NCBI RefSeq assembly: GCF_033954835.1
Contig: NZ_CP121471.1
Span: 4,892,501-4,956,500, forward strand
Reading direction: 5' to 3'
Source: Thiorhodovibrio frisius
GTDB taxonomy: Bacteria > Pseudomonadota > Gammaproteobacteria > Chromatiales > Chromatiaceae
DNA: 64,000 nt
The notes below the pieces were generated by a model, which was not told where the DNA came from, made no database searches, and saw nothing but the letters and a program-made list of their open reading frames with translations. Below, piece after piece: positions 1 through 64,000 of this stretch (position 1 is its first letter; each line of letters starts with the position of its first letter). The translations under genes and the position numbers were made by a program.

Positions 1-532
1 TTGCAGGGTCCGCCACTCTGGCCTTGGTCGTGTGCTGACGCGCCGGGAAGAAGCGATAGTCCTCGCTCACGCAATAAGACAACCACTTGGCAAGAAACCA
101 GTTGGCGTTCCATTTCGATTGCAGGTTTGCCAGACGATCATCGCCAAGCAGCGGCAGGGCCGTCTGACGCAGCGCGATCACCTCGACCTGGCGCGCGTCA
201 TGGCAGACGCGCAATCTGGCATCAGGGTCTGCCTGAAACGATTCTGCTGGCAAAGAGTCTGACTGGAGATGTCCGACTGGGAACATTTCCTGCCCCATCT
301 CAACACACTGAGGCCCACCCTGGGGTGAAAAGCGGTAGGTCAAGCGCACCATGGTGGTATAGCGCGCCTGATCAATCACGTCCAGGTAAAGATCTGTGCC
401 CCGACCCGGTGCCCGATGCGCCCCTGACAACAGGCGCAAATCGGGCGCCAGGCACAGGAGCAGACGGTGATTTTCTTCCATCAGTTCGAGCAGGTCGCCG
501 ACCGTTGGGCCGCGCAGCCAGGAAATGGCCAT
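1..532 (-). CDS. DUF1249 (YqiB-like) protein, C-terminus cut by window edge
   Basis: The minus strand is open from an ATG at 532 to the window edge and encodes at least 177 residues. The fold signature of DUF1249/YqiB is visible: an N-terminal LLELMEENHRLL helix, an ARYTTMVRLTYRF strand pair, LRVCHDARQVEVIAL, and near the end KWNANWFLAKWLSYC. E. coli YqiB is about 140 residues, so this copy has a C-terminal extension. A GGAG sits about 12 bases upstream of the ATG. The function of the family is unknown; in other gammaproteobacteria it lies near nudF and cpdA. It reads in the same direction as the thioredoxin-like gene upstream, about 40 bases away, so the two may be cotranscribed. The stop codon is not in the window. 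Confidence 0.8.
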   Translation of the reverse strand, partial: MAISWLRGPTVGDLLELMEENHRLLLCLAPDLRLLSGAHRAPGRGTDLYLDVIDQARYTTMVRLTYRFSPQGGPQCVEMGQEMFPVGHLQSDSLPAESFQADPDARLRVCHDARQVEVIALRQTALPLLGDDRLANLQSKWNANWFLAKWLSYCVSEDYRFFPARQHTTKARVADPA

Positions 533-569
533 AACAGAGAGGGCTCCGGAAGAACACAGGCAACAGCTG

Positions 570-947
570 TCAGCCGTTGTTGGCCGCCGCCTGCTGCTGC
601 TCCATGTCGGCGCGCACCTTGTCCATGTCGAGCTCGCTGGCCTGGGTGAGCAGATCGCGGAAAGATGCCTCCGGCAGCGCGCCAGCCTGGGAGAAAATAA
701 TCACCTGGTCGCGGAAGATCATCAGCGTGGGGATCGAGCGGATCTGGAAATGCGCCGCGAGCTGCTGCTCTTCCTCAGTGTTGACCTTGGCGAAAACGAT
801 GTCGTCGTGATCGTTCGAGACTTTCTCATAAACAGGTGCAAAGGAGCGGCAGGGACCGCACCACGGCGCCCAATAATCAACAACAACGAAAGGGTTTTGC
901 GTAATCGTGGACTCGAAATTGTCGCTGGTCAGTTCAACGATAGCCAT
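570..947 (-). CDS. Thioredoxin-like protein with WCGPC active site
   Basis: 125 residues, cytoplasmic (no signal peptide). It has a complete thioredoxin fold: the redox motif WCGPC at residues 29-33 and the cis-proline in SIPT at about residue 73. After the domain comes a charged, glutamine-rich C-terminal tail of about 20 residues (residues 105-125) that ordinary TrxA lacks. It should catalyse thiol-disulfide exchange on cytoplasmic proteins. The tail makes it resemble the thioredoxin-domain proteins often annotated as co-chaperone-like or as second thioredoxins, so I would not call it trxA. The DUF1249 gene follows on the same strand. Confidence 0.88.
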   Translation of the reverse strand: MAIVELTSDNFESTITQNPFVVVDYWAPWCGPCRSFAPVYEKVSNDHDDIVFAKVNTEEEQQLAAHFQIRSIPTLMIFRDQVIIFSQAGALPEASFRDLLTQASELDMDKVRADMEQQQAAANNG

Positions 948-1061
948 CTTGGCCTCCTGTTAGCTTGAATCTGGTTGCAGTATGGCTGCCAGTGTAACAG
1001 ATCAGCACAATCCCGACAGCGCCGCTCTGGTGCTCGAAAGCGCGGCAATCGAACACTTAAA

Positions 1062-1091
1062 GTAAAAACAGCGCCGGCTGGATGCCGGCGC
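1062..1091 (-). terminator. Rho-independent terminator of adk
   Basis: On the minus strand, an 8-bp perfect GC stem (1084-1091 with 1071-1078) with a 5-base loop is followed by TGTTTTTAC. It lies 8-40 bases after the adk stop and ends that transcript. Confidence 0.85.
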
Positions 1092-1099
1092 CGTGGTCT

Positions 1100-1774
<675 letters not shown>

Positions 1775-1949
1775 TCATGATGGTCAAGTGAAGCCCGACT
1801 AGGCTGCCACAGCGGCGGGAAGGGGGCAAACTTTGGCGGATAGCACTTGCTCATCAGGCTTTTAGGGTCAAAGAAGTATTTTGTTTTCTGTAACACTATT
1901 GCAAAGCGTTGATAAAACGCCTTTTTTCATGATCTTTTCGCGTGCATTT

Positions 1950-2087
1950 TTAGGCGGGCTTCGGGACATGTAGGCATTCAAGCAGCTTCCAGTAACCGCG
2001 TTCATTTCGCTCGCGGGGCCGGGCACGGTAGTGCTCGAGCCCCTGGCGCGGGTCTTTGTCAGGGTTGTCCGGGGCTTCGTTCACCAT
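1950..2087 (-). CDS. Small basic ORF, 45 residues, unknown
   Basis: An ATG at 2087 opens a 45-codon frame ending in TAA at 1950. The product is polar and charged, with segments such as DKDPRQGLEHYRARP and RGYWKLLECLHVPKPA. Third-position composition is GC-rich like the surrounding real genes, and the same frame stays open about 75 bases upstream of the ATG without another good start. I do not recognise the family. It could be a small orphan gene or the C-terminal remnant of a longer, decayed gene. No clear Shine-Dalgarno sequence precedes the ATG. Confidence 0.3.
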   Translation of the reverse strand: MVNEAPDNPDKDPRQGLEHYRARPRERNERGYWKLLECLHVPKPA

Positions 2088-2788
2088 TGGGAAAATGTAG
2101 CGGATTGCGCGGCTGCGGGCATCGCTGTCACGCCCCCCCCGAGGCGCAAAACCCGGGGACTAGAAGGCATCTTGAGATCAGGCTGAATCAATTCGGAAAT
2201 CGGCCGTCCTCGCACCGGGGGCGCGAAAAAGAATTCGAGCCTAATGGACCCTTTGATTCCAGACCCTTTGATTCCATCCGCGCCTCACCGCCAGCCGCCT
2301 TTATGCCATGGTGCATAAGCGCGGGTCTACCGGCGGGCCGGACTATTCCCGTCATCTCATCACTCATGTGCGCCCGAAGCCTATCTGCGCCTCAAGACTC
2401 TGCCCGGAGAGTAAGCGCAGGTCGATCTGGAGTTGTTTCATGATGTCGCAAGGCAGCATGCCGTAATTGGGTGCTGCAACCAGGAGTCGGGCTTCGCGCC
2501 GAACCTGGAGTGGCCGCAAGACAGGACTACCTCGGAAACATCGTCGAGCCGATGCCCTCTGGCACCCAGAATCGACCACGGCCTGAAGTGGCTGGTAGCC
2601 CGCCCGTGGGTCGCATTTCCCACCTGCAGGACGGTAGTATGTGAACGGTTTCACAAAACGCGATGCTCGGCTCTGCTAAAATTCACACTAATTCATCCCC
2701 TGTCGATATATATACTGAAATGCTTCAAGAGCAAAATGCTTCAAGAGCATCATGAAATTGCCAGCTAAAGAAGCTGTGCACATTAGAC
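2088..2788. other. Gene-poor stretch with two short tandem duplications
   Basis: No convincing gene in about 700 bases. It holds an exact 15-bp tandem duplication (2247-2261 and 2262-2276), an exact 16-bp tandem duplication (2718-2733 and 2734-2749), and a small palindrome at 2640-2655. A 96-codon minus-strand frame (2364-2654) has no family features and uneven composition; I do not call it. GC content drops from about 2640 on, which marks the left edge of the accessory island. Confidence 0.5.
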
Positions 2789-3634
2789 ATGAACCCAATC
2801 ATTAGCCAGATCGGACAGAACCTAATGACGTCCGCCTTAAACAAAATTCAAATTGAAACGCTTCGCGATTTATGCCACATCTACCCTGAATCCAAAAGCA
2901 CGCTTATTGGTGCTGTCGCATTAGGGTTTTATTTGGAGGTATCTTGGCGCAAAACCGCCGATATAGACCTTGTTGTTGCATTAGGCCGAAATGAAATTTT
3001 GACGACACTTTCGCAGTATTCTGATTGGACGAGGCATCCAACGCGTGAGTGTCGTTTTCAATCGCCGCAAGGCCCTTTCTTGAATATTATTCCTGCCGGA
3101 AAGGAGCATTTAGAAAAAGGAATAGTTCAGCTGGCAAATGGTCAGGCCATGAACTTGGTTGGGATTGATTTGGCATTAACTCACTCCGAGCCCCATAAGG
3201 TGGCGGATTCTCTTGAAGTCAAGGTTTCGCCTCCTTGCTGTATTGCAATTTTAAAGATGGTGTCTTTTTTGATTCGTCCCTATGAAAGACTTCGCGATTT
3301 ACAAGATATTGCCCAACTGCTTGATGTTTATATCGATGATACATCCAATCGCTTTTGGGATGTGGGCGTGGAACATATCGGGAATTTCGATTTGGTTCCA
3401 GCTTATCTTCTGGGGCAAGATATCGGTAAAATAGTAACCGAGAGACACGTCCAGACACTTCAAGATTTTTTTCAAACGCTGATCGATCCTGAATCTGTGC
3501 ATCACGCATGGATGGAGAGGCATGGGCCCTCCCATTGGAATGCTGAAAAAGAACCGCTTCTCCAAAGGTTAAAAGTGTTGCGTCAAGGTATTGAACATAG
3601 TCTTGGAACAAACATACTTGATGGGGCAACTTAA
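2789..3634 (+). CDS. AbiEii-like nucleotidyltransferase, orphan
   Basis: 281 residues. Residues 38-66 read as the core of a minimal nucleotidyltransferase: a GAVALGFYLE segment followed by TADIDLVVA with the metal-binding pair D58 and D60. The later segment ILKMVSFLIRPYERLRDLQDIAQLLD (K156, R163, D170, D173) is the helical signature that follows the catalytic domain in the AbiEii/MenA-type families. Members of this superfamily act as toxins or tRNA/protein-modifying transferases, usually with an AbiEi-type antitoxin gene upstream. None is visible here, so the partner is missing or unrecognised. Base composition is markedly more AT-rich than the core genes, which points to acquisition. The start is the first ATG; no strong Shine-Dalgarno sequence is seen. 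Confidence 0.6.
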   Translation: MNPIISQIGQNLMTSALNKIQIETLRDLCHIYPESKSTLIGAVALGFYLEVSWRKTADIDLVVALGRNEILTTLSQYSDWTRHPTRECRFQSPQGPFLNIIPAGKEHLEKGIVQLANGQAMNLVGIDLALTHSEPHKVADSLEVKVSPPCCIAILKMVSFLIRPYERLRDLQDIAQLLDVYIDDTSNRFWDVGVEHIGNFDLVPAYLLGQDIGKIVTERHVQTLQDFFQTLIDPESVHHAWMERHGPSHWNAEKEPLLQRLKVLRQGIEHSLGTNILDGAT

Positions 3635-3686
3635 ATACGGGAGAGGCAGCCCGTTCAACTCGAGATGATTACAAAACGGAGGCAAA

Positions 3687-4046
3687 ATGGGAATTCCAAA
3701 AGATATTTTAAACTCCCTCAACGGCGATGTTGAGGGGTTACAGACGGCCGCGCTCTTTAGTTCGGACGGTCTCCCACTATTGATCAACAACCCGGCCAAT
3801 GCCGATGTGGAGTCGTTTTCGGCCAAGTTTGCCATGGTATCGAAACTGGTTAGCAAGACCGTGACGTCACTCAATGGTGGTCGCACGGACGAGATCCTGG
3901 TGGAGCAGGACAAGGGCTGGATTCTCTTGCGGGCCGTTGGCAAGGCGGATTTGAATCTCATTATCAGTGTCACGCCCGATGCCACATTGGGGAATCTCAG
4001 AATGGTAGCCAAGAGACTGGTGGCGGACATAGCCGCGGCCGTTTGA
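3687..4046 (+). CDS. Roadblock/LC7 domain protein (first copy)
   Basis: 119 residues, a single roadblock/LC7 domain: an N-terminal helix (IPKDILNSL), the strand AALFSSDGLPLL, a long central helix (SFSAKFAMVSKLVSKTV), paired strands (DEILVEQDKGWILLRAV, NLIISVTPD) and a C-terminal helix. Bacterial roadblock proteins such as MglB form homodimers that regulate Ras-like GTPases (MglA) or serve as dimerisation platforms. No GTPase gene occurs in this window. A strong GGAGG lies 5-9 bases before the ATG. It is 39 bases upstream of the V4R-like gene on the same strand, so it is the first gene of the amidoligase operon proposed here. Confidence 0.85.
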   Translation: MGIPKDILNSLNGDVEGLQTAALFSSDGLPLLINNPANADVESFSAKFAMVSKLVSKTVTSLNGGRTDEILVEQDKGWILLRAVGKADLNLIISVTPDATLGNLRMVAKRLVADIAAAV

Positions 4047-4085
4047 GACGACATAATCTAAGACTATTTGAGTTGGAGGTGACCA

Positions 4086-4556
4086 ATGGCAAGTGAAGAG
4101 GAAAAGAAAAGACAATTGGTGCGCGTGCTTTCGTTGATGATCGAGGGTCTGGCGAAAGGAATCTATGATCTGTTCGACGATTCCGCCTTTGCCCTGATGA
4201 GGATAGTGGGCACCGACCTGCTGGAGATCATGCAGAAGGAGATGGGGCTCGAGATCGAAGGTGAAAACCCAACGGATGTGCTGAACGAATTACTCCGTAT
4301 CTGGGTCGATGAGATCGGATTCTTTGATGATGCCACCGTAAAAGAGATTGAGAACGGATGGATGATCGAGGGAAATCGGTGCAAGGGCTGGAATCTTACA
4401 CAGAAGATTTTGGCCACAGGGGTCAAGCAGCCGTTCACCTGCCCGGTGATGAACACCATGAACGCTGCTCTTGCCAAGATGGAGGTGCAGACGCACATGA
4501 ACATCGAACCGATTCCCGAAACCCGAGGGACACGGTTTACGCTCACCCGTATCTAG
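4086..4556 (+). CDS. V4R-like small-molecule-binding protein (tentative)
   Basis: 156 residues, soluble, preceded by TTGGAGGTG. The N-terminal 80 residues are helical. The C-terminal half contains EIENGWMIEGNRCKGW (C99) and QPFTCPVMNTMNAALAKM (C119-P120), then a strand-like end with ETRGTRFTLTRI. The placement of the cysteines and the final beta pair resemble the V4R (4-vinyl-reductase-like) domain, which binds small hydrophobic ligands or metals in two-component and roadblock-linked proteins. The similarity is by eye only and the assignment is tentative. It sits between the roadblock gene (39 bases upstream) and the amidoligase gene (about 160 bases downstream), all on the plus strand. Confidence 0.45.
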   Translation: MASEEEKKRQLVRVLSLMIEGLAKGIYDLFDDSAFALMRIVGTDLLEIMQKEMGLEIEGENPTDVLNELLRIWVDEIGFFDDATVKEIENGWMIEGNRCKGWNLTQKILATGVKQPFTCPVMNTMNAALAKMEVQTHMNIEPIPETRGTRFTLTRI

Positions 4557-4719
4557 CCCGCTTTGCCGCGGTTCTCTTACCTGGTGGACTTGAGGAGAGC
4601 GCCGTGGCAATCGGGCCGGTCACGTGAGTGGCCGCGTGCGCGGCGGATCATGAGGAGATGAGTTGCCGATACGACACGTTTGAGCATTCCGCGGATACTC
4701 GAAAATATAACGGTGAGGA

Positions 4720-6006
4720 ATGTCAGAGGAAATCTTTTTCTTCAGAAGAGAGGATACGCTCTCGCACGAGCAGGACCGATACTATCAGGATCTTTTCTAT
4801 CGCGTATTGAAGATCGGTCCAGAACTGGAATGCGGACTGCCTGGCGGGATGCAGCCCAATGTATTCCGGGCTCATCTCGAAAAGCGACTCCGACCTTCAC
4901 GGGACCTTGAGAATCTGGGAGAACTGGGCATTTTTGATGTGGTTAAGGAACACTGCGGGGTGGAAATGCAGGTCATCGGCCGGCATCCTCAATGGAACTC
5001 CCTCATGGAGCAGTACAGGCAGATCATCGATATCCTCTTGGAAGAGAAGATGCGCATGCGCCAGACCTGCGGCCTCCATTTTCATCTCATTGCCGTTGGG
5101 CTATCCGAGCGAATCCCGCAGATCATTCTGGCCAACCTTTGGAACCTCGTGCGTAAACATGCGCCCGGATTAAAGTACCTGTTTAGCGGTGGAGATGTGT
5201 CCAGTGGCATGTGCCGCCGCCGACAGCACAATGCGCATCAGGAGTTCATGGAGCACGCTCCCGTTCAAAAGGATATGCCGGAGATTCAAGCGCTCCTGAA
5301 ACAAAGCCAGAAGGTACCTGAACATCAAAACTTCTTCAATCTGGAACATGTGGAATTCGATGAAGATGGTCGCATTAAGACCTTTCACTTGGAGATGCGG
5401 TTCCCCGACGGGGATCTCGTGCCCACCTCCATTGTAGCCAAGACGTTTCTTTTTCTGGCATTGGTTTTAAAGGCGGTGGAGCTATCCAAATACGGACTGA
5501 TCCACACGGGGAGGAAGGGTTCCTGGGAACGGAAAAAGCAACTCCTGGACCTGCTGAGCAATAATGACGGGGAATTGGCACGAAGTGATACCTCCGGCAT
5601 AGGAGACGAGGAGATCCGTGAACTAAGACAAGACGCCACGGACTTGTTGCTGTTCCTCAAGTCCATTTTCAACAAATTCACCAACCCGGCCTACTCGGTA
5701 CTAAAACATCTGGCCGAGCGGCCGATTTCCGCCTATCGCATTGAGGGCCGCGACTGGAGGGATATTGAGCGAGACCTCCAAGGGCATGTTAACTATCCGG
5801 TGTTCGTGGATGATGTGGATAAGGTGATCATTAAGCATATCGAGTTGGGACTGGTACGGGGACAGTCCTCGGCAGATGACTGGCTTGGTTGCGTTTCGGC
5901 CAAATCGGGAGTGACCAAAACGGAGGTGAAGCAACGCATCAATCAGTATCTGGAAAGGTACCCGTCGTGGGATGGCGAGGAGGGGTCCTATGTGTTTGGA
6001 AGGTAG
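4720..6006 (+). CDS. Putative amidoligase (COOH-NH2 ligase, glutamine synthetase-like fold)
   Basis: 428 residues. It shows the key motifs of the amidoligase family (PF12224-type, related to GCS2): GPELE at residues 33-37 (metal/ATP-binding acidic pair), VEMQVIG at about 81-87, CGLHFH at 117-122 (the GxHxH motif) and FHLEMRFPDGD at about 222-232 (the ExR motif). Such enzymes join a carboxylate to an amine using ATP, making peptide-like metabolites or modifying proteins. The last 90 residues are a separate, charged helical region ending SGVTKTEVKQRINQYLERY, possibly a winged-helix tail. GGTGAGGA precedes the ATG. It lies directly upstream of the class II amidotransferase gene, a pairing that could supply ammonia. 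The substrate cannot be told from the sequence. Confidence 0.75.
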   Translation: MSEEIFFFRREDTLSHEQDRYYQDLFYRVLKIGPELECGLPGGMQPNVFRAHLEKRLRPSRDLENLGELGIFDVVKEHCGVEMQVIGRHPQWNSLMEQYRQIIDILLEEKMRMRQTCGLHFHLIAVGLSERIPQIILANLWNLVRKHAPGLKYLFSGGDVSSGMCRRRQHNAHQEFMEHAPVQKDMPEIQALLKQSQKVPEHQNFFNLEHVEFDEDGRIKTFHLEMRFPDGDLVPTSIVAKTFLFLALVLKAVELSKYGLIHTGRKGSWERKKQLLDLLSNNDGELARSDTSGIGDEEIRELRQDATDLLLFLKSIFNKFTNPAYSVLKHLAERPISAYRIEGRDWRDIERDLQGHVNYPVFVDDVDKVIIKHIELGLVRGQSSADDWLGCVSAKSGVTKTEVKQRINQYLERYPSWDGEEGSYVFGR

Positions 6007-6119
6007 GATGTCAGATTTGATGGGCTTGTGGTGGCTTGGTTACCACTTTGGCCTGAAGAAGTAGCGCTGGCTCAGGCTCGAGCGAGATTGATTGAAGTGT
6101 ATAGGGGTGGGGCGAAATC

Positions 6120-6926
6120 GTGTGTGGATTGATGGGGATCCAGTTGGGTCGACGATTGACATGCGCCGAGCACCAACGGGTCAAGGAACTCTTCACAGGG
6201 GTGTTGCTGGCCAACGAGGAACGGGGGCGTGAGGCCACGGGCGTGGCTGCATTCTGGCCGGACGGAAGCCACAACATTTTGAAACTGCCGGTATGTGCGA
6301 GTGAGTTCGTCGCTTCCCAGGAATTCGCGGATTTCATGAATTCATGGGACCTCTCAACCTGCACGTTACTGGGACACACACGGAAACCCACCAAGGGCTC
6401 CGTCTGGAATCCCGACAACAATCAACCGATTCGGGTTGGGCAGACGGTGGGAATCCATAACGGCACCATACAGAATGACAACTTCTTATTTGATACCCAG
6501 AACCTTGAGCGCAAGGCTGAGGTGGATAGTGAAATCATCTTCTCCATGCTAAACACCATTGAGGATATCTCTCGCATGGACTTGGAAACGATCAGCGCCA
6601 TTCAACGCGTTTCCAGAGAGCTTACCGGATATTTCACCACTCTTTCCGTGCAACTGGAAAAGCCCCATCAGGTGTTGGTAATGAAATATAACAACCCCGT
6701 TTCATTTCATTATAGCCGTTCGTTGCAGGCCTATTTTTTTTCCTCGAGATATGTGTTCCTGCGAAAGGCGTTTGGTCGGCAGGTGGTAACGGAGGCACTG
6801 GAAAGCAAGACTGGTTATCTGTTCGACGCCATGCGTCAGGAAGAGCCCGTGGGGAGACCCCACGTCCACTTTCCCTTGCAATCCACATCAGATTGTTGTT
6901 GTTGCATCGAAGCCACGGGTTTTTGA
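6120..6926 (+). CDS. Class II glutamine amidotransferase (glutaminase domain)
   Basis: 268 residues from a GTG start at 6120. That start is chosen because it leaves MCG at the N-terminus, so Cys2 becomes the Ntn nucleophile once Met is removed; GGGGTGGGG lies just upstream. Other family residues are present: GREATGV (37-43), GHTRKPTKG (85-93, the oxyanion/glutamine-binding GHTR motif), HNGTIQND (113-120) and AEVDSEI (133-139). The enzyme should hydrolyse glutamine to give ammonia, as in PurF/GlmS N-terminal domains, but no synthase domain is attached, so a partner must use the ammonia. The amidoligase directly upstream is the obvious candidate. The C-terminus carries four consecutive cysteines (CCCC) eleven residues before the end, encoded by a short TGT/TGC run; this is unusual. 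Confidence 0.85.
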   Translation: MCGLMGIQLGRRLTCAEHQRVKELFTGVLLANEERGREATGVAAFWPDGSHNILKLPVCASEFVASQEFADFMNSWDLSTCTLLGHTRKPTKGSVWNPDNNQPIRVGQTVGIHNGTIQNDNFLFDTQNLERKAEVDSEIIFSMLNTIEDISRMDLETISAIQRVSRELTGYFTTLSVQLEKPHQVLVMKYNNPVSFHYSRSLQAYFFSSRYVFLRKAFGRQVVTEALESKTGYLFDAMRQEEPVGRPHVHFPLQSTSDCCCCIEATGF

Positions 6927-6939
6927 AAAATGTGTCTTC

Positions 6940-6970
6940 AACTACCCTGATGCTTCGCTTTTGGGTAGTT
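6940..6970 (+). terminator. Hairpin after the amidotransferase gene
   Basis: A perfect 8-bp stem, AACTACCC (6940-6947) with GGGTAGTT (6963-6970), and a 15-base loop, 14 bases after the amidotransferase stop. It is followed by CTTGAATCTT rather than a clean T-run, so it is a weak terminator or a processing/attenuation hairpin inside the cluster. Confidence 0.5.
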
Positions 6971-7121
6971 CTTGAATCTTCATCCCGTAACGGAGAAATG
7001 CCTTGGCACGCCCAAGGTGCGGCTCGCTGCCGATACATTCCGGTTTGCGGATACTAGAGCGATCCGGATACTTGTCGTTCATGGAGGTTTTTAGAATCCA
7101 TCGATTAAGAAGGGGATAGAT

Positions 7122-7562
7122 ATGAGCGAAAATGAGAATAATAAAGATCGGCGTATAGATCGGTCTGCAATTCCCCTGATCGCCGTTAGAAAACAGCTGG
7201 AACGAATAGTGAAAGATGGGAATCTGAAGGCAGCTGTACTGGCCAGCAGCGACGGTTTAACTCTTGTTGCTCCAGTTAACGATGATCAGTCCGAGGCGAT
7301 TTCGGCGCTTGCGGGGTATTTAAACAAAGCAAAATCATTGATTGAGAAGAATCTGCTTAATACCGCAGCAACGGATATCACTTTCACGGGACAAGATGGT
7401 ACAACTTTTCATTGCCGATATCTTGAACTTTTTGATGAATTGGTAACTCTAGCCGTTATTACCAAAGGGGCTGCACCATCGGGGGAAATCCTGAGCCGTG
7501 CCATGAGTGGGATCATGCGTATCATGCGGAAGCACGATCAGCTTTCTACTAGGCACGGATGA
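7122..7562 (+). CDS. Roadblock/LC7 domain protein (second copy)
   Basis: 146 residues: about 20 charged residues (SENENNKDRRIDRS), then one roadblock/LC7 domain. Recognisable parts are IAVRKQLERIV, the strand AAVLASSDGLTLVAPV, the long helix SEAISALAGYLNKAKSLI, and the strand pair DITFTGQDGTTFHCRYL and LVTLAVITKG. It aligns loosely with the first copy (3687-4046) but is not a recent duplicate; its base composition is more AT-rich. AAGGGG lies 7 bases before the ATG. About 195 bases and a hairpin separate it from the amidotransferase gene, so it may have its own promoter. Two different roadblock subunits could form a heterodimer. Confidence 0.8.
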   Translation: MSENENNKDRRIDRSAIPLIAVRKQLERIVKDGNLKAAVLASSDGLTLVAPVNDDQSEAISALAGYLNKAKSLIEKNLLNTAATDITFTGQDGTTFHCRYLELFDELVTLAVITKGAAPSGEILSRAMSGIMRIMRKHDQLSTRHG

Positions 7563-7938
7563 CGATGCCGGCAGTGCCTGAATGGGGTGACGCCACTTCA
7601 GTTCATCGACCAGCTCTCGGGCTAAACTGATCCGACATCGTCAGCGCCCGCACGGCGCCGCGTCATCGCTACTATGGGGTGCTTAGGTTCCCAACTCGCC
7701 TTGGGGCGCCGCGGCGAACGGACATGGGCGGGTTCCGAGGGACGAGCCGGACGATACCCTCGCGGCCACCACGGCCAAGCCAGCGGCGAACCCTCGCTTC
7801 TCGGCACGATATCTCTGGGTCATACAGCCGTCTGGTCGCTCGCGCGACCATATTGGCTCAGACCACCCGTTTAACCAAATGCGCGCGGATCATTGCGTTT
7901 CCTGCGGTATAGGGTCTTGAAGCCGGAATACAGAGAAA
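7563..7938 (+). other. Intergenic region, nothing recognised
   Basis: 376 bases of mixed, fairly GC-rich sequence between the second roadblock gene and the pentapeptide gene. I see no gene, no clear repeat and no convincing promoter. AGAGA about 5 bases before the pentapeptide ATG may serve as its ribosome-binding site. Confidence 0.4.
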
Positions 7939-8874
7939 ATGGCCGTCACAAAAATAGAATTGGGTGTAATCCTAGAGGAACACGCGCATTGGCTCTGCAG
8001 AAAGGGCGGCAGTAGGGCTAGCCTAGACGGCGCCGACCTTCGCAACGCCAACATTCGCAACGCTGACCTTCGCAACGCTGACCTTCGTGGAGCCAACCTT
8101 GACGGCGCCAACATTCACGGAGCAAACCTTCACTGCGCCGACCTTTATGGCGGCGACCTTCGCAGCGCCAACCTTGGTGGAGCAAACCTTCACGGCGCCG
8201 ACCTTTACGGTGCCAACCTTCACGGTGCCGACCTTCACGGCGCGGATCTTCGCAGCGCGGATCTTCGCAGCGCCGACCTTCGCAGCGCCGACCTTTGCGA
8301 AGCCAACCTTGGCGGAGCCAACCTTCGCAGCGCCGACCTTCGCGGAGCCGACCTTGACGGAGCCGAACTTGACGGCGCCGATCTTTACGGCGCCGATCTT
8401 TACGGCGCCGACCTTCGCGGGGCCAACCTTTACGGCGCCGACCTCTACGGCGCCGACCTTCGGGGAGCCAACCTTCACGGCGCCGATCTTCACGGCGCCG
8501 AGCTTTACGGCGCCGACCTTCATGGCGCCAACCTTCACGGCGCTCACTTACCAGACTTTACAATTTGCCCGGAAGAAGGAGGGTTTATTGGTTGGAAATA
8601 CGCGGATGGCGCGATCCTTGAGTTATACATCCCTGAAGATGCTGTTCGCGCATGCTCGTTAGTAGGGCGGAAATGCAGGGCAACGCACGTTGTCACGCGC
8701 GCGGTCATTAGTGGGCCAAAAAAGCCGGCCTACAGGACGCGAAAAGGTACGCGATACATCGTCGGAAAAGAAACTTGGGCGGATGCTTGGAATGATGATC
8801 CGCGTATTGAATGCACGAGCGGCATTCATTTCTTTATGACTCGGAAAGAAGCCGAGGAGTATGGCGCGAGCTAG
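7939..8874 (+). CDS. Pentapeptide-repeat protein with DUF5758-like C-terminal domain
   Basis: 311 residues. After a 28-residue N-terminal segment come about 35 uninterrupted pentapeptides of the A(D/N)LxX type (about residues 29-204), enough for roughly nine turns of a right-handed beta-helix. At the DNA level this is an array of 15-bp units. The last 105 residues (from DFTICPEEGGFIGWKYADG to MTRKEAEEYG) match the DUF5758-type tail found on phage and mobile-element pentapeptide proteins. Long pentapeptide helices can mimic DNA (as in Qnr/MfpA, which protect gyrase), but the function here is not known. The Leu/Asp-rich repeat and the phage-like tail suggest acquisition. It converges on the YbaB gene, with 11 bases between the two stop codons. 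Confidence 0.9.
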   Translation: MAVTKIELGVILEEHAHWLCRKGGSRASLDGADLRNANIRNADLRNADLRGANLDGANIHGANLHCADLYGGDLRSANLGGANLHGADLYGANLHGADLHGADLRSADLRSADLRSADLCEANLGGANLRSADLRGADLDGAELDGADLYGADLYGADLRGANLYGADLYGADLRGANLHGADLHGAELYGADLHGANLHGAHLPDFTICPEEGGFIGWKYADGAILELYIPEDAVRACSLVGRKCRATHVVTRAVISGPKKPAYRTRKGTRYIVGKETWADAWNDDPRIECTSGIHFFMTRKEAEEYGAS

Positions 8875-8885
8875 CCCTTTTCCAT

Positions 8886-9203
8886 TTATCCTTCCGCGAT
8901 GTCCATGCCGCCGGTGAGCTCCTTCATGGCCTTGGCGGCAGCGTCGGCTGCCTGGGCCTGGGCGGCAGAGATGGCGGCTTTGATGAGGGTTTCGAGCAGG
9001 TCATAATCCGTGGTGGGATCGTTGCGAATCTGCTCGGCGATTTTGAGATCGACAATGCCGAGTTTGCCATTAACGGTGGCGGAGACGGCCCCGCCGCCAG
9101 CCTCGGCTGTGAAGTCGGTGGCGGCAAGTTTCTCTTTCAAGGCCGGCATCTCGGTTTGCATTCGGCCGGCGATTGTCAGAATTTTATCGAGATCTTCAAT
9201 CAT
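8886..9203 (-). CDS. YbaB/EbfC-family nucleoid-associated protein
   Basis: 105 residues from the ATG at 9203. A GTG at 9215 would add four residues, but the ATG has GGGGTG six bases upstream and matches family N-termini (MIEDLDKIL). The fold is seen in an N-terminal helix with MQTEMPALKEKLAATDFTAEAGGGAVSATVNGKLGIVDLKI, then a long C-terminal helix rich in alanine. Family members form dimers that bind DNA as tweezers. In most bacteria ybaB lies between dnaX and recR; here it stands alone next to accessory DNA, and the sequence is divergent, so it may be a second paralogue. Confidence 0.85.
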   Translation of the reverse strand: MIEDLDKILTIAGRMQTEMPALKEKLAATDFTAEAGGGAVSATVNGKLGIVDLKIAEQIRNDPTTDYDLLETLIKAAISAAQAQAADAAAKAMKELTGGMDIAEG

Positions 9204-10021
9204 AGTACACCCCACTGAGTTTAGGCGTTCGCTAGGCCGCAGGGCACGGCGGCGGATTAGTCTATGTCGTCGGCGTCCTTGTTCTCAGCGACGTCCACGG
9301 GCAGGTCGTCAAAAGCCGAGATTGATTGTATCGTTTTGCCCGTGTCGATGTGTTTGAGATCGCTCTCGAAGAGTCTCCTGACCGACTGCACAGCCCGGTC
9401 GTGGTGAGCACCTTTTTGCTCAGCCGCATCACCGGCACGGGCGGCGCGGCGGCGGGCATCGAGTTCGCTCTATGGCTCGCGGACTCGCCATCTCCTCCAA
9501 ATGGGGAGAGGCTTTGCGCCGTCGGTGCGGGTCCCCACCCTCCAGCAGGCAATAGACGGAATCATGACTAACCATCCAGCCGCCGCAGATAGCGCTCGCC
9601 GCCGAGTTGACGCATTTGCCGGCGTATCCAACGCGCGCGCTGTTGGAGTCGGTTTGATGGCGTGTCGAGCGATACAGGCGCGGGTTGGTCAGCATCGCGG
9701 CCATGAAAATTAAAGGTTCAAAATTAATGGTTCCAGGTTTGAATTCTGTTCAGGTTCGAATTCTTTTGATGATTCATGCCAAAAAGAAACCGCCAACCTC
9801 GTTAAAGGTAAAAAGCTGATAAAGCATGGACGCTCCGAGCGTGGGCGACTGTGAACCCGATGACACTATATAACACATTGCTCGTATCCGGAAAGAACCC
9901 AAATCTGGCGAAAATTGGAAGCCTATTGGTCTTGGGTTGGTCGATGGCGCCATCAGCAGTCTTGTTGCCGCTTGGGTGCGAGTACAATCCCGCGATTCCT
10001 CTCATATCTGGACGACGTCAC
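9204..10021. other. Intergenic region with a gene remnant and short repeats
   Basis: About 800 bases between ybaB and the DUF3581 gene. It holds the minus-strand coding remnant described at 9257-9469 and an AT-rich stretch at 9714-9765 in which the motif GGTTC/GGTTTG followed by AAATT/AATTC occurs three times. The frame of the DUF3581 gene is open further upstream (from 9851), but those codons do not look coding. No RNA gene is recognised. Confidence 0.4.
9257..9469 (-). pseudogene. Possible 3' remnant of an unidentified gene
   Basis: A 70-codon minus-strand frame with protein-like composition ends in TAA at 9257. It includes an Arg/Ala-rich helix (DARRRAARAGDAAEQK), RAVQSVRRLFESDLKHID and an acidic tail (VDVAENKDADDID). 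It is bounded upstream by an in-frame TAG and contains no ATG, so it cannot be translated as it stands. A neighbouring frame reads on upstream (MASPRAIERTR), as expected after a frameshift. I cannot name the ancestor. Confidence 0.3.
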
Positions 10022-10741
10022 ATGTTTCTTGATTCTTTCCATGCCGACGAAGCTGGCGCCATCCGCATCTCTGCTGCGCAGGGCAGCGCCTTCGCCAAAG
10101 ATGTCGCGGGTGATTTCAATCCAATCCACGATGCGGACAATCCGCGCTTCTGCGTGCCGGGTGATCTCCTGTTCGCGCTGGTAATGGCGCAGAATGGGGT
10201 CGCCAGCCGCATGGAGCTTCGTTTTACCGGGATGGTCGGTGCGGACGTCCCGGTCGCTTTCATCGCGAGGGATGATGGCGTGACGGTCATTGACGCTGTG
10301 GGGAAATCCTGTTTGGAAGTCGCATCCAGCGGCCCGGTCAGCCGAGATCGCAGCCTGGTCGAATCGCTGGTGCGCAGTTATGTGGCCTTTTCGGGCCAGA
10401 ATTTCCCGCACATTCTGGTGCCGCTGATGGAAACGCACGCAGTGATGATCAACCCGGATCGGCCGCTGGTGATCTATGAGCGGATGTCATTCGAGCTTGA
10501 CCGACTGGATCGCGAGCAGTTGGATGTAACGCTGGTCGACAGCCAATTGAATGTCACGGGCCGCCGTGGCGAGGCGCGGTTGGAGTTTCAACTCAGCGCC
10601 AATGCCGAGCCGGTGGGCCGGGGAGCAAAAACGCTGCTGCTGAGTGGCCTGCGTGCGCATAACACCGCCGCCTTGCAGGGATTGGTAGAGCGTTACGAGC
10701 AGCGGAAGGCGGAATATCTGGCCGCTTCTCAGGTTGTCTGA
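10022..10741 (+). CDS. DUF3581 family protein
   Basis: 239 residues from the ATG at 10022, chosen because the family begins near MFLDSFHADEAGAIRIS; the frame is open upstream but the added residues are unlike any family member. The hot-dog-like motif region AFAKDVAGDFNPIHDADNPRFCVPGDLLFALV (residues 21-52) is the DUF3581 hallmark and resembles acyl-CoA-type hot-dog enzymes. The function is unknown; the family is restricted mainly to gammaproteobacteria. The gene is monocistronic on the plus strand, with a convergent unknown gene downstream. Confidence 0.8.
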   Translation: MFLDSFHADEAGAIRISAAQGSAFAKDVAGDFNPIHDADNPRFCVPGDLLFALVMAQNGVASRMELRFTGMVGADVPVAFIARDDGVTVIDAVGKSCLEVASSGPVSRDRSLVESLVRSYVAFSGQNFPHILVPLMETHAVMINPDRPLVIYERMSFELDRLDREQLDVTLVDSQLNVTGRRGEARLEFQLSANAEPVGRGAKTLLLSGLRAHNTAALQGLVERYEQRKAEYLAASQVV

Positions 10742-10859
10742 TCTGAGGCTTTGTGCGTAGCAGATCAGATGCGGCGGGAAGTGCAGGCGTTGGTCGAGAA
10801 TTGTCCGCTTCAGTGTTATGAATTGGGCGTGGTCCGCTGTTGGACACTGCCGATTGGCG

Positions 10860-11393
10860 CTATTCTTTAAGGCATTTCACCTCAACAATCTCTCTCAGCT
10901 CGCAATCCGGACAGCCGAAACAGACTTCCGATTTATAGACATTGGTTCCGGAATCTGCTGAGGTGATGCGTATATCATTTCCCTCGAGCGAACTGCCATT
11001 TTTAAGGTTGATTTCAAAGCGCTTGGCAAGCAGCGATTGGTCCGCATCTGCTGCCAGGGTCTCGCACAAAAAAAACACCACACTCGCGCATGTCTTGAAG
11101 GCAAGCTTTTCTGACTGCCATCTATCGCCTGCCTTTTCGACGACGGGCATCTTGTAGGTCGATTCATAGCGCATAAGTTTCAGCTCACCGCAATCGCCAT
11201 CCTTGGTCATTGGCAGCCATTCGGGCGGCGGGCAACCCTTGGGCTCAGCCTCGCTCGCAGGGGCCTTCTCACATGGAACACTCTGAAAACGCGTTATCCC
11301 GTCGGATTGCTCGCACTGAAACACCGCAGCACTTGCATTGCACGCAATCAATAGACAAAGGGAAAGAAAATGGTGCCGCTTCATCATTGGCAT
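10860..11393 (-). CDS. Secreted DUF4124-like hypothetical protein
   Basis: 177 residues. An N-terminal signal peptide (KRHHFLSLCLLIACNASA, cleavage probably after ASA at about residue 22) is followed by VFQCEQSDGITRFQSVPCEK, which resembles the DUF4124 domain (a short envelope-protein domain with YKW/YRC...G...YSD/FQS...P). The rest is cysteine-rich (11 further cysteines), including two CxxC-like pairs near the end (CFGCPDC), suggesting disulfides in the periplasm or a bound metal. No catalytic motif is visible. ATG codons at 11393 and 11384 are both possible starts. It converges on the DUF3581 gene. Confidence 0.65.
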   Translation of the reverse strand: MPMMKRHHFLSLCLLIACNASAAVFQCEQSDGITRFQSVPCEKAPASEAEPKGCPPPEWLPMTKDGDCGELKLMRYESTYKMPVVEKAGDRWQSEKLAFKTCASVVFFLCETLAADADQSLLAKRFEINLKNGSSLEGNDIRITSADSGTNVYKSEVCFGCPDCELREIVEVKCLKE

Positions 11394-11673
11394 CTCGCTG
11401 TCTGCTTGCGGACTCTGGGCAACGGAAGTTTAGGCACGCATTTGATGATCTGGCGATAGGGGATCTTCTGATTTGGAATCAGAGGAGGCGGACACCTGTG
11501 TGCTGAGCAGCGGACGTCGATTGCTTTGTCAGTTCCGCTGAACCGAGAAAAGCGGGTTTCGACGTCCGCAGCAATCCTGGCGTTGGGAAACAAGGGCACG
11601 GCGCGGGCGTATTGGCAGCAAAACGGTCTCAATCGCTGAGCGCGCCAGGCCCCTGTGACACTGGGCTTGGACT

Positions 11674-13659
11674 TCACCCTCCGGTCATAAAGAGCCCCAG
11701 CATCAGTTTGTTGAGCCGCCCGACGAAGGCAGCTGGATCATCGAGCTGACCGCCTTCGGCTAGTTCGGCCTGATCAAGCAGGATGAGGCCAAGATCGGCA
11801 AAGCGGGTCTGGTCGGATTCGGACTCGAGGCGGCGCACCAGCGGGTGGTCCAGATTGACTTCCAGACTTGGCTTGGTGGAAGGCGCCTCCTGGCCAACGG
11901 ATTTGAGCACGCGGGCCAGGTTGGCGCTCATGTCATGCTCGCCGACGACGATACAGGCAGGTGAATCGACCAAGCGGCTGGAGGCGCGCACTGACTCGAC
12001 CCGGTCGCCGAGAGCGTCTTTGAGGCGCTTGAACAGGTCTTCGTGCTCCTTGGCGGCCTGTTCGGTTTTTTCCTTCTCCTCTTTGGCGCCGATTTCGCCA
12101 AGATCGAGTTCGCCCTTGGTGACGGATTGCAGGTGCTTGCCCTTGTACTCGTGCAAGTTGGAGACCAGCCATTCATCGACGCGATCAGACAGCAGTATGA
12201 CTTCGACCTCTTTCTTGCGGAACATCTCCAGGTGCGGGCTGTGGCGCGCGGCGGCCGGGCTGTCGGCGGTGATGTAGTAGATCTTGTCCTGGCCCTCTTT
12301 CATGCGCTCAATGTAGGCATCGAGTGAGGTGTCCTGTTCGTCGCCTTCGCCAACCGTGGTGGAGAAACGCAGCAGGCCGGCGATGCGCTCGCGGTTGCTG
12401 AAGTCCTCGGCCGGGCCTTCTTTGATCACCCGACCGAATTCCTTCCAGAAGGTCTTGTAGTTGTCCGGCTCGTCCTTAGCCATGCTTTCCAGCAGACCGA
12501 GCACGCGCTTAACGTTAGCGCCGCGAATGGTGTCGATTTTGCGGTTGTGCTGCAAAATCTCACGCGAAACATTGAGCGGCAGGTCGTTGGAGTCCACCAC
12601 GCCTTTGACAAAGCGCAGATAGTGCGGCAGCAGCTTGTCGGCCTCGTCCATGATGAAGACCCGGCGCACGTAGAGCTTCACGCCATGCTTCTGCTCGCGG
12701 TCCCACATGTCCCAGGGCGCGCGCTTGGGCACGAACAGCAGGGTGCTGTATTCATTGGTGCCCTCAACACGATTGTGTGCCCAGGCCAGCGGCTCCTCAA
12801 AGTCGTGCGAGATGTGCTTGTAGAAGCTCTTGTATTCGTCATCGGAGATGTCGGACTTGTTGCGCATCCACAGCGCCTGACCGGTGTTGACGCGCTCGTA
12901 TTCGGGTGCTTTGTCCTTGTCCTCGTCTTTTTCCTTCTCCTCGTCACTGCGGAAGTCCTGCTTGAGCATCTCCACCGGCACGGCAATGTGGTCGGAGAAC
13001 TTGCTAATGACAGACCGCAGGCGCCAGTCGTCGGCGAATTCTTTCTCGTCGTCTTTCAGATGCAGGATTACGTCGGTGCCACGACCGGGTTTGTCGACCG
13101 TCTCAAGGGTATAGCTGCCGCGACCATCGGACTCCCAGCACACACCATGCTCGGCGCCCAGGCCGGCGCGACGGGAGATGAGTGTGACCTTGTCCGCGAC
13201 GATGAAGGCCGAGTAAAAACCGACACCAAACTGGCCGATCAGGGTGCCGTCGGTAGCGGCATCCTTGTTGCCGCTTTGCTCACCGCTCTGATCATTGCTT
13301 TGGTTGCCGCCTTGGCGGTCTTTGAGCGCCTCGACAAAACGCCGGGTACCGGAGCTGGCAATGCTGCCGATGGTTTCGATCATCTCCTGGCGGCTTAAGC
13401 CAATGCCGTTGTCGGACACCGTCACAGTGCCGGCGTCCTTGTCCACCAGCACGCGCACGCGCAGCTCGGGGTCGTCCTCAAACAGGCTGGAGTCGGTCAG
13501 GGCCTCGAAACGCAGCTTCTCGGCTGCGTCCGAGGCGTTGGAGATCAGCTCACGCAGGAAGATCTCTTTGTTTGAGTACAGGGAGCGAATGACCAGGTCG
13601 AGCACCTGGCTGACTTCGGCTTGAAATTCCAGGGTTTCTTTCTGGGCTGAGACTGTCAT
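11674..13659 (-). CDS. htpG: HtpG, Hsp90 chaperone
   Basis: 661 residues, slightly longer than E. coli HtpG (624). GHKL ATPase motifs are present: ELISNASDAAEKLRFEAL (about 38-55), VSDNGIGLS (about 80-88) and GQFGVGFYSAF (about 150-160). Middle and C-terminal domains follow without gaps. A low-complexity insertion of about 20 Gln/Ser/Asn/Gly residues (starting DRQGGNQSND, near residue 116) sits in the ATP-lid region just before the GQFGVGFYS loop; most HtpG proteins lack it. A charged linker rich in Lys/Glu/Asp (EEKEKDEDKDKAPE) precedes the middle domain. It is divergent from pgm, with a possible heat-shock promoter between them. Confidence 0.97.
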   Translation of the reverse strand: MTVSAQKETLEFQAEVSQVLDLVIRSLYSNKEIFLRELISNASDAAEKLRFEALTDSSLFEDDPELRVRVLVDKDAGTVTVSDNGIGLSRQEMIETIGSIASSGTRRFVEALKDRQGGNQSNDQSGEQSGNKDAATDGTLIGQFGVGFYSAFIVADKVTLISRRAGLGAEHGVCWESDGRGSYTLETVDKPGRGTDVILHLKDDEKEFADDWRLRSVISKFSDHIAVPVEMLKQDFRSDEEKEKDEDKDKAPEYERVNTGQALWMRNKSDISDDEYKSFYKHISHDFEEPLAWAHNRVEGTNEYSTLLFVPKRAPWDMWDREQKHGVKLYVRRVFIMDEADKLLPHYLRFVKGVVDSNDLPLNVSREILQHNRKIDTIRGANVKRVLGLLESMAKDEPDNYKTFWKEFGRVIKEGPAEDFSNRERIAGLLRFSTTVGEGDEQDTSLDAYIERMKEGQDKIYYITADSPAAARHSPHLEMFRKKEVEVILLSDRVDEWLVSNLHEYKGKHLQSVTKGELDLGEIGAKEEKEKTEQAAKEHEDLFKRLKDALGDRVESVRASSRLVDSPACIVVGEHDMSANLARVLKSVGQEAPSTKPSLEVNLDHPLVRRLESESDQTRFADLGLILLDQAELAEGGQLDDPAAFVGRLNKLMLGLFMTGG

Positions 13660-13676
13660 CTGTCTGGTTCACCTAA

Positions 13677-15509
<1,833 letters not shown>

Positions 15510-15576
15510 GCCCCCTCCCTCCCGAGGATGGCTCCCCGGCGGGAATGGCCAGCGGGCCTGAAAGTATCAGCTGAGA

Positions 15577-16128
15577 TTAAGACCGCACCAGCGCAGCCGC
15601 GACCTCGTCGCGCCGCGCTTCGCCCATCAACTGCGCGATGAGCTCCAGCGCGAAGTCCATCGCAGTACCAGGGCCTCGGGAAGTGACCACGCGCCCATCC
15701 ACCACCACGGGCGCGTCGGTAAACTGCACCCGCGGATAGTCGGCTAGATTGACCGCGCCCGGATAGCTGGTGGCCTGATGGCCGTCGAGCAGACCGGCAC
15801 TGGCCAACACCTTGGGCGCGGCACAAATGGCAGCGACACGACGCCCCGCCTCAACCTGGCGTCGCAGAAGATCGCGAATGCGTTGATCGCGCTCGAGATG
15901 ATCCGCGCCAGGCAGGCCGCCGGGCAGGACGATCATGTCGAATTCCTGCTCGAGCACCGCGTCCAGCGGCTGATCCGGCAACAGGACCACGCCACGACTC
16001 GCACGCACCGGGCCGTCTTCAAGGCCGACGGTGATCACCTCAATCTCAGCGCGGCGCAGCAGATCGATAATGGTCACGGCTTCGAGTTCTTCGCACCCCT
16101 GGGCTAGGGGAACCAATACGTTAGGCAT
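15577..16128 (-). CDS. DJ-1/PfpI family protein, YajL-like
   Basis: 183 residues, the size of YajL/DJ-1. The catalytic cysteine C102 lies in the nucleophile elbow AAICAAPKVL and the conserved glutamate E15 in GCEELEAVTIID. DJ-1 homologues act as oxidative-stress proteins with chaperone or glyoxalase/deglycase activity; which of these applies here cannot be decided by sequence. It is on the same strand as ctpA, 30 bases downstream of the ctpA stop, so it is probably cotranscribed with envC-ctpA. Confidence 0.9.
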   Translation of the reverse strand: MPNVLVPLAQGCEELEAVTIIDLLRRAEIEVITVGLEDGPVRASRGVVLLPDQPLDAVLEQEFDMIVLPGGLPGADHLERDQRIRDLLRRQVEAGRRVAAICAAPKVLASAGLLDGHQATSYPGAVNLADYPRVQFTDAPVVVDGRVVTSRGPGTAMDFALELIAQLMGEARRDEVAAALVRS

Positions 16129-16158
16129 GATATTGTCTCCTTTGGAAAGACCTGCTGC

Positions 16159-17865
16159 TCACTGAGCCGCCGGGGGCTCCATGATCTCGATCTGCTCGAC
16201 ACTGCGGGCATGGGCGAGGCTGAGCGCCTTGAGCACATTCAGCGCCTCGCTGAGCGGATAGTCCTTGGCAGCAAGCGGCTGTTTGGTCGCATCCTCTTCT
16301 GGCGTCTCGTCTCCCGTCACTTCTTCTGCGAGATGACGCATCAGGTTGGCTTCTTTCAGTGGCTCCACATCCGGCTGGTCGGCCAGGGTCAGACTGCCCT
16401 GGTCCAGGCGGATATCGGGCTCGATACCATGGGCCTGAATCGAGCGGCCAGAAGGCGTGTAGTAGCGCGCCGTGGTGAGCTTGAGCGCGGTGCTCTCATC
16501 GACCGGCACGATAGTCTGCACCGAGCCTTTACCAAAGGTGTCGCTGCCCATGACGATCGCCCGGCCCTGATCCTGCAACGCACCGGCGACAATCTCGGAG
16601 GCCGAGGCACTGCCGCCATTGACCAGCACCACCATGGGCGCCCCACCGATGACGTCGTCCGGCCCGGCCTTAAACTCCATGCGCGCATCCTCCATGCGAC
16701 CCTTGGTATAAACGATCAGCCCCCCACGCAGAAAGGCATCGCTGACGCCCACCGCACTGTTGAGCACACCGCCCGGGTTGTTGCGCAAATCCAGCACCAG
16801 ACCTTTGATGGAGCTGTCCCCGCTCAGGTCGCTTGACGGCGGCTGGCTCGGTGACTCGCTCACCTCTTGCGACCCAGTGGACGCTGGCTCGGTACTGTCC
16901 GCAGACTGATCGGCATTCGCCTTTGCTTTGAGTTTGAGTTCCTCGATCTGCCGGCGCATGTCCTCAGTGGTACGGGACTGAAAACTGGCGATGCGAATGT
17001 AGGCGTAGCCAGGTTCGAGCATCCGGCTCTTGACGCTGGCAACTTGAATGATGTCGCGCTCAATGGCGATTTTCAGTGGCTTGTCCTCGCCATCGCGCAT
17101 GATGGTCAGCTCAATGCCAGTGCCGGGCTCCCCACGCATCAGCTTCACTGCGTCGCTCAGAGCCATGCCCTTCACGGGTTTGTCGTCGATGCGCACAATC
17201 AAATCCCCGGCTTGCACGCCGGCGCGTTCGGCGGGCGTGTCGTCGATGGGAGAGATGACCTTGACGAAGCCATCTTCCATGCCGACCTCAATGCCCAGGC
17301 CGCCAAACTCACCCTTGGTGCCCTCCTGGAGTTCTTCGTATGCATCGGCATCCAGGAAGCTGGAGTGCGGGTCCAGCCCCGCCAACATGCCGCGAATGGC
17401 AGCGGCGAGCAGGTCCTTGTCATCCACCGGTTCGACATAGTCGCTTTTAATGCGCCCGAACACCTCGGCAAAGGAGCGCAATTGCTCCAGCGGCAGCGCC
17501 GATTGCGAGGCATCATCCTCTGCCTGGGCTTCCTGATCGGCAGCGGTGTCAGATTCGGTATCCGATTGGGCATCCGGCTCAGCATCCTCTGACGGCGGCA
17601 TTGCACCAGGCGGCTGCGACGCAGGTTCGGTTGCAGCCGGAGGTGTGACCGGCAATGCAGGCTCAACCAGCGGCTCGACCGCAGGCGGAGGCGTGAAGGG
17701 CTTGGGCGGCTCGGCGCTGACCGCAGAGGCAGCCAGAAACAGCAGCAAAGCGGTCGCAGCCAGCATGGCGGCCATGGGAGCAGCAAAAGCGCCGGGATGC
17801 TCGCCAGCCTCTGACACTGAGCCTGGGCGCGGCTGTTGAAGCGCGGAAAAAGAAAACATGTGCAT
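16159..17865 (-). CDS. Carboxyl-terminal processing protease (S41, CtpA-like)
   Basis: 568 residues from the ATG at 17865 (MHMFSFSALQQ); the longer frame to 18129 overlaps envC and looks non-coding. There is a hydrophobic signal segment (MAAMLAATALLLFLAASAVSA), then a long Pro/Glu/Ser/Asp linker. The PDZ domain contains GLGIEVGMEDGFVKVISPI and AGVQAGDLIVRID. The S41 core has LVLDLRNNPGG, the catalytic Ser in GGSASASEIVAGAL, and the general-base Lys in FGKGSVQTIV. A Ser/Thr/Pro/Gln-rich insertion (about 30 residues) separates the PDZ domain from the S41 core, which is unusual. Periplasmic; it should process or degrade proteins by their C-termini, often together with EnvC-regulated peptidoglycan hydrolysis. 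It follows envC on the same strand. Confidence 0.92.
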   Translation of the reverse strand: MHMFSFSALQQPRPGSVSEAGEHPGAFAAPMAAMLAATALLLFLAASAVSAEPPKPFTPPPAVEPLVEPALPVTPPAATEPASQPPGAMPPSEDAEPDAQSDTESDTAADQEAQAEDDASQSALPLEQLRSFAEVFGRIKSDYVEPVDDKDLLAAAIRGMLAGLDPHSSFLDADAYEELQEGTKGEFGGLGIEVGMEDGFVKVISPIDDTPAERAGVQAGDLIVRIDDKPVKGMALSDAVKLMRGEPGTGIELTIMRDGEDKPLKIAIERDIIQVASVKSRMLEPGYAYIRIASFQSRTTEDMRRQIEELKLKAKANADQSADSTEPASTGSQEVSESPSQPPSSDLSGDSSIKGLVLDLRNNPGGVLNSAVGVSDAFLRGGLIVYTKGRMEDARMEFKAGPDDVIGGAPMVVLVNGGSASASEIVAGALQDQGRAIVMGSDTFGKGSVQTIVPVDESTALKLTTARYYTPSGRSIQAHGIEPDIRLDQGSLTLADQPDVEPLKEANLMRHLAEEVTGDETPEEDATKQPLAAKDYPLSEALNVLKALSLAHARSVEQIEIMEPPAAQ

Positions 17866-18016
17866 GATGATGGGTTCTCTGTTCAGTGTTCCTGATGCGG
17901 CCCGAACGCAAGTTGGCGCCGCCTTGCCGGAATGACGTGGGCAGCCTTGGGGTGCATTGTGACGATTTGTAAGCACTTGGCAAGCGCTGCCGGGAATTCG
18001 CTGGCCAGCGCTGCTC

Positions 18017-19234
18017 TCAATTGACGGGATCGGCGCACCACAGGCGCGGGTCGAGCGGTTGGCCCTGGTGGCGCAGCGCGAAATACAGCCCATCGCGGTC
18101 ACTGCCGCCACTTGCGCCAGCCAATGCAATGGTCTCGCCGGCCCCGACCCATTCTCCGGGCTCCTTCAGCAGGCTTTGATTGTGCCCGTAAATGGTCATG
18201 TAGCCATCGTGATGGTCGATCACAAGCAGCAGACCAAAACCGCGCAGCCAGTCGGAGTAAACCACCTGCCCGCCATGCACCGCTCGCACTTCTTCGCCTG
18301 GGGTCGCGGACAGCAGCACACCATCGCCATGCAGGTCGCCGGTTGCCCGTGGACGGAAGCTGGTCAGCACCCGGGCATGGCGCACCGGCCAGCTCAGAGC
18401 GCCGCGCCGGGTCGCCAGGCTTTCTTGGTCGAGGTGAAAGACATCACGAATTTCGCTATGTAGACTCAGCTCTTTGGCCAACTTGCGCAGACGCGCAGCA
18501 TCTTCGCGCAGGCTTTCGACCCGGTCACGACCAGCGACGATGGAACGCTCCAGATTGGCCAGTATCTGGTTGCGCTCCTGCTGTGCTGCGGCGAGACGCT
18601 CGCGCGTATCTTCCTGGCGCCGTGCCAGCTCGGCCAGACGCTCGGCCTCGGTTGCGGCCTGCTGGCTGAGCCCTTTGAGCCGCTTGGCCTGCTGGTCGAC
18701 CAGCGCAATCTGGCGCGCGCGTTTCTGCCCCAGCGTGCGGTAGTAGCCGAACAGGCGCCCGCTGCGGGTCACGTCTTCTTGATTGAGCACCATGCGCAGC
18801 CGATTACCTCGACCCATTGCGTGGGCCGAGCGCAGCAGCTCAGCCAGCACCACGCGCGCGGCGCTCAGCTCACCGCGCACCTCCTCGAGTTGCACGCGCA
18901 GCGCGGCCAGCGCGGCGCGCTGCTCAGCCACCATGGCGTCGAGCTGGCGCCCGCCGCGCGCGAGCGCGGCAATGTCGCGCTCGGTCTGCTCGAGATCAGC
19001 GTACATCTGGTCGCGGCGTTGCTCGCGCGCGCGCAGATCGCGCTCAAGCACCTCGACCTGCTCCTCAATTGCGGACAGACTTTGCGCGTCATCCTCGCCC
19101 GTCGCTGGCGTGCCCTGCGCTGCCTGCGCCGCAAACCAGGCAAGCTGGGAGGCAAGCACTGTCCCCACCAAAATGGCGCTTACAGCCACTCGATGTGGCA
19201 CAGCACTTGCCAGACGCGAGAAAAAGCTTATCAT
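18017..19234 (-). CDS. envC: Murein hydrolase activator EnvC
   Basis: 405 residues, close to E. coli EnvC (419). An N-terminal signal segment (VAVSAILVGTVLASQLAWFAAQAAQ) is followed by a long coiled coil (about 50-270, rich in Arg/Glu/Ala/Leu heptads) and a C-terminal LytM/M23 domain (about 285-400: RVLTSFRPRATGDLHGDGVLL, GGQVVYSDWLRGFGLLLVIDH, MTIYGHNQSLL). As in other EnvC proteins the zinc ligands are degenerate, so it should activate amidases AmiA/AmiB rather than cut peptidoglycan. It acts in the periplasm during septum splitting. ctpA and the yajL-like gene follow on the same strand. The usual upstream neighbour gpmI is absent; the ArsR gene is divergent instead. Confidence 0.93.
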   Translation of the reverse strand: MISFFSRLASAVPHRVAVSAILVGTVLASQLAWFAAQAAQGTPATGEDDAQSLSAIEEQVEVLERDLRAREQRRDQMYADLEQTERDIAALARGGRQLDAMVAEQRAALAALRVQLEEVRGELSAARVVLAELLRSAHAMGRGNRLRMVLNQEDVTRSGRLFGYYRTLGQKRARQIALVDQQAKRLKGLSQQAATEAERLAELARRQEDTRERLAAAQQERNQILANLERSIVAGRDRVESLREDAARLRKLAKELSLHSEIRDVFHLDQESLATRRGALSWPVRHARVLTSFRPRATGDLHGDGVLLSATPGEEVRAVHGGQVVYSDWLRGFGLLLVIDHHDGYMTIYGHNQSLLKEPGEWVGAGETIALAGASGGSDRDGLYFALRHQGQPLDPRLWCADPVN

Positions 19235-19276
19235 CCACAGGTCTCAGTGTTCGATCATTAGAGACGATCATGAATT

Positions 19277-19657
19277 ATGGCATCCGATCCACAACAGCCA
19301 TTCGCAACGTCCAACGGCTCTAGCAAGACCGACCCTTTCGGAGAAGAATTCAGGGAAGAGTTGCTCGGTGACGACGGCGATATTGAGCGCGCCTCGCGCT
19401 CGCTCAAGGCGATGTCACATCCGCTGCGGCTCAAGATTCTATGCATCCTTGGCGACGAAGAGGTCAGCGTCCAGGATATCGTCGAGCATGTCGGCACATC
19501 GCAAAGCAATATCTCCCAACATCTGGCCATTTTGCGCGACAAGGGTATCCTCGCCTCGCGTAAGGATGCCAATCGGGTATTCTATCGCGTCAGTGACTCG
19601 CGCACCCTGCAACTCATCCGCCTGATGCGCGAGGTTTTCTGTCACCACGGTCACTGA
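19277..19657 (+). CDS. ArsR-family regulator, YgaV/BigR/SqrR-like with two spaced cysteines
   Basis: 126 residues: a 40-residue acidic N-terminal tail, then an ArsR winged helix (AMSHPLRLKILCIL, VQDIVEHVGTSQSNISQHLAILRDKGILASR, NRVFYRVSD). The protein has just two cysteines, C56 (RLKILCIL) and C122 (REVFCHH), 66 residues apart. This is the position and spacing of the two sulfide/persulfide-sensing cysteines C41 and C107 of Rhodobacter SqrR and of those in BigR and YgaV, and no metal-binding ArsR box (ELCVCDL) is present. It is therefore a candidate reactive-sulfur-responsive repressor. The inference fits the rhodanese gene downstream on the same strand. A direct repeat of CGATCAT flanks the start region (about 19253-19272) and could be an operator. 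It is divergent from envC. Confidence 0.85.
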   Translation: MASDPQQPFATSNGSSKTDPFGEEFREELLGDDGDIERASRSLKAMSHPLRLKILCILGDEEVSVQDIVEHVGTSQSNISQHLAILRDKGILASRKDANRVFYRVSDSRTLQLIRLMREVFCHHGH

Positions 19658-19687
19658 CAGTCCAAAGCCAGCCGCCTAAACCCGGCT

Positions 19688-19813
19688 GATCAAGGTTGGT
19701 CGATCAAAGCTGGTTGATCAAAATGGGCAGCCCCGCGCCCAACCAGTTTGAGCAAGAACCAATCGGAGTCCAGGCCAAGCCGAGTCCGGGCTAATCTGAG
19801 TCCGGGCTAATCG
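19688..19813 (+). repeat. Two tandem-repeat arrays between the ArsR and rhodanese genes
   Basis: Three imperfect 14-bp units beginning GATCAA (starts at 19688, 19702 and 19716) are followed by three 16-bp units beginning GAGTCC (19766-19781, 19782-19797 and 19798-19813; the last two differ only at the end). Both arrays sit upstream of the rhodanese promoter. The GATCAA units, on one face of the helix every 14 bp at best, could be regulator sites, but replication slippage is an equally good explanation. Confidence 0.6.
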
Positions 19814-19818
19814 GAACA

Positions 19819-19848
19819 GGTGACGCCCGGGCCGCGCATCCTTATACT
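19819..19848 (+). promoter_or_regulatory. Candidate promoter of the rhodanese gene
   Basis: A good -10 box TATACT (19843-19848) with a weak -35 GGTGAC (19819-19824) 18 bp before it, about 70 bases upstream of the rhodanese ATG. Confidence 0.4.
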
Positions 19849-19920
19849 GCGCGCTGTCGCGACTGAAGACTGCCTTCAGACATCAGCATCCATTCGTTCA
19901 TCAGGTCCATTTTTCTCGCT

Positions 19921-20346
19921 ATGCTTGCCCAACTTATTGAATTTGTAGGCAACCACTGGATTTTATTCATCGCACTGGTTGTCATCTCGGCGCTGCTGAT
20001 TCATAACCTGATTGTCGGTGACCGAGGCTCCATCGACCCGCTCGGCGCGACCGATTTGATTAACCACAAGGATGCAACCGTGATCGACGTGCGCCCGAGT
20101 GCCGATTATACCAAGGGGCATATCATCAACGCGATCAGCATCCCGATGAACGGTTTCCGCAACCAGACCGCGACCCTTGCAAAGCACAAGAACAAACCGC
20201 TGATCATCTCCTGCCGCTCGGGTTCTCAGTCGCAGATGGCTTGCGGCATCCTGCGCAAACAGGGTTTTGAGGAAGTCTACAACCTGCGCGGCGGCGTAAT
20301 GGCCTGGCAGAACGCCAACCTGCCGCTCACACGCAAAAAGCACTGA
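19921..20346 (+). CDS. Membrane-anchored rhodanese-like sulfurtransferase (YibN-like)
   Basis: 141 residues. One transmembrane helix at residues 13-33 (WILFIALVVISALLIHNLIV) anchors a cytoplasmic rhodanese domain. The domain carries VIDVRPSADYTKGHI (54-68) and the active-site loop CRSGSQS with catalytic Cys98. It should carry sulfane sulfur as a Cys98 persulfide. Gene order rhodanese-secB-gpsA-trmL matches the E. coli yibN-grxC-secB-gpsA region, except that grxC is missing. The two-cysteine ArsR regulator upstream makes a sensor/sulfurtransferase pair like E. coli ygaV-ygaP. Confidence 0.92.
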   Translation: MLAQLIEFVGNHWILFIALVVISALLIHNLIVGDRGSIDPLGATDLINHKDATVIDVRPSADYTKGHIINAISIPMNGFRNQTATLAKHKNKPLIISCRSGSQSQMACGILRKQGFEEVYNLRGGVMAWQNANLPLTRKKH

Positions 20347-20506
20347 TCCGCGCGCGTCATCTGCCAGGCAGTCCTGGCCCGCTGCACGGCTGCCATTGCA
20401 TCCGCCCCCTCACCCCAAACAGGCTCGCCCAAACAAGTTTCCACTCACGCTCATGGTCCGGGACCCCCGGATGATAAATCCATGAGCTTCAAGGCAAAGG
20501 TTCCCC

Positions 20507-21037
20507 ATGGCTGAAAACCAACCCCAGGCAGAAGACCATCAGGTCCTGCTTCGCACCATCTACACCAAAGACCTCTCCTACGAGGCACCCAATGCCCCGG
20601 AGATCTTTCGCGAGGAATGGAAGCCCGAGGTCGCGCTGCAATTCGACATCAAGGTCAATCCGCTGGTCGAAAACACCTTCGAGGTGGTTCTCACTCTGAC
20701 CATCACCGTCAAGACCGGCGAGAAAACCGCCTATCTCGTCGAACTGCAACAGGCCGGCATCCTCAGTGTCAAGGGCTTTCAGGAGCAGGAACTCGCACCC
20801 TTGTTTTATGTGTATGCGCCCAGCGTTCTCTTTCCTTACGCACGCCAGACGGTGACTGATCTGGTCGTCAAGGGCGGTTTCCCGCAGCTGGTGCTGCAGC
20901 ATATTCACTTCGATCAGGTCTATGCGCAAAAGGTCGCCGAGCAACAGCAGGCCAGTGAGGCATCCGGCGGCGACACTTCCGCCGGCAAAGCCTCTGGCAC
21001 CCCCACCCCAGACGCGAAAGCGTCCAAGCTCCACTGA
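20507..21037 (+). CDS. secB: Protein-export chaperone SecB
   Basis: 176 residues, about 20 longer than E. coli SecB (155). The core is canonical: LRTIYTKDLSYEAPNAP, EVVLTLTITVK, AYLVELQQAGIL, ELAPLFYVYAPSVLFPYARQTV and GGFPQLVLQHIHFDQVYAQ. SecB tetramers keep preproteins unfolded and hand them to SecA. The extra length is a C-terminal Ala/Ser/Gly/Thr-rich tail ending KASKLH, probably disordered. gpsA follows 39 bases downstream, so the two are cotranscribed as in E. coli. Confidence 0.96.
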   Translation: MAENQPQAEDHQVLLRTIYTKDLSYEAPNAPEIFREEWKPEVALQFDIKVNPLVENTFEVVLTLTITVKTGEKTAYLVELQQAGILSVKGFQEQELAPLFYVYAPSVLFPYARQTVTDLVVKGGFPQLVLQHIHFDQVYAQKVAEQQQASEASGGDTSAGKASGTPTPDAKASKLH

Positions 21038-21076
21038 CCCTTGGCGAGCCCGCGCGGCTGACTCAACCCGACGAGA

Positions 21077-22084
21077 ATGACCATGGCAACAGTGGCAATG
21101 ATCGGCGCCGGCTCCTGGGGCACCGCGCTCGCCTTGCAGCTTTGCCGCAACGGCCATCGGGTGCGCCTCTGGGGGCATGAACCCGCACTAATGGAGCGCA
21201 TGGCCGAGGCGCGCGAGAACCGCGACTTTCTACCCGGCTTTCCGCTGCCAGACAGGCTCGAGCCGGTCAGCGATCTCAGCGCCGCAGTGGCAGATGCCAG
21301 TGCGGTCTTTATCGCCGTGCCGAGTCAGTTTTTCGCCCGGGTGACAAACACCTTGTTGCCCCTGCTGCCTGCCGAGATGGGTGTCGGCTGGGCGACCAAG
21401 GGGTTCGACCCCGAGCAGGGGCGCCTATTGCATGAGGTCATCCGCGAACAATCCCCCGGGCGCGAGCTTGGCGTGCTCTCCGGCCCCAGCTTTGCCGGCG
21501 AGGTGGCGCGCGGGCTGCCCACAGCCGTGACTGTGGCGGCAACCTGCGATGCCTATGCGCGGGAACTCGCCGGTTTATTCCATGGTGAGCGCTTCCGCGC
21601 TTATCGCCATGACGATCTGATTGGCGTGCAGGTCGGCGGCGCGGCCAAGAATGTGCTTGCCATCGCCACTGGCATCGCTGACGGCCTGGGCTTTGGTGCC
21701 AACACCCGCTCGGCGCTGATCACCCGTGGCCTGACCGAAATCATCCGCTTAGGCTGCGCCCTGGGCGCGCGACGCGAGACCTTCATGGGGCTTGCGGGCC
21801 TGGGCGATCTGGTGCTGACCTGCACCGATAATCAATCCCGCAACCGTCGCCTCGGACTAGCACTGGCTGCCGGACAGCCACTCGACCAGGCCCTTGCCGG
21901 CATTGGCCAGGAGGTGGAAGGGGTGATCACAGCCACCGCCGTGCACAAACTCGCCGCCGCTCATCAAGTGGATATGCCTATCTGCGAGCAGGTTCACGCC
22001 GTGCTCTACCTGGACCGCACCCCGCAAGAAGCCACCACCCGACTGCTGGAACGCTCAGGCAAGCCTGAACTGGACTGGGACTGA
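21077..22084 (+). CDS. gpsA: NAD(P)H-dependent glycerol-3-phosphate dehydrogenase
   Basis: 335 residues, the usual length. The Rossmann loop GAGSWGTAL is at about residues 10-18, the substrate-binding segment GGAAKNVLAIATGIADGLGFG is in the middle, and the catalytic lysine is in that GAAKNV motif. It reduces dihydroxyacetone phosphate to sn-glycerol 3-phosphate for phospholipid synthesis. The start is ATG at 21077 or 21083 (MATVAMIGAG); both fit. It follows secB and is convergent with trmL with only one base between the stop codons. Confidence 0.96.
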   Translation: MTMATVAMIGAGSWGTALALQLCRNGHRVRLWGHEPALMERMAEARENRDFLPGFPLPDRLEPVSDLSAAVADASAVFIAVPSQFFARVTNTLLPLLPAEMGVGWATKGFDPEQGRLLHEVIREQSPGRELGVLSGPSFAGEVARGLPTAVTVAATCDAYARELAGLFHGERFRAYRHDDLIGVQVGGAAKNVLAIATGIADGLGFGANTRSALITRGLTEIIRLGCALGARRETFMGLAGLGDLVLTCTDNQSRNRRLGLALAAGQPLDQALAGIGQEVEGVITATAVHKLAAAHQVDMPICEQVHAVLYLDRTPQEATTRLLERSGKPELDWD

Positions 22085-22085
22085 G

Positions 22086-22598
22086 CTAGCTTCCCGCACC
22101 AGCACCGGCAAAACCGCTCTGCCGCCAGACCTCATAGGCCACCAGGGCCACGGCGTTGGACAGATTCAGGCTGCGGTTACCCGGGCGCATGGGGATGCGC
22201 AGGCGTCTGTCAGCCGGCAAGGCAGCCAGGACCTCCTCCGGCAGACCCCGTGTCTCGGGGCCAAACAACAGCGCATCCCCGACGCGAAAGTCGACCTCGG
22301 CGTAACAACGCCGGCTGCGGGTGCTCAGAGCAAACAACCGTGGCGGCTGCAATGCGTCCAGACATGCCGCCAGGGAGGCATAAGTCTTGACCCGCGACCA
22401 GTCAGCGTAGTCGAGCCCAGCGCGGCGCATCAGTCGGTCTTCGAGGGTAAAGCCCAGCGGCTCGATCAGATGCAAACGCGCCCCGATATTGGCGCACAGC
22501 CGCATGATGTTGCCGGTATTGGGCGGAATTTCGGGTTCGTAGAGCAGGATATCCAAGAATGCGACTCTATTTGCAGGGGCGATATACCGAGCGGACAT
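22086..22598 (-). CDS. trmL: tRNA (cytidine(34)-2'-O)-methyltransferase
   Basis: 170 residues, SPOUT fold. It has ILLYEPEIPPNTGNIMRLCANIGARLHLIEPLGF at the N-terminus, LFGPETRGLPEEVL in the middle (SAM-binding knot) and the signature PMRPGNRSLNLSNAVALVAYEVWRQ at the C-terminus. It methylates the wobble nucleotide of tRNA-Leu isoacceptors using SAM. The C-terminal helix is slightly extended (GFAGAGAGS). The start may be a few codons further in, since the first nine residues are not conserved. Confidence 0.93.
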   Translation of the reverse strand: MSARYIAPANRVAFLDILLYEPEIPPNTGNIMRLCANIGARLHLIEPLGFTLEDRLMRRAGLDYADWSRVKTYASLAACLDALQPPRLFALSTRSRRCYAEVDFRVGDALLFGPETRGLPEEVLAALPADRRLRIPMRPGNRSLNLSNAVALVAYEVWRQSGFAGAGAGS

Positions 22599-22603
22599 GA
22601 ACT

Positions 22604-22672
22604 GTCGGCTTGTTTCGAACCAGGTAGCCGGTCACAGGGGAGGTCGTAAACCCTTCCATGGGGCTTCCCGGC
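22604..22672. repeat. Dispersed inverted-repeat element, partial copy 1
   Basis: This stretch carries half of the element seen complete at 27518-27650: the segments CGGCTTGTTT, GGTCACAGGGG and ACCCTTCCATGGGGCTTCCC appear in the same order with a few mismatches. Confidence 0.6.
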
Positions 22673-22676
22673 CTGC

Positions 22677-22707
22677 TTGACCGAATATCTGACGGCTGTG
22701 CTATATT
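22677..22707 (+). promoter_or_regulatory. Candidate sigma-70 promoter of a short transcript
   Basis: TTGACC (22677-22682) and TATATT (22702-22707), spacer 17-19 bp depending on the hexamer chosen. It drives the structured region 22714-22862 and possibly the YdcH-like gene beyond. Confidence 0.55.
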
Positions 22708-22744
22708 ATTGCGCTCTAACATTCCCCGGGATGGAGAGTGCGCC

Positions 22745-22804
22745 ATGCTTCAGTGGCTCCTGTCTCAACCCCATCCCGTGATAATGTCTTGCGAGTGGCT
22801 CTAA
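22745..22804 (+). CDS. Possible 19-residue leader peptide
   Basis: ATG at 22745 with GGAGAG 6 bases upstream; the frame ends in TAA at 22802-22804. The peptide is MLQWLLSQPHPVIMSCEWL. It has two tryptophans and sits between two RNA structures, the layout of an attenuator leader, but the downstream gene (YdcH-like) has no link to tryptophan. It may be chance. Confidence 0.25.
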   Translation: MLQWLLSQPHPVIMSCEWL

Positions 22805-22807
22805 ACG

Positions 22808-22862
22808 GCCTGCCTCCCGGCCAGCCTTTGAGGGGTTGGACCAAAATCCCGCAGGCTTTTTT
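22808..22862 (+). terminator. Terminator hairpin upstream of the YdcH-like gene
   Basis: GCCTGC (22808-22813) pairs with GCAGGC (22851-22856) and is followed by TTTTTT. A nested 6-bp stem (22821-22826 with 22834-22839) fills the loop. It would end the short transcript that starts near 22714. Confidence 0.6.
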
Positions 22863-22917
22863 CTGATTCGGCATCCGGCGCTACTGACCGCATGTCGCAC
22901 CCTCTGGAGTGGAACCA

Positions 22918-23139
22918 ATGACCGACGTTGCCGCCTTGAAAAAAGAAAAGCAGGATCTGATCGAAAAAATGCTGGTCATGCAAAAGCAATTCATCGACCA
23001 CGAGCACGAGCATGGCGTCTCGGGCAAGGATTACTGGGCCTCCACGGATGGACTTCTGGCGAACTTTCGGCATGAATACAACGACATGGCCAATAAGGTA
23101 GTCGATCTAGCGCATCAGATCGTCGGCTCCTCACGCTAA
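22918..23139 (+). CDS. YdcH/DUF465 family small protein
   Basis: 73 residues from the ATG at 22918, which has GGAG at a 9-base spacing; a GTG at 22909 would overlap that site. It is almost entirely helical: VAALKKEKQDLIEKMLVMQKQF, then a His/Glu-rich loop (DHEHEHGVSGKDYWAS) and a second helix. DUF465 proteins are short antiparallel coiled coils of unknown function. It is longer than E. coli YdcH in the loop. It stands alone between a candidate regulatory RNA and a hairpin. Confidence 0.7.
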   Translation: MTDVAALKKEKQDLIEKMLVMQKQFIDHEHEHGVSGKDYWASTDGLLANFRHEYNDMANKVVDLAHQIVGSSR

Positions 23140-23149
23140 GGGCCTTTGG

Positions 23150-23168
23150 GCGGGATCTTTGATCCCGC
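23150..23168. terminator. Hairpin after the YdcH-like gene
   Basis: Perfect 8-bp stem GCGGGATC/GATCCCGC with a TTT loop, 11 bases after the YdcH-like stop and about 40 bases after the convergent hypothetical gene. No T-run on either strand, so it may act in both directions with Rho or as an mRNA-end stabiliser. Confidence 0.5.
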
Positions 23169-23205
23169 TGCAATCAAGCGACAGGCTCGGCGAATCACTC
23201 CATCG

Positions 23206-23820
23206 CTAACGGATGGCTTCCGGGCGGACGGTCGCCGGGCGGATATGCTCAATGTATTTTGGTGTATCACGCAGAGCCAGTTCGATGGTCCCGCCTGTGA
23301 CGATCAACGGCTCCTCGCGATCACGCAGATGGAGTTCGAGGCGAATTTGGCCGCGACTTTTGAGTGGAATCGGAATCATGTTCCGGTAGGTATATTGATT
23401 GTCATCGATGTCGCCCCGCTCGCAGACTGCTGGAACGCCCGGCAGTTCGCCTTCGACCCGCTCCACCCCGCCGATCAGCAATTCCCCAGCCTGCCACCAT
23501 CGGGTCTGCTCTGCCGAGCCAGTCATGGTCTTGAGAATCAGCGCTCGCGTGAATTGAAGGCGAAAGCTGCCGTCTCCCTGGAGTGCTTCGGGAGATGCCC
23601 CGGCAATTTCGCTACCGGAAATCTGGATACTGCTGGCGTCCAATTGGATGCTCCTCTGATCGATAATGGCGCGGGCCGCTTCAGGCGGCACGCAGCAACT
23701 GGATGGGCGGCGCCCGCTGGCTCGGTCGACATCGCACAGATTCTGGTCAGAGGCTGCATTTTCAAGCAGAATCGCGCCCCGGCTGCGTTCGAGCCAGACT
23801 CGGATCAGGTTCAGACCCAA
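23206..23820 (-). CDS. Conserved-looking hypothetical protein downstream of ntrC
   Basis: Up to 204 residues from a TTG at 23820; later starts are possible because the first 45 residues look less protein-like. The rest is mostly beta: SIQLDASSIQISGSEIAG, GSFRLQFTRALILKTMTG, then WWQAGELLIGGVERVEGELPG, NMIPIPLKSRGQIRLELHLRD and a closing LIVTGGTIELALRDTPKYIEHI. No signal peptide, membrane segment or catalytic motif. It begins about 17 bases after the ntrC stop on the same strand, so it is probably cotranscribed with ntrBC. I do not recognise the family. Confidence 0.6.
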   Translation of the reverse strand: MGLNLIRVWLERSRGAILLENAASDQNLCDVDRASGRRPSSCCVPPEAARAIIDQRSIQLDASSIQISGSEIAGASPEALQGDGSFRLQFTRALILKTMTGSAEQTRWWQAGELLIGGVERVEGELPGVPAVCERGDIDDNQYTYRNMIPIPLKSRGQIRLELHLRDREEPLIVTGGTIELALRDTPKYIEHIRPATVRPEAIR

Positions 23821-23836
23821 TTCAGATCAGGTTAAA

Positions 23837-25270
23837 TCAGGCCACGCGACTGCCCTCCCCTCCTTCCATGCCAAGCTCCTTGATCTTGCGCGTCAGGGTG
23901 TTGCGCCCCCATCCGAGCAGACGCGCCGCTTCCTGACGACGACCGCCGGTGAACTCCAGCGCCACCTCGATCATGACTCGCTCAAAGCTTGGCAGGGCGG
24001 AGGCGAGCAAACTCTGCTGACCATTGCGCAGCATGTGCTTGGCCCAATTGCGCAGCGCGCCTTCCCAGGGGCCATCCGGGGAGGAGGCGCGGCTCTCGCT
24101 CTCGCCCGCGCCCAGGTCCGGTGGCAGGTCCTCAACATGGATTTCCTTGGTCGAGGCCATCACAGTGAGCCACCGCGCGGTATTCTCAAGCTGGCGCACA
24201 TTGCCGGGCCAATCGAGGTTTTCCAGCCGTTCGGTTGCGTCGCTAGCCAGCAACTTGGGCTCGCAGTTGAGTTCCCTGGCGGCCTGGGCGAGAAAGGTGC
24301 GCATCAAGAGCGCAATATCTTCGCGCCTCTCGCGCAGTGCCGGCAAGTGAATACGGATGACATTCAGGCGGTGGAAGAGGTCTTCGCGAAAACTGCCGCG
24401 CCTGACCAAATCATGCAGGTCCTGATGAGTGGCGGCAATGATGCGAACATCCACCTTGATGGGCGCAAGCCCGCCGACTCGATAAAACTCCCCATCAGCC
24501 AACACTCGCAGCAGGCGGGTTTGCAGCTCGGCGGGCATGTCGCCGATTTCATCAAGAAACAGGGTGCCTCCATCGGCTTGCTCGAAGCGCCCCTCGCGGC
24601 GCGTCTGGGCGCCGGTGAAAGCGCCGCGTTCATGGCCGAAGAGCTCGGATTCCATCAGGTCGCGCGGAATGGCGGCCATGTTGAGCGCGATGAAAGGCGC
24701 GTTCGCGCGCGGGCTGTGGCGGTGCAGGGCGCGTGCAACCAACTCCTTGCCGGTGCCAGACTCGCCATTGATGAGCACCGTGATGTTGGACTTGGCCAGG
24801 CGGCCAATGGCGCGAAACACCTCCTGCATCGAGGCCGCCTCGCCGATGATTTCCGGGGTCTGGTCGAGAGCAGCCTGCGCGCTCTCGACGTCTGACTGAC
24901 GGCGACAGGCTCGGCGCACCTGGTCGATGGCATCGTCGATATCGAAGGGCTTGGGCAGGTACTCAAAAGCGCCGCTGTCAAAGGATGACACGGCGCTATC
25001 GAGGTCCGAATGGGCCGTCATGATGATGACCGGCACCCCCGGGTGCTTGGCGGTGATCTGGCGCAGGAGTTCGAGCCCGTCGATTCCAGGCATGCGGATA
25101 TCGGACAGAATCACATCGGGCTGCTCGCGCTCGAGGTTGTCCATCACCCCGACACCATTCGAGAAGCTGGTTACATCCATATGCTCCTGGCGCAGGGCGC
25201 GTTCGAGCACCCAGCGGATGGAGCGGTCATCATCAATCACCCAGATCCGAGGTGGCCTGTTCATCAGCAT
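23837..25270 (-). CDS. ntrC: Nitrogen regulator NtrC (sigma-54 activator)
   Basis: 477 residues. The receiver domain has the DD pair and the phosphorylated Asp in PDVILSDIRMPGIDG. The AAA+ domain has Walker A GESGTGKELVARAL, the sigma-54-contacting GAFTGA loop, and GGTLFLDEIGDMP. The C-terminal Fis-type HTH is RQEAARLLGWGRNTLTRKIKELGM. When phosphorylated by NtrB under nitrogen limitation it activates sigma-54 promoters such as that of glnA, which lies in this window with matching sites. The start is probably the second Met (25264, MNRPPRIWVIDD). The gene overlaps ntrB by 38 bases, showing translational coupling. Confidence 0.97.
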   Translation of the reverse strand: MLMNRPPRIWVIDDDRSIRWVLERALRQEHMDVTSFSNGVGVMDNLEREQPDVILSDIRMPGIDGLELLRQITAKHPGVPVIIMTAHSDLDSAVSSFDSGAFEYLPKPFDIDDAIDQVRRACRRQSDVESAQAALDQTPEIIGEAASMQEVFRAIGRLAKSNITVLINGESGTGKELVARALHRHSPRANAPFIALNMAAIPRDLMESELFGHERGAFTGAQTRREGRFEQADGGTLFLDEIGDMPAELQTRLLRVLADGEFYRVGGLAPIKVDVRIIAATHQDLHDLVRRGSFREDLFHRLNVIRIHLPALRERREDIALLMRTFLAQAARELNCEPKLLASDATERLENLDWPGNVRQLENTARWLTVMASTKEIHVEDLPPDLGAGESESRASSPDGPWEGALRNWAKHMLRNGQQSLLASALPSFERVMIEVALEFTGGRRQEAARLLGWGRNTLTRKIKELGMEGGEGSRVA

Positions 25271-26387
25271 GCTTCAGCGGTAGGTAAACGAAGAATTGGG
25301 TTTTCCGGGGGCGGCTCTCGCATTCGATCAGCCCTCCGTGCTGATTGATCAGCTCTTGGGCAATCGGCAGGCCAAGCCCAGTGCCGCCGGCTCGGCCAGA
25401 AACCATGGGGAAGAAGATCCGGTCCTGCATATCCTCGGGAATGCCAGAACCGTTGTCTTCCACCTCAATGCTGAGCACTAAACGATAGCGAAGGTTGCCG
25501 ATAGTGAACTGCCGCAGCACGCGCGTGCGCAACGTCAGCTCGCCCTTCTCGCCGGCGGCCTCGGCACCATTGCGCACGATATTCAGCAGCGCTTGAATCA
25601 GCCGTTCGTTATCGGCCTCAAAGCCCGGAATGCTGGGGTCGTAATCGCGCACCAGTGTGGGGCCATGCGGAAACTCCGCAGCAATGAGGCCGCACACATG
25701 CTCAAGCACATGATGAATGTTGACATCACTAAGCTGCGGCAGCTGATTGGGGCCGAGCATGCGGTTGAGCAGCTTCTGCAGACGATCAGCCTCGTCGATG
25801 ATGATACGGGTGTATTCGCGTAAATCGGAGTTGGGAAGCTCACGCTCGAGCAATTGCGCGGCGCCACGCAGGCCCCCAAGGGGGTTTTTGATTTCATGCG
25901 CCAGGCCACGCAGCAGCGCCTGACTGGCCTGATGCTGGGCAAGCAGATGCTCCTCGCGGGTGATGCGGATCTGACGGTCGACCTGATAGAGTTCCATCAG
26001 AAGTTCATTTGGTGTCTCTCCCTGATGCAGGGGCAGCACAGTGCAGTTGACCCGAATAGCCTGACCATCCGCGCGCTTCAGCTCCACTTCGCGCTCAGTA
26101 TAGGGATGCCGGGTATCGAGAGTGGAACGCAGGCGCTCCTCGACAGGTTGCGGAGGACAGGGCACCAAATCGCCGACAGGCACCCCGAGCACCGCTTTGG
26201 CGCTAACGGACAACAGCGTCTCGCCGGCAGGATTGATGTAGCGCAGACGCAAATCGCGGTCGAACAACAGCATAGCCGCGCTCATATTGTCGAGCACACG
26301 CTCGGCAATGCGCGGGTCCACTCTGGTGGCCACTGAAGCTCGCTTCTTCATGGAAGGAGGAAAAATTCTCTTGCGGATGAGCGGCAT
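25233..26387 (-). CDS. ntrB: Nitrogen regulation sensor kinase NtrB
   Basis: 384 residues from the ATG at 26387 (MPLIRKRIF); a start at 26351 (MKKRASVATR) or 26420 is also possible and no Shine-Dalgarno sequence decides. An N-terminal PAS domain (LDNMSAAMLLFDRDLRLRYINPAGE) is followed by the H-box with the phosphorylated His in RGLAHEIKNPLGGLRGAAQLL, the N-box NIVRNGAEAA and ATP-lid motifs DNGSGIP and GTGLGLPIA. Cytoplasmic; under PII control it phosphorylates or dephosphorylates NtrC. It overlaps ntrC. Two copies of a 48-base two-hairpin repeat lie about 130-220 bases upstream. Confidence 0.95.
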   Translation of the reverse strand: MPLIRKRIFPPSMKKRASVATRVDPRIAERVLDNMSAAMLLFDRDLRLRYINPAGETLLSVSAKAVLGVPVGDLVPCPPQPVEERLRSTLDTRHPYTEREVELKRADGQAIRVNCTVLPLHQGETPNELLMELYQVDRQIRITREEHLLAQHQASQALLRGLAHEIKNPLGGLRGAAQLLERELPNSDLREYTRIIIDEADRLQKLLNRMLGPNQLPQLSDVNIHHVLEHVCGLIAAEFPHGPTLVRDYDPSIPGFEADNERLIQALLNIVRNGAEAAGEKGELTLRTRVLRQFTIGNLRYRLVLSIEVEDNGSGIPEDMQDRIFFPMVSGRAGGTGLGLPIAQELINQHGGLIECESRPRKTQFFVYLPLKHADEQATSDLGD

Positions 26388-26512
26388 CCCTTGACAGGAT
26401 GGGTTGATCCGTCGCGTCAATCGGATGGGTGAATTACTGGGGTTGTTGCCTTGCCAGTCTGACCGGAGCCCCTAGTTGAACTCATTGCGGACCAAGCAGA
26501 CACTCAAATATT

Positions 26513-26610
26513 GATAGTCCCGGTAACCCCGAAGAATGAATCTGCTGTTTCACAGTAACGCTCATAGCCCCGGCAAGCCGGGAGAATGAATGTGCTGTTT
26601 CACGGCAAAG
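26513..26610. repeat. Two tandem copies of a 48-base two-hairpin repeat
   Basis: Copy 1 (26513-26560) and copy 2 (26562-26610) share the order CCCGG, spacer, CCGGG-like arm, GAATGAAT, then CTGTTTCAC. A third copy lies upstream of glnA at 29312-29361. In the best copies both halves are self-complementary (CCCGGCAAGCCGGG here; GTGAAA and TTTCAC in the third copy). It lies between the DUF4124 gene and ntrB; the remaining sequence between 26421 and 26777 shows nothing else. Confidence 0.65.
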
Positions 26611-26777
26611 AACAAAGCAATAACCGCGCCAGCCTGCGAGGATTCGTGTTCGAAGGGCAGGATAGGCACCAATGCCGGCACACGCCGGGCGCGGCAGCAA
26701 TCTTCAAGCCGAGCAACCGCACCAAAACAGTGCGATGAGCGCCATGACAAAGGTGCAACGGGAGGCAGGGCGCGAGA

Positions 26778-27395
26778 TCAGTCGCTGGTTTCCGGACCCG
26801 CCGATGCGCGCAGATTGAAGAAAACCAGAGCCGTGCGGGCCACGGCGGCACCGCTTGCATCGAGAATTTCTGCCTGGAGTTGATGACTGCCCGGAGGCAA
26901 GCCCTGCAGGACAAACTGGGTGCGCCCATCCAGACCAGCCACGGGTGTTCCGTCGACCTGCACCGAGAGTTTGTGGTCAGGTTCAAGCTGCGGGTCCAGC
27001 ATCAGGCTCACCTGCACCTTGCCATCGACCGAATCCTGGGTCGCACCCGAAGCCGGGGCCAGCACCTCGAACTGCTGATAGGGACCCAGAATGGCACCGT
27101 CCTGGGTATTGTTTTCTGGTTTATCTTCGCCCGACGGTCGGGCTGGCAAAGCGATCTGCTCGGCATTCGGTAGCGGCTGATCGGAGTAGATCACGCGCCC
27201 ATCGGCATCGATGCCCTTGTAGGCTCCAGCACCAGCCCATGTCGGCAGGCTCAGGAGCAACACGGCGGCTAGGCGAGTTGTTACCTTAGCGCTCTGAAAG
27301 AACGCCTGCGCTACAGCAATACGATCAGCGCGACAATGCTTGGAAATCTCGGGCTTGGCAATCTCGGGCTTGGCAATCTCGGAAATGGGCGACAT
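26778..27395 (-). CDS. Secreted DUF4124-domain protein
   Basis: 205 residues from the ATG at 27395 (MSPISEIAKPE); the frame is open to 27482 but the extra codons look non-coding. The N-terminus carries a signal segment at about 40-60 (TRLAAVLLLSLPTWAGAGA), then the DUF4124 motif AYKGIDADGRVIYSDQPLPNAEQIALP. A C-terminal beta domain (KVQVSLMLDPQLEPDHKLSVQVDGTPVAG, LQGLPPGSHQLQAEILD) resembles an Ig-like fold. Probably periplasmic. The odd IAKPEIAKPEISK segment before the signal comes from an in-frame 15-bp tandem duplication (27346-27375), so the true start may lie inside or after it. It is often found near ntrBC/glnA in related genomes; its role is unknown. Confidence 0.75.
   Translation of the reverse strand: MSPISEIAKPEIAKPEISKHCRADRIAVAQAFFQSAKVTTRLAAVLLLSLPTWAGAGAYKGIDADGRVIYSDQPLPNAEQIALPARPSGEDKPENNTQDGAILGPYQQFEVLAPASGATQDSVDGKVQVSLMLDPQLEPDHKLSVQVDGTPVAGLDGRTQFVLQGLPPGSHQLQAEILDASGAAVARTALVFFNLRASAGPETSD
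27346..27382 (-). repeat. 15-bp tandem duplication in the DUF4124 gene
   Basis: Unit at 27346-27360 and 27361-27375, exact, with a further 7 bases of a third copy. It is in frame and adds the repeated IAKPE peptide. Confidence 0.8.
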
Positions 27396-27517
27396 GGCGA
27401 TGCCCCATCGGCAATGTTTGGGTAGTCGGAATCTTAGTGCAGATACCGGGGCGCGACAACGTCGGCGAACCACCACGCCCAAACCCGTGGGCTATAGCGC
27501 TGGCAAATGCGTTTGCT

Positions 27518-27650
27518 GTTTTGGGCCGGGTAGCGGTCACGGGGGTCTCGGCGGCATGGATGCCGCCGGGAAGCCCCCATGGAAGGGTTCACGGCGTCCC
27601 CCGTGACCGCTACCCAGCCCAAAACAAGCCGGAAGTCCATGTCCGCTGGG
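27518..27650. repeat. Dispersed inverted-repeat element, complete copy
   Basis: Arms of 28 bases (27518-27545 and 27598-27625) are reverse complements with one mismatch. The 52-base centre holds its own hairpin (CGGCGGCAT/ATGCCGCCG) and a CCATGG core. The homology shared with other copies runs on to about 27650 (CCGGAAGTCCATG). No ORF, so it is a non-autonomous MITE-like or REP-like element. Partial copies: 22604-22672, 30860-30915 and 41710-41765. The region 27396-27749 holds this element and the glnA terminator and nothing else. Confidence 0.75.
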
Positions 27651-27654
27651 TAGA

Positions 27655-27690
27655 CAACAAAAAACCCGCGGCCGGTTGGGGCACGCGGGC
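27655..27690 (-). terminator. Rho-independent terminator of glnA
   Basis: On the minus strand, CCCGCG (27689-27684) pairs with CGCGGG (27670-27665), followed by TTTTTTGTTG. It begins about 60 bases after the glnA stop. Confidence 0.8.
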
Positions 27691-27749
27691 TGATCTTGCA
27701 ATGACGGATCGCGGGGCCGCCTGAGGCGACTTCCCGCGAACGCTTGCCA

Positions 27750-29156
27750 TTAAAGGCTGTAGTAAAGATCGAACTCCACCGGATGAGTGGTCATGCGCAG
27801 GCGTGTGACTTCCTGCATCTTGAGCGCGATATAGCCGTCGATGACGTCGTCGGTGAAGACGCCGCCAGCGGTGAGGAACTCGCGATCCTTGTCGAGTTCG
27901 TCGAGTGCCTGGTCAAGCGAATAGCACACTTGCGGAATGGTCTTTTCCTCTTCCGGCGGCAGGTCGTAGAGGTCCTTGTCCATGGCCTCGCCCGGGTGGA
28001 TCTTGTTCTGGATGCCGTCGAGGCCGGCCATCATCATGGCAGCAAAGGACAGATAGGGGTTGCCGGTGCTGTCCGGGAAGCGCACCTCGATACGCGCGGC
28101 CTTGGGGTTAGCATCGTGCGGGATACGCACCGAGGCCGAGCGGTTCTTGGCCGAGTAGGCCAGCATGACCGGCGCCTCGAAGCCTGGCACTAGACGCTTG
28201 TAGGAGTTGGTTGAGGCATTGGTAAAGGCATTGAGCGCACGGGCATGCTTGATGATGCCGCCGATGTAGTAAAGCGCCTCTTCCGACAGGCCGGCGTACT
28301 TATCGCCACTGAAGATATTCTTGCCGCCTTTGCCCAAAGATTGATGCACGTGCATGCCGTTGCCGTTATCGCCCACCAGCGGCTTGGGCATGAAGGTGGC
28401 CGTCTTCCCGTAGGAGTGCGCCACGTTCTGCACGCAGTATTTCAGGATCTGGTTCATGTCGGCGCGCTGCACCAGGGTAGCGAACTGAGTGCCGATTTCG
28501 CACTGACCAGCGGTGGCCACCTCGTGGTGATGCACTTCGACCGTCAGGCCCATTTCTTCCATTGCCAGACACATGGCGGAGCGCAGATCGTGGAGGGAGT
28601 CAACAGGCGGCACCGGAAAGTAGCCACCTTTCACACTCGGACGGTGACCCATGTTGCCGTCCTCGAACACCCGCTCGGAGTTCCACACGGCCTCTTCGGA
28701 GTCGACCTTGTAGAAGGCGCCGCTGATGCTCGCGCCCCAGCGCACGTCGTCGAGGACAAAGAACTCGGGCTCGGGGCCGAAGAAGGCAGTATCGGCGATG
28801 CCGGTAGACTTCAAGTAAGCCTCGGCGCGCTTAGCGACCGAACGCGGATCGCGCTCATAGCCCTGCATGGTCGCGGGCTCGAGGATGTCGCAACGGATAA
28901 TCAGGGTTTTTTCGTCGGTGAAGGGGTCCATCACCGCCGTGTCGGCTTCTGGCATCAGCACCATGTCGGAGGCCTCAATGCCCTTCCACCCGGCGATGGA
29001 GGAGCCGTCGAACATCTTGCCATCCTGGAACAGCGCCTCATCGGCCTTGGCGGCGGGCAGCGAGACGTGCTGCTCCTTGCCCCGGCTGTCGGTGAAGCGC
29101 AGGTCGACGAACTTTACGTCCTCGTCTTTAATGAGTTTCAGCACCTTTGCAGACAT
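27750..29156 (-). CDS. glnA: Glutamine synthetase type I
   Basis: 468 residues, the exact length class of adenylylated GSI-beta. It has the metal-binding [15 protein letters not shown]-binding [17 protein letters not shown] and the substrate loop NRSASVRIP. The adenylylation tyrosine is present in [19 protein letters not shown] near the C-terminus, so GlnE control is expected. It makes glutamine from glutamate, ammonia and ATP. GGGAG precedes the ATG. Upstream lie a sigma-54 promoter and two NtrC-type sites, so it is controlled by the NtrBC pair encoded 1.4 kb away; a terminator follows. Confidence 0.98.
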
Positions 29157-29272
29157 CTAGCAATTCTCCCGTGGTTCTGCGAGCGTAGGTTTCGAGGCGA
29201 GGCTCCATGCCAACGCGCGCCCTGACAGGTGCGGTTTCATGAAGCCCAAAAGAATGCGTCAGCATGATAGCG

Positions 29273-29287
29273 GCAAGGTCGCTGCCA
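29273..29287 (-). promoter_or_regulatory. Sigma-54 promoter of glnA
   Basis: On the minus strand TGGCAGCGACCTTGC matches the -24/-12 consensus TGGCAC-N5-TTGC, with GG and GC at the exact 10-base separation. It lies about 117 bases upstream of the glnA ATG. Confidence 0.75.
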
Positions 29288-29311
29288 GGCTCGGAAAATT
29301 CGTTTCAACGC

Positions 29312-29361
29312 TGATGGTCCCGGCCACCCCGGAGGGTGAAAGCGACTGTTTCACGGCAATG
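29312..29361. repeat. Third copy of the two-hairpin repeat, upstream of glnA
   Basis: Same module as at 26513-26610: CCCGGCCACCCCGG followed by GTGAAAGCGACTGTTTCAC, the latter a perfect 6-bp inverted repeat around 7 bases. It begins 25 bases upstream of the sigma-54 promoter, between it and the NtrC sites. Confidence 0.65.
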
Positions 29362-29529
29362 ATCCGAAGGGCGGGCGATAAAATGAGCTAACGCTAACGG
29401 CTGGCCCCGAGGGAAAGCAGGGATCATGCCACCCGCGCGCAGCAGCCAACACCGCCAAACATGGCCAGACACAATGCCGTCATGCCCGCCAGACAGGCGC
29501 CGACTGAGCGCCAGCCGGGCGCCACCTTC

Positions 29530-29544
29530 GCACCATTTTAGTGC
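29530..29544. promoter_or_regulatory. NtrC-type binding site (proximal)
   Basis: GCACCATTTTAGTGC, an inverted repeat matching the NtrC consensus TGCACC-N5-GGTGCA in its half-sites, about 245 bases upstream of the sigma-54 promoter. The rest of 29157-29598 carries the promoter and one repeat and no gene. Confidence 0.6.
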
Positions 29545-29559
29545 GTCCAACACAACAGA

Positions 29560-29578
29560 TTGCACGATCCTGGTGCAA
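29560..29578. promoter_or_regulatory. NtrC-type binding site (distal)
   Basis: TTGCACGATCCTGGTGCAA, a 6-bp perfect inverted repeat (TTGCAC/GTGCAA), the better of the two NtrC-type sites. The two centres are 32 bp apart, three helical turns, as needed for cooperative binding. Confidence 0.7.
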
Positions 29579-29598
29579 CAATTGACCAATCATCCTGA

Positions 29599-30804
29599 TC
29601 ATCCAAAGTAAACCCGAGCCTGACGAAACACCGGGTCCTTGCCAATGGCATGACGGATGCGACTTGCAAGCTTTTCCGGGTCATGGCCCGCGCCAGCTGT
29701 CAACGTCAGCGGCAGCAGAATCTCCACCTCCAGGGCACCATGCAGGTAATGCAACAGCACGCGCCGGCGCTCGGCGAATTCGGGAATCCCGGCGCAGAGT
29801 TGTTCGAGCTTTTGCAGGGCTTGGGCGCGCAGCGGCAGATCGGCACGCACCGGGCGAATTTCATCGTCTTCAGGATCGATATGGACGATCACCTCGCTGA
29901 TCTCGTCAAAGCCGGCCTTGAGCCGCTTTTCGACCAGCACGCTGATCATGTGCCCTTCCGACACACTAATATATGGGTCGACCAGCACATGCACATCGGC
30001 GCTTGCCTGCCCACCGTGCGTGCGGGTGCGCAGCATGTGCAGATCGCGCACATCGGCAATGCCGGTGATGGCCTCGCGGATTTCGCCCACCCGGGCGGGC
30101 TCCAACCCGGCATCGACCAATTCGCCCACCGCTTCATTGCCGAGATCCCAGGCGATCTTGGCGATCATCACCGCCACCAGCACCGAGGCCACGGCATCCA
30201 GGTAATTCAACCCTGCCAGGGTGCCAGCAATGCCGATCAGCACCACGACGGAAGAAATCGCATCAGTGCGGTGATGCCAGGCATTGGCGCGCAACATATC
30301 CGAGCGCACCCGTTTGGCATAAAACAGGGTGTACCAGAACAAGGCCTCATTGACCAGAATCGACACAGCCGCCGCAGCAAGCGCCAGCCAGCCCGGCCGC
30401 AAGAGTTGTTCCGGCTCGAACAATCGCTGGACTGCGTCCCAAGCAATGCCCAGCGCCACTGCGGCCAGAAAGATACCCAGGATCAGGGTCGCGACTGTCT
30501 CGAAGCGCTGATGCCCGTATGGATGTTCTTCATCCGGCGCCTCCCCGGCATGACGTCCGGCGAAATACACCAGCAGGTCAGAGAGCAGATCAGACACCGA
30601 ATGCACCCCGTCGGCGATGAGTGCATGGGAATTGCCAAGCCAGCCGCAGAGGATTTTGCCGATCGCGAGGAAGGTATTGCAGATCGCCGCGACCAGGGTG
30701 GTGCGGACGATGGCCTTCATCCGTTCATTGGCCCTTTCGTTACCAGGCGGATTAAGCGGTTCGGACGCGGCGCGCGCGTGCTGATGATGCGAAGGACTAA
30801 CCAT
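29599..30804 (-). CDS. Cation diffusion facilitator (CDF) family transporter
   Basis: 401 residues; the first 28 residues are poorly conserved and the start may be the Met in ERMKAIVRTT (about residue 29). Six transmembrane helices are predicted by eye (about 31-230), with the metal site HSVSDLLSD in helix II and HHRTDAISS in helix V, the HxxxD-type sites of Zn2+/Fe2+/Mn2+ exporters. A cytoplasmic dimerisation domain with DVRDLHMLRTRTHGGQASADVHVLVD follows. It should export divalent metal across the inner membrane by proton exchange; the metal is not decided. The C-terminal tail past 300 is longer than usual. Confidence 0.92.
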   Translation of the reverse strand: MVSPSHHQHARAASEPLNPPGNERANERMKAIVRTTLVAAICNTFLAIGKILCGWLGNSHALIADGVHSVSDLLSDLLVYFAGRHAGEAPDEEHPYGHQRFETVATLILGIFLAAVALGIAWDAVQRLFEPEQLLRPGWLALAAAAVSILVNEALFWYTLFYAKRVRSDMLRANAWHHRTDAISSVVVLIGIAGTLAGLNYLDAVASVLVAVMIAKIAWDLGNEAVGELVDAGLEPARVGEIREAITGIADVRDLHMLRTRTHGGQASADVHVLVDPYISVSEGHMISVLVEKRLKAGFDEISEVIVHIDPEDDEIRPVRADLPLRAQALQKLEQLCAGIPEFAERRRVLLHYLHGALEVEILLPLTLTAGAGHDPEKLASRIRHAIGKDPVFRQARVYFG

Positions 30805-30859
30805 GACTGAATCTAACCCAGAACATCCAGGGAGCTATGATATACCGAAACCCTTTGAG

Positions 30860-30915
30860 ATTTCGGCTCGTTCTGGGCCGGGTCACGGCCACGGGGGACG
30901 CCGTGAATACTTCCC
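30860..30915. repeat. Dispersed inverted-repeat element, partial copy 3
   Basis: Contains CGGCTCGTTCTGGGCCGGGT and ACGGGGGACGCCGTGAA in the same order as the right half of the element at 27518-27650. It lies between the CDF gene and glyQ. Confidence 0.6.
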
Positions 30916-31005
30916 CATTTACAAGCTAGCGCGCGATAGGCAACGAGCCTTTATACTGACGCGCTTTATCGGTTTCGGTTGGCCCTGTTTCGTTTGGAGG
31001 TTGTC

Positions 31006-31941
31006 GTGCCAAGCCCCTCTGTTTTGGATTCTCGGGTACTGGATTTTCAGGACTTGATACTCAGATTGCAGCAATTCTGGGCCGAGCGCGGCTGTGTAAT
31101 TCTGCAACCTTACGATATGGAAGTGGGCGCTGGCACCTTTCACCCGGCCACCTTCTTGCGCGCCATCGGCCCCGAGCCCTGGCGCGCGGCCTATGTGCAG
31201 CCGAGTCGCCGCCCGACGGATGGTCGCTATGGCGAGAACCCCAACCGCTTGCAGCATTATTATCAGTATCAAGTCCTGCTCAAGCCCTCGCCGCCGAATA
31301 TCCAGGAACTCTATCTCGAGTCACTGAAGACCCTGGGTATCGATCCACTGGTGCACGATATCCGCTTTGTCGAGGACAACTGGGAGTCCCCCACCCTGGG
31401 CGCCTGGGGTCTGGGCTGGGAAGTCTGGCTCAACGGCATGGAAGTCACCCAGTTCACTTACTTCCAGCAGGTTGGCGGCCTGGAATGCCGCCCGGTCAGC
31501 GGCGAGATTACCTATGGGCTGGAGCGCATCGCCATGTACCTGCAGGGGGTCGAAAATGTCTTTGATCTATTATGGAAGCAGACCCCCGAGGCACGCGTGA
31601 CCTACGGCGACGTCTACCATCAAAACGAGGTTGAGCAATCGACCTACAACTTCGAGCACGCCGAAGTGCCGGCATTGTTCGAGCAATTCGATGTCGCCGA
31701 GCGCCAAAGCCGCCATCTTGCTGAAATTGGCCTGCCGCTGCCGGCCTATGAGCAGGTGCTGAAAGCCTCGCACCTGTTTAACCTGCTTGATGCGCGCGGC
31801 GCCATTTCCGTCACCGAGCGGCAGCGCTTTATCTTGCGCGTGCGCACCCTGGCGCGCGCAGTGGCCGCTGGCTACTATCAATCACGCGAGACGCTCGGCT
31901 TTCCCATGCTCGCTGACCAACCCGAGCGGAGGTCCGCATGA
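31006..31941 (+). CDS. glyQ: Glycyl-tRNA synthetase alpha subunit
   Basis: 311 residues from a GTG at 31006, chosen because TGGAGG lies 7 bases upstream and the family length (about 300) fits; the frame opens earlier with TTG at 30979. Class II synthetase motifs are clear: [68 protein letters not shown] and [30 protein letters not shown]. The alpha2beta2 enzyme charges tRNA-Gly. The glyS start overlaps the stop (ATGA). Confidence 0.97.
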
Positions 31942-34007
31942 GCAACACCGCCGATCTGCTGATTGAAATCGGCACCGAGGAACTGCCCCCGGTCGCCCTG
32001 CCACGCCTAGCCACCGCCATGCGCGAAGAACTCGTCAAACGTCTGGCCGAGCATCAGCTGACCCATGGCACGGTGGAAGGCTTCGCCACCCCGCGCCGGC
32101 TGGCAGTGCGCATCGCCGATCTCGCCCTGGCCGCGCCCGATCAACACCAGACTCGCCGCGGCCCGGCGCTGGCAGCGGCCTTCAATGCCGAGGGGCAGCC
32201 CACCCAGGCCGCGCTCGGCTTCGCGCGCTCCTGCGGAGTCGAGATTGATGCACTCGGTCGCCTCGAGACCGACAAGGGCGCCTGGCTGGTGCATGAACAG
32301 AGCATCCCCGGTCGCGCTGCGGCCGAATTACTGCCAGAACTGACCGAGCAGGCCCTGGCCGCCCTGCCCATCCCCAAACGGATGCGCTGGGGCGCGGGCG
32401 AGGCGGCGTTCGTGCGGCCGGTGCATTGGATTTGCGCCCTGTTGGGCGATCAGCTCATCGCGGGTGAGGTCATGGGCCTGCCCATCGGCCGGGAGACCCG
32501 CGGGCATCGCTTTCACGCGCCCGCGCCCATCACCATTCCCCATCCGTGCGACTACGACCGTCTGCTGCGCGAGCAGGGCTGGGTGGAGCCGGATTTCGCC
32601 GCCCGCCGCGCCCGCATTGCCGAGCAGGTCAGCGCGCTCGCTGCCAGTGCTGGCGGACAGACGCGTCCAACTGATGCGCTGCTCAATGAAGTCACCGCGC
32701 TGTGCGAATGGCCGGTAGCGCTGCTCGGGCGCTTCGATGCAGCTTTTCTGGAAGTGCCGCCCGAGGTCTTGATCGAAACCATGCAGAAAAACCAGAAGTA
32801 CTTTCCGGTCTTCGGCACTGACGGCGCCCTGCTGCCCTGTTTCATTACCATCTGCAATATCGACAGCCGCGAGCCGGACCTGGTGCGCGCCGGCAACGAG
32901 CGGGTGATCACCCCGCGCTTTGCCGATGCGCGTTTTTTCTGGGAACAAGACCTCAAGGAGCCGCTCGCAAGCCGCATCCCCAAGCTGGCCGATGTGGTGT
33001 TTCAAGACAAGCTCGGTTCCCTGGCCGAACGCGCTGGGCGAGTCGCAAGAGTGCTCGGCGCCATAGCCACGCCGATGGGCCTGGACCCCGCCGAAGCAGA
33101 ACGCGCGGCCCAGCTCGCCAAGTGCGATCTGGTCACCCTGATGGTGGGCGAATTCGGCAGCCTGCAGGGCATCATCGGGCGCTACTACGCCCAGCACGGC
33201 GGCGAGTCGGCCGCCATCGCGAACGCCATGGCGGAACAATATCTGCCGCGCCAGGCCGGAGACCAACTGCCCGCGACTCCGCTTGGCCAGGCGCTCGCAC
33301 TAGCTGATCGGCTAGACACCCTGGTCGGCGTTTTTGCCATCGGCGAGCGTCCCACTGGCGTGAAAGACCCCTACGGTCTGCGCCGCGCCGCCATCGGGGT
33401 ACTGCGGCTGCTGATCGAAATCCCTCTGGAGTTGGACCTTAAAGACCTGCTCCGCCAGAGCGCGGAGGCCTTCCCCGCCGCCGTCGGCGCACCCGCTGTG
33501 GTCGATGAAGTGCTCAGCTACTGTTTGGAACGGCTCAGCGCCTACTATCAGGATCAGGGCATCGCCGGTGATCGCGTTGCCGCCGTGCTCAGCCTTGGGA
33601 TCAGCGCACCGGCGGACATCGACCGGCGGGTGCGCGCGGTAGAAGCCTTCAGCCGCCTGCCCGAATCCGCCGCGCTGGCCGCCGCGAACAAGCGCATCGC
33701 CAATATTCTCAAAAAGGCCCCGGCAGCCGCCCGCCAGCTTGATGCCGATGTCCTGCGCGAGCCCGAGGAGCGCAAGCTCGCCGGGGCCGTGGCGGCCGTC
33801 GAGGCCGAACTGCAACCCCGGCTCGCAAGCGGCGACTACGCGGGCGCCCTGATCGCGCTGGCGGGATTGCGCGAACCTGTCGATGCCTTTTTCGACGCCA
33901 TCATGGTGATGGCCGAAGACCCGCAACTTCGCGACAATCGGCTCGCCTTGCTCGAGCAGCTCCAACAGCTGTTCCTGCGGATTGCGGATATCGCAAAATT
34001 GCAATAA
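31938..34007 (+). CDS. glyS: Glycyl-tRNA synthetase beta subunit
   Basis: 689 residues, standard length. It begins [17 protein letters not shown], and has [38 protein letters not shown] and [28 protein letters not shown] (HD-like tRNA-binding region), with a C-terminal anticodon-binding helical domain. It pairs with GlyQ; the two genes overlap by 4 bases. The MazG-like gene follows 22 bases downstream. Confidence 0.97.
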
Positions 34008-34029
34008 ATCACCTCATCTCACCCTGACT

Positions 34030-34419
34030 ATGGCTGACAAAACAGCAAACCCCGACTCCTACGACGCCATGCTGGCGGCGGTGCAGGCATTTCATGACAA
34101 ACACCGCTTTCGCGAGACTGGCGGCGAGGATATGGTCTATCGCATCGCGCTAATGACCGAGGAACTCGGCGAAATTTCCGCCAGTGTAACTAAGGGCAAA
34201 GCCTATGAACACCTGGCCGAGGAAATCGCCGATCTCTGCATCCTGCTGCTCGGCACCGCCATCTCCGCCGATGTCGATCTGAAAACCGCCTTCTGGCAGA
34301 AAATGGCCAAGCTTGACCTGCGCGAAGCGCGCATGATTAGCGGTCGCATCCGCGTGTCTGCCTTCAAGGACAACCCCGAGCAACAAGATCCCGGGCAGCA
34401 AGATTCTGGGCGCGCATGA
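34030..34419 (+). CDS. MazG-like all-alpha NTP pyrophosphohydrolase
   Basis: 129 residues from the ATG at 34030 (a start at 33982 would overlap glyS). It has the metal-binding EELGE (in ALMTEELGEISASV) and the second acidic pair EEIAD (in HLAEEIADLCILLLG), then D/K-rich helices, the pattern of MazG/dUTPase-type nucleotide pyrophosphohydrolases. It probably hydrolyses a non-canonical NTP; the substrate is not decided. The C-terminus has a short repeat (EQQDPGQQDSGRA) that may be disordered. It overlaps gmhB by 4 bases (ATGA), so translation is coupled. Confidence 0.8.
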   Translation: MADKTANPDSYDAMLAAVQAFHDKHRFRETGGEDMVYRIALMTEELGEISASVTKGKAYEHLAEEIADLCILLLGTAISADVDLKTAFWQKMAKLDLREARMISGRIRVSAFKDNPEQQDPGQQDSGRA

Positions 34420-34964
34420 GTGTGAAGCTTGTCATCCTCGACCGCGACGGCGTCATCAACCAGGACTCGGACGCCTACATCAAATCACCTGATGAGTGGC
34501 AGTCCATTCCCAACAGCCCCCAGGCGATTGCGCGGCTGAACAACGCCGGCTGGACAGTCACAGTCGCCACTAATCAGTCTGGCATTGGACGCGGCCTGTT
34601 CGATCACGACCAACTCGCGCTCATCCACCAGAAAATGACCCGGGAACTCGCCACGGTAGGCGCGCGCATTGAGGCCATCGCCTACTGTCCGCATCGCCCG
34701 GACAATGGCTGCACCTGCCGCAAACCCCGCACCGGGCTGCTAGAATCCCTGGCGCGCCGCTTTGGGGTATCGCTCACCGGCGTGCCGGTGATTGGCGATG
34801 CCTTGCGCGATGTGCAAGCGGCCATGGCGGTCGGCGCACGCCCGCTGCTGGTCCACACCGGCAAAGGCAAGCGCACCCTGGCAACCCATGGCGTCGAGCT
34901 CAATCATGTCGAGCAATTTCCCGATCTCTTCGCAGCAGTCGACGCGCTGCTGCAAGAACACTAG
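34416..34964 (+). CDS. gmhB: D-glycero-D-manno-heptose 1,7-bisphosphate 7-phosphatase
   Basis: 182 residues, HAD superfamily. The nucleophile motif is DRDGVIN (9-15), followed by TNQSGIGRG, then the zinc loop CPHRPDNGCTCRKP (two Cys-X pairs plus His) typical of GmhB, and GDALRDVQAA (motif IV). It removes the 7-phosphate in ADP-heptose synthesis for LPS. It is coupled to the MazG-like gene and followed by plsC, the common gammaproteobacterial glyQS-gmhB-plsC order. Confidence 0.96.
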   Translation: MSVKLVILDRDGVINQDSDAYIKSPDEWQSIPNSPQAIARLNNAGWTVTVATNQSGIGRGLFDHDQLALIHQKMTRELATVGARIEAIAYCPHRPDNGCTCRKPRTGLLESLARRFGVSLTGVPVIGDALRDVQAAMAVGARPLLVHTGKGKRTLATHGVELNHVEQFPDLFAAVDALLQEH

Positions 34965-34980
34965 CCAGTTCTGAAAGCCC

Positions 34981-35709
34981 ATGCTCTATCTTCGCTCCGC
35001 CATTTTTAACCTCTTTTTTAGTGCTGTCAGCATCGGCTACAGCATCGCCATCGTGCTGGCCTCGCCCATCGTGTCCGAGTGCGCGCTGGGCCACCTCGGC
35101 AACGCATGGTCGCGCACCTCTCTCGTATTGCTGCGAGTTATCTGTGGACTGGACATCAAGGTGAGCGGGCGCGAGCATCTGCCAGATCATGCGGTGGTGA
35201 TTCTGTCCAAACATTCATCAGCTTGGGAAACCGTCGCGCTTCGCCCCCTGTTTCCCTGCCGCCAGGCATGGGTGCTAAAGCGCGAACTGCTATCCATTCC
35301 CTTCTTCGGCTGGGCGCTGGGTCGTTTTCACCCCATCGCCATTGACCGCAACTCGCCAAGGCAGGCACTTAAGCAGGTGTTGACGCAAGGCGAAATCAGC
35401 CTGAAAGCGAATCGCTGGGTGGTGCTTTTTCCTGAGGGGACGCGCGTCGCTCCCGGAGAGCGCGGACGCTACAACATCAGCGGTGCCAAGCTCGCCGAGC
35501 GCACCGGCACCGATGTCCTGCCCATCGCGCACAACTCAGGCGTCTTCTGGGGGCGCCGCGCCTTCACAAAAAGGCCCGGCTGCATTCACCTGGTGGTCGG
35601 CGCGCCGATTTCCAGTCAGAATCGCAGCGCGGCCGAGATCAATCGTCTGGCAGAGGACTGGATCGAAACCACAGTGGCCAGCCTGCCTGACCTTCAGACC
35701 CGGAACTGA
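34981..35709 (+). CDS. plsC: 1-acyl-sn-glycerol-3-phosphate acyltransferase family protein
   Basis: 242 residues. A membrane-associated N-terminal helix pair (about 4-60) precedes the acyltransferase domain. Motif I reads KHSSAWET, an H-x4-E form rather than H-x4-D; this variant is common in the gammaproteobacterial gmhB-linked group. Motif III is FPEGTR (in [17 protein letters not shown]), and motif IV is VLPIAHNSG. It acylates lysophosphatidic acid at the inner membrane. It converges on the chemoreceptor gene, and the two coding ends overlap by 16 bases. Confidence 0.92.
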
Positions 35710-37604
35710 CCAACCAGCTCCTGTAGACGGGCGGCGAGTTGGGCGAGTTCCTCGCTGGCACTGCTGATCTGCGCGGCACCCGTGGAGGACTGATCCACGG
35801 CCTCGGAGATGGTGTGGATATTGCGATTGATCTCTTCGGCCACGGCGCTCTGCTCCTCGGCCGCACTGGCGATCTGGTGGTTCATGTCGGTGATGCTTGA
35901 AACTGCCTGGTTGATGGTTTGCAGCGACTCGCCACCGTGCTTGGCCTGCTCGACCGCCTCGCCCGCTTTCGACTGGCCCTGCTCCATCGCCGCCACGGCG
36001 TTGTTGGAGCCGGTCTGCACCCGTTCGATTTTCTCTTGAATATCCTGGGTTGAGACCTGGGTACGACTGGCCAGGGTGCGCACCTCATCGGCCACCACGG
36101 CGAAGCCACGGCCCTGTTCGCCGGCGCGCGCGGCCTCAATGGCGGCATTGAGCGCAAGCAGGTTGGTCTGCTCGGCGATACCTCGAATCACATCGAGCAC
36201 GGCGCCGATTTCGACGCTGTCGGCGGACAGCCGCGAAATAATCGCACTAGCGCTCTCGACCTCGCGCGCGACCGCCTCAATGGCCTCAATGGTCTTGCCG
36301 ACCACGTCGGTGCCGGCACGGGTTTCGCGGTCGGTTTCCTGAGTGGCTCGAGCAGCCTCCGCAGCATGGCGGGCGACTTCCTCCACGGTGGCGGTCATCT
36401 GGTTGATGGCGGTCGCGACCTGGTCGATCTCGTGCTGCTGGCGACCGACGTGCTCGGAGGTCTCGCCGCTGGTCAGGGACAGCTCCTCGGCGGCCGAGGC
36501 AAGTTGGGAGGACGCGCCGGCGATATCGCGCACCAGGGTCTGGATTTTGTCGGTAAAGCCGTTAAAAGCCCGCCCTAGGTCCGCAAGTTCGTTGCGGCCG
36601 TCGGCGTCGAGGCGTTGGGTCAGGTCACCGTCACCGGCGGCGATGTCATGCAGGCGCCCGACAGTGGTGCGCAAGGGACCGGTAATGCTTTTGCTGACGC
36701 TTAAGGCAATACCGATACCGACTAAGAGCATGAACGCGCTGATGCCAAGTTCGGTGGTCAGGGCATCGCGGTAAGCCTTGGCTGCGGTGGTACGGTCAAC
36801 CAGCAATTCTGCCACGCCGATCGACTTGCCCGAGTAGTCCTCAATTGCGCGTGCATAGATGAGCACTGGCTGCTCACCCACATGGGCCGGGCGGGTGATA
36901 ATCTCGCCATTGAGGACTGCGCGCAACTCTTCGGGCTTCAGCAGGGTGCCGCCGGTGATGGTGCTGGCAAAGGTCTCGAAGCCGCGATCCTTGGCCAGAT
37001 GCAGGGCACTCGGCACCTGAAAATCTGTGAGGAAGGCGTCAAAAAATGGCTGCCCGAAAGAGATACCAAATTCCACCACACCAAGATGCTGCCCCTGGTA
37101 GAACATGGGAGAAACGCCGCGCACGCCCAACCCGGCGACCCCGCGTTCCAGCCCAACCACAGGCTTGCGCGTCTGGTTGGCAGTCACCACGGTACCGCGC
37201 ATGTCACTGAGATCATCGCCGTACTTTTCCGGCATATGCACACGCAGAAAGGATGTTGCCGGTGGCGTCAGAAATTGGAACTGGCGCACGTTCTGCGCGT
37301 CCTTCAGGTGTGCGAATTCGGCCTCGGTCAATTCGAGCAGGCGTTCGCGATCCCCTGCGGCGAAGGCGCGCTGTATTTCCGGCCGATTGGCCTGGGCCGC
37401 ACTGAGCGCGAGCGCGAGATTGCCCTGGTCTTTCAGGGCGGCCTCGAAGGCCTGGAACATGCTGCGGGCGAAGCAGGTCTGGTTTTCAGTGGTAATGTCG
37501 CTCAGCTTGCCAAGCTGAACCGGCAGCAGCACACCCAGGGTAACCAACAAAATCAGCACGGAGCCGAGCAGGATGCGCGAGCCGATGGTCAAATTCTTCA
37601 GCAT
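35694..37604 (-). CDS. Methyl-accepting chemotaxis protein with a double-Cache-type sensor
   Basis: 636 residues from the ATG at 37604, which has GGAG 10 bases upstream. TM1 is at about 5-28 ([21 protein letters not shown]). The periplasmic sensor (about 30-270) contains [19 protein letters not shown] and [22 protein letters not shown], the pattern of a double-Cache ligand-binding domain. TM2 is near [20 protein letters not shown], followed by HAMP and the signalling hairpin with [35 protein letters not shown]. The ligand is unknown. The C-terminus lacks a NWETF pentapeptide for CheR/CheB tethering. No chemotaxis operon is nearby. Confidence 0.95.
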
Positions 37605-38178
37605 GTCTTTTTTTCTCCGGCGCCGGGAATACAGCATTGTTGGCCAACCATGGAGATGGTGCTCCCGATAATTATAGGTTATTTTTCATATCATTCAGCA
37701 ACAATCTTAGCAGCCTTTCGAGATTCTGACCGGCTTTTGGCCGCAGGCATCACCCTAGCAAGCGAAATTTTTTCCGCTCCGGAATGCGAACTGAGCCTGC
37801 GCACTTGCTCAAGCTTTGCTATGGTAAGAGGAGGCACAGCAAAAATTGCTCTGCCGCTATGCCGCCAACCACTGCGCGCCGCACCCGCCCGGGCTTACAA
37901 CCCGACCCCGGCGCCCTGTGTCAGGCCGGCCTTGCCAGGAAAAACGCCATGGATCCATCCAGTGTTGGGCCATGCGCGCGTCCTGAGCTGATACCTGAGC
38001 TGATAAAAGCGGGTCTCGTCACCCGCGCCTGATTGAACCTTATGTCCAATCAGGATTAATGAACTGTCGCAGGGTTCTTCCCGGGCGCCTCAGCGCTACC
38101 TGGCAGTCCCGACAGGCTTGTAATAACCGACCAATCGGAATCGTTGAGAGATCAGCCGTGCGCTGAGTCTATCGCTCC
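37605..38178. other. Intergenic region with a tandem duplication and two hairpins
   Basis: No convincing gene. It holds an exact 12-bp tandem duplication (37982-37993, 37994-38005) and then two neighbouring hairpins: GCGGGT/ACCCGC (38009-38026) and CCTGATTG/CAATCAGG (38028-38054). The first 150 bases are AT-rich and probably carry the chemoreceptor promoter. A 82-codon plus-strand frame (37784-38032) has no family features. Confidence 0.45.
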
Positions 38179-38631
38179 ATGATTGAAAGCCAAATGACTT
38201 CCCCGCGCCGCCGTCTGCGTGCGCTCAGGGCCATTCCGGATCAAGACAGAACCGATGAGCAGTGGGATGAACTCAATGAACTTGAGATCATGCTCGCGCC
38301 CGCCAATCGCCTAGCTCCCCTGCCTGGGGGCGAACGCGCTGCGGCTGAACAGTCGCGCCCGCGACCGGCACGCTCCAACGGTACTGCTCGAGCCAATGGC
38401 GGCCGTGGCAACGCTGGCCGTCCCAATGGTGCGCGCCCGAATGGTCATCCCGCTGGTCAGGCCAACGCCAAGACCAACGCCAAGAAAGGCCCAAACGTGC
38501 ACGGCAATGGTGGAGATGCGCATGCAGCGGTCAGTGCCGGCGCACCGGCCCCGAGCAGCCCACCACGGCGCAAACCGGCCAGACGCCCGCGCAAAAAACC
38601 GCGCAGCGCCGGCCCGGTCGAAGGGGGCTGA
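38179..38631 (+). CDS. Basic low-complexity hypothetical protein
   Basis: 150 residues. Residues 1-45 are an ordered-looking charged segment (RRRLRALRAIPDQDRTDEQWDELNELEIMLAP), and the rest is disordered, rich in Ala/Gly/Asn/Pro/Arg, ending in a strongly basic PPRRKPARRPRKKPRSAG like histone-H1-type or AlgP-type tails. It could bind nucleic acid through that tail; I know of no family to name. It has its own ATG and a second Met at residue 6. It is convergent with metG, 63 bases away. Confidence 0.55.
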   Translation: MIESQMTSPRRRLRALRAIPDQDRTDEQWDELNELEIMLAPANRLAPLPGGERAAAEQSRPRPARSNGTARANGGRGNAGRPNGARPNGHPAGQANAKTNAKKGPNVHGNGGDAHAAVSAGAPAPSSPPRRKPARRPRKKPRSAGPVEGG

Positions 38632-38693
38632 GCCTGAGGTAGCTATAGCTCAAGAGGCGGCGGCTTCAGGCTCACATCGGGGCAATTGACCGC

Positions 38694-40736
38694 CTACTTG
38701 ACCTTCATCCCCGGCATGGCGCCACTGTCCGGAGACAGCAGAAAAATGTCTTTTCCGCCCGGCCCGGCTGCCAGCACCATGCCCTCGGACACCCCAAAGC
38801 GCATTTTGCGCGGGGCGAGATTGGCCACCATCACCGTCAGGCGCCCGGTCAGGGACTCAGGCACATAAGCCGCGCGAATGCCAGCGAACACCTGACGCTC
38901 CTCACCGCCGAGATCCAGGCGCAAGCGTAGCAATTTATCCGCGCCCTCAACCAGGCTCGCCTCGAGAATCCGGGCAATGCGCAAATCAACCTGGGCAAAG
39001 CTGTCGTAATCGATGGTGTCCGCGAGCGGCGGGTCCAGGCTGGCGACGGCAGGCTGGTTGGCCGCGCCCGTTGCCGGCGTTCCAGCCAGATCCGCGCGCG
39101 AGGCCGCCAGCATGGCATCGATCTGGCTGCGCTCGATGCGCGTCATCAGCGGCTTGAACTTCTCCACCTGATGATCCAACAGCGGCTTGGGCAGTGCATC
39201 CCAGGTCAGTGGCGCGATGCGCAGGAAGGCTTCGGCCGCCTCGGCAGTGCCGGGCAGCACCGGGCGCAGCCAGCCGATCAGCAGCCGAAACAGATTGAGC
39301 CCCTGGGTGCAGACACCGTGCAGTTCGGCCTCGCGACTTGGGTCTTTCGCGATCACCCAGGGCGCCTGTTCGTCGATGTACTGATTGGCGCGGTCAGCCA
39401 GTGCCATGATCTCGCGCATGGCTCGGCCCAGTTCGCGCTTGTCGTAGGCGGCGGCAATGCTCTCACCGGCGGCGGCGAACTCGGCGAAGAGCGCCGGCTC
39501 GGGCAGGGTCGCGGCGAGGCGGCCGACGAACCGCTTATGGATGAAAGACGCGGTGCGGCTGGCGATATTGACGATTTTGCCGACCAAATCGGCATTCACC
39601 CGTGCCTGAAAATCCTCCAGGCTCAGGTCGATATCATCCACGCCAGGACCGAGCTTGGCGGCGAAGTAATAGCGCAAATACTCAGGGTTGAGATGGTCGA
39701 GATAGGTGCGCGCCTTGATGAAGGTCCCGCGTGATTTCGACATCTTCTGCCCATCGACGGTCAAAAAGCCATGGGCAAAGACAGCCGTGGGTGCGCGGAA
39801 GTCAGCGCCTGTCAACATCGCCGGCCAAAACAGGGCGTGGAAGTAGATAATATCCTTGCCGATAAAGTGATAGACCTCGGCAGGGGAGTCGGGCGCCCAG
39901 AAGTGGTCGAACTCCAGCCCGGGCGTGCGCTCGCACAGGTGCTGAAAGCTCGCCATGTAGCCGATAGGCGCATCGAGCCAGACGTAGAAAAACTTGCCCG
40001 GCGCGTCCGGGATCTCAAAGCCAAAGTAAGGCGCGTCGCGCGAGATATCCCATTCCTGCAAACCGGCGTCGAACCACTCATCAAGCTTGTTGGCGACTTG
40101 CTTTTGCAGGCCGCCGCCGCGCGTCCAGTCGCGCAGCATGGGCTCAAAGTCCGCGAGCTTGAAGAAATAATGCTCCGAGCGGCGCATCTCCGGCGCCGCA
40201 CCAGAGACCGCTGAGCGCGGGTTTTTTAGCTCCGCCGGGGAGTAGCTGGCACCACAGGCCTCGCAGTTGTCGCCATACTGGTCCGGCGCGCCGCACTTGG
40301 GGCACTCGCCCTTGATGAAGCGATCCGGCAGGAACATCTTCTCCACCGGATCATAGGCCTGCTCGATTTCGCGCTGGGCGATATGGCCCTGGTCGCGGTT
40401 GCGGCTGTAGATCAGTTCGGCAAAATGGCGGTTCTCGGGCGAGTGGGTCGAGTGATAATTGTCGAAGCCGACGCGAAAGGCGACAAAATCCGCCTGGTGT
40501 TCGGCTGCAACCCGTTCGATCAGCGCCTCCGGGGAGATGCCCTCGGCGCGCGCCTTGAGCATAATGGGCGTGCCATGGGCATCGTCGGCGCAGACGTACC
40601 AGCAGTTGTGACCGCGCATCTTCTGGAAACGCGCCCAGATGTCGGTCTGGATGTACTCGACCAGATGGCCGATATGAATGGGCCCATTGGCATAGGGCAA
40701 AGCGCTGGTGACGAGAATGTCGCGAACCTGAGTCAT
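38694..40736 (-). CDS. metG: Methionyl-tRNA synthetase
   Basis: 680 residues, MetG1 type with all three parts: the catalytic Rossmann domain ([24 protein letters not shown], the HIGH motif; KMSKSRGTF, the KMSKS loop), a zinc knuckle pair (CPKCG and CEAC) and a C-terminal tRNA-binding (Trbp111-like) domain ([28 protein letters not shown]). It charges tRNA-Met and tRNA-fMet. The usual neighbour mrp/apbC is absent here. Confidence 0.97.
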
Positions 40737-41198
40737 AATGTCCCTTGTTGGGTTGCGGGCGAAAAAGCGTCAGCGGTCAGCAACGAAAAGCAAAGCCGCG
40801 TCCGCAGGCTGCTGCCGCCAAAAATGTACGCCCATTATCTGGCACCGACGGCGGTGGCGTTAAGACTTTAACGCGAAAATGCACCGGCATTTCGGGCTGA
40901 AATGACGGCGAGGCCGCCCAAGGGTTGATTGCAGCAACCGCTTCATCCGCAGACACAGACGAAAAAAGCCCTAGGACATCGGCTTGGGGCTTGACGGAAT
41001 GTTTGAGTTTGATATCAGGCAGGCGTCAACGAATGTTGCGAACGCGAATCGCCCCAGCGGATAGCGCGCGGGTGCGTGAGGTGATGTTGGCTTTTCTGCG
41101 TCGGTACTTGTTCAGCGGTTGCGCTTGCGACCGGAGTTGCTGAACCAGGTTGCCGAAGGGGCGCGGATTCCCAGGACCAAATCTGCAGCACTGGCGTT
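40737..41198. other. Intergenic region with a stranded terminator
   Basis: About 460 bases between metG and the sufE-like gene. I see no coding frame with family features. It holds the minus-strand terminator at 40962-40992, which is too far from the sufE-like stop (over 200 bases) to be its usual terminator. The interval 41000-41198 may hold a decayed gene or a small RNA ending at the terminator. Confidence 0.4.
40962..40992 (-). terminator. Rho-independent terminator without an obvious gene
   Basis: On the minus strand AAGCCC (40992-40987) pairs with GGGCTT (40971-40966) and is followed by TTTTTTCG. Confidence 0.55.
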
Positions 41199-41699
41199 TC
41201 AGGCGAATGCTTGTGCCTGACCTTTCATCTTGTTCACGATGGCATAGACGCCAACGTGGCGGTTCGGGCTTAAGTGCTCTTCGAGTTGCAGCCCGGTGAA
41301 GAGCTCATCGACATCCAGGGCCTCGATTTCCGCCGGGGTCTTGTCGCTGAACAAGCCCACCAGCAGCGCCACCACCCCCTTGATGATGGCGGTGTCGCAA
41401 TCGCCTTGATAGCTCAGCTGGCCGTTGCCATCCGGACTGGGGGCGACATGCACGGTGCTCATGCACTCTTTCACCAGATTGGAATCCGTTTTGGCCGCCG
41501 GATCCATGGGGGTGAGCTTTTCGCCGATTTCGACCAGATACTCGTAGCGCTGGTCCCAGTCCCCGAGCAGCTCGAAGGTGTCGATGATCTCGGCGATTTG
41601 CTCGCTGGCCGATGGCTGTGCTGATGCTGAACTGGTCATGGGCGGGTCGTCGTCAGGTTCTGGTGAGCTGGAAGTCGGTCGATCACGACATATAGCCAT
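41199..41699 (-). CDS. SufE-family sulfur acceptor protein
   Basis: Up to 166 residues; the second Met (41639, MTSSASAQPSA) gives 146 and is the likelier start. The SufE domain has FELLGDWDQRYEYLVEIGEKLTPMDPAAKTD, a sulfur-accepting Cys in LVKECMSTVHV, and IKGVVALLVGLFSDKTPAEI. SufE takes persulfide from a cysteine desulfurase and passes it on for Fe-S cluster assembly. It is followed in the opposite sense of transcription order by iscA-like 90 bases upstream, a plausible pair. No sufS/sufBCD in the window. Confidence 0.88.
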   Translation of the reverse strand: MAICRDRPTSSSPEPDDDPPMTSSASAQPSASEQIAEIIDTFELLGDWDQRYEYLVEIGEKLTPMDPAAKTDSNLVKECMSTVHVAPSPDGNGQLSYQGDCDTAIIKGVVALLVGLFSDKTPAEIEALDVDELFTGLQLEEHLSPNRHVGVYAIVNKMKGQAQAFA

Positions 41700-41709
41700 C
41701 GCAAACAGG

Positions 41710-41765
41710 TTTTCGGTATTGGGCCGGTGCCCGGCCCAACACTTGCCGAAGTCCCATGTGGTTTG
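41710..41765. repeat. Dispersed inverted-repeat element, collapsed copy 4
   Basis: A 9-bp perfect stem TTGGGCCGG/CCGGCCCAA with a 3-base loop (41719-41739), then GCCGAAGTCCCATGT, matching the outer arms and right flank of the element at 27518-27650 with the centre lost. It lies between the sufE-like and iscA-like genes and can act as a hairpin in their mRNA. Confidence 0.5.
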
Positions 41766-41790
41766 GATATAGCAGATTGCGGGTGGCGGT

Positions 41791-42117
41791 TCAGACGTTG
41801 AAGGACTCGCCGCAGCCGCAGGCGTCCTTCACATTGGGGTTGCGGAACTCGAAACCCTCGTTCAGCAAGCTGGACTTGACGAAATCCACCTCGGTACCGT
41901 CGATGCGCGGCAGGCTGTCCGCGTCCACGATGACTTTAACACCGTGGCTTTCGAATATCTGATCGCTGTCGTCGACCTGGTCGGCGTAATCCACTTCGTA
42001 GGCAAAGCCGGTGCAGCCGCTTTTCTTGGTGCCAATGCGAATACCAAGACCATGTCCGCGTTTGTCGATCATTCCGGAGATATGCCGTGCTGCGGCATCT
42101 GTCAGGGTAACTGCCAT
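41791..42117 (-). CDS. IscA/HesB-type Fe-S assembly protein
   Basis: 108 residues. The three cluster-binding cysteines are in SGCTGFAYEVDY and the C-terminal DACGCGESF, and the DFVKSSLLNEGFEFRNPNVK segment is typical. A-type carrier that transfers Fe-S clusters to apo-targets. Without iscSU or suf genes beside it, IscA, SufA and ErpA cannot be told apart. It lies upstream of the sufE-like gene on the same strand. Confidence 0.93.
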   Translation of the reverse strand: MAVTLTDAAARHISGMIDKRGHGLGIRIGTKKSGCTGFAYEVDYADQVDDSDQIFESHGVKVIVDADSLPRIDGTEVDFVKSSLLNEGFEFRNPNVKDACGCGESFNV

Positions 42118-42209
42118 GTTCGTATCCTCAATTTAACCCTATCATTAATCAGCGAATAGTGGTGAGGTTGATAAATTTCAAGCGGCCTGTGCGCAACCCT
42201 TGTGCGCAT

Positions 42210-42875
42210 CTAGTGCCGTTGCACGGTGCCGTCGCTGCTTGACAGAGCCGACATATCCATCAGCCCGCGCATCAGCGTGGCGCGCTCCTGAAGGGCCACG
42301 GTTTCGATCAGCGCCTGCTTGTCGCCGACGTCCAGTGGCAGGTGGGCGCAGAGCAGGTTGACCATGTCGTCATCGGCCATGCTGGCAATGTCGTCCCAGG
42401 GAATCTCCACCTGGCGGCGGGTGCAGAAGCTACGCAGGGAGCCAATAAACAACTCGCGATCAAAGAGTTTAGGCTGATCACTGTTGTAATCGCCGGCAAA
42501 TTCCTCCCAACTCACCAGCACGCGGCGGCAGCCGGCCAGGGATTCCACTTCCTCGAGCACGCGAAAGCGGCAGAAGCCGGTCAGCACCAGCACGATGCGC
42601 CCATCATGGGTCTCGCTGTAAGAGGTGATACGCCCGGCGCAGCCGATGCGATGAATGGCGTCGCTGGTCTCGGCGTCACTCGCCGCAGGCTGCACCATGC
42701 CGATGATGTGCTGGTCGGCCAGCGCCTGGCGCACCATGTTCAGGTAGCGCGGCTCGAAGATGTTGAGCGGCAGTTGCACGCCGGGCAGCACCACGGCGCC
42801 GGGCAGCGGAAAGATGGGGACGATTTTTGGGAGCTGTTCGAAATCGGGCACAAATGGACTATGTTTCATGGGCAA
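42210..42875 (-). CDS. LON substrate-binding-domain protein
   Basis: 221 residues. It is the N-terminal substrate-recognition domain of Lon alone (PIFPLPGAVVLPGVQLPLNIFEPRYLNMVRQAL, GCAGRITSYSETHDGRIVLVLTGFCRFRV), with no AAA+ or protease domain. The family is widespread in proteobacteria; it is presumed to bind proteins, but its role is not known. It lies downstream of the DedA-like gene on the same strand, 100 bases away. Confidence 0.9.
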   Translation of the reverse strand: MPMKHSPFVPDFEQLPKIVPIFPLPGAVVLPGVQLPLNIFEPRYLNMVRQALADQHIIGMVQPAASDAETSDAIHRIGCAGRITSYSETHDGRIVLVLTGFCRFRVLEEVESLAGCRRVLVSWEEFAGDYNSDQPKLFDRELFIGSLRSFCTRRQVEIPWDDIASMADDDMVNLLCAHLPLDVGDKQALIETVALQERATLMRGLMDMSALSSSDGTVQRH

Positions 42876-42975
42876 ATCCAGATCAGTCAGGTGAAATTGC
42901 GTCTCTTGCCTGATCAGATGGGGGCGAAAGTATCTGCCTGCGAGACGCGACAGCTATCGCAAGGACGCGGGATAG

Positions 42976-43419
42976 CTATGACGATGACCAAAGTTGTCGC
43001 CCAATTCCAACCAGGCCCAGCAGCACCGCGTAGCGTAGCCCTTTGCCGGTCGCGGTCAGCAGCAAAAAGACCGGAAAGCGCACCCGCATCAGCCCGGCGA
43101 CAAAGGTCAGGGCATCGCCGCCCACCGGCGCCCAAGCAAGCAGCAGCGACCAAACCCCCCAGCGCTGAAACCAACGCTGGGCGGTTTTGAGTCCCGCCCC
43201 TTTGAAGGGAAACCACTGCCGGTCCTGAAACCGCAGCAGCCAGCGCCCGATCACCCAGTTGAGCGCAGCACCCAGGGTGTTGCCGGCGGTCGCCCAGGCC
43301 CAGAGTGCCCAGGGGTCATGGCCGGCGGCCTGGAGGCCGGCGAAGACGACCTCTGAGTAGGCCGGCAGCAGGGTGGCGGCCACAAAGGAAACGGCGAAAA
43401 GACCGAGATAGACATCCAT
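42976..43419 (-). CDS. YqaA/DedA-like small membrane protein
   Basis: 147 residues with four hydrophobic segments: VYLGLFAVSFVAATLLP, a re-entrant ALWAWATAGNTLGAALNWVIGRWL (the G-x3-G-x3-N motif of the VTT/DedA domain), WSLLLAWAPVGGDALTFVAGLMRV and VFLLLTATGKGLRYAVLLGLVG. This is the YqaA-type short VTT family, inner-membrane, probably a lipid or ion transporter/flippase. It reads in the same direction as the amidotransferase/amidoligase pair, about 80 bases downstream of it. Confidence 0.88.
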   Translation of the reverse strand: MDVYLGLFAVSFVAATLLPAYSEVVFAGLQAAGHDPWALWAWATAGNTLGAALNWVIGRWLLRFQDRQWFPFKGAGLKTAQRWFQRWGVWSLLLAWAPVGGDALTFVAGLMRVRFPVFLLLTATGKGLRYAVLLGLVGIGRQLWSSS

Positions 43420-43497
43420 GGGTGGTTCTGGTCCAGCTGCGGGCCGGCTGATCAGGTACTGCTCTGGCGCAGATCGGAGGCTGATCGGGCTCGCGTA

Positions 43498-44184
43498 TCA
43501 GCTTGGGTCGTGGGCCGCAGCGATGAGACCCTGGAACAGCCGGCGTTGACGGGAAAGATACAGCAGAAACTCCGGGTGCCACTGCACGCCAAGCACATAG
43601 CGGGCGGTCGGGTCTTCCACTGCCTGCACGATGCCGTCAAGATCGCGCCCGGCGATGCGCAGGCCCTCACCGAGCCGGTCGATGCCTTGATTGTGCAAAC
43701 TATTAATGCGGCAGCGATCGCAGCCAATACGCGCATGCAGTGCGCTATCTCGCTCGAGCAGCAGCGTCTTGAGCGGAAAAATGGTCCAGCGGTTGGAGGT
43801 GTGCTTGCGTCTGGAGCGCAGCTCTTGAAACAGGCTGCCGCCGCGACGGACGTTCAGCAGTTGGGCACCGCGACAGATGCCGAGCAGCGGGCGCCGGCGT
43901 TCGAGCATACGGTCGATGGCTGCGGCTTCGAAGCGGTCGCGCTCGGTGTCGATTTTTGGCGTGACTTCGGGCGCGGCGGCATAAAGCACCGGGTCGACAT
44001 CATGACCGCCGGTGACCACCAGCCCGGCCAAGCGCTCGAGCTTCTCAGGCGCATCGCCCGGATAGAGCTGACGCGGATGTCCGCCCGCCAGCCAGATCCC
44101 GAGTGCCACCAGTCCGCGCGGCATCAAGGCGCCGTGGCGCGGGCCGGTAATGCCGATTAGAGGGCGCGGTTCGTGCTCAGCCAT
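43498..44184 (-). CDS. Class I amidotransferase, PuuD-like peptidase C26
   Basis: 228 residues. Triad residues are visible: the nucleophile Cys in LLGICRGAQLLNV, and His/Glu in VLGVQWHPEFLL; the substrate loop LVVTGGHDVDPVLY is typical of gamma-glutamyl hydrolases such as PuuD. It should cleave a gamma-glutamyl or amide bond. It overlaps the amidoligase gene by 28 bases, so the two are translationally coupled, the recurrent amidoligase/GATase pair known from comparative genomics. It may release or trim a product made by that ligase. Confidence 0.88.
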   Translation of the reverse strand: MAEHEPRPLIGITGPRHGALMPRGLVALGIWLAGGHPRQLYPGDAPEKLERLAGLVVTGGHDVDPVLYAAAPEVTPKIDTERDRFEAAAIDRMLERRRPLLGICRGAQLLNVRRGGSLFQELRSRRKHTSNRWTIFPLKTLLLERDSALHARIGCDRCRINSLHNQGIDRLGEGLRIAGRDLDGIVQAVEDPTARYVLGVQWHPEFLLYLSRQRRLFQGLIAAAHDPS

Positions 44185-45206
44185 TGCTCCGCTACCTGCG
44201 CCCAGTCATCCTGCCCCGGGTTGAGCAGGCCACCGAGCGGTTGTTCCAGACGGTCGTGATAGGCCCGGCAAATGGCGTCGAGCCGCTTGGGCTCAGCGGC
44301 CAGGCGCTCGACCTCGACCCAGTCGTTCCAGGCATGGTGCAGGCTCCAGTCGGGCTGGTCGATTTCGCAGTTGGGCAGACGATAATGAAAGGTCGGGCGC
44401 GCCTGCACCCGGGTATCGGAGACCCGCTCTCTGACGCGGTCGTCATCGAGATGCGCGAACAGCGGTAGCATATCAAGCTCGCGGTTGCGCGTCGGGTTCG
44501 CGCTCAGATAATCCTCGATGAAGGCGGCCTGATCTGGCCAATAATCAGGCGCGATGACCTGGCGCACATAGTCTTTCGCGAAGGGCTCGGCGAAGAGCGT
44601 CAGGCGTCGTGTGATATCGATCTTGGCGCGCTTGCGCAGCCAGTCGGCCAAGCACAGAAAAGCCTTAAATGTGGCAAGCAAGGTGCGGGTGTCGAGCGCC
44701 GGCGGCTGCGGATTCAGATGCAGGCCGAAGGCATAGATGGGATTCTCGCCAGTGCCCTGAGCACCGGCCTCACGCAGCCGGACGATCAACGCCTGGAAGT
44801 CTTTCAGACGCTCAAACGGCAGCGGTGGGCTGACAATTTCTACCGGCACCACAGGCTCGGCCACCAGCTTGAGCATCTGCTCGACGCCGTCCTTGACCAG
44901 GCTCTCCAATGGGGCCTCCGCCGCTTCGCGGCCGCGCTCCCGGCGGCCAAGCTCCTTCAGCAACTCGAAGTCGAGCTCCACGCGCCAGTCGCCAGCAGAA
45001 TCGCCGCGAATGGTTGCCTCATAGTCACCGCTAGCAGAAAGCTCGCCGCCGAGATGATCGATGAGCAAAATTGCAGTCTGCTCAAGCGTCAGGCCGCCGA
45101 GCTCAATCTCGACCCCAACCAAGCGCGGCTGGCCGTCGGTCGTGTGAGTCTGCGGTGGCATGGCGAGCCTTGGGGTCGTCAAATTTTCATTGGCATCGCG
45201 GGACAT
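44157..45206 (-). CDS. Putative amidoligase (second locus)
   Basis: 349 residues. It has the amidoligase motifs in order: VGVEIEL (about 30-36, the G-x-E-x-E metal motif), WRVELDFELL (about 74-83), then YAFGLHLNPQPP (about 159-170; the second metal ligand is GLHLN, where the first family member in this window has CGLHFH) and a C-terminal helical region. The ExR motif is probably in RRLTLFAEPFAKDYV/RPTFHYRLPNCEIDQPDW. It is distant from the 4720-6006 enzyme and paired with a different amidotransferase class. The Asn in place of the second His deserves attention. ATP-dependent amide-bond formation is expected; the substrate is unknown. Confidence 0.72.
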   Translation of the reverse strand: MSRDANENLTTPRLAMPPQTHTTDGQPRLVGVEIELGGLTLEQTAILLIDHLGGELSASGDYEATIRGDSAGDWRVELDFELLKELGRRERGREAAEAPLESLVKDGVEQMLKLVAEPVVPVEIVSPPLPFERLKDFQALIVRLREAGAQGTGENPIYAFGLHLNPQPPALDTRTLLATFKAFLCLADWLRKRAKIDITRRLTLFAEPFAKDYVRQVIAPDYWPDQAAFIEDYLSANPTRNRELDMLPLFAHLDDDRVRERVSDTRVQARPTFHYRLPNCEIDQPDWSLHHAWNDWVEVERLAAEPKRLDAICRAYHDRLEQPLGGLLNPGQDDWAQVAEQWLSTNRAL

Positions 45207-45358
45207 GGATTCTGTGCTCCTTGGCGCTCAGGCAGCGGGGCGCTCAGGCAATGGACGCAAAGCGAGTGCCCCGGCGGTCGTCGCGGCCAGCTCTCTTCGT
45301 AACAGATCAGCGGAGGCGGCAGGAATTTCAATGCCCGTCGCGCTGATTTGCACCCGCT

Positions 45359-46240
45359 TCAGTGGTCGGACGGCAGCCGCCCGGCGAAATCGCGCGCGAA
45401 CTGCCAGGCGGTTCGGCCGCTGCGCGAGCCACGGGTTAGTGCCCACTGCAGGGCTTTGCGGTTGATGACCTCAAGGTTGGCCGGCGCGGCAACCGATTGG
45501 GCATCATTGAGGCGTTCGAGCCAGTGATGCACCACGCGCAGATACTGCTCCTGACTGAAAGGATAAAAGGACAGCCAGAGACCAAAGCGATCCGACAGGG
45601 AGATTTTCTCCTCGGTGCTTTCGCCGAGATGGATCTCGCCGTCGATCAGGTGCGCCTGCTGGTTCTCCTGCTGAAACTCGGGCAGCAAATGACGGCGGTT
45701 GGAGGTGGCATAGATCAGCAGGTTGTCCGGCGGCGCGCTGATGGAGCCATCGAGTACGGCCTTGAGCGTTTTGTAGCTGGACTCGGATGCCTCGAAGGAC
45801 AAGTCGTCGCAGTAGACGATAAAGCGCTCCTCGCGCCCGTCGATGGCCTCGAGCAGATAGGGCAGGTCGATCAGGTCCGCCTTGTCGACTTCGATCAGCC
45901 GCAGGCCCTGGTCGGCATAGGTGGTAAAAATGGCTTTGATCAGCGAGGACTTGCCGGTGCCGCGCGAGCCCCACAACAGCACATTGTTTGCCGTGCGGCC
46001 GCCCAGAAACTGCCGGGTATTGCGCTCAATGACTGCGCGTTGATGCTCGATGCAAAGCAGGTCATCCAGCGCCAAGCGGTGCGGGCGGCGCACGGCCTCG
46101 AGCCGACCGTCCCGCCCGCCGCCGCGCCAGCGGAAGCTCTGGGCATCAAAGTCCGGCGTTTCCGGTGGCGCCGGTAACAGGGCCTCCACCCGCTTCATCA
46201 ATCGGGTCGCGCGCTTGAGGAATTTCTTCTTCTCGCTCAT
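45359..46240 (-). CDS. DUF815 AAA-type ATPase
   Basis: 293 residues. Walker A is GSRGTGKSS (in NNVLLWGSRGTGKSSLIKAIF), Walker B is RFIVYCDDLSF, and sensor-like LLIYATSNRRHLLPEF follows. The family motif IEHQRAVIERNTRQFLGG precedes the P-loop. DUF815 proteins are stand-alone ATPases related to DnaC/IstB-like AAA+ proteins, function unknown. The gene lies 17 bases downstream of the ettA stop on the same strand, so it is probably in the ettA transcript. Confidence 0.9.
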   Translation of the reverse strand: MSEKKKFLKRATRLMKRVEALLPAPPETPDFDAQSFRWRGGGRDGRLEAVRRPHRLALDDLLCIEHQRAVIERNTRQFLGGRTANNVLLWGSRGTGKSSLIKAIFTTYADQGLRLIEVDKADLIDLPYLLEAIDGREERFIVYCDDLSFEASESSYKTLKAVLDGSISAPPDNLLIYATSNRRHLLPEFQQENQQAHLIDGEIHLGESTEEKISLSDRFGLWLSFYPFSQEQYLRVVHHWLERLNDAQSVAAPANLEVINRKALQWALTRGSRSGRTAWQFARDFAGRLPSDH

Positions 46241-46257
46241 TGGAAAGGGTCTAGGTG

Positions 46258-47925
<1,668 letters not shown>

Positions 47926-48252
47926 GGTGTTCTTGTCTGGTTTGGGAGTTCGTAAGTCGCCAGGCGCGCACTTGGCACGCCTGAGGGAAAGACCCTGAAT
48001 TTTGCGCGTTCGTGTCGGGAATGTCCAAGCAACCGAAGATTTTGCCGGACGCAAAACAGGCCCCTGTGTCGGGGTCTGGTATCGATGCGTCCAAGACGCT
48101 GATACTGACCGCAAGCAACCACGAATAGGAAAAATAATTTTCCTTTTGAGTTTTGCCCCGGATGAGTTTCTCGTGTTAGGCTCTGGCCTCCCAAAGTGTT
48201 CAGACGTGATTATATTGCCGAATCCATCACTCATTGCTAGGAGGAAATATCC
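47926..48252. other. Intergenic region between ettA and the secreted-protein gene
   Basis: Divergent promoters are expected. A TATATT hexamer lies at 48211-48216, about 37 bases before the secreted-protein ATG, without a good -35. Upstream of ettA the frame is open but non-conserved. Confidence 0.35.
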
Positions 48253-48540
48253 ATGTTTCGCAACAAACTTATTGTTACGACGGTCTTTCTAACTGCGGCA
48301 CTCGGTTTCGCCGCGACAGGAAATGCACTGGCGGCGACTTGCAAAGGCATGGAAAAGCCAGCCTGTGAATCGACAGCTGGGTGTTATTGGGTGGACCCAT
48401 ACAAGCGCAAAGATGGGGTTTCAGTGTCCGGCCATTGTCGCGGAAAACCCGGCAACAAGAAAGGCAGTGGCGACGGCAAAGGCGACAAAAAAGGATCCAC
48501 TGGTACCTCTGGTTCAGGCACCTCTGGTTCAGGCAGCTAA
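48253..48540 (+). CDS. Small secreted protein with four cysteines
   Basis: 95 residues preceded by a very strong AGGAGGA. The signal peptide ([25 protein letters not shown]) ends at about residue 27. The mature part has C30, C38, C44 and C62 in [26 protein letters not shown], probably two disulfides, then a Lys/Gly/Ser/Thr-rich tail. The tail is built partly by an in-frame 15-bp duplication (48505-48519, 48520-48534). The cysteine pattern resembles small Kazal-like or conotoxin-like secreted proteins only superficially; I do not assign a family. Confidence 0.6.
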
Positions 48541-48779
48541 GCAGGCACCAGAAGTACGGCCAAATGGTGCGGTGGCCGATCAAACCAAATCCTGAGGTTC
48601 TCCTTGCGACTGCTTGTCTGGCAGCACGGCCCGGCATCTGGTTTCGCGTCGCCGCCAATGGCTGATTCTCCTTATGGACCAGAAGGCTCGGGATCCGGCG
48701 GATAGCCTGATCCCAAGCCATTACATCGTCCGCGCATGCGCCGCCTCCAACATCCCAGCCCAGCCCCGCCCCAATTCAC

Positions 48780-51700
48780 TTAGTGAAAATCCCGCGACTG
48801 GTATTGGAGACGCCCCACTAGGGTATTCAGCAGTGTCGTCTCATCGTGCAGGGTTCTGGCGATCAAGTGCGTTACCCCGCTCTGGCGCTGCACCTGCGCG
48901 TGCACCCGCAGCAGACTGGCGTTGAGTAACGGTTGGCGATAGCACTCGGCGATCTGGCGCCAGACAATGAGATTCACGAAGCCGGTCTCGTCCTCCAGGG
49001 TCACAAAGGTCACCTCATTCGCCGAGGCCGGGCGCTGGCGGTTGATGACGAGACCGGCGGTCTCGATGCACAGGCCATTGATGGCTTGATCCGCCTCGGC
49101 CGCGCTCAGCAGCCGTTTTTGGTTCAGACGCGGACGCAGCAAGGCGAGCGGATGGCGACGCAGGCTCAAGCCCAGGCTGGCATAGTCAGCGACGATGTTT
49201 TCCCCTTCGCTCGGCGCCGCCAATGTCGGGCAGGGATCCGCCGACCCCGCCTCCTCGACCTGCTGAAACAGTGGTAGCGGCACCTGATATCCGCTAACCT
49301 GCCAGGCCGCCTGGTGGCGATCTGCGGCCAGCCCGCGCAAGCAGTCGGCGGCAGCCAGGGCGTTCAGATCGCGCCGGTCAAGCCGGGCGCGACTGGCCAG
49401 CTCCGCCACTGAGGAATAACCCCCCAGCTCGCGCGCCGCGATCAGACGTTCGCCACCGCCACGGCCTAGCCCCTTGACCAGACGCAGGCCCAGTCGCAGC
49501 GCCGGCGCACCCCGCGCATCCGCCTCCAACGTGCAATCCCAGTCGCTGTGGCGCACATCCGCCGGGCGCACCTCGACCCCCTGTCCCTTGGCTGCCCGCA
49601 CCAGTTGCGCCGGGGCATAAAAACCCATCGGCTGGCTGTTCAAGAGCGCGGCAAAGAAGGCGGCCGGCTCTTGGCACTTCAGCCAGGCCGAGACATAGAC
49701 CAGGAGCGCAAAGCTGGCGGCATGGGACTCGGGGAATCCGTATTCGCCAAAGCCCAAAATCTGCCGGTAAAGTTGCTCGGCAAAGGCCGGTGCGTAGCCG
49801 CGTGCGCGCATGCCATCGAGCAGGCGCTGGCGGATATGTCCCAAGCCCCCGCGCTTCTTCCAGGCAGCCATGGAACGGCGCAGCCGGTCGGCCTCGCCGG
49901 CGTCGAAGCCAGCCGCGACCATGGCGATCTTGATCACCTGCTCCTGAAATATCGGCACCCCCAAGGTCCGCCCAAGCACTGAGCGGACCTCCTCGGACGG
50001 GTAGCTGACGGGCTCCAGCCCCGCGCGCCGGCGCAGATAGGGGTGCACCATGTCGCCCTGGATAGGCCCGGGCCGGACGATGGCGATCTGGATCACCAGG
50101 TCGTAGAAGCAGGCCGGCTTGATGCGCGGCAGCATCGCCATCTGCGCGCGCGATTCGATTTGAAATACCCCGGTGGTCTCGGCGCGCCCAATCATCTGAT
50201 ACACCGCCGGGTCTTCCGGCGGGACATCGGCCATCGTCAGCCGCCGACCGCGAAAGTCGCTGATTAGATCCAGCGCGCGGCGAATCGCGCTCAGCATGCC
50301 AAGCGCCAGGCAATCGACCTTGAGCAGCCCGAGTGCGTCGATATCGTCTTTATCCCACTGGATCACAGTGCGCCCGGGCATGGCGGCGTTCTCGATCGGC
50401 ACCAGCTCGGCTAGCGGCCCGCGGCTAATGACAAAGCCGCCGACATGCTGCGACAGATGCCGTGGCGTGCCGATCAGCTCCGGCAGCAGCCGCTTGAGCC
50501 AGCGCACCGGCCGACTGTCGGGGTCGAGACCATGGGCGCGCAGCTCCGCCTCGTCCAGCGCCTGTCCGTCCCACCAGTGGCGCTGCCCGGCGAGCCTGTC
50601 GATGCTGTCCGCTGGCAGACCGAGTGCCTTGCCGAGATCGCGCAGCGCGCTTTTGGGCCGATAACAAATCACCTCGGCAGCCAGGGCCGCACGGTCGCGG
50701 CCATACTTGGCATAGATGTACTGGATGACCTCCTCGCGGCGCTGGTGTTCGAAGTCGACATCGATATCCGGCGGCTCGTTGCGCTCGCGCGAGATGAAGC
50801 GCTCGAACAATAATTCCATGCGCGAGGGATCAACCTCCGTGATACTCAAGCAATAACAGACCGCCGAGTTGGCCGCCGAACCGCGTCCCTGGCACAGGAT
50901 GCCGCGCGCGCGGGCGAACTCGACAATATCGAAGACGGTCAGGAAAAAGGGCGCGTAGTCGAGTGCGTCGATCAGCTCAAGCTCGTGCGCGAGTATGCGC
51001 TGGACCTTCTCGGGCGCGCCATCCGGCCAGCGCCGCCCGGCACCGGCTGCGGTCAGGGTGCGCAGATGGGCGATGGGCGTCAGGCCCGCCGGCACAACTT
51101 CTTGCGGGTACTCATAGCGCAACTCAGCGAGCGAGAATTGGCAACGCTCGGCAATGACCAGAGTCTCGCGCAGCAACTCTGGCGGGTAGAGGCGCGCCAA
51201 GCGTTCGCGCGGGCGCAGATGGCGCTCGCGATTCGCGGCCAGACGGGTGCCAAGGCGCGCAATCGGGCTGTTGTGGCGGATGGCGGTCAAGGCATCAAGC
51301 AAAGGTGCGCGCTCCGGTGCGTGCATCAGCACCTCGCCGACCGCAACCGCCGGCAGCTGACTGCCTTCGGCCAGCGCGAGCAGCTCGGCGAGTCTGGCCC
51401 GGTCATCCCCCTGGCGATGCAGCGCAATACCAAGCCAGGCGCGTCCGGGGAACTGCTGGCGCAGCCAAGCCCCATGGCCTGCCGCCAATGTGGCGGACGA
51501 GGACGCAGCATCCGGCAGCCAGATCGCCAGGCAGTGCGTGAGGCTGGGTTCAAGATCAGCGCGCGCAAGCCGATACCGGCCCTTCGGCGCTTGGCGACGA
51601 CCGCGCGCGATCAGCGTAGAAAGCTCACGATACCCGGCCAGATTTGTCGCCAGCACCACCAGCTGCGGGCCATCGACCAGCTCCAGCAGACTGCCAATAA

Positions 51701-51926
51701 TGAGCGCCATTCCCCGCGACCGGGCCGCAACATGAGCACGCACGCAGCCGGCCAGAGAGCAGGCATCTGTCAGCGCCAGAGCCCGATAGCCCAGCGCGCT
51801 GGCCGTAACCACCAGTTCTTCTGGCGAGGAGGCGGCTGAGAGAAACGAAAAATGGCTCTGGCAACACAGCTCCGCATAATCGAGACCAGGATGATCGGAG
51901 CAGGTTTTCGCAGTCGTGGCGGACAA
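48780..51926 (-). CDS. dnaE2: Error-prone DNA polymerase DnaE2 (ImuC)
   Basis: 1048 residues from a TTG at 51926; no Met occurs in frame before about residue 73, while the PHP domain begins at residue 17 (YAELCCQSHFSFLSAASSPEEL), so the TTG is needed. PHP residues continue in ALALTDACSLAGCVRAH. The polymerase catalytic aspartates are in PPDIDVDFEHQRREEV, with LKVDCLALGMLSAIRRAL nearby; the fingers have SQHVGGFVISRGPL and an OB domain with TAGLVINRQRPAS closes the protein. DnaE2 makes SOS mutations with ImuA and ImuB in most proteobacteria, but neither gene is next to it. A near-consensus LexA box lies 20-36 bases upstream. Truncated copy of its 5' region is described at 52118-52168. Confidence 0.95.
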   Translation of the reverse strand: MSATTAKTCSDHPGLDYAELCCQSHFSFLSAASSPEELVVTASALGYRALALTDACSLAGCVRAHVAARSRGMALIIGSLLELVDGPQLVVLATNLAGYRELSTLIARGRRQAPKGRYRLARADLEPSLTHCLAIWLPDAASSSATLAAGHGAWLRQQFPGRAWLGIALHRQGDDRARLAELLALAEGSQLPAVAVGEVLMHAPERAPLLDALTAIRHNSPIARLGTRLAANRERHLRPRERLARLYPPELLRETLVIAERCQFSLAELRYEYPQEVVPAGLTPIAHLRTLTAAGAGRRWPDGAPEKVQRILAHELELIDALDYAPFFLTVFDIVEFARARGILCQGRGSAANSAVCYCLSITEVDPSRMELLFERFISRERNEPPDIDVDFEHQRREEVIQYIYAKYGRDRAALAAEVICYRPKSALRDLGKALGLPADSIDRLAGQRHWWDGQALDEAELRAHGLDPDSRPVRWLKRLLPELIGTPRHLSQHVGGFVISRGPLAELVPIENAAMPGRTVIQWDKDDIDALGLLKVDCLALGMLSAIRRALDLISDFRGRRLTMADVPPEDPAVYQMIGRAETTGVFQIESRAQMAMLPRIKPACFYDLVIQIAIVRPGPIQGDMVHPYLRRRAGLEPVSYPSEEVRSVLGRTLGVPIFQEQVIKIAMVAAGFDAGEADRLRRSMAAWKKRGGLGHIRQRLLDGMRARGYAPAFAEQLYRQILGFGEYGFPESHAASFALLVYVSAWLKCQEPAAFFAALLNSQPMGFYAPAQLVRAAKGQGVEVRPADVRHSDWDCTLEADARGAPALRLGLRLVKGLGRGGGERLIAARELGGYSSVAELASRARLDRRDLNALAAADCLRGLAADRHQAAWQVSGYQVPLPLFQQVEEAGSADPCPTLAAPSEGENIVADYASLGLSLRRHPLALLRPRLNQKRLLSAAEADQAINGLCIETAGLVINRQRPASANEVTFVTLEDETGFVNLIVWRQIAECYRQPLLNASLLRVHAQVQRQSGVTHLIARTLHDETTLLNTLVGRLQYQSRDFH

Positions 51927-51946
51927 GGTTGATACCGACTCTTAAA

Positions 51947-51962
51947 CTGTCATTATATACAG
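51947..51962. promoter_or_regulatory. LexA box of dnaE2
   Basis: CTGTCATTATATACAG, a full CTGT-N8-ACAG SOS box of the E. coli type, in the dnaE2 promoter. On the minus strand it reads CTGTATATAATGACAG and ends 20 bases before the TTG start. Confidence 0.8.
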
Positions 51963-52117
51963 TATAGAGCGCGGGCATGGATGGGATTCAGAGGCCCTCT
52001 CAAGATTCTTCTTGGTTAATGAGCTTTGGGTGCTGGCCTAGGCGTTGGACTGCGACCGGGCGCTGATTCCAAGGGCCAGCCGCTAACCAGATGCTTGTCA
52101 GAGCCCCCTGTTTTTGG

Positions 52118-52168
52118 TCATGGCTGACAAAATTGACGCCGACTCTTTAGCTGTTATTAGATACAGTC
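52118..52168 (-). repeat. Duplicated dnaE2 promoter and start fragment
   Basis: This 51-base stretch aligns with 51914-51964 (about 40 identities): the dnaE2 start codon and first codons, the CCGACTCTT spacer and the LexA box. Here the copied start runs TTG TCA GCC ATG ACC and meets a stop after 10 codons. It carries its own box, CTGTTATTAGATACAG (52151-52166). The 150 bases between the copies show no gene. Confidence 0.7.
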
Positions 52169-52872
52169 AACCCCAATGCTTGCACAACGCGCTGAAAGTC
52201 ATCGGCGGGTGGTGCCTCAATAGTCAGACGCTGACCGCTAGCGGGATGGTCCAGGCACAGTCTGGTTGCGACCAGTAGCAAACGCCGATTGCCGAAATGC
52301 TCGCGAAAGAACTGGTTGTGCCGTCCGTCGCCGTGGGTGGTATCGCCGATGATGGGGTGAAATATGTGTTTCAGGTGTCGGCGCAGCTGGTGTCTGCGCC
52401 CGGTTTTTGGTTCCAGCTCGAGCAGCGAATAGCGCGCCGTGCGATAGCGACCCACCGCATAGGGCAGCTCTAAAGTGGCGAGGCGCCGATACAGTGTCAC
52501 TGCTGGTTGCGGGGGCTTGTCCGGATCAGCGCGCGCATCGGCAATGCGGTCGGTTTCTTCGCGCAATGCGTAGTCGATTGTTCCCGCAGTTTCAGTATGG
52601 CCGCGCACAATCGCTCGGTAAGTTTTGCTGACACGACCGGCGCTGAACTGAGCAACCAGTGCGCGTGCCGTTGCCGGATCGCGCGCGAACAGCAAGACAC
52701 CAGAGGTCGGCCGATCAAGGCGATGCACGGGATAGACCCACTGGCCGATCATATCCCGCACAAGCTGCAATGCGAACTCACTGGCGCCCTTGTCGATCAG
52801 GCTGCGATGCACCAGCAGGCGAGCCGGCTTGTGCACCGCTATCAGCCTGTCATCCTGAAACAATATGTCCAT
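52147..52872 (-). CDS. truC: tRNA pseudouridine synthase (TruC/RluA family)
   Basis: 241 residues. The catalytic aspartate is in VYPVHRLDRPTSGVLLFA (HRLDRPTSG), followed by VSKTYRAIVRG, and the C-terminal fingerprint GRRHQLRRHLKHIFHPIIGDTTHGDGRHN. This matches TruC, which makes pseudouridine 65 in tRNA-Ile and tRNA-Asp. The last codons (TVSNNS and the stop) are written in the duplicated LexA-box fragment, so the native C-terminus seems to have been replaced. The gene reads towards dnaE2. Confidence 0.9.
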   Translation of the reverse strand: MDILFQDDRLIAVHKPARLLVHRSLIDKGASEFALQLVRDMIGQWVYPVHRLDRPTSGVLLFARDPATARALVAQFSAGRVSKTYRAIVRGHTETAGTIDYALREETDRIADARADPDKPPQPAVTLYRRLATLELPYAVGRYRTARYSLLELEPKTGRRHQLRRHLKHIFHPIIGDTTHGDGRHNQFFREHFGNRRLLLVATRLCLDHPASGQRLTIEAPPADDFQRVVQALGLTVSNNS

Positions 52873-52971
52873 TCACCGACCCCGGGTGTCGCAGCGGCTT
52901 TTCGCCGATCCAGTATGCGTTTTCTGGCTTCAGGGTGCTACTGCGACTCCATCCAGGGTAGCCCTGGGCCG

Positions 52972-54705
52972 TCAGACCGCCAAACGCTGATCGGGTTGCC
53001 GCTGGCTGCGTGCATGCCCTTCCCCGCTTGTCCGAGCTGTGCGCGTCCTTTCATCCTCGGCCAACGCGGCCCGGTTCAACGCCGAGACCAGCGCGCGGAT
53101 GGCGGCGTTCAAGCTGTCACGGTCGATGGCTGCGCCGGCGTGGCGGGTGCCGTCTTGCTCAATCAGCACGTAGGCGGCGGCTTCGGCCTCGGTGCCGGCG
53201 CCGATGGCATGCTCCTGATAATCGATCACGGCAAAGTCGCGGCCGAAAGCGCTGGTCCAGGCTTGGCTGAAGGCTTCAATCACGCCGGCGCCGGTGCCGC
53301 TCGCACGCTGCTCGCCTCCGGCGGTGCCAAAGCGCAGCTCGAGCTGGTCCGGCCCCTGAGCCCTGAGCGTCAAACCTTGTAGCGCGACCGGGTGCTGGTC
53401 GCGGATGAACTCAGCGACGAACAGATCGCGGATGCTTTGGGCGTCGATCAGGCCGCCAGCCGCTTCACTCGCGCGCTGCACCAGGGGAGCGAGCTCGCGA
53501 CGCAGCCAGGTGGGCAGATTCAAGCCGAATTCGCGCTCGAGCAGGAACGCCATGCCGCCCTTGCCGGACTGACTGTTAACCTGAATGACTGCCTGGTAGT
53601 CGCGGCCGATGTCGCTTGGGTCGATAGGCAGATAGGCGACCTGCCAGGGCGCATCCGGGCGCTGGCGCTTCAGGCATTTGCCGATGGCGTCTTGATGGCT
53701 GCCGGAAAAGGCGGTGTAGACCAGCTCCCCGACCCAGGGGTGGCGCGGATGGGTAGCGATGTCGGTGCAGTCCTCGACCACGGCGATGATCTCCTCGGGA
53801 TTGGACAAATCAAGCCCGGGGTCGACGCCTTGGCTGTAAAGATTCATCGCCAGGGTGACCAGATCCAGGTTGCCGGTGCGCTCGCCATTGCCGAGCAAGG
53901 TACCCTCAACACGCTCGGCGCCGGCCAGCAGGGCGAGCTCACCAGCCGCGACCGCGCCGCCACGATCATTGTGCGGATGCACCGAGAGGATAATCGCCTC
54001 GCGTCTGTCGATGCTGCGACCGAAGGCCTCAATCTGGTCGGCAAAGATGTTGGGACTGGCCACTTCGACCGTCGCCGGCAGATTAAGGATGCAGCGATGC
54101 GCGGGGGTGGGCTGCCAGATGTCGACCACGGCGTTACAGACCTCGATGGCATAGTCAAGCTCGGTGGCGGTGAAGCTCTCGGGCGAGTATTGGAAGGTCC
54201 AATCGGTGTCGGGATAGTCCAAGGCGGCGCGTGCGACCCAGTCGGCGCCATGGCAGGCGATGGTCTTAACGCCCGCGCGGTCGCTGCCGAACACCCACTC
54301 GCGTTGCACCGGCGAGGTGGAGTTGTAGACGTGCACAATAGCGCGCGGTATGCCTTCCAGCGCCTGGAAGGTGCGACGAATCAAGTCCTCGCGCGCCTGC
54401 ACTAGGACCTGCACGCGCACATCCTCGGGAATGGCGCCGGACTCGATCAGCAGGCGCACAAAGTCGTAATCCGGTTGGCTGGCGGCGGGAAAGCCGACCT
54501 CGATCTCCTTGAAGCCAATGCGCACCAGCAACTCCCACAGGCGTCGCTTGTGGGTGACATCCATTGGCCGGCGCAGCGCCTGATTGCCGTCGCGCAGATC
54601 CACGCTCGCCCAGCGCGGTCCCTGGGTGATAGTCTGGTCCGGCCAGCGCCGGTCTGGCAAATCAATGCGGGGCCCGGGGCGGTATTTGCGGTGGTCGAAT
54701 GCCAT
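52972..54705 (-). CDS. leuA: 2-isopropylmalate synthase (long, type-2 form)
   Basis: 577 residues, the size of the longer LeuA type. The TIM-barrel motif is WASVDLRDGNQALRRPM with catalytic Arg/Asp and metal-binding Asp; HPHNDRGGAVAAGELALLAGAERVEGTLLGNGERTGNLDL holds the metal histidines. A LeuA dimerisation/regulatory domain covers the last 150 residues. It condenses acetyl-CoA with 2-oxoisovalerate for leucine synthesis, with feedback inhibition by leucine. AGGAGG is 8 bases before the ATG. The C-terminal tail after residue 550 (RTARTSGEGHARSQ) is extended and basic. Confidence 0.94.
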   Translation of the reverse strand: MAFDHRKYRPGPRIDLPDRRWPDQTITQGPRWASVDLRDGNQALRRPMDVTHKRRLWELLVRIGFKEIEVGFPAASQPDYDFVRLLIESGAIPEDVRVQVLVQAREDLIRRTFQALEGIPRAIVHVYNSTSPVQREWVFGSDRAGVKTIACHGADWVARAALDYPDTDWTFQYSPESFTATELDYAIEVCNAVVDIWQPTPAHRCILNLPATVEVASPNIFADQIEAFGRSIDRREAIILSVHPHNDRGGAVAAGELALLAGAERVEGTLLGNGERTGNLDLVTLAMNLYSQGVDPGLDLSNPEEIIAVVEDCTDIATHPRHPWVGELVYTAFSGSHQDAIGKCLKRQRPDAPWQVAYLPIDPSDIGRDYQAVIQVNSQSGKGGMAFLLEREFGLNLPTWLRRELAPLVQRASEAAGGLIDAQSIRDLFVAEFIRDQHPVALQGLTLRAQGPDQLELRFGTAGGEQRASGTGAGVIEAFSQAWTSAFGRDFAVIDYQEHAIGAGTEAEAAAYVLIEQDGTRHAGAAIDRDSLNAAIRALVSALNRAALAEDERTRTARTSGEGHARSQRQPDQRLAV

Positions 54706-55167
54706 GTTGCAATCCTCCTGTCAGCCGGCGAGGTTCAGCCGCCGCGCAACCGTTTTGAAATCAGCACATTGAACGCGGACACCCGGGGCTGCCTGATCCA
54801 GGGTTATCTGAATCGCCCCGGCGCCGCGGTGGCTGTTAGTGATCAGAAATCTGCGTTGGTCTAGGGCTGAAGTGCCTGATCCGAGCAGAGCACTCTTCAA
54901 GCTTCAAATGTCAGGGGTCGCCTGAACATCCTGAGGCTTCATTTAGGAAGCCTGATTTCTCAGACCTGAGCCGGCGACTCGTTCGGAATCGTCCGGTCTT
55001 CTTTCGCGGTTGACCTTGTGAGTCCCCCGCCTTGGTTGCCAGCTGGTGGCCGACGCGAAATAGTGTCGCGCAAGTCGCGTGGCAGAGGATTGCGAATTCG
55101 TCGGGGTTTTACATGGCAACGCACGGATCTGCTATGATTTATCCAAATCAAGCAATTTTGTGCTTTC
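54706..55167. other. Divergent promoter region of leuA and the lrp-like gene
   Basis: About 460 bases. It includes the leuA leader with an AGGAGG near the leuA start, and a probable promoter for the regulator gene: TATGAT at about 55132 with TTTACA upstream (spacer about 19). I see no leucine leader peptide. If the Lrp-like protein controls leuA, its sites would lie here. Confidence 0.35.
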
Positions 55168-55632
55168 ATGCTCCCATCCATGGCCATTGACCACTACGAC
55201 AAGCGCATCCTCGCCGAGCTACAGGCCAACGGGCGCATCAGCAATCAGGAACTGGCTGATCGCATTGGCCTGTCGCCTTCTCCCTGCCTGCGGCGTGTGC
55301 GAGCGCTGGAGGACAGCGGCATCATCTCAGGCTACCGCGCGCTTCTGAACGCACGCGCGCTGGGTCTGGATCTGATCGCCTTCATCAGCATCGCGATGGA
55401 CCGCCACACGCCGGAGCGCTTCGCCAATTTCGATGGCGCCGTGGCGACTTGGCCAGAAGTGCTGGAGTGCTCACTGATCACCGGGCGCGATGCCGACTAT
55501 CAGCTAAAAGTGCTGGTGCGCGACATGGATGCCTATCAGGACTTGCTGTTACGCAAGATCACCCGCATCGAAGGAGTCACAGGGGTGCATTCGAGCTTCG
55601 TGCTGCGTAAGCGCTCAGTGAAATACGTCTAG
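55168..55632 (+). CDS. Lrp/AsnC-family regulator, C-terminus rewritten by IS66 insertion
   Basis: 154 residues (start 55168, or 55180 at MAIDHYDKRIL). The N-terminal HTH is AELQANGRISNQELADRIGLSPSPCLRRVRALEDSGIISGYRA, and the RAM effector domain follows (LDLIAFISIAMDRHTPER, VLECSLITGRDADYQLKVLVRDMDAY, VHSSFVLR). Residues 148-154 (KRSVKYV) and the stop are encoded by the left end of the IS66 element. Joining the flanks restores R147 followed by QVVERTALPLESIRTETST and a stop, giving 166 residues. It would still bind DNA but may have lost part of its last helix. Divergent from leuA, so a role in leucine/amino-acid response is plausible. Confidence 0.9.
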   Translation: MLPSMAIDHYDKRILAELQANGRISNQELADRIGLSPSPCLRRVRALEDSGIISGYRALLNARALGLDLIAFISIAMDRHTPERFANFDGAVATWPEVLECSLITGRDADYQLKVLVRDMDAYQDLLLRKITRIEGVTGVHSSFVLRKRSVKYV

Positions 55633-55742
55633 CCCGTCGGCGACGGGCGCCAGACAATGGCGGGATGAAGCGGAACCGAGTGTCAGCCCAGCGACTGCGC
55701 CCGCGCCATGGGGGCGCGTTTGCGCGTGCCGCCCCGTTGCAG

Positions 55743-57428
55743 TCAGGCGGCGTCGGTATCCCTGATCGAGGTCAGAACAGGTGGAGTGCAAAGCGCGTCG
55801 GGGCGGACATTGAACGGCAGCAGCGCCTCAATGGCTTCAGGTGTGCGTGCCAGCGGCAACTGCTCAAAGAGGTGATTGAGGTACGCCCACGGTTCCAGTC
55901 CATTGGCCTTGGCCGTTTCAATGAGGCTGTAAAGCAGCGCGCTGGTCTGCGCGCCTTCCGGACAGCCGGAGAACAGCCAATTCTTGCGGCCTACCACAAA
56001 GGGACGGATCGCATTCTCCGCCTCATTGTTGTCGATCTCCACCGCGCCATGATCGAGGAAGACCAGCAAGGTCGGCCACTGATTCAAGGCGTAGCCAATG
56101 GCCTTGCCGAGCAAGCTCTTCGGCGCCACACGCTGGACATGGCGATCCAGCCAGGTCTTGATGCGCTCAACGACAGGGCGGCTGAAGGCCTGGCGCTCAC
56201 GCACCCGGGTGTTGGCATTCGCCTGCTCCAGACGCAAGCGCTTCTCAATTCCATAGAGCTCGCCAATCAGCGCGACCATCTCCGCCGCGACCGAGGCATG
56301 GCGCCCGCCGGCGGCCTCGACGAACTTGCGCCGCACGTGCGCCCAGCAACCGGCATGGGCGATGATCTCGGGTGCGTTGGCCAAGACATGATAGGCACTG
56401 TAGCCATCGGACTGCAAAATCAGCGCTACCGGTGGATCACTGCCGCTGCCAGAGGCAAGCGCGCCGAACAACACCTCCTGCGGGACCGATGCCGCGCGCG
56501 AGGGAGCGTATTCAAACCAGCGCACCGGCTGCTCGCGCGGACCGCCGCAGAACACCCACATGAAGGAGTCCTGGGTATTGTCTCGGCCCGGTTCGTTGAG
56601 CACTTGCAGCCGGGTCTCGTCAATCTTCGTCGTCGGTCCGCGCAGCAGTTGCGCCTTGATCGCAGCGGCAATTGGAGCAAGGGGCTTTTGCAACTGCATC
56701 AACCACCCGGCCATGGTCTGGCGCGGGATGTCGATCCCCTCGCGGGCGAAGATCTTCTCCTGGCGATACAGCGGCAAGGCATCGACGAACTTCCCCGTCA
56801 CAATGGAGGCAAGCAGCGAGGCATGCGCGATGGCCTTGGGGATGATCTGTGGGGCGCGCGGGGCGATTTTGATACCCGCCTCGCCGTCCTCGACGCTGTC
56901 GTTGACCGGGGCATATTTGGCCCGCTTGTAGGTGATGACATAGGTCTGACGCGGCAGGTCAGCGAGCTGCTCGGAGACGTCATAGCCAATGAAGCGCCAG
57001 TCATCGCCCATGGCGGCTTTTTCGTCTTCGCCAACATCAAGAATGCGCTCCAGGCGCGGCAGATGCGCTGGCAGCGGAGAACGTTTGGGCTGGCCCTTGG
57101 GCTTGTTGCCCGTGTTGGCCTCGTCCTTCGGGGGCTTGGTCTGCGCGGCGGCCTCGGCTTCAAGCTCTCCGATCAGCGCCTCGAGCTCGGTCTCGTCAAA
57201 CAGCTTGAGCTGGCTGTCAGGCACCCGATCGGCACTCGGGCCAAAGCGTTTGCGCCGCAATAACTCGATGTATTCAAGCAATTGGTCAATGCGTTTGGTA
57301 TCGCTCTCGATGCGTTCTTGCTTTTCTGTCAGGGCACGGTTCAAACCCGCCAATTGATCATGCAATTGGTGGATGATCCCGTGCAATTGCTCGGGATCAT
57401 TGGGTAATGATTGAACCTTGGATACCAT
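55743..57428 (-). CDS. tnpC: IS66 transposase TnpC
   Basis: 561 residues. DDE-type residues are recognisable: first Asp in TKIDETRLQVL, second in ALILQSDGYSAYHVL, Glu in VEIDNNEAENAIRPFVVGRKNWLF, the IS66 signature. The N-terminus is a coiled coil (LHDQLAGLNRALTEKQERIESDTKRIDQLLEYIELLRRKRFG). The zinc-finger stretch common in IS66 proteins has lost its cysteines (RAKYAPVNDSVEDGE). It ends 136 bases inside the left end of the element. Confidence 0.95.
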   Translation of the reverse strand: MVSKVQSLPNDPEQLHGIIHQLHDQLAGLNRALTEKQERIESDTKRIDQLLEYIELLRRKRFGPSADRVPDSQLKLFDETELEALIGELEAEAAAQTKPPKDEANTGNKPKGQPKRSPLPAHLPRLERILDVGEDEKAAMGDDWRFIGYDVSEQLADLPRQTYVITYKRAKYAPVNDSVEDGEAGIKIAPRAPQIIPKAIAHASLLASIVTGKFVDALPLYRQEKIFAREGIDIPRQTMAGWLMQLQKPLAPIAAAIKAQLLRGPTTKIDETRLQVLNEPGRDNTQDSFMWVFCGGPREQPVRWFEYAPSRAASVPQEVLFGALASGSGSDPPVALILQSDGYSAYHVLANAPEIIAHAGCWAHVRRKFVEAAGGRHASVAAEMVALIGELYGIEKRLRLEQANANTRVRERQAFSRPVVERIKTWLDRHVQRVAPKSLLGKAIGYALNQWPTLLVFLDHGAVEIDNNEAENAIRPFVVGRKNWLFSGCPEGAQTSALLYSLIETAKANGLEPWAYLNHLFEQLPLARTPEAIEALLPFNVRPDALCTPPVLTSIRDTDAA

Positions 57429-57479
57429 GCCACGAATGATAGCGAAAACCCCTGTTTCAATACAAGCGGTTTTTGCTAA

Positions 57480-57833
57480 TCAAATGAGATTGAAACGTGC
57501 TTGCTGATGGCCTTCAATCCGTTGCGGATTGAGCCCTTCGAGTAACCAATGCAATTCGCGCAGCGATAATGTGACCGGTTGCCTGACGCTCGCTTCTGGC
57601 CACCAGAAGCGCTGTTGCTCCAAGCGCCGATACCACAGCCAGAAGCCGTTGTTGTACCAATAGAGAATCTTGAGTTTGTCGCGCGCGCGATTGCAGAAGA
57701 CAAACAGATGACTGGAGAAGGGGTCGGCGGCAAGGGTGTCGCTGACGATCCCGGCCAGACCATCGATCTGCTTGCGCATGTCGGTGGCGCCGGCGACCAG
57801 ATAGACTTGGGTGTGGGTACCGATGCCGATCAT
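57480..57833 (-). CDS. tnpB: IS66 accessory protein TnpB
   Basis: 117 residues: VYLVAGATDMRKQIDGLAGIV, LFVFCNRARDKLKILYWYNNGFWLWYRRLEQQRFWWPE, the family pattern of the IS66 Orf2. It lies between tnpA (ATGA overlap) and tnpC, 51 bases upstream of tnpC. Confidence 0.93.
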   Translation of the reverse strand: MIGIGTHTQVYLVAGATDMRKQIDGLAGIVSDTLAADPFSSHLFVFCNRARDKLKILYWYNNGFWLWYRRLEQQRFWWPEASVRQPVTLSLRELHWLLEGLNPQRIEGHQQARFNLI

Positions 57834-58192
57834 GAGGCGGCTGCGCGTAGGAGTCGGATGACCTGTTGCAATGTCGAGACATCAACGCCGACACCGATAT
57901 CCAGGCGCAGACCACCGGGACAATGCAGACTCAGCGCGGTGGTGGCGGTGGTGGCGGTGGGTGCGTCGTCGCTGAGCCAGTGCACCGGGACCAGGCTATG
58001 AGTGGGGCCGGCGCTGGGCGTTGGCTCCGCCGGCTGGCGTTGCCGCGCGCGGCGGAAGATGGCGCGCCAGCGCGCAAAACTCGCCACCGAGATGCCCTGG
58101 CGCCGGCAGTACTCGCCCTGGGTCAGCCCGCTGCTCGCCCACCCATCAACCAACGCTTGCCACTGCTGGCGAGTGCGCCGCCTCTGTGCCAT
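57830..58192 (-). CDS. tnpA: IS66 accessory protein TnpA
   Basis: 120 residues: helix-turn-helix of the TnpA type (RQQWQALVDGWASSGLTQGEYCRRQGISVASFARWRAIFRR). It is followed by a Thr/Ala-rich stretch encoded by a run of ACC triplets (57938-57960). The stop overlaps the tnpB start by 4 bases. Confidence 0.9.
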   Translation of the reverse strand: MAQRRRTRQQWQALVDGWASSGLTQGEYCRRQGISVASFARWRAIFRRARQRQPAEPTPSAGPTHSLVPVHWLSDDAPTATTATTALSLHCPGGLRLDIGVGVDVSTLQQVIRLLRAAAS

Positions 58193-58344
58193 GCTGATGC
58201 CCTCTGTCGCTGTTCATGTGGTGGGCATCGTGGCTGATCGCCATGGGCTGGGCTAGATGTACTTAACTGAGCGCTTACCGTGCTGCGGCAGGTGGTCGAG
58301 CGCACTGCCCTGCCGCTTGAGAGTATTCGCACGGAGACCAGCAC

Positions 58345-58752
58345 ATGAGCGAACAACCCGCATCCGAAGCCTCCATGATGGCCGTGACCCTGAACGGCAT
58401 CGCCCAACTGGAGTACGACCGCGCCAAGTCGCTGCCCGATTACCAGGGTGCCTATCTGGCGAAAATGGACGAGCGCATGGATGCAGAAGGCGTTGTCATC
58501 GACGGTCAGCACCTGCACGCGCCCGATCTGGGCCAGAAAGCCCAGTTCATCGCCGCGAATCTGACCGAGGCCATCACCACCAACCAGGAGGCGCTCGCCG
58601 CTGCCATGTGCACCTGGCTCGCCACCCGAATGCCGGACTTGAAGCAAGTAAGCATCCGCGAGCAGGACGGCGGCTATGAGATCCACCTGGATTTTACCAA
58701 GCCTTATGTAAAGCAGCACCCGATTCGCTTCGGCCGACCCGGCGAGCCGTGA
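58345..58752 (+). CDS. Hypothetical protein formerly coupled to the lrp-like gene
   Basis: 135 residues, acidic N-terminus, helical then mixed: AVTLNGIAQLEYDRAKSLPDYQGAYLAKMDERMDAEGVVIDGQH, QFIAANLTEAITTNQEALAAAMCTWLATRMPDLKQVSI. I do not recognise a domain. The ATG at 58345 overlaps by 4 bases (ATGA) with the stop codon that the lrp-like gene would have without the IS. So the two were translationally coupled, and the IS has separated them by 2.7 kb. Expression now depends on a promoter within the IS end or downstream. Confidence 0.6.
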   Translation: MSEQPASEASMMAVTLNGIAQLEYDRAKSLPDYQGAYLAKMDERMDAEGVVIDGQHLHAPDLGQKAQFIAANLTEAITTNQEALAAAMCTWLATRMPDLKQVSIREQDGGYEIHLDFTKPYVKQHPIRFGRPGEP

Positions 58753-58818
58753 TTTTGGGCGTCTCGACCTCTAGGTCCGCAGGGGGCGGCCTTGTGGTCG
58801 CCTCTACCAGGCCAGCGG

Positions 58819-61092
58819 TCAGAAGCGCGGCTCTTGCCAGGCGGCCCAGTCGATGGCCTCAAGCGCAGCAGTAAATTCGCGCAGCGCGCCGGCCACGCCG
58901 ATGTAGTGACCGGCGATGGCGAGCAGATATTGCCGCCCGCTTTGCTGGCCAGGATCCTCCGTCGCCGCCGGATTGGGCGCATCCATTCGCGCCAGTTCTG
59001 GCAGCGCCCAGGCGCGCAAGCGCCCCAGTGCATCGAGCCGAACCCGGACCTCCGGCTGATCGAGCCGCGCGGCGAGTTGGAGCAGCAGAACACCAAAAAC
59101 CCGCCGATAACGGCGCCCCAAGGGCAAAAGCCACCGGTTGCAATCGAGATGCTGCGGCTGCGGCGGGCCGGCGCGCAGGCGTGCGCGTTGCAGAGCACGG
59201 GCGCGGATGCTCAGGCTCTGCGCGGCGACGATCAGGGCGTCGATGCGCGCTTGGTCGTTGTGCGGGATCGCTGGATCACTGGCCAGTGGGGCGCACTGTG
59301 CCAGGCGCTGCAACTGCTCGCGCTGGCGCTGTTCGCTGACTTGCATCACTCGGGCAAAATCCACCCGCCCCCGATCAGCCAATGCTCGCTGACTGCTGGC
59401 AATGCCGAGCAACAGATCGCGCAGGTTGCGCTGCAACAACTGACGTGGTCGATAGCCCGCGATCACCCCGAGCACGAGCAGGCCAACCAAAAAACCGCTC
59501 AGCACACTGGAGGCGATATTGAGATACCCGGTCAGGCTGATCTGCTGCTCCGGCGCCAGGGCCGGCATCACAATGCTCATGACCAGCAGGCCAAGAAAGT
59601 ACAGATTGTGCGGCTTGGCATGGGCATGGAAGAAATACAGCCCGGCAAAGTAGAAAGGAAAAAGCACCAACGCCAGTTCAACAAAGCCATCGAGCCGTGG
59701 CATGGCGAGCAGATAAACAGGCGCGGTCAGCAGACAACCGGCCAGGGCACCGAGAAACACCCGATGCCCGGGTTGCTCGGCGGGCAGATCGTTCAGAGTG
59801 TCGATACCAATGATAATGACCGCCATCAACGCGCCGAGAAAGCCGCTTGGCGGCCATTGCCACTGAAACCAGACCAGCAACATGACCCAGAAAGCAACCA
59901 CGGCCGCCAGGGCATGGGGTAAAGCAGCCTTGAGCATGAACGACAGCGGCATGGGCAGCGCCGCCGGCAACTCGGGGTCTGCTAGGGAACGCCCGGCGGC
60001 CAGTGCCTCGGCCGCACGCGCAAGCTGAGCAACTTCCGCAGCCAGCGCGCGGCATTGATGCAGAGTCGCTAGCCGCAGGGCGTTACCTCTCCCATCGCGA
60101 CCAGCGCGCTCAGCCGCCGTGGGCAATAGGGCATCAAGCTTGGCCTCAACCCGTGCCTGCCGAGCCTGGACGTCAGCGCCATTGGCGCCCGGTGGCTGAT
60201 GCGGGCGGCAAGTCGCCAGAACCTCGGCCAGTTCGTCAAGCGTGCGCGCCAACGGCTCGCGCTGCGCGGCATCCAGCAGTGGTAATTCGCCATTCAGAGC
60301 AAGGCGCAAGCTTTCGGCCAGGGCCAGCAGGGAGCCGGTCACCGCGCTGATGCCGCGAATCTCCGCTTCATAGGTCTCGCGCAACCGCCGGTAGCCGCTG
60401 CTGTCGAGAATGGCGGCGGTCAGAATCTCGCGCAGCCGGATCGAGGCGCCAAAGATGGCTTGCGGCGGCGCGGGAATCGCGCCCGACTGAGGCTCGCGCA
60501 GCGCCTCGGCCAGCGCGCGCGAATAATTCCTCAGGTTGTCCAGCGCGGCCGTAATTTCCCGCCGATAGATCCGCCCGGCGGTCTGGGGCCAGAACAGGCC
60601 ATTGATCACCAGCACGATCAGAATGCCAAGCACGGCCTCTGAGGTGCGATAGACCGCGAGCTGAAAGGCCAGCTCCGGCTGGGGCACCGCATCGGCGACG
60701 ATCACAGTCGCTGTGATAGCAACCATATACCAGGCATAGCCATAGCTGCTCGCCCGAATCTGGTACATGGCCAGCCCAATGAGCAGCGAGACCAGCGCCA
60801 GCAGCGCCCAACGGTCCTCGATCATCCAGGCCAGCAGCAGGAGCACTGCCAGCGCCCCGGCCAGAGTGCCGAACACGCGCATCAGCCCCTTGCGCAGCGA
60901 GGAACCAAGATAGGGGGTTTGCAGAAAGAGCACCGCGATGGGCGCGAGGAAAGGATCCGGCCACTGAAGCCAAAGCACCAGCGCCCAGGCCAGAATGAGC
61001 CCAAACGCGGTCTTAAACGCATTGACCGCTGCCGTCGGGCTCCAGCGCAACCAGTCGGCCAGAGTGCGCGGGCGCCTAGCGACCATGCTCAT
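58819..61092 (-). CDS. FUSC-family inner-membrane exporter
   Basis: 757 residues from the ATG at 61092, which overlaps the hlyD stop as ATGA. Two repeats of membrane helices (about 20-180 and 370-520) flank cytoplasmic regions, the FUSC/AaeB architecture: NAFKTAFGLILAWALVLWLQWPDPFLAPIAVLFLQTPYLGSSLRKGLMRVFGTLAG and ALAAVVAFWVMLLVWFQWQWPPSGFLGALMAVIIIGIDTL. It pairs with a HlyD adaptor and a DUF1656 protein, as in AaeAB-AaeX, which exports aromatic acids. The substrate is not decided. Confidence 0.92.
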   Translation of the reverse strand: MSMVARRPRTLADWLRWSPTAAVNAFKTAFGLILAWALVLWLQWPDPFLAPIAVLFLQTPYLGSSLRKGLMRVFGTLAGALAVLLLLAWMIEDRWALLALVSLLIGLAMYQIRASSYGYAWYMVAITATVIVADAVPQPELAFQLAVYRTSEAVLGILIVLVINGLFWPQTAGRIYRREITAALDNLRNYSRALAEALREPQSGAIPAPPQAIFGASIRLREILTAAILDSSGYRRLRETYEAEIRGISAVTGSLLALAESLRLALNGELPLLDAAQREPLARTLDELAEVLATCRPHQPPGANGADVQARQARVEAKLDALLPTAAERAGRDGRGNALRLATLHQCRALAAEVAQLARAAEALAAGRSLADPELPAALPMPLSFMLKAALPHALAAVVAFWVMLLVWFQWQWPPSGFLGALMAVIIIGIDTLNDLPAEQPGHRVFLGALAGCLLTAPVYLLAMPRLDGFVELALVLFPFYFAGLYFFHAHAKPHNLYFLGLLVMSIVMPALAPEQQISLTGYLNIASSVLSGFLVGLLVLGVIAGYRPRQLLQRNLRDLLLGIASSQRALADRGRVDFARVMQVSEQRQREQLQRLAQCAPLASDPAIPHNDQARIDALIVAAQSLSIRARALQRARLRAGPPQPQHLDCNRWLLPLGRRYRRVFGVLLLQLAARLDQPEVRVRLDALGRLRAWALPELARMDAPNPAATEDPGQQSGRQYLLAIAGHYIGVAGALREFTAALEAIDWAAWQEPRF

Positions 61093-62132
61093 GGCGTCGA
61101 ATTGGGTGGCGCGCTCGCCGGGGCAGCCTTGTCCGCCGCGGACGCGGGCAGAATGGCCAGGCTCGCGGTGGTGCCGATGCGCAGCGGGACATCCGCCGGG
61201 CGCTCCAGCAGGCGGATGCGCACCGGAATGCGCTGGGCCAGGCGAATCCACTCGAAGGTCGGCGAGACCTCGGCTAGACCACTCGGATGATCGCTCTGAT
61301 TGCGCCGCGCAATGCCGTGGGCGATGCTCTCCACCTCACCGCGCAGTGGGCGTTTGGGGTAGCCCATTAAGGTCACGGCGGCAGGCGCGCCGATGGGAAT
61401 GGCCGCCAGGTCGGTCTCCTTGAAATAGGCTGTCACCCAGAAAGACTCCTGCTCGATCAACGCCAGTTGCACCACGCCGGCCTTGGCATATTGCCCCAGG
61501 TTCAGGGTCAGATTGGTTACATAACCGTTGACGGGCGCGGTGATGCGGGTGAGCTTCAGCTGGAGTTGAGCCGTATCCAGTCTAGTCTGAGCGGCGGCCA
61601 GGGCGGCGCTGGCCAATTCGCTGACGGCGATTTTCAGCTGATAAGCCTCGTCAGCCAGCTCGCCGCTCTGATGCTGCTTGCCCGCGCGCACCAGATCGGC
61701 GCGGGCAGTGTCGGCTTCCGCCCTGGCCTGCGTCAGATCGGCCTCGGCCTCTGCAAACGCCAGTTGATAGAGCCTGGGGTCAAGCTCGAACAGCAGGTCG
61801 CCGGCCCGCACCGGCTGGTTGTCGCTGACCGCGACCCGAATCACCGGCCCCGAGACCTGGGGCGCCACCCCGATCACCCGCCCCAGCACCTGCCCATCGC
61901 GTGTCCAGGGATGGCCGCGCTGGGAGTGCCAGGCCCAAAACAGCGCGGCGCAGGCGATGGCGACCATAGCAAGAGTGACCAGCACCCGCAGGCTATCCGG
62001 TACAGAGCGCGGCACTTGCCACCTGGCGTTCTTGCGCCGAGGTGGGGCTGGCTCGCTTCGGACTGGCTGGGACTCTGTCTGGGTCTCGGGCTGGGTCTCG
62101 GCCTCTGATACTGGTACGGTGTTTTGCTTCAT
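61089..62132 (-). CDS. HlyD-family membrane-fusion protein
   Basis: 347 residues. One N-terminal transmembrane helix (VLVTLAMVAIACAALFWAWHS) follows a Gln/Glu/Pro-rich head. Biotinyl-lipoyl halves are VIGVAPQVSGPVIRVAVSDNQPVRAGDLLFELDP and LKLTRITAPVNGYVTNLTLNLGQYAKAG, with a coiled-coil hairpin between them, then a beta-barrel. It links the FUSC protein to an outer-membrane channel. It lies 16 bases downstream of the DUF1656 gene and overlaps the FUSC gene. Confidence 0.94.
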   Translation of the reverse strand: MKQNTVPVSEAETQPETQTESQPVRSEPAPPRRKNARWQVPRSVPDSLRVLVTLAMVAIACAALFWAWHSQRGHPWTRDGQVLGRVIGVAPQVSGPVIRVAVSDNQPVRAGDLLFELDPRLYQLAFAEAEADLTQARAEADTARADLVRAGKQHQSGELADEAYQLKIAVSELASAALAAAQTRLDTAQLQLKLTRITAPVNGYVTNLTLNLGQYAKAGVVQLALIEQESFWVTAYFKETDLAAIPIGAPAAVTLMGYPKRPLRGEVESIAHGIARRNQSDHPSGLAEVSPTFEWIRLAQRIPVRIRLLERPADVPLRIGTTASLAILPASAADKAAPASAPPNSTP

Positions 62133-62147
62133 TGGTCAGCCGAAGAT

Positions 62148-62366
62148 TTAGCCGAAGAAAGGGATAACAGTGGCGCCGACCAGCACCGAACAGGCAATGA
62201 CCAGCGCCAGCAAAAACAGCGGAGGATGCCAGACAAAACGGCTCAGCCCAAAGTCATTGGCCAAGCGACTCAGCGCCCAGGCCAGCAGCCAGCCGACCAG
62301 CACCGCCGGCAGCCAGGGCGGGATGAAGACACCGTTTAAGCTGATTTCTGCGGGCACACTTGGCAT
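62148..62366 (-). CDS. DUF1656 small membrane protein (AaeX-like)
   Basis: 72 residues from the ATG at 62366 (a TTG at 62405 adds 13). Two hydrophobic helices (LPAVLVGWLLAWALSRLA and PPLFLLALVIACSVLVGATVI) and the motif FVWHPPLFLLAL, typical of DUF1656. It is the usual third partner of FUSC-HlyD efflux operons. Cotranscribed with both. Confidence 0.9.
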   Translation of the reverse strand: MPSVPAEISLNGVFIPPWLPAVLVGWLLAWALSRLANDFGLSRFVWHPPLFLLALVIACSVLVGATVIPFFG

Positions 62367-62401
62367 GATCAACACGGGGTGCGCAAATTCAAGCCAAGCG
62401 C

Positions 62402-64000
62402 TCAAACCGCCAGCTCCACCTGATCGCGGCCCGCCTGCTTGGCGCGATACAGCGCCTCATCGGCGCGCATCATCAGGGTGTTCGGGTCCGCGACTGGCTC
62501 AGGGTAGCTGGCGATGCCGGCCGACAGGGTGACGGGCCCGAGCATGAGGCCCTCGACCTGAATCGGCTCGGCGGCAACCAAGCTACGCAATGCCTCACTG
62601 CGCTCGCGGGCCGAATCGATGCCGGCGGCAGGCATGAGTGCGACAAATTCCTCGCCGCCATAGCGACAGACTAGATCGGTCTCGCGAAACACCCGGCGAA
62701 GCTGCCCGGCAACCTGCTTGAGCGCGGCATCCCCGGCGGCATGGCCGTGGCTGTCGTTGAAGCGCTTGAAGTGATCGACATCGCAGATCACCAGCGACAG
62801 CGGTGTGCGTTGGCGCTCGGCCACGGCGATCTCTCGTGACAGTATCTCATCGAGAAAGCGGCGATTTTTCAGTCCGGTCAGGCCGTCTTCATAGGAGAGC
62901 ACGCGCAACTCGTCTTGCAGCGCGAGCAACGACAGGCTCAGGTTAATTTTTTCTACCGCGCGCTCGAGGAATCGCCACCAGAGCAAGGTCTCTTCGGGCA
63001 GCTCCCCGCCAGCCTTGCTGCTTGTTTGATCGCTTGCCTCGCCGGCGGGTGCGCGCAGCAACAACAGGCCAAAGTCGGTACGCCCGAATTGCGGGTGCTC
63101 GTAATGCAACCGAAACGGCCAGATGCGGCTACTGGCGGTCGTGTCGGTGCTGCGGTCTGTCTCCTCGCCGCTGCCCGACCTAGGCACGGGAGCAGCCAGG
63201 CTCTCATCCAGCGTGGGAGGCGGATCGCCCCAGGTGACGCGCGGCGCGCGACCCTCGCCAGCCGCGCCGACGCGATAGAACGCGCCGGGCAGAGGCTCGC
63301 ACAATCCAGGCAAGCTATCGTTGAGCACCTGTTCTGTGGCACACAGGCGTTCGCAGTTCTGTAAACGCGCGATCAGAACTTCGAGTTGGGCGCCCTTGCG
63401 GTTTTCCATCTCCAGCAAACAGACGCGAGCCGCCTCGCGCTCGACCAAGCGCTCAAGCTCGGCGGTACGCGTGGCGACCTGCGTCTCCAATGAGGTATTC
63501 AACACCGCCAATTCGCGCTGGGTGCTGGCAAAGTGCCGCACCGAGATCACGACAATGGCCAGCGAGAACGACAGCACGCCCCAGGCTAGTGGCACTTGGG
63601 TCCAGGGCAGCAGGTTGTGCGCCACGGCCATATCCAGCATCAACAGCAGCCCAAGCAGGGCCACTGCGGCCAGGATGAGCTTTTGCTCCAGAGTGCCAGC
63701 GCGCACCAGCGGTAGCGCCGGCAGCATCATGATGGGCAGGGTAATGGCAAAGAGTGCGTCGAACACCGGATAGGTGTTGGCTACTGAGACCCACCCGAGT
63801 CCGGCAAGCGCGAGCGCACCAAATAGATACGCCAGATGCAGCCGGCGAATGACAACCAGCAGCCAACTGCGATCCGGGCGCAGCCACTGCTCAAGCAGCA
63901 ACGCGATGGCGACGGGAATCAGATAATAGCCGCCGGCGCCAATGAATTCCCACAGCAACGGATGATTGAAAATCAGCAGTGCGGCCTGGGCGCCGCTGAG
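62402..64000 (-). CDS. Diguanylate cyclase with 7TM-type N-terminus, cut by window edge
   Basis: At least 532 residues; the frame is open to the window edge with no start, so the N-terminus lies beyond it. The first 160 residues form at least five hydrophobic helices, the latter part of a 7TMR-DISM-like membrane domain. After a coiled coil (TAELERLVEREAARV) comes a GGDEF domain: FKRFNDSHGHAAGDAALKQVA and the active motif YGGEEF, with the inhibitory I-site RETD five residues before it. Active c-di-GMP synthesis with product feedback is expected. Its stop overlaps the optional TTG start of the DUF1656 gene, so it heads the efflux operon. Confidence 0.92.
   Translation of the reverse strand, partial: LSGAQAALLIFNHPLLWEFIGAGGYYLIPVAIALLLEQWLRPDRSWLLVVIRRLHLAYLFGALALAGLGWVSVANTYPVFDALFAITLPIMMLPALPLVRAGTLEQKLILAAVALLGLLLMLDMAVAHNLLPWTQVPLAWGVLSFSLAIVVISVRHFASTQRELAVLNTSLETQVATRTAELERLVEREAARVCLLEMENRKGAQLEVLIARLQNCERLCATEQVLNDSLPGLCEPLPGAFYRVGAAGEGRAPRVTWGDPPPTLDESLAAPVPRSGSGEETDRSTDTTASSRIWPFRLHYEHPQFGRTDFGLLLLRAPAGEASDQTSSKAGGELPEETLLWWRFLERAVEKINLSLSLLALQDELRVLSYEDGLTGLKNRRFLDEILSREIAVAERQRTPLSLVICDVDHFKRFNDSHGHAAGDAALKQVAGQLRRVFRETDLVCRYGGEEFVALMPAAGIDSARERSEALRSLVAAEPIQVEGLMLGPVTLSAGIASYPEPVADPNTLMMRADEALYRAKQAGRDQVELAV

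Follow-up and report, generated by a model that had tools for sequence, protein, structure and literature searches.

A conserved gene cluster linking roadblock and Bet3/V4R-fold proteins to a predicted amidoligase and a class II amidotransferase in Thiorhodovibrio frisius

The window, by which we mean the whole 64,000-nucleotide stretch of Thiorhodovibrio frisius DNA analyzed here, contains five plus-strand open reading frames between 3687 and 7562, all of them where the original prediction had placed them. They encode a roadblock (Robl_LC7) protein of 119 amino acids (roadblock 1; 3687-4046), a 156-residue protein with a predicted Bet3/V4R fold (4086-4556), a predicted glutamine synthetase (GS)-like amidoligase of 428 residues (4720-6006), a free-standing class II glutamine amidotransferase (Ntn hydrolase) of 268 residues (6120-6926), and a second roadblock protein of 146 residues (roadblock 2; 7122-7562). 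The intergenic gaps are 39, 163, 113, and 195 bases, in order, with the tight spacing noted earlier for the first gene pair confined to that pair. The lower GC content also noted there was evident, with a G+C fraction of 0.47 to 0.53 (1-kb steps, 3001-8000) versus 0.54 to 0.67 elsewhere in the window. A plus-strand AbiEii-type nucleotidyltransferase gene (2789-3634; PF08843, 3.9e-6; PADLOC AbiEii match, 0.0019) ends 52 bases upstream of roadblock 1. By blastn, the region from 2546 to 9642 is common to the sister species (G002), at 95% identity over 2546-7596 and 93% over 7764-9642; beyond it, the flanks of the two species differ in the stretches compared.

Roadblock 1 scored above the PF03259 cut-off (30.5 versus 23 bits; 3e-7) and was detected at 1.5e-24 with a profile of roadblock proteins from other phyla. 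Roadblock 2 fell just below the same cut-off (21.2 versus 23 bits; 2.5e-4). When a profile of roadblocks that adjoin GTPases in other phyla, built without the genus, was run over 858 reading frames (those of the window and of the 10.5 kb before it), roadblock 2 was found at 4.5e-14 and roadblock 1 at 5.1e-7. By sequence profile, roadblock 2 belongs to the kind that adjoins an MglA-type GTPase in other clusters.

The protein originally described as V4R-like gave an AlphaFold model with a pLDDT of 91.9, whose leading Foldseek matches were Bet3, TRAPPC3, and TPC6 (best, 3.2e-5; TM-scores mostly about 0.5 to 0.6). The modeling bore out that assignment and refined it to a predicted Bet3/TRAPPC3 fold. 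No Pfam family scored above cut-off for this protein, and neither V4R nor Bet3 was among the six families listed for 10 members at E values up to 10. A profile built without the genus recovered the window copy at 7.7e-53, and two cysteines, C99 and C119, are invariant in all 15 aligned rows.

The amidoligase carries the expected motifs GPELE (residues 33 to 37), CGLHFH (117 to 122), and FHLEMRF (222 to 228), and E35, E37, E82, H120, H122, E225, and R227 are invariant in a 16-row alignment. The ExE, HxH, and ExR patterns, which we take from GS to be active-site residues, are kept in every one of these 16 rows that has letters there, the distant phage-like relative described below included. The AlphaFold model (pLDDT, 82) gave a best Foldseek match of 5.5e-5 (probability, 1.00), and all 11 PDB matches at E ≤0.001 were GS, GCS2-like, Dop, or GmaS structures, among them GCS2 1tt4, GmaS, and the depupylase Dop; viral amidoligases were matched in a viral fold search. 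Because the TM-scores of these 11 matches were low (0.26 to 0.45), GS-like is a superfamily-level call: the models place the protein as a remote member of the GS-like ligase superfamily. Motifs, invariant residues, and fold prediction together uphold the amidoligase assignment. A profile built without the genus detected the window copy at 9.8e-176, and no Pfam family scored above cut-off. Membership in Amidoligase_2 (PF12224) was rejected for want of a profile match: the window protein was not listed at an E value of 10, PF12224 matched 2 of 11 family members (best, 0.037), and a profile-profile comparison, for which 14 of 15 PF12224 loci tried yielded sequence, was not significant. GS proper (PF00120) was likewise rejected, as the profile showed no significant similarity to two GS sequences (hhalign probability, 0.5%; hmmsearch E value, 0.19, with a negative score); nine GS loci were found, six were tried, and two gave these sequences.

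The amidotransferase begins MCG and passes the PF13522 cut-off (36.2 versus 27 bits; 7.2e-9), in agreement with its description as a free-standing Ntn-type glutaminase with Cys2. The glutamine-site residues Cys2, R88, N114-G115, and D136 were kept in 11 of 11 rows, and by Pfam match and these residues the protein qualifies as a class II amidotransferase. It also matched EgtC (TIGR03442) weakly, at 7.3e-5 and 22.2 bits, far below cut-off. A search of viral contigs gave no match, and tblastn returned 5 plasmid and 247 phage records, all below 60% identity, which look generic; one plasmid and five phage records among them were inspected.

Amidoligase searches recovered nine relatives at 46 to 51% identity in Chloroflexota, Cyanobacteriota, and Thermodesulfobacteriota, and phylum-wise searches added four, giving 13 loci outside the genus that represent about nine independent lineages (four pairs are close kin). 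A distant relative, L061 in genome G1295, comes from phage-like DNA that also encodes other COOH-NH2 ligases and was excluded from these counts. A Bet3/V4R gene lies within 0.8 kb upstream of the amidoligase in 11 of the 13 loci (8 of the 9 lineages), an amidotransferase within 0.5 kb downstream in 10 (7 lineages), and a roadblock gene is present in 10 (7 lineages); all four kinds occur together in 7 loci (5 lineages). The proposed search for co-occurrence thus came out positive, with the genes found in much the same order in unrelated lineages (13 loci, three other phyla). The core order is roadblock (often fused to PATAN or REC-PATAN), Bet3/V4R, GS-like amidoligase, and class II amidotransferase, and fuller copies also have an MglA-type GTPase and further roadblocks. 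Since the set recurs in three other phyla and is retained at 95% DNA identity in the sister species, the five-gene grouping is not a chance one and looks like a real unit.

Some copies are reduced. The amidotransferase is absent or decayed in three loci (L031, L033, and L036), so the amidoligase may be able to do without it. A roadblock gene is missing from two cyanobacterial loci (L034 and L058), which consist only of Bet3/V4R, amidoligase, and amidotransferase genes, and a third, near a contig end, is a bare amidoligase (L033; no Bet3/V4R gene was found in its genome); thus, the regulatory part is not obligatory. A second locus in HyVt-544 (L064) has GTPase, roadblock, and Bet3/V4R genes and no amidoligase in the stretch read, and the regulatory part can therefore occur by itself. 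In Electrothrix, an MglA-type GTPase and a roadblock are encoded together at a separate locus (L062 and L063), and in E. aarhusensis the Bet3/V4R gene sits on another contig (L090). The cluster might conceivably be tied to the filamentous or gliding habit of carriers such as Electrothrix, Longilinea, Leptolyngbya, and Coleofasciculus.

The cluster is rare. Sampling of other genomes found it in 1 of 399 Chloroflexota, 1 of 376 Cyanobacteriota, and 2 of 384 Thermodesulfobacteriota, plus one distant relative, and a search of 398 genomes from the window's own phylum gave no amidoligase relative, one match being the window itself. A match in genome G190 (E = 0.002) was discarded, as its alignment crosses stop codons. 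No amidoligase relative appeared by tblastn of plasmids and phages or in viral contigs. The amidoligase and Bet3/V4R trees each pair the genus with Electrothrix (support, 93/100 and 94/95), as expected if the two genes travel together; this genus is named in a long-branch warning on the Bet3/V4R tree, and the amidotransferase tree did not resolve the Electrothrix link. The window locus is a compact copy of the cluster, probably gained by transfer. Within the genus it is under purifying selection, as indicated by dN/dS values of 0.08 for the amidoligase and 0.14 for the amidotransferase and by roadblocks 1 and 2 showing no amino acid change from the sister species; the Bet3/V4R value was only 0.27, based on 6 base changes. 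The AbiEii profile matched only the window and L004 among 20 stretches tabled, and this gene, seen beside the cluster in no other genus, is probably not part of the core.

The original prediction had noted the absence of an MglA-like GTPase. A six-sequence profile found none in the window or in the 10.5 kb preceding it, and a single Chloroflexota query (E value threshold, 0.001) found none in the genomes G000, G001, and G002, the window's own included. This absence is, however, a trait of this copy and not of the system: six of the 13 loci (five lineages) have an MglA-type GTPase in the cluster, which in five directly adjoins a gene of the roadblock 2 kind. The earlier argument that roadblocks occurring mostly with GTPases elsewhere would make the unit a chance grouping fails, because GTPase, roadblock, Bet3/V4R, ligase, and amidotransferase genes are grouped in five of these six loci (L032, L037, L038, L057, and L060); the sixth, L036, lacks the amidotransferase. 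The gene next upstream of Bet3/V4R encodes a roadblock protein in 8 of the 13 loci, mostly as a PATAN/DUF4388 fusion and sometimes with REC.

Parts of this arrangement are known separately, as GTPase-roadblock-PATAN neighborhoods and as amidoligase-amidotransferase pairs. MglA-MglB (roadblock) modules with PATAN or response-regulator neighbors are described in the available text of Wuichet and Sogaard-Andersen (PMC4316618), and the word V4R is absent from its main text. Like those modules, 6 of the 13 loci unite an MglA-type GTPase, roadblocks, and PATAN/DUF4388, 4 of them with REC as well; unlike them, the cluster also has a Bet3/V4R protein, a GS-like amidoligase, and an amidotransferase, and the window's genome has no MglA-type GTPase detectable with the single query above. 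Phage gene sets combining an amidoligase or COOH-NH2 ligase with a class II amidotransferase were reportedly described by Iyer et al. in 2009, and we found the two genes adjoining in Alcaligenes phage QDWS535 and Aeromonas phage LAh_9. The window shares this adjacency, and its ligase is GS-like by the viral fold search. In the phage sets, however, the amidotransferase lies within a longer protein, ATP-grasp genes are close by, and the annotation of the stretch shows neither a roadblock nor a V4R gene; the window amidoligase also differs from them in matching no Pfam family. A chromosomal Amidoligase_2 (PF12224) gene elsewhere in the window (44157-45206) encodes, like the cluster gene, a predicted amidoligase, but one of a different sequence family and, by eye, beside a class I hydrolase-like gene. 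As far as the available parts of the sources go (PMC10933270 and PMC2253512), the Bet3/V4R protein shares its predicted fold with Bet3/TRAPPC3 and Asgard TRAPPC3/V4R proteins, its cysteines fall, going by their place in the sequence, between sheet and helix, which is the zinc region of Thor-TRAPPC3 and PoxR, and, like the Asgard proteins, it has roadblock genes and at several loci small-GTPase genes as neighbors. It differs from Bet3/TRAPPC3 proteins in having no Pfam V4R/Bet3 match and only two invariant cysteines, in being bacterial, and in the ligase alongside. GTPase genes of Asgard MK-D1 generally lie outside the operons of TRAPPC3/V4R-type regulators, according to the available part of PMC10933270. 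Literature searches found no description of the two neighborhoods united, and with its conservation in unrelated lineages the cluster stands as a candidate undescribed system.

With about even confidence, we propose that the cluster encodes a signal-controlled, amide-forming enzyme pair, of which the window holds a copy without its GTPase. Roadblock dimers, with the GTPase where present, and the Bet3/V4R protein would form a regulatory scaffold that gates the amidoligase, with the C99/C119 site possibly serving as the sensor of a ligand or of redox state. The amidoligase would activate a carboxylate with ATP and then amidate it with ammonia, which the amidotransferase would release from glutamine; in the window's genome, the GTPase may be gone or replaced.

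The chemistry could differ. The GS-like enzyme might attach glutamate, via its gamma-carboxylate, to an amine of some protein or metabolite, and the Ntn protein might cleave it off again as a gamma-glutamyl hydrolase, a division of labor seen with EgtA and EgtC in the ergothioneine pathway. The fold matches to GCS2 1tt4, GmaS, and Dop, the weak EgtC match, the suitability of a reversible mark for a signaling cluster, and the hydrolase-like neighbor of the window's classical amidoligase (judged by eye) speak for such a writer and eraser. Nevertheless, GlmS-type models outscore EgtC on the amidotransferase (49.8 versus 22.2 bits), every glutamine-site residue checked is retained, so that a glutaminase fits equally well, and the bare L033 amidoligase has no adjoining eraser; we consider this reading possible but somewhat doubtful. 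It is unlikely that the cluster is a metabolic pathway for small-molecule amidation in which roadblock, Bet3/V4R, and GTPase merely regulate the same operon. The minimal content of L034 and L058 would suit it, as would a precedent in the available part of PMC10945688, where a phage encoding both an amidoligase and an amidotransferase is proposed to support host nitrogen metabolism, but no further biosynthetic genes were common to the clusters when frames were scanned by eye.

An anti-phage or conflict cassette would account for the patchy distribution, the differing flanks in two species, the distant ligase relative among COOH-NH2 ligases in a phage-like stretch, and the AbiEii gene upstream with its PADLOC match. 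Against this, the five core proteins had no PADLOC match at E = 0.1 except one weak match of the V4R-like protein (0.01), and AbiEii is absent from the other clusters, which mostly carry PATAN or response-regulator domains instead, making a cassette decidedly improbable. Spacing is loose past the first two genes, as neighbors without joint function might show, but content and order are repeated across four groups at about 50% identity; this recurrence disfavors chance, to which we attach very little probability.

Within the proposed signal-controlled enzyme pair, one specific form is speculative and rather unlikely: a bacterial counterpart of TRAPP or Ragulator, in which a small GTPase with Bet3-like and roadblock proteins assembled on it would gate a protein-amidating (or glutamylating) enzyme pair instead of tethering vesicles, amounting to signal-gated post-translational amide modification. 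Small-GTPase/roadblock regulation is familiar from bacterial polarity and motility, and eukaryotic TRAPP is built from Bet3 and roadblock-related (longin) folds. The cluster adds two protein families below all Pfam cut-offs, with members in four bacterial groups, and ties small-GTPase/roadblock regulation to amide-bond chemistry via a Bet3-fold protein. Bet3-like and roadblock genes beside a Ras-like GTPase in bacteria offer a simple setting for asking what this pairing first did.

The five plus-strand genes that the original prediction joined into one unit all lie where it placed them: roadblock 1 (3687-4046), a V4R-like protein (4086-4556; Bet3/V4R), a GS-like amidoligase (4720-6006; the ligase), a class II glutamine amidotransferase (6120-6926), and roadblock 2 (7122-7562). 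The dip in G+C that it described over the cluster is likewise real. The genome holding the window is a single 5.4-Mb contig. Pfam matched roadblock 1 and the class II amidotransferase, with roadblock 2 slightly below the cut-off; the V4R-like protein had a single match below the cut-off (E = 0.13), the ligase had zero Pfam matches, and neither of these two proteins was matched in NCBIfam or by sequence in the PDB.

The predicted structure of the ligase (pLDDT 82) matched GS, GCS2, Dop, and GmaS in Foldseek, as well as viral proteins named amidoligase, with low TM-scores throughout. Residues E35, E37, E82, H120, H122, E225, and R227 are invariant, the distant relative included, and would correspond to the metal and ATP ligands of GS. 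The model of the V4R-like protein (pLDDT 91.9) had Bet3, TPC6, and TRAPPC3 as its leading matches, followed by BcsD, H-NOX, Thorarchaeal TRAPPC3, and the PoxR V4R domain; some designed proteins were also matched. In Thor-TRAPPC3, four cysteines are reported to bind zinc between sheet and helix, and PoxR is described as similar (PMC10933270), whereas only two cysteines, C99 and C119, are invariant in the window's family (15/15 sequences). Because just two are invariant, a metal in Bet3/V4R is only a guess.

A motif-degenerate query of the GTDB species collection confirmed nine ligase relatives (46 to 51% identity), namely two Electrothrix cable bacteria, three cyanobacteria, and four records that carry the label Chloroflexi, Longilinea, or Anaerolinea. 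Four further genomes came from phylum searches with A3, a profile from an alignment of real ligase sequences: two of Thermodesulfobacteriota and one each of Chloroflexota and cyanobacteria. The same searches also yielded a single distant relative, which is phage-like. Since few matches came from the 399 Chloroflexota, 376 Cyanobacteriota, and 384 Thermodesulfobacteriota genomes sampled (centres not counted), the system is, judged by these searches, rare and patchy. In the phage-like stretch (L061, 10122-16854), which belongs to a genome of the Thermodesulfobacteriota sample, this distant relative of the window ligase lies within 7 kb of sequence that also holds two COOH-NH2 ligases of PF14395.

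Cluster content was scored at 13 loci outside the genus (L031 to L039 and L057 to L060; the distant L061 was left out), using purpose-built profiles that include the window members; when the five core profiles were rebuilt without the genus, the window genes remained the best match among 858 frames. Bet3/V4R lies within 0.8 kb upstream of the ligase at 11/13 loci, the exceptions being L033 and L039 (on a different contig in the L039 genome), with an extra small frame between the two genes in L038, L059, and L060. The amidotransferase follows within 0.5 kb downstream at 10/13 (not L033, L036, or L031, where only a short remnant is found), and at least one roadblock is present at 10/13 (not L033, L034, or L058). 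Roadblock, Bet3/V4R, ligase, and amidotransferase all occur together at seven loci (L032, L035, L037, L038, L057, L059, and L060). An MglA-type GTPase is present at six (L032, L036, L037, L038, L057, and L060), and L035 has a different small GTPase-like gene (PF03029). Four pairs are close kin in trees (L031/L039, L032/L057, L034/L058, and L059/L060), so the loci represent about nine lineages; per lineage, the counts are 8/9 for Bet3/V4R, 7/9 each for amidotransferase and roadblock, and 5/9 each for all four together and for the MglA-type GTPase. Contigs end near the genes in L033, L034, L035, L059, and L060, and absences there are therefore weak. All four Thermodesulfobacteriota clusters (L031, L039, L059, and L060) encode a small cysteine-rich protein near the ligase (CWE..KCGR.PGG pattern), which had no match in the other stretches tabled.

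The Bet3/V4R profile, sought in 17 genomes, was found in both ligase-bearing members of the genus and in 12 of 13 other ligase genomes, the exception being G488, the genome of L033. It was not found in the ligase-free congener or the distant-relative genome, two genomes that make a thin control. The window genus joins Electrothrix in the ligase tree (support 93/100) and in the Bet3/V4R tree (94/95, with a long-branch warning); the amidotransferase tree does not settle this grouping. The agreement of the first two trees is consistent with joint transfer, short of proof. A second locus of HyVt-544 (L064, 6634-9105) carries another set of GTPase, roadblock, PATAN (taken to be DUF4388), and Bet3/V4R, with ligase and amidotransferase absent within the stretch read.

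A Chloroflexota GTPase query, at a threshold of E = 0.001, had no match in the genome that holds the window, in either congener, or in the genomes of L033, L034, and L035; it found an MglA-type protein in those of L031, L032, L036, L037, L038, and L039. Roadblock 2 of the window is of the kind that accompanies the MglA-type GTPase in other clusters, where it adjoins the GTPase in 5/6 loci and stands one gene apart in L060. In the window's genome, the GTPase was probably lost or replaced.

Among 91 other relatives searched, the ligase was present in one, a same-genus species (97% identity), and a second same-genus genome was without it. The two copies share window positions 2546-9642 at 93 to 95% DNA identity; the sister-copy flanks matched neither the window nor the 10.5 kb upstream of it. 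Both roadblock proteins are identical between the species, and dN and dS are 0.008 and 0.030 for Bet3/V4R, 0.006 and 0.045 for the amidotransferase, and 0.018 and 0.234 for the ligase. The ligase dS of 0.23 (4720-6006 versus 8476-9762 in L004, the sister-species copy) exceeds the values for the other four core genes (0.01 to 0.05) by a factor of 5 to 24, as though recombination had exchanged only this gene, in one species or the other. The same conserved 7-kb stretch carries a long pentapeptide-repeat protein with a DUF5758 tail (7939-8874, plus strand) and a gene that we take to be YbaB-like (8886-9215, minus strand).

Elsewhere in the window, a classical Amidoligase_2 gene (44157-45206, minus strand) lies within 43498-46240, beside a gene resembling a class I glutamine amidotransferase or a gamma-glutamyl hydrolase (43498-44184, minus strand) and an ATPase-like gene (45359-46240, minus strand), both assigned by eye. 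In one relative (L013), a like ligase of the Amidoligase_2 kind adjoins a similar hydrolase-like frame.

In the open-licence papers searched, amidoligase and roadblock were never found in the same paper, and V4R domain, Bet3, and roadblock were co-mentioned in a single one, on Asgard archaea. Literature on V4R, small GTPase, roadblock, response regulator, amidotransferase, and PATAN did not yield the gene set, judging by titles and abstract openings among the matches listed. MglA and MglB are reported near PATAN proteins in a paper whose main text does not use the term V4R (PMC4316618). As far as searched, the cluster is thus undescribed in the open-licence literature, as originally proposed; Iyer et al. 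2009, on amidoligases, may mention the ligase family. The gene cluster is real and conserved, and its two halves are each of known kinds.
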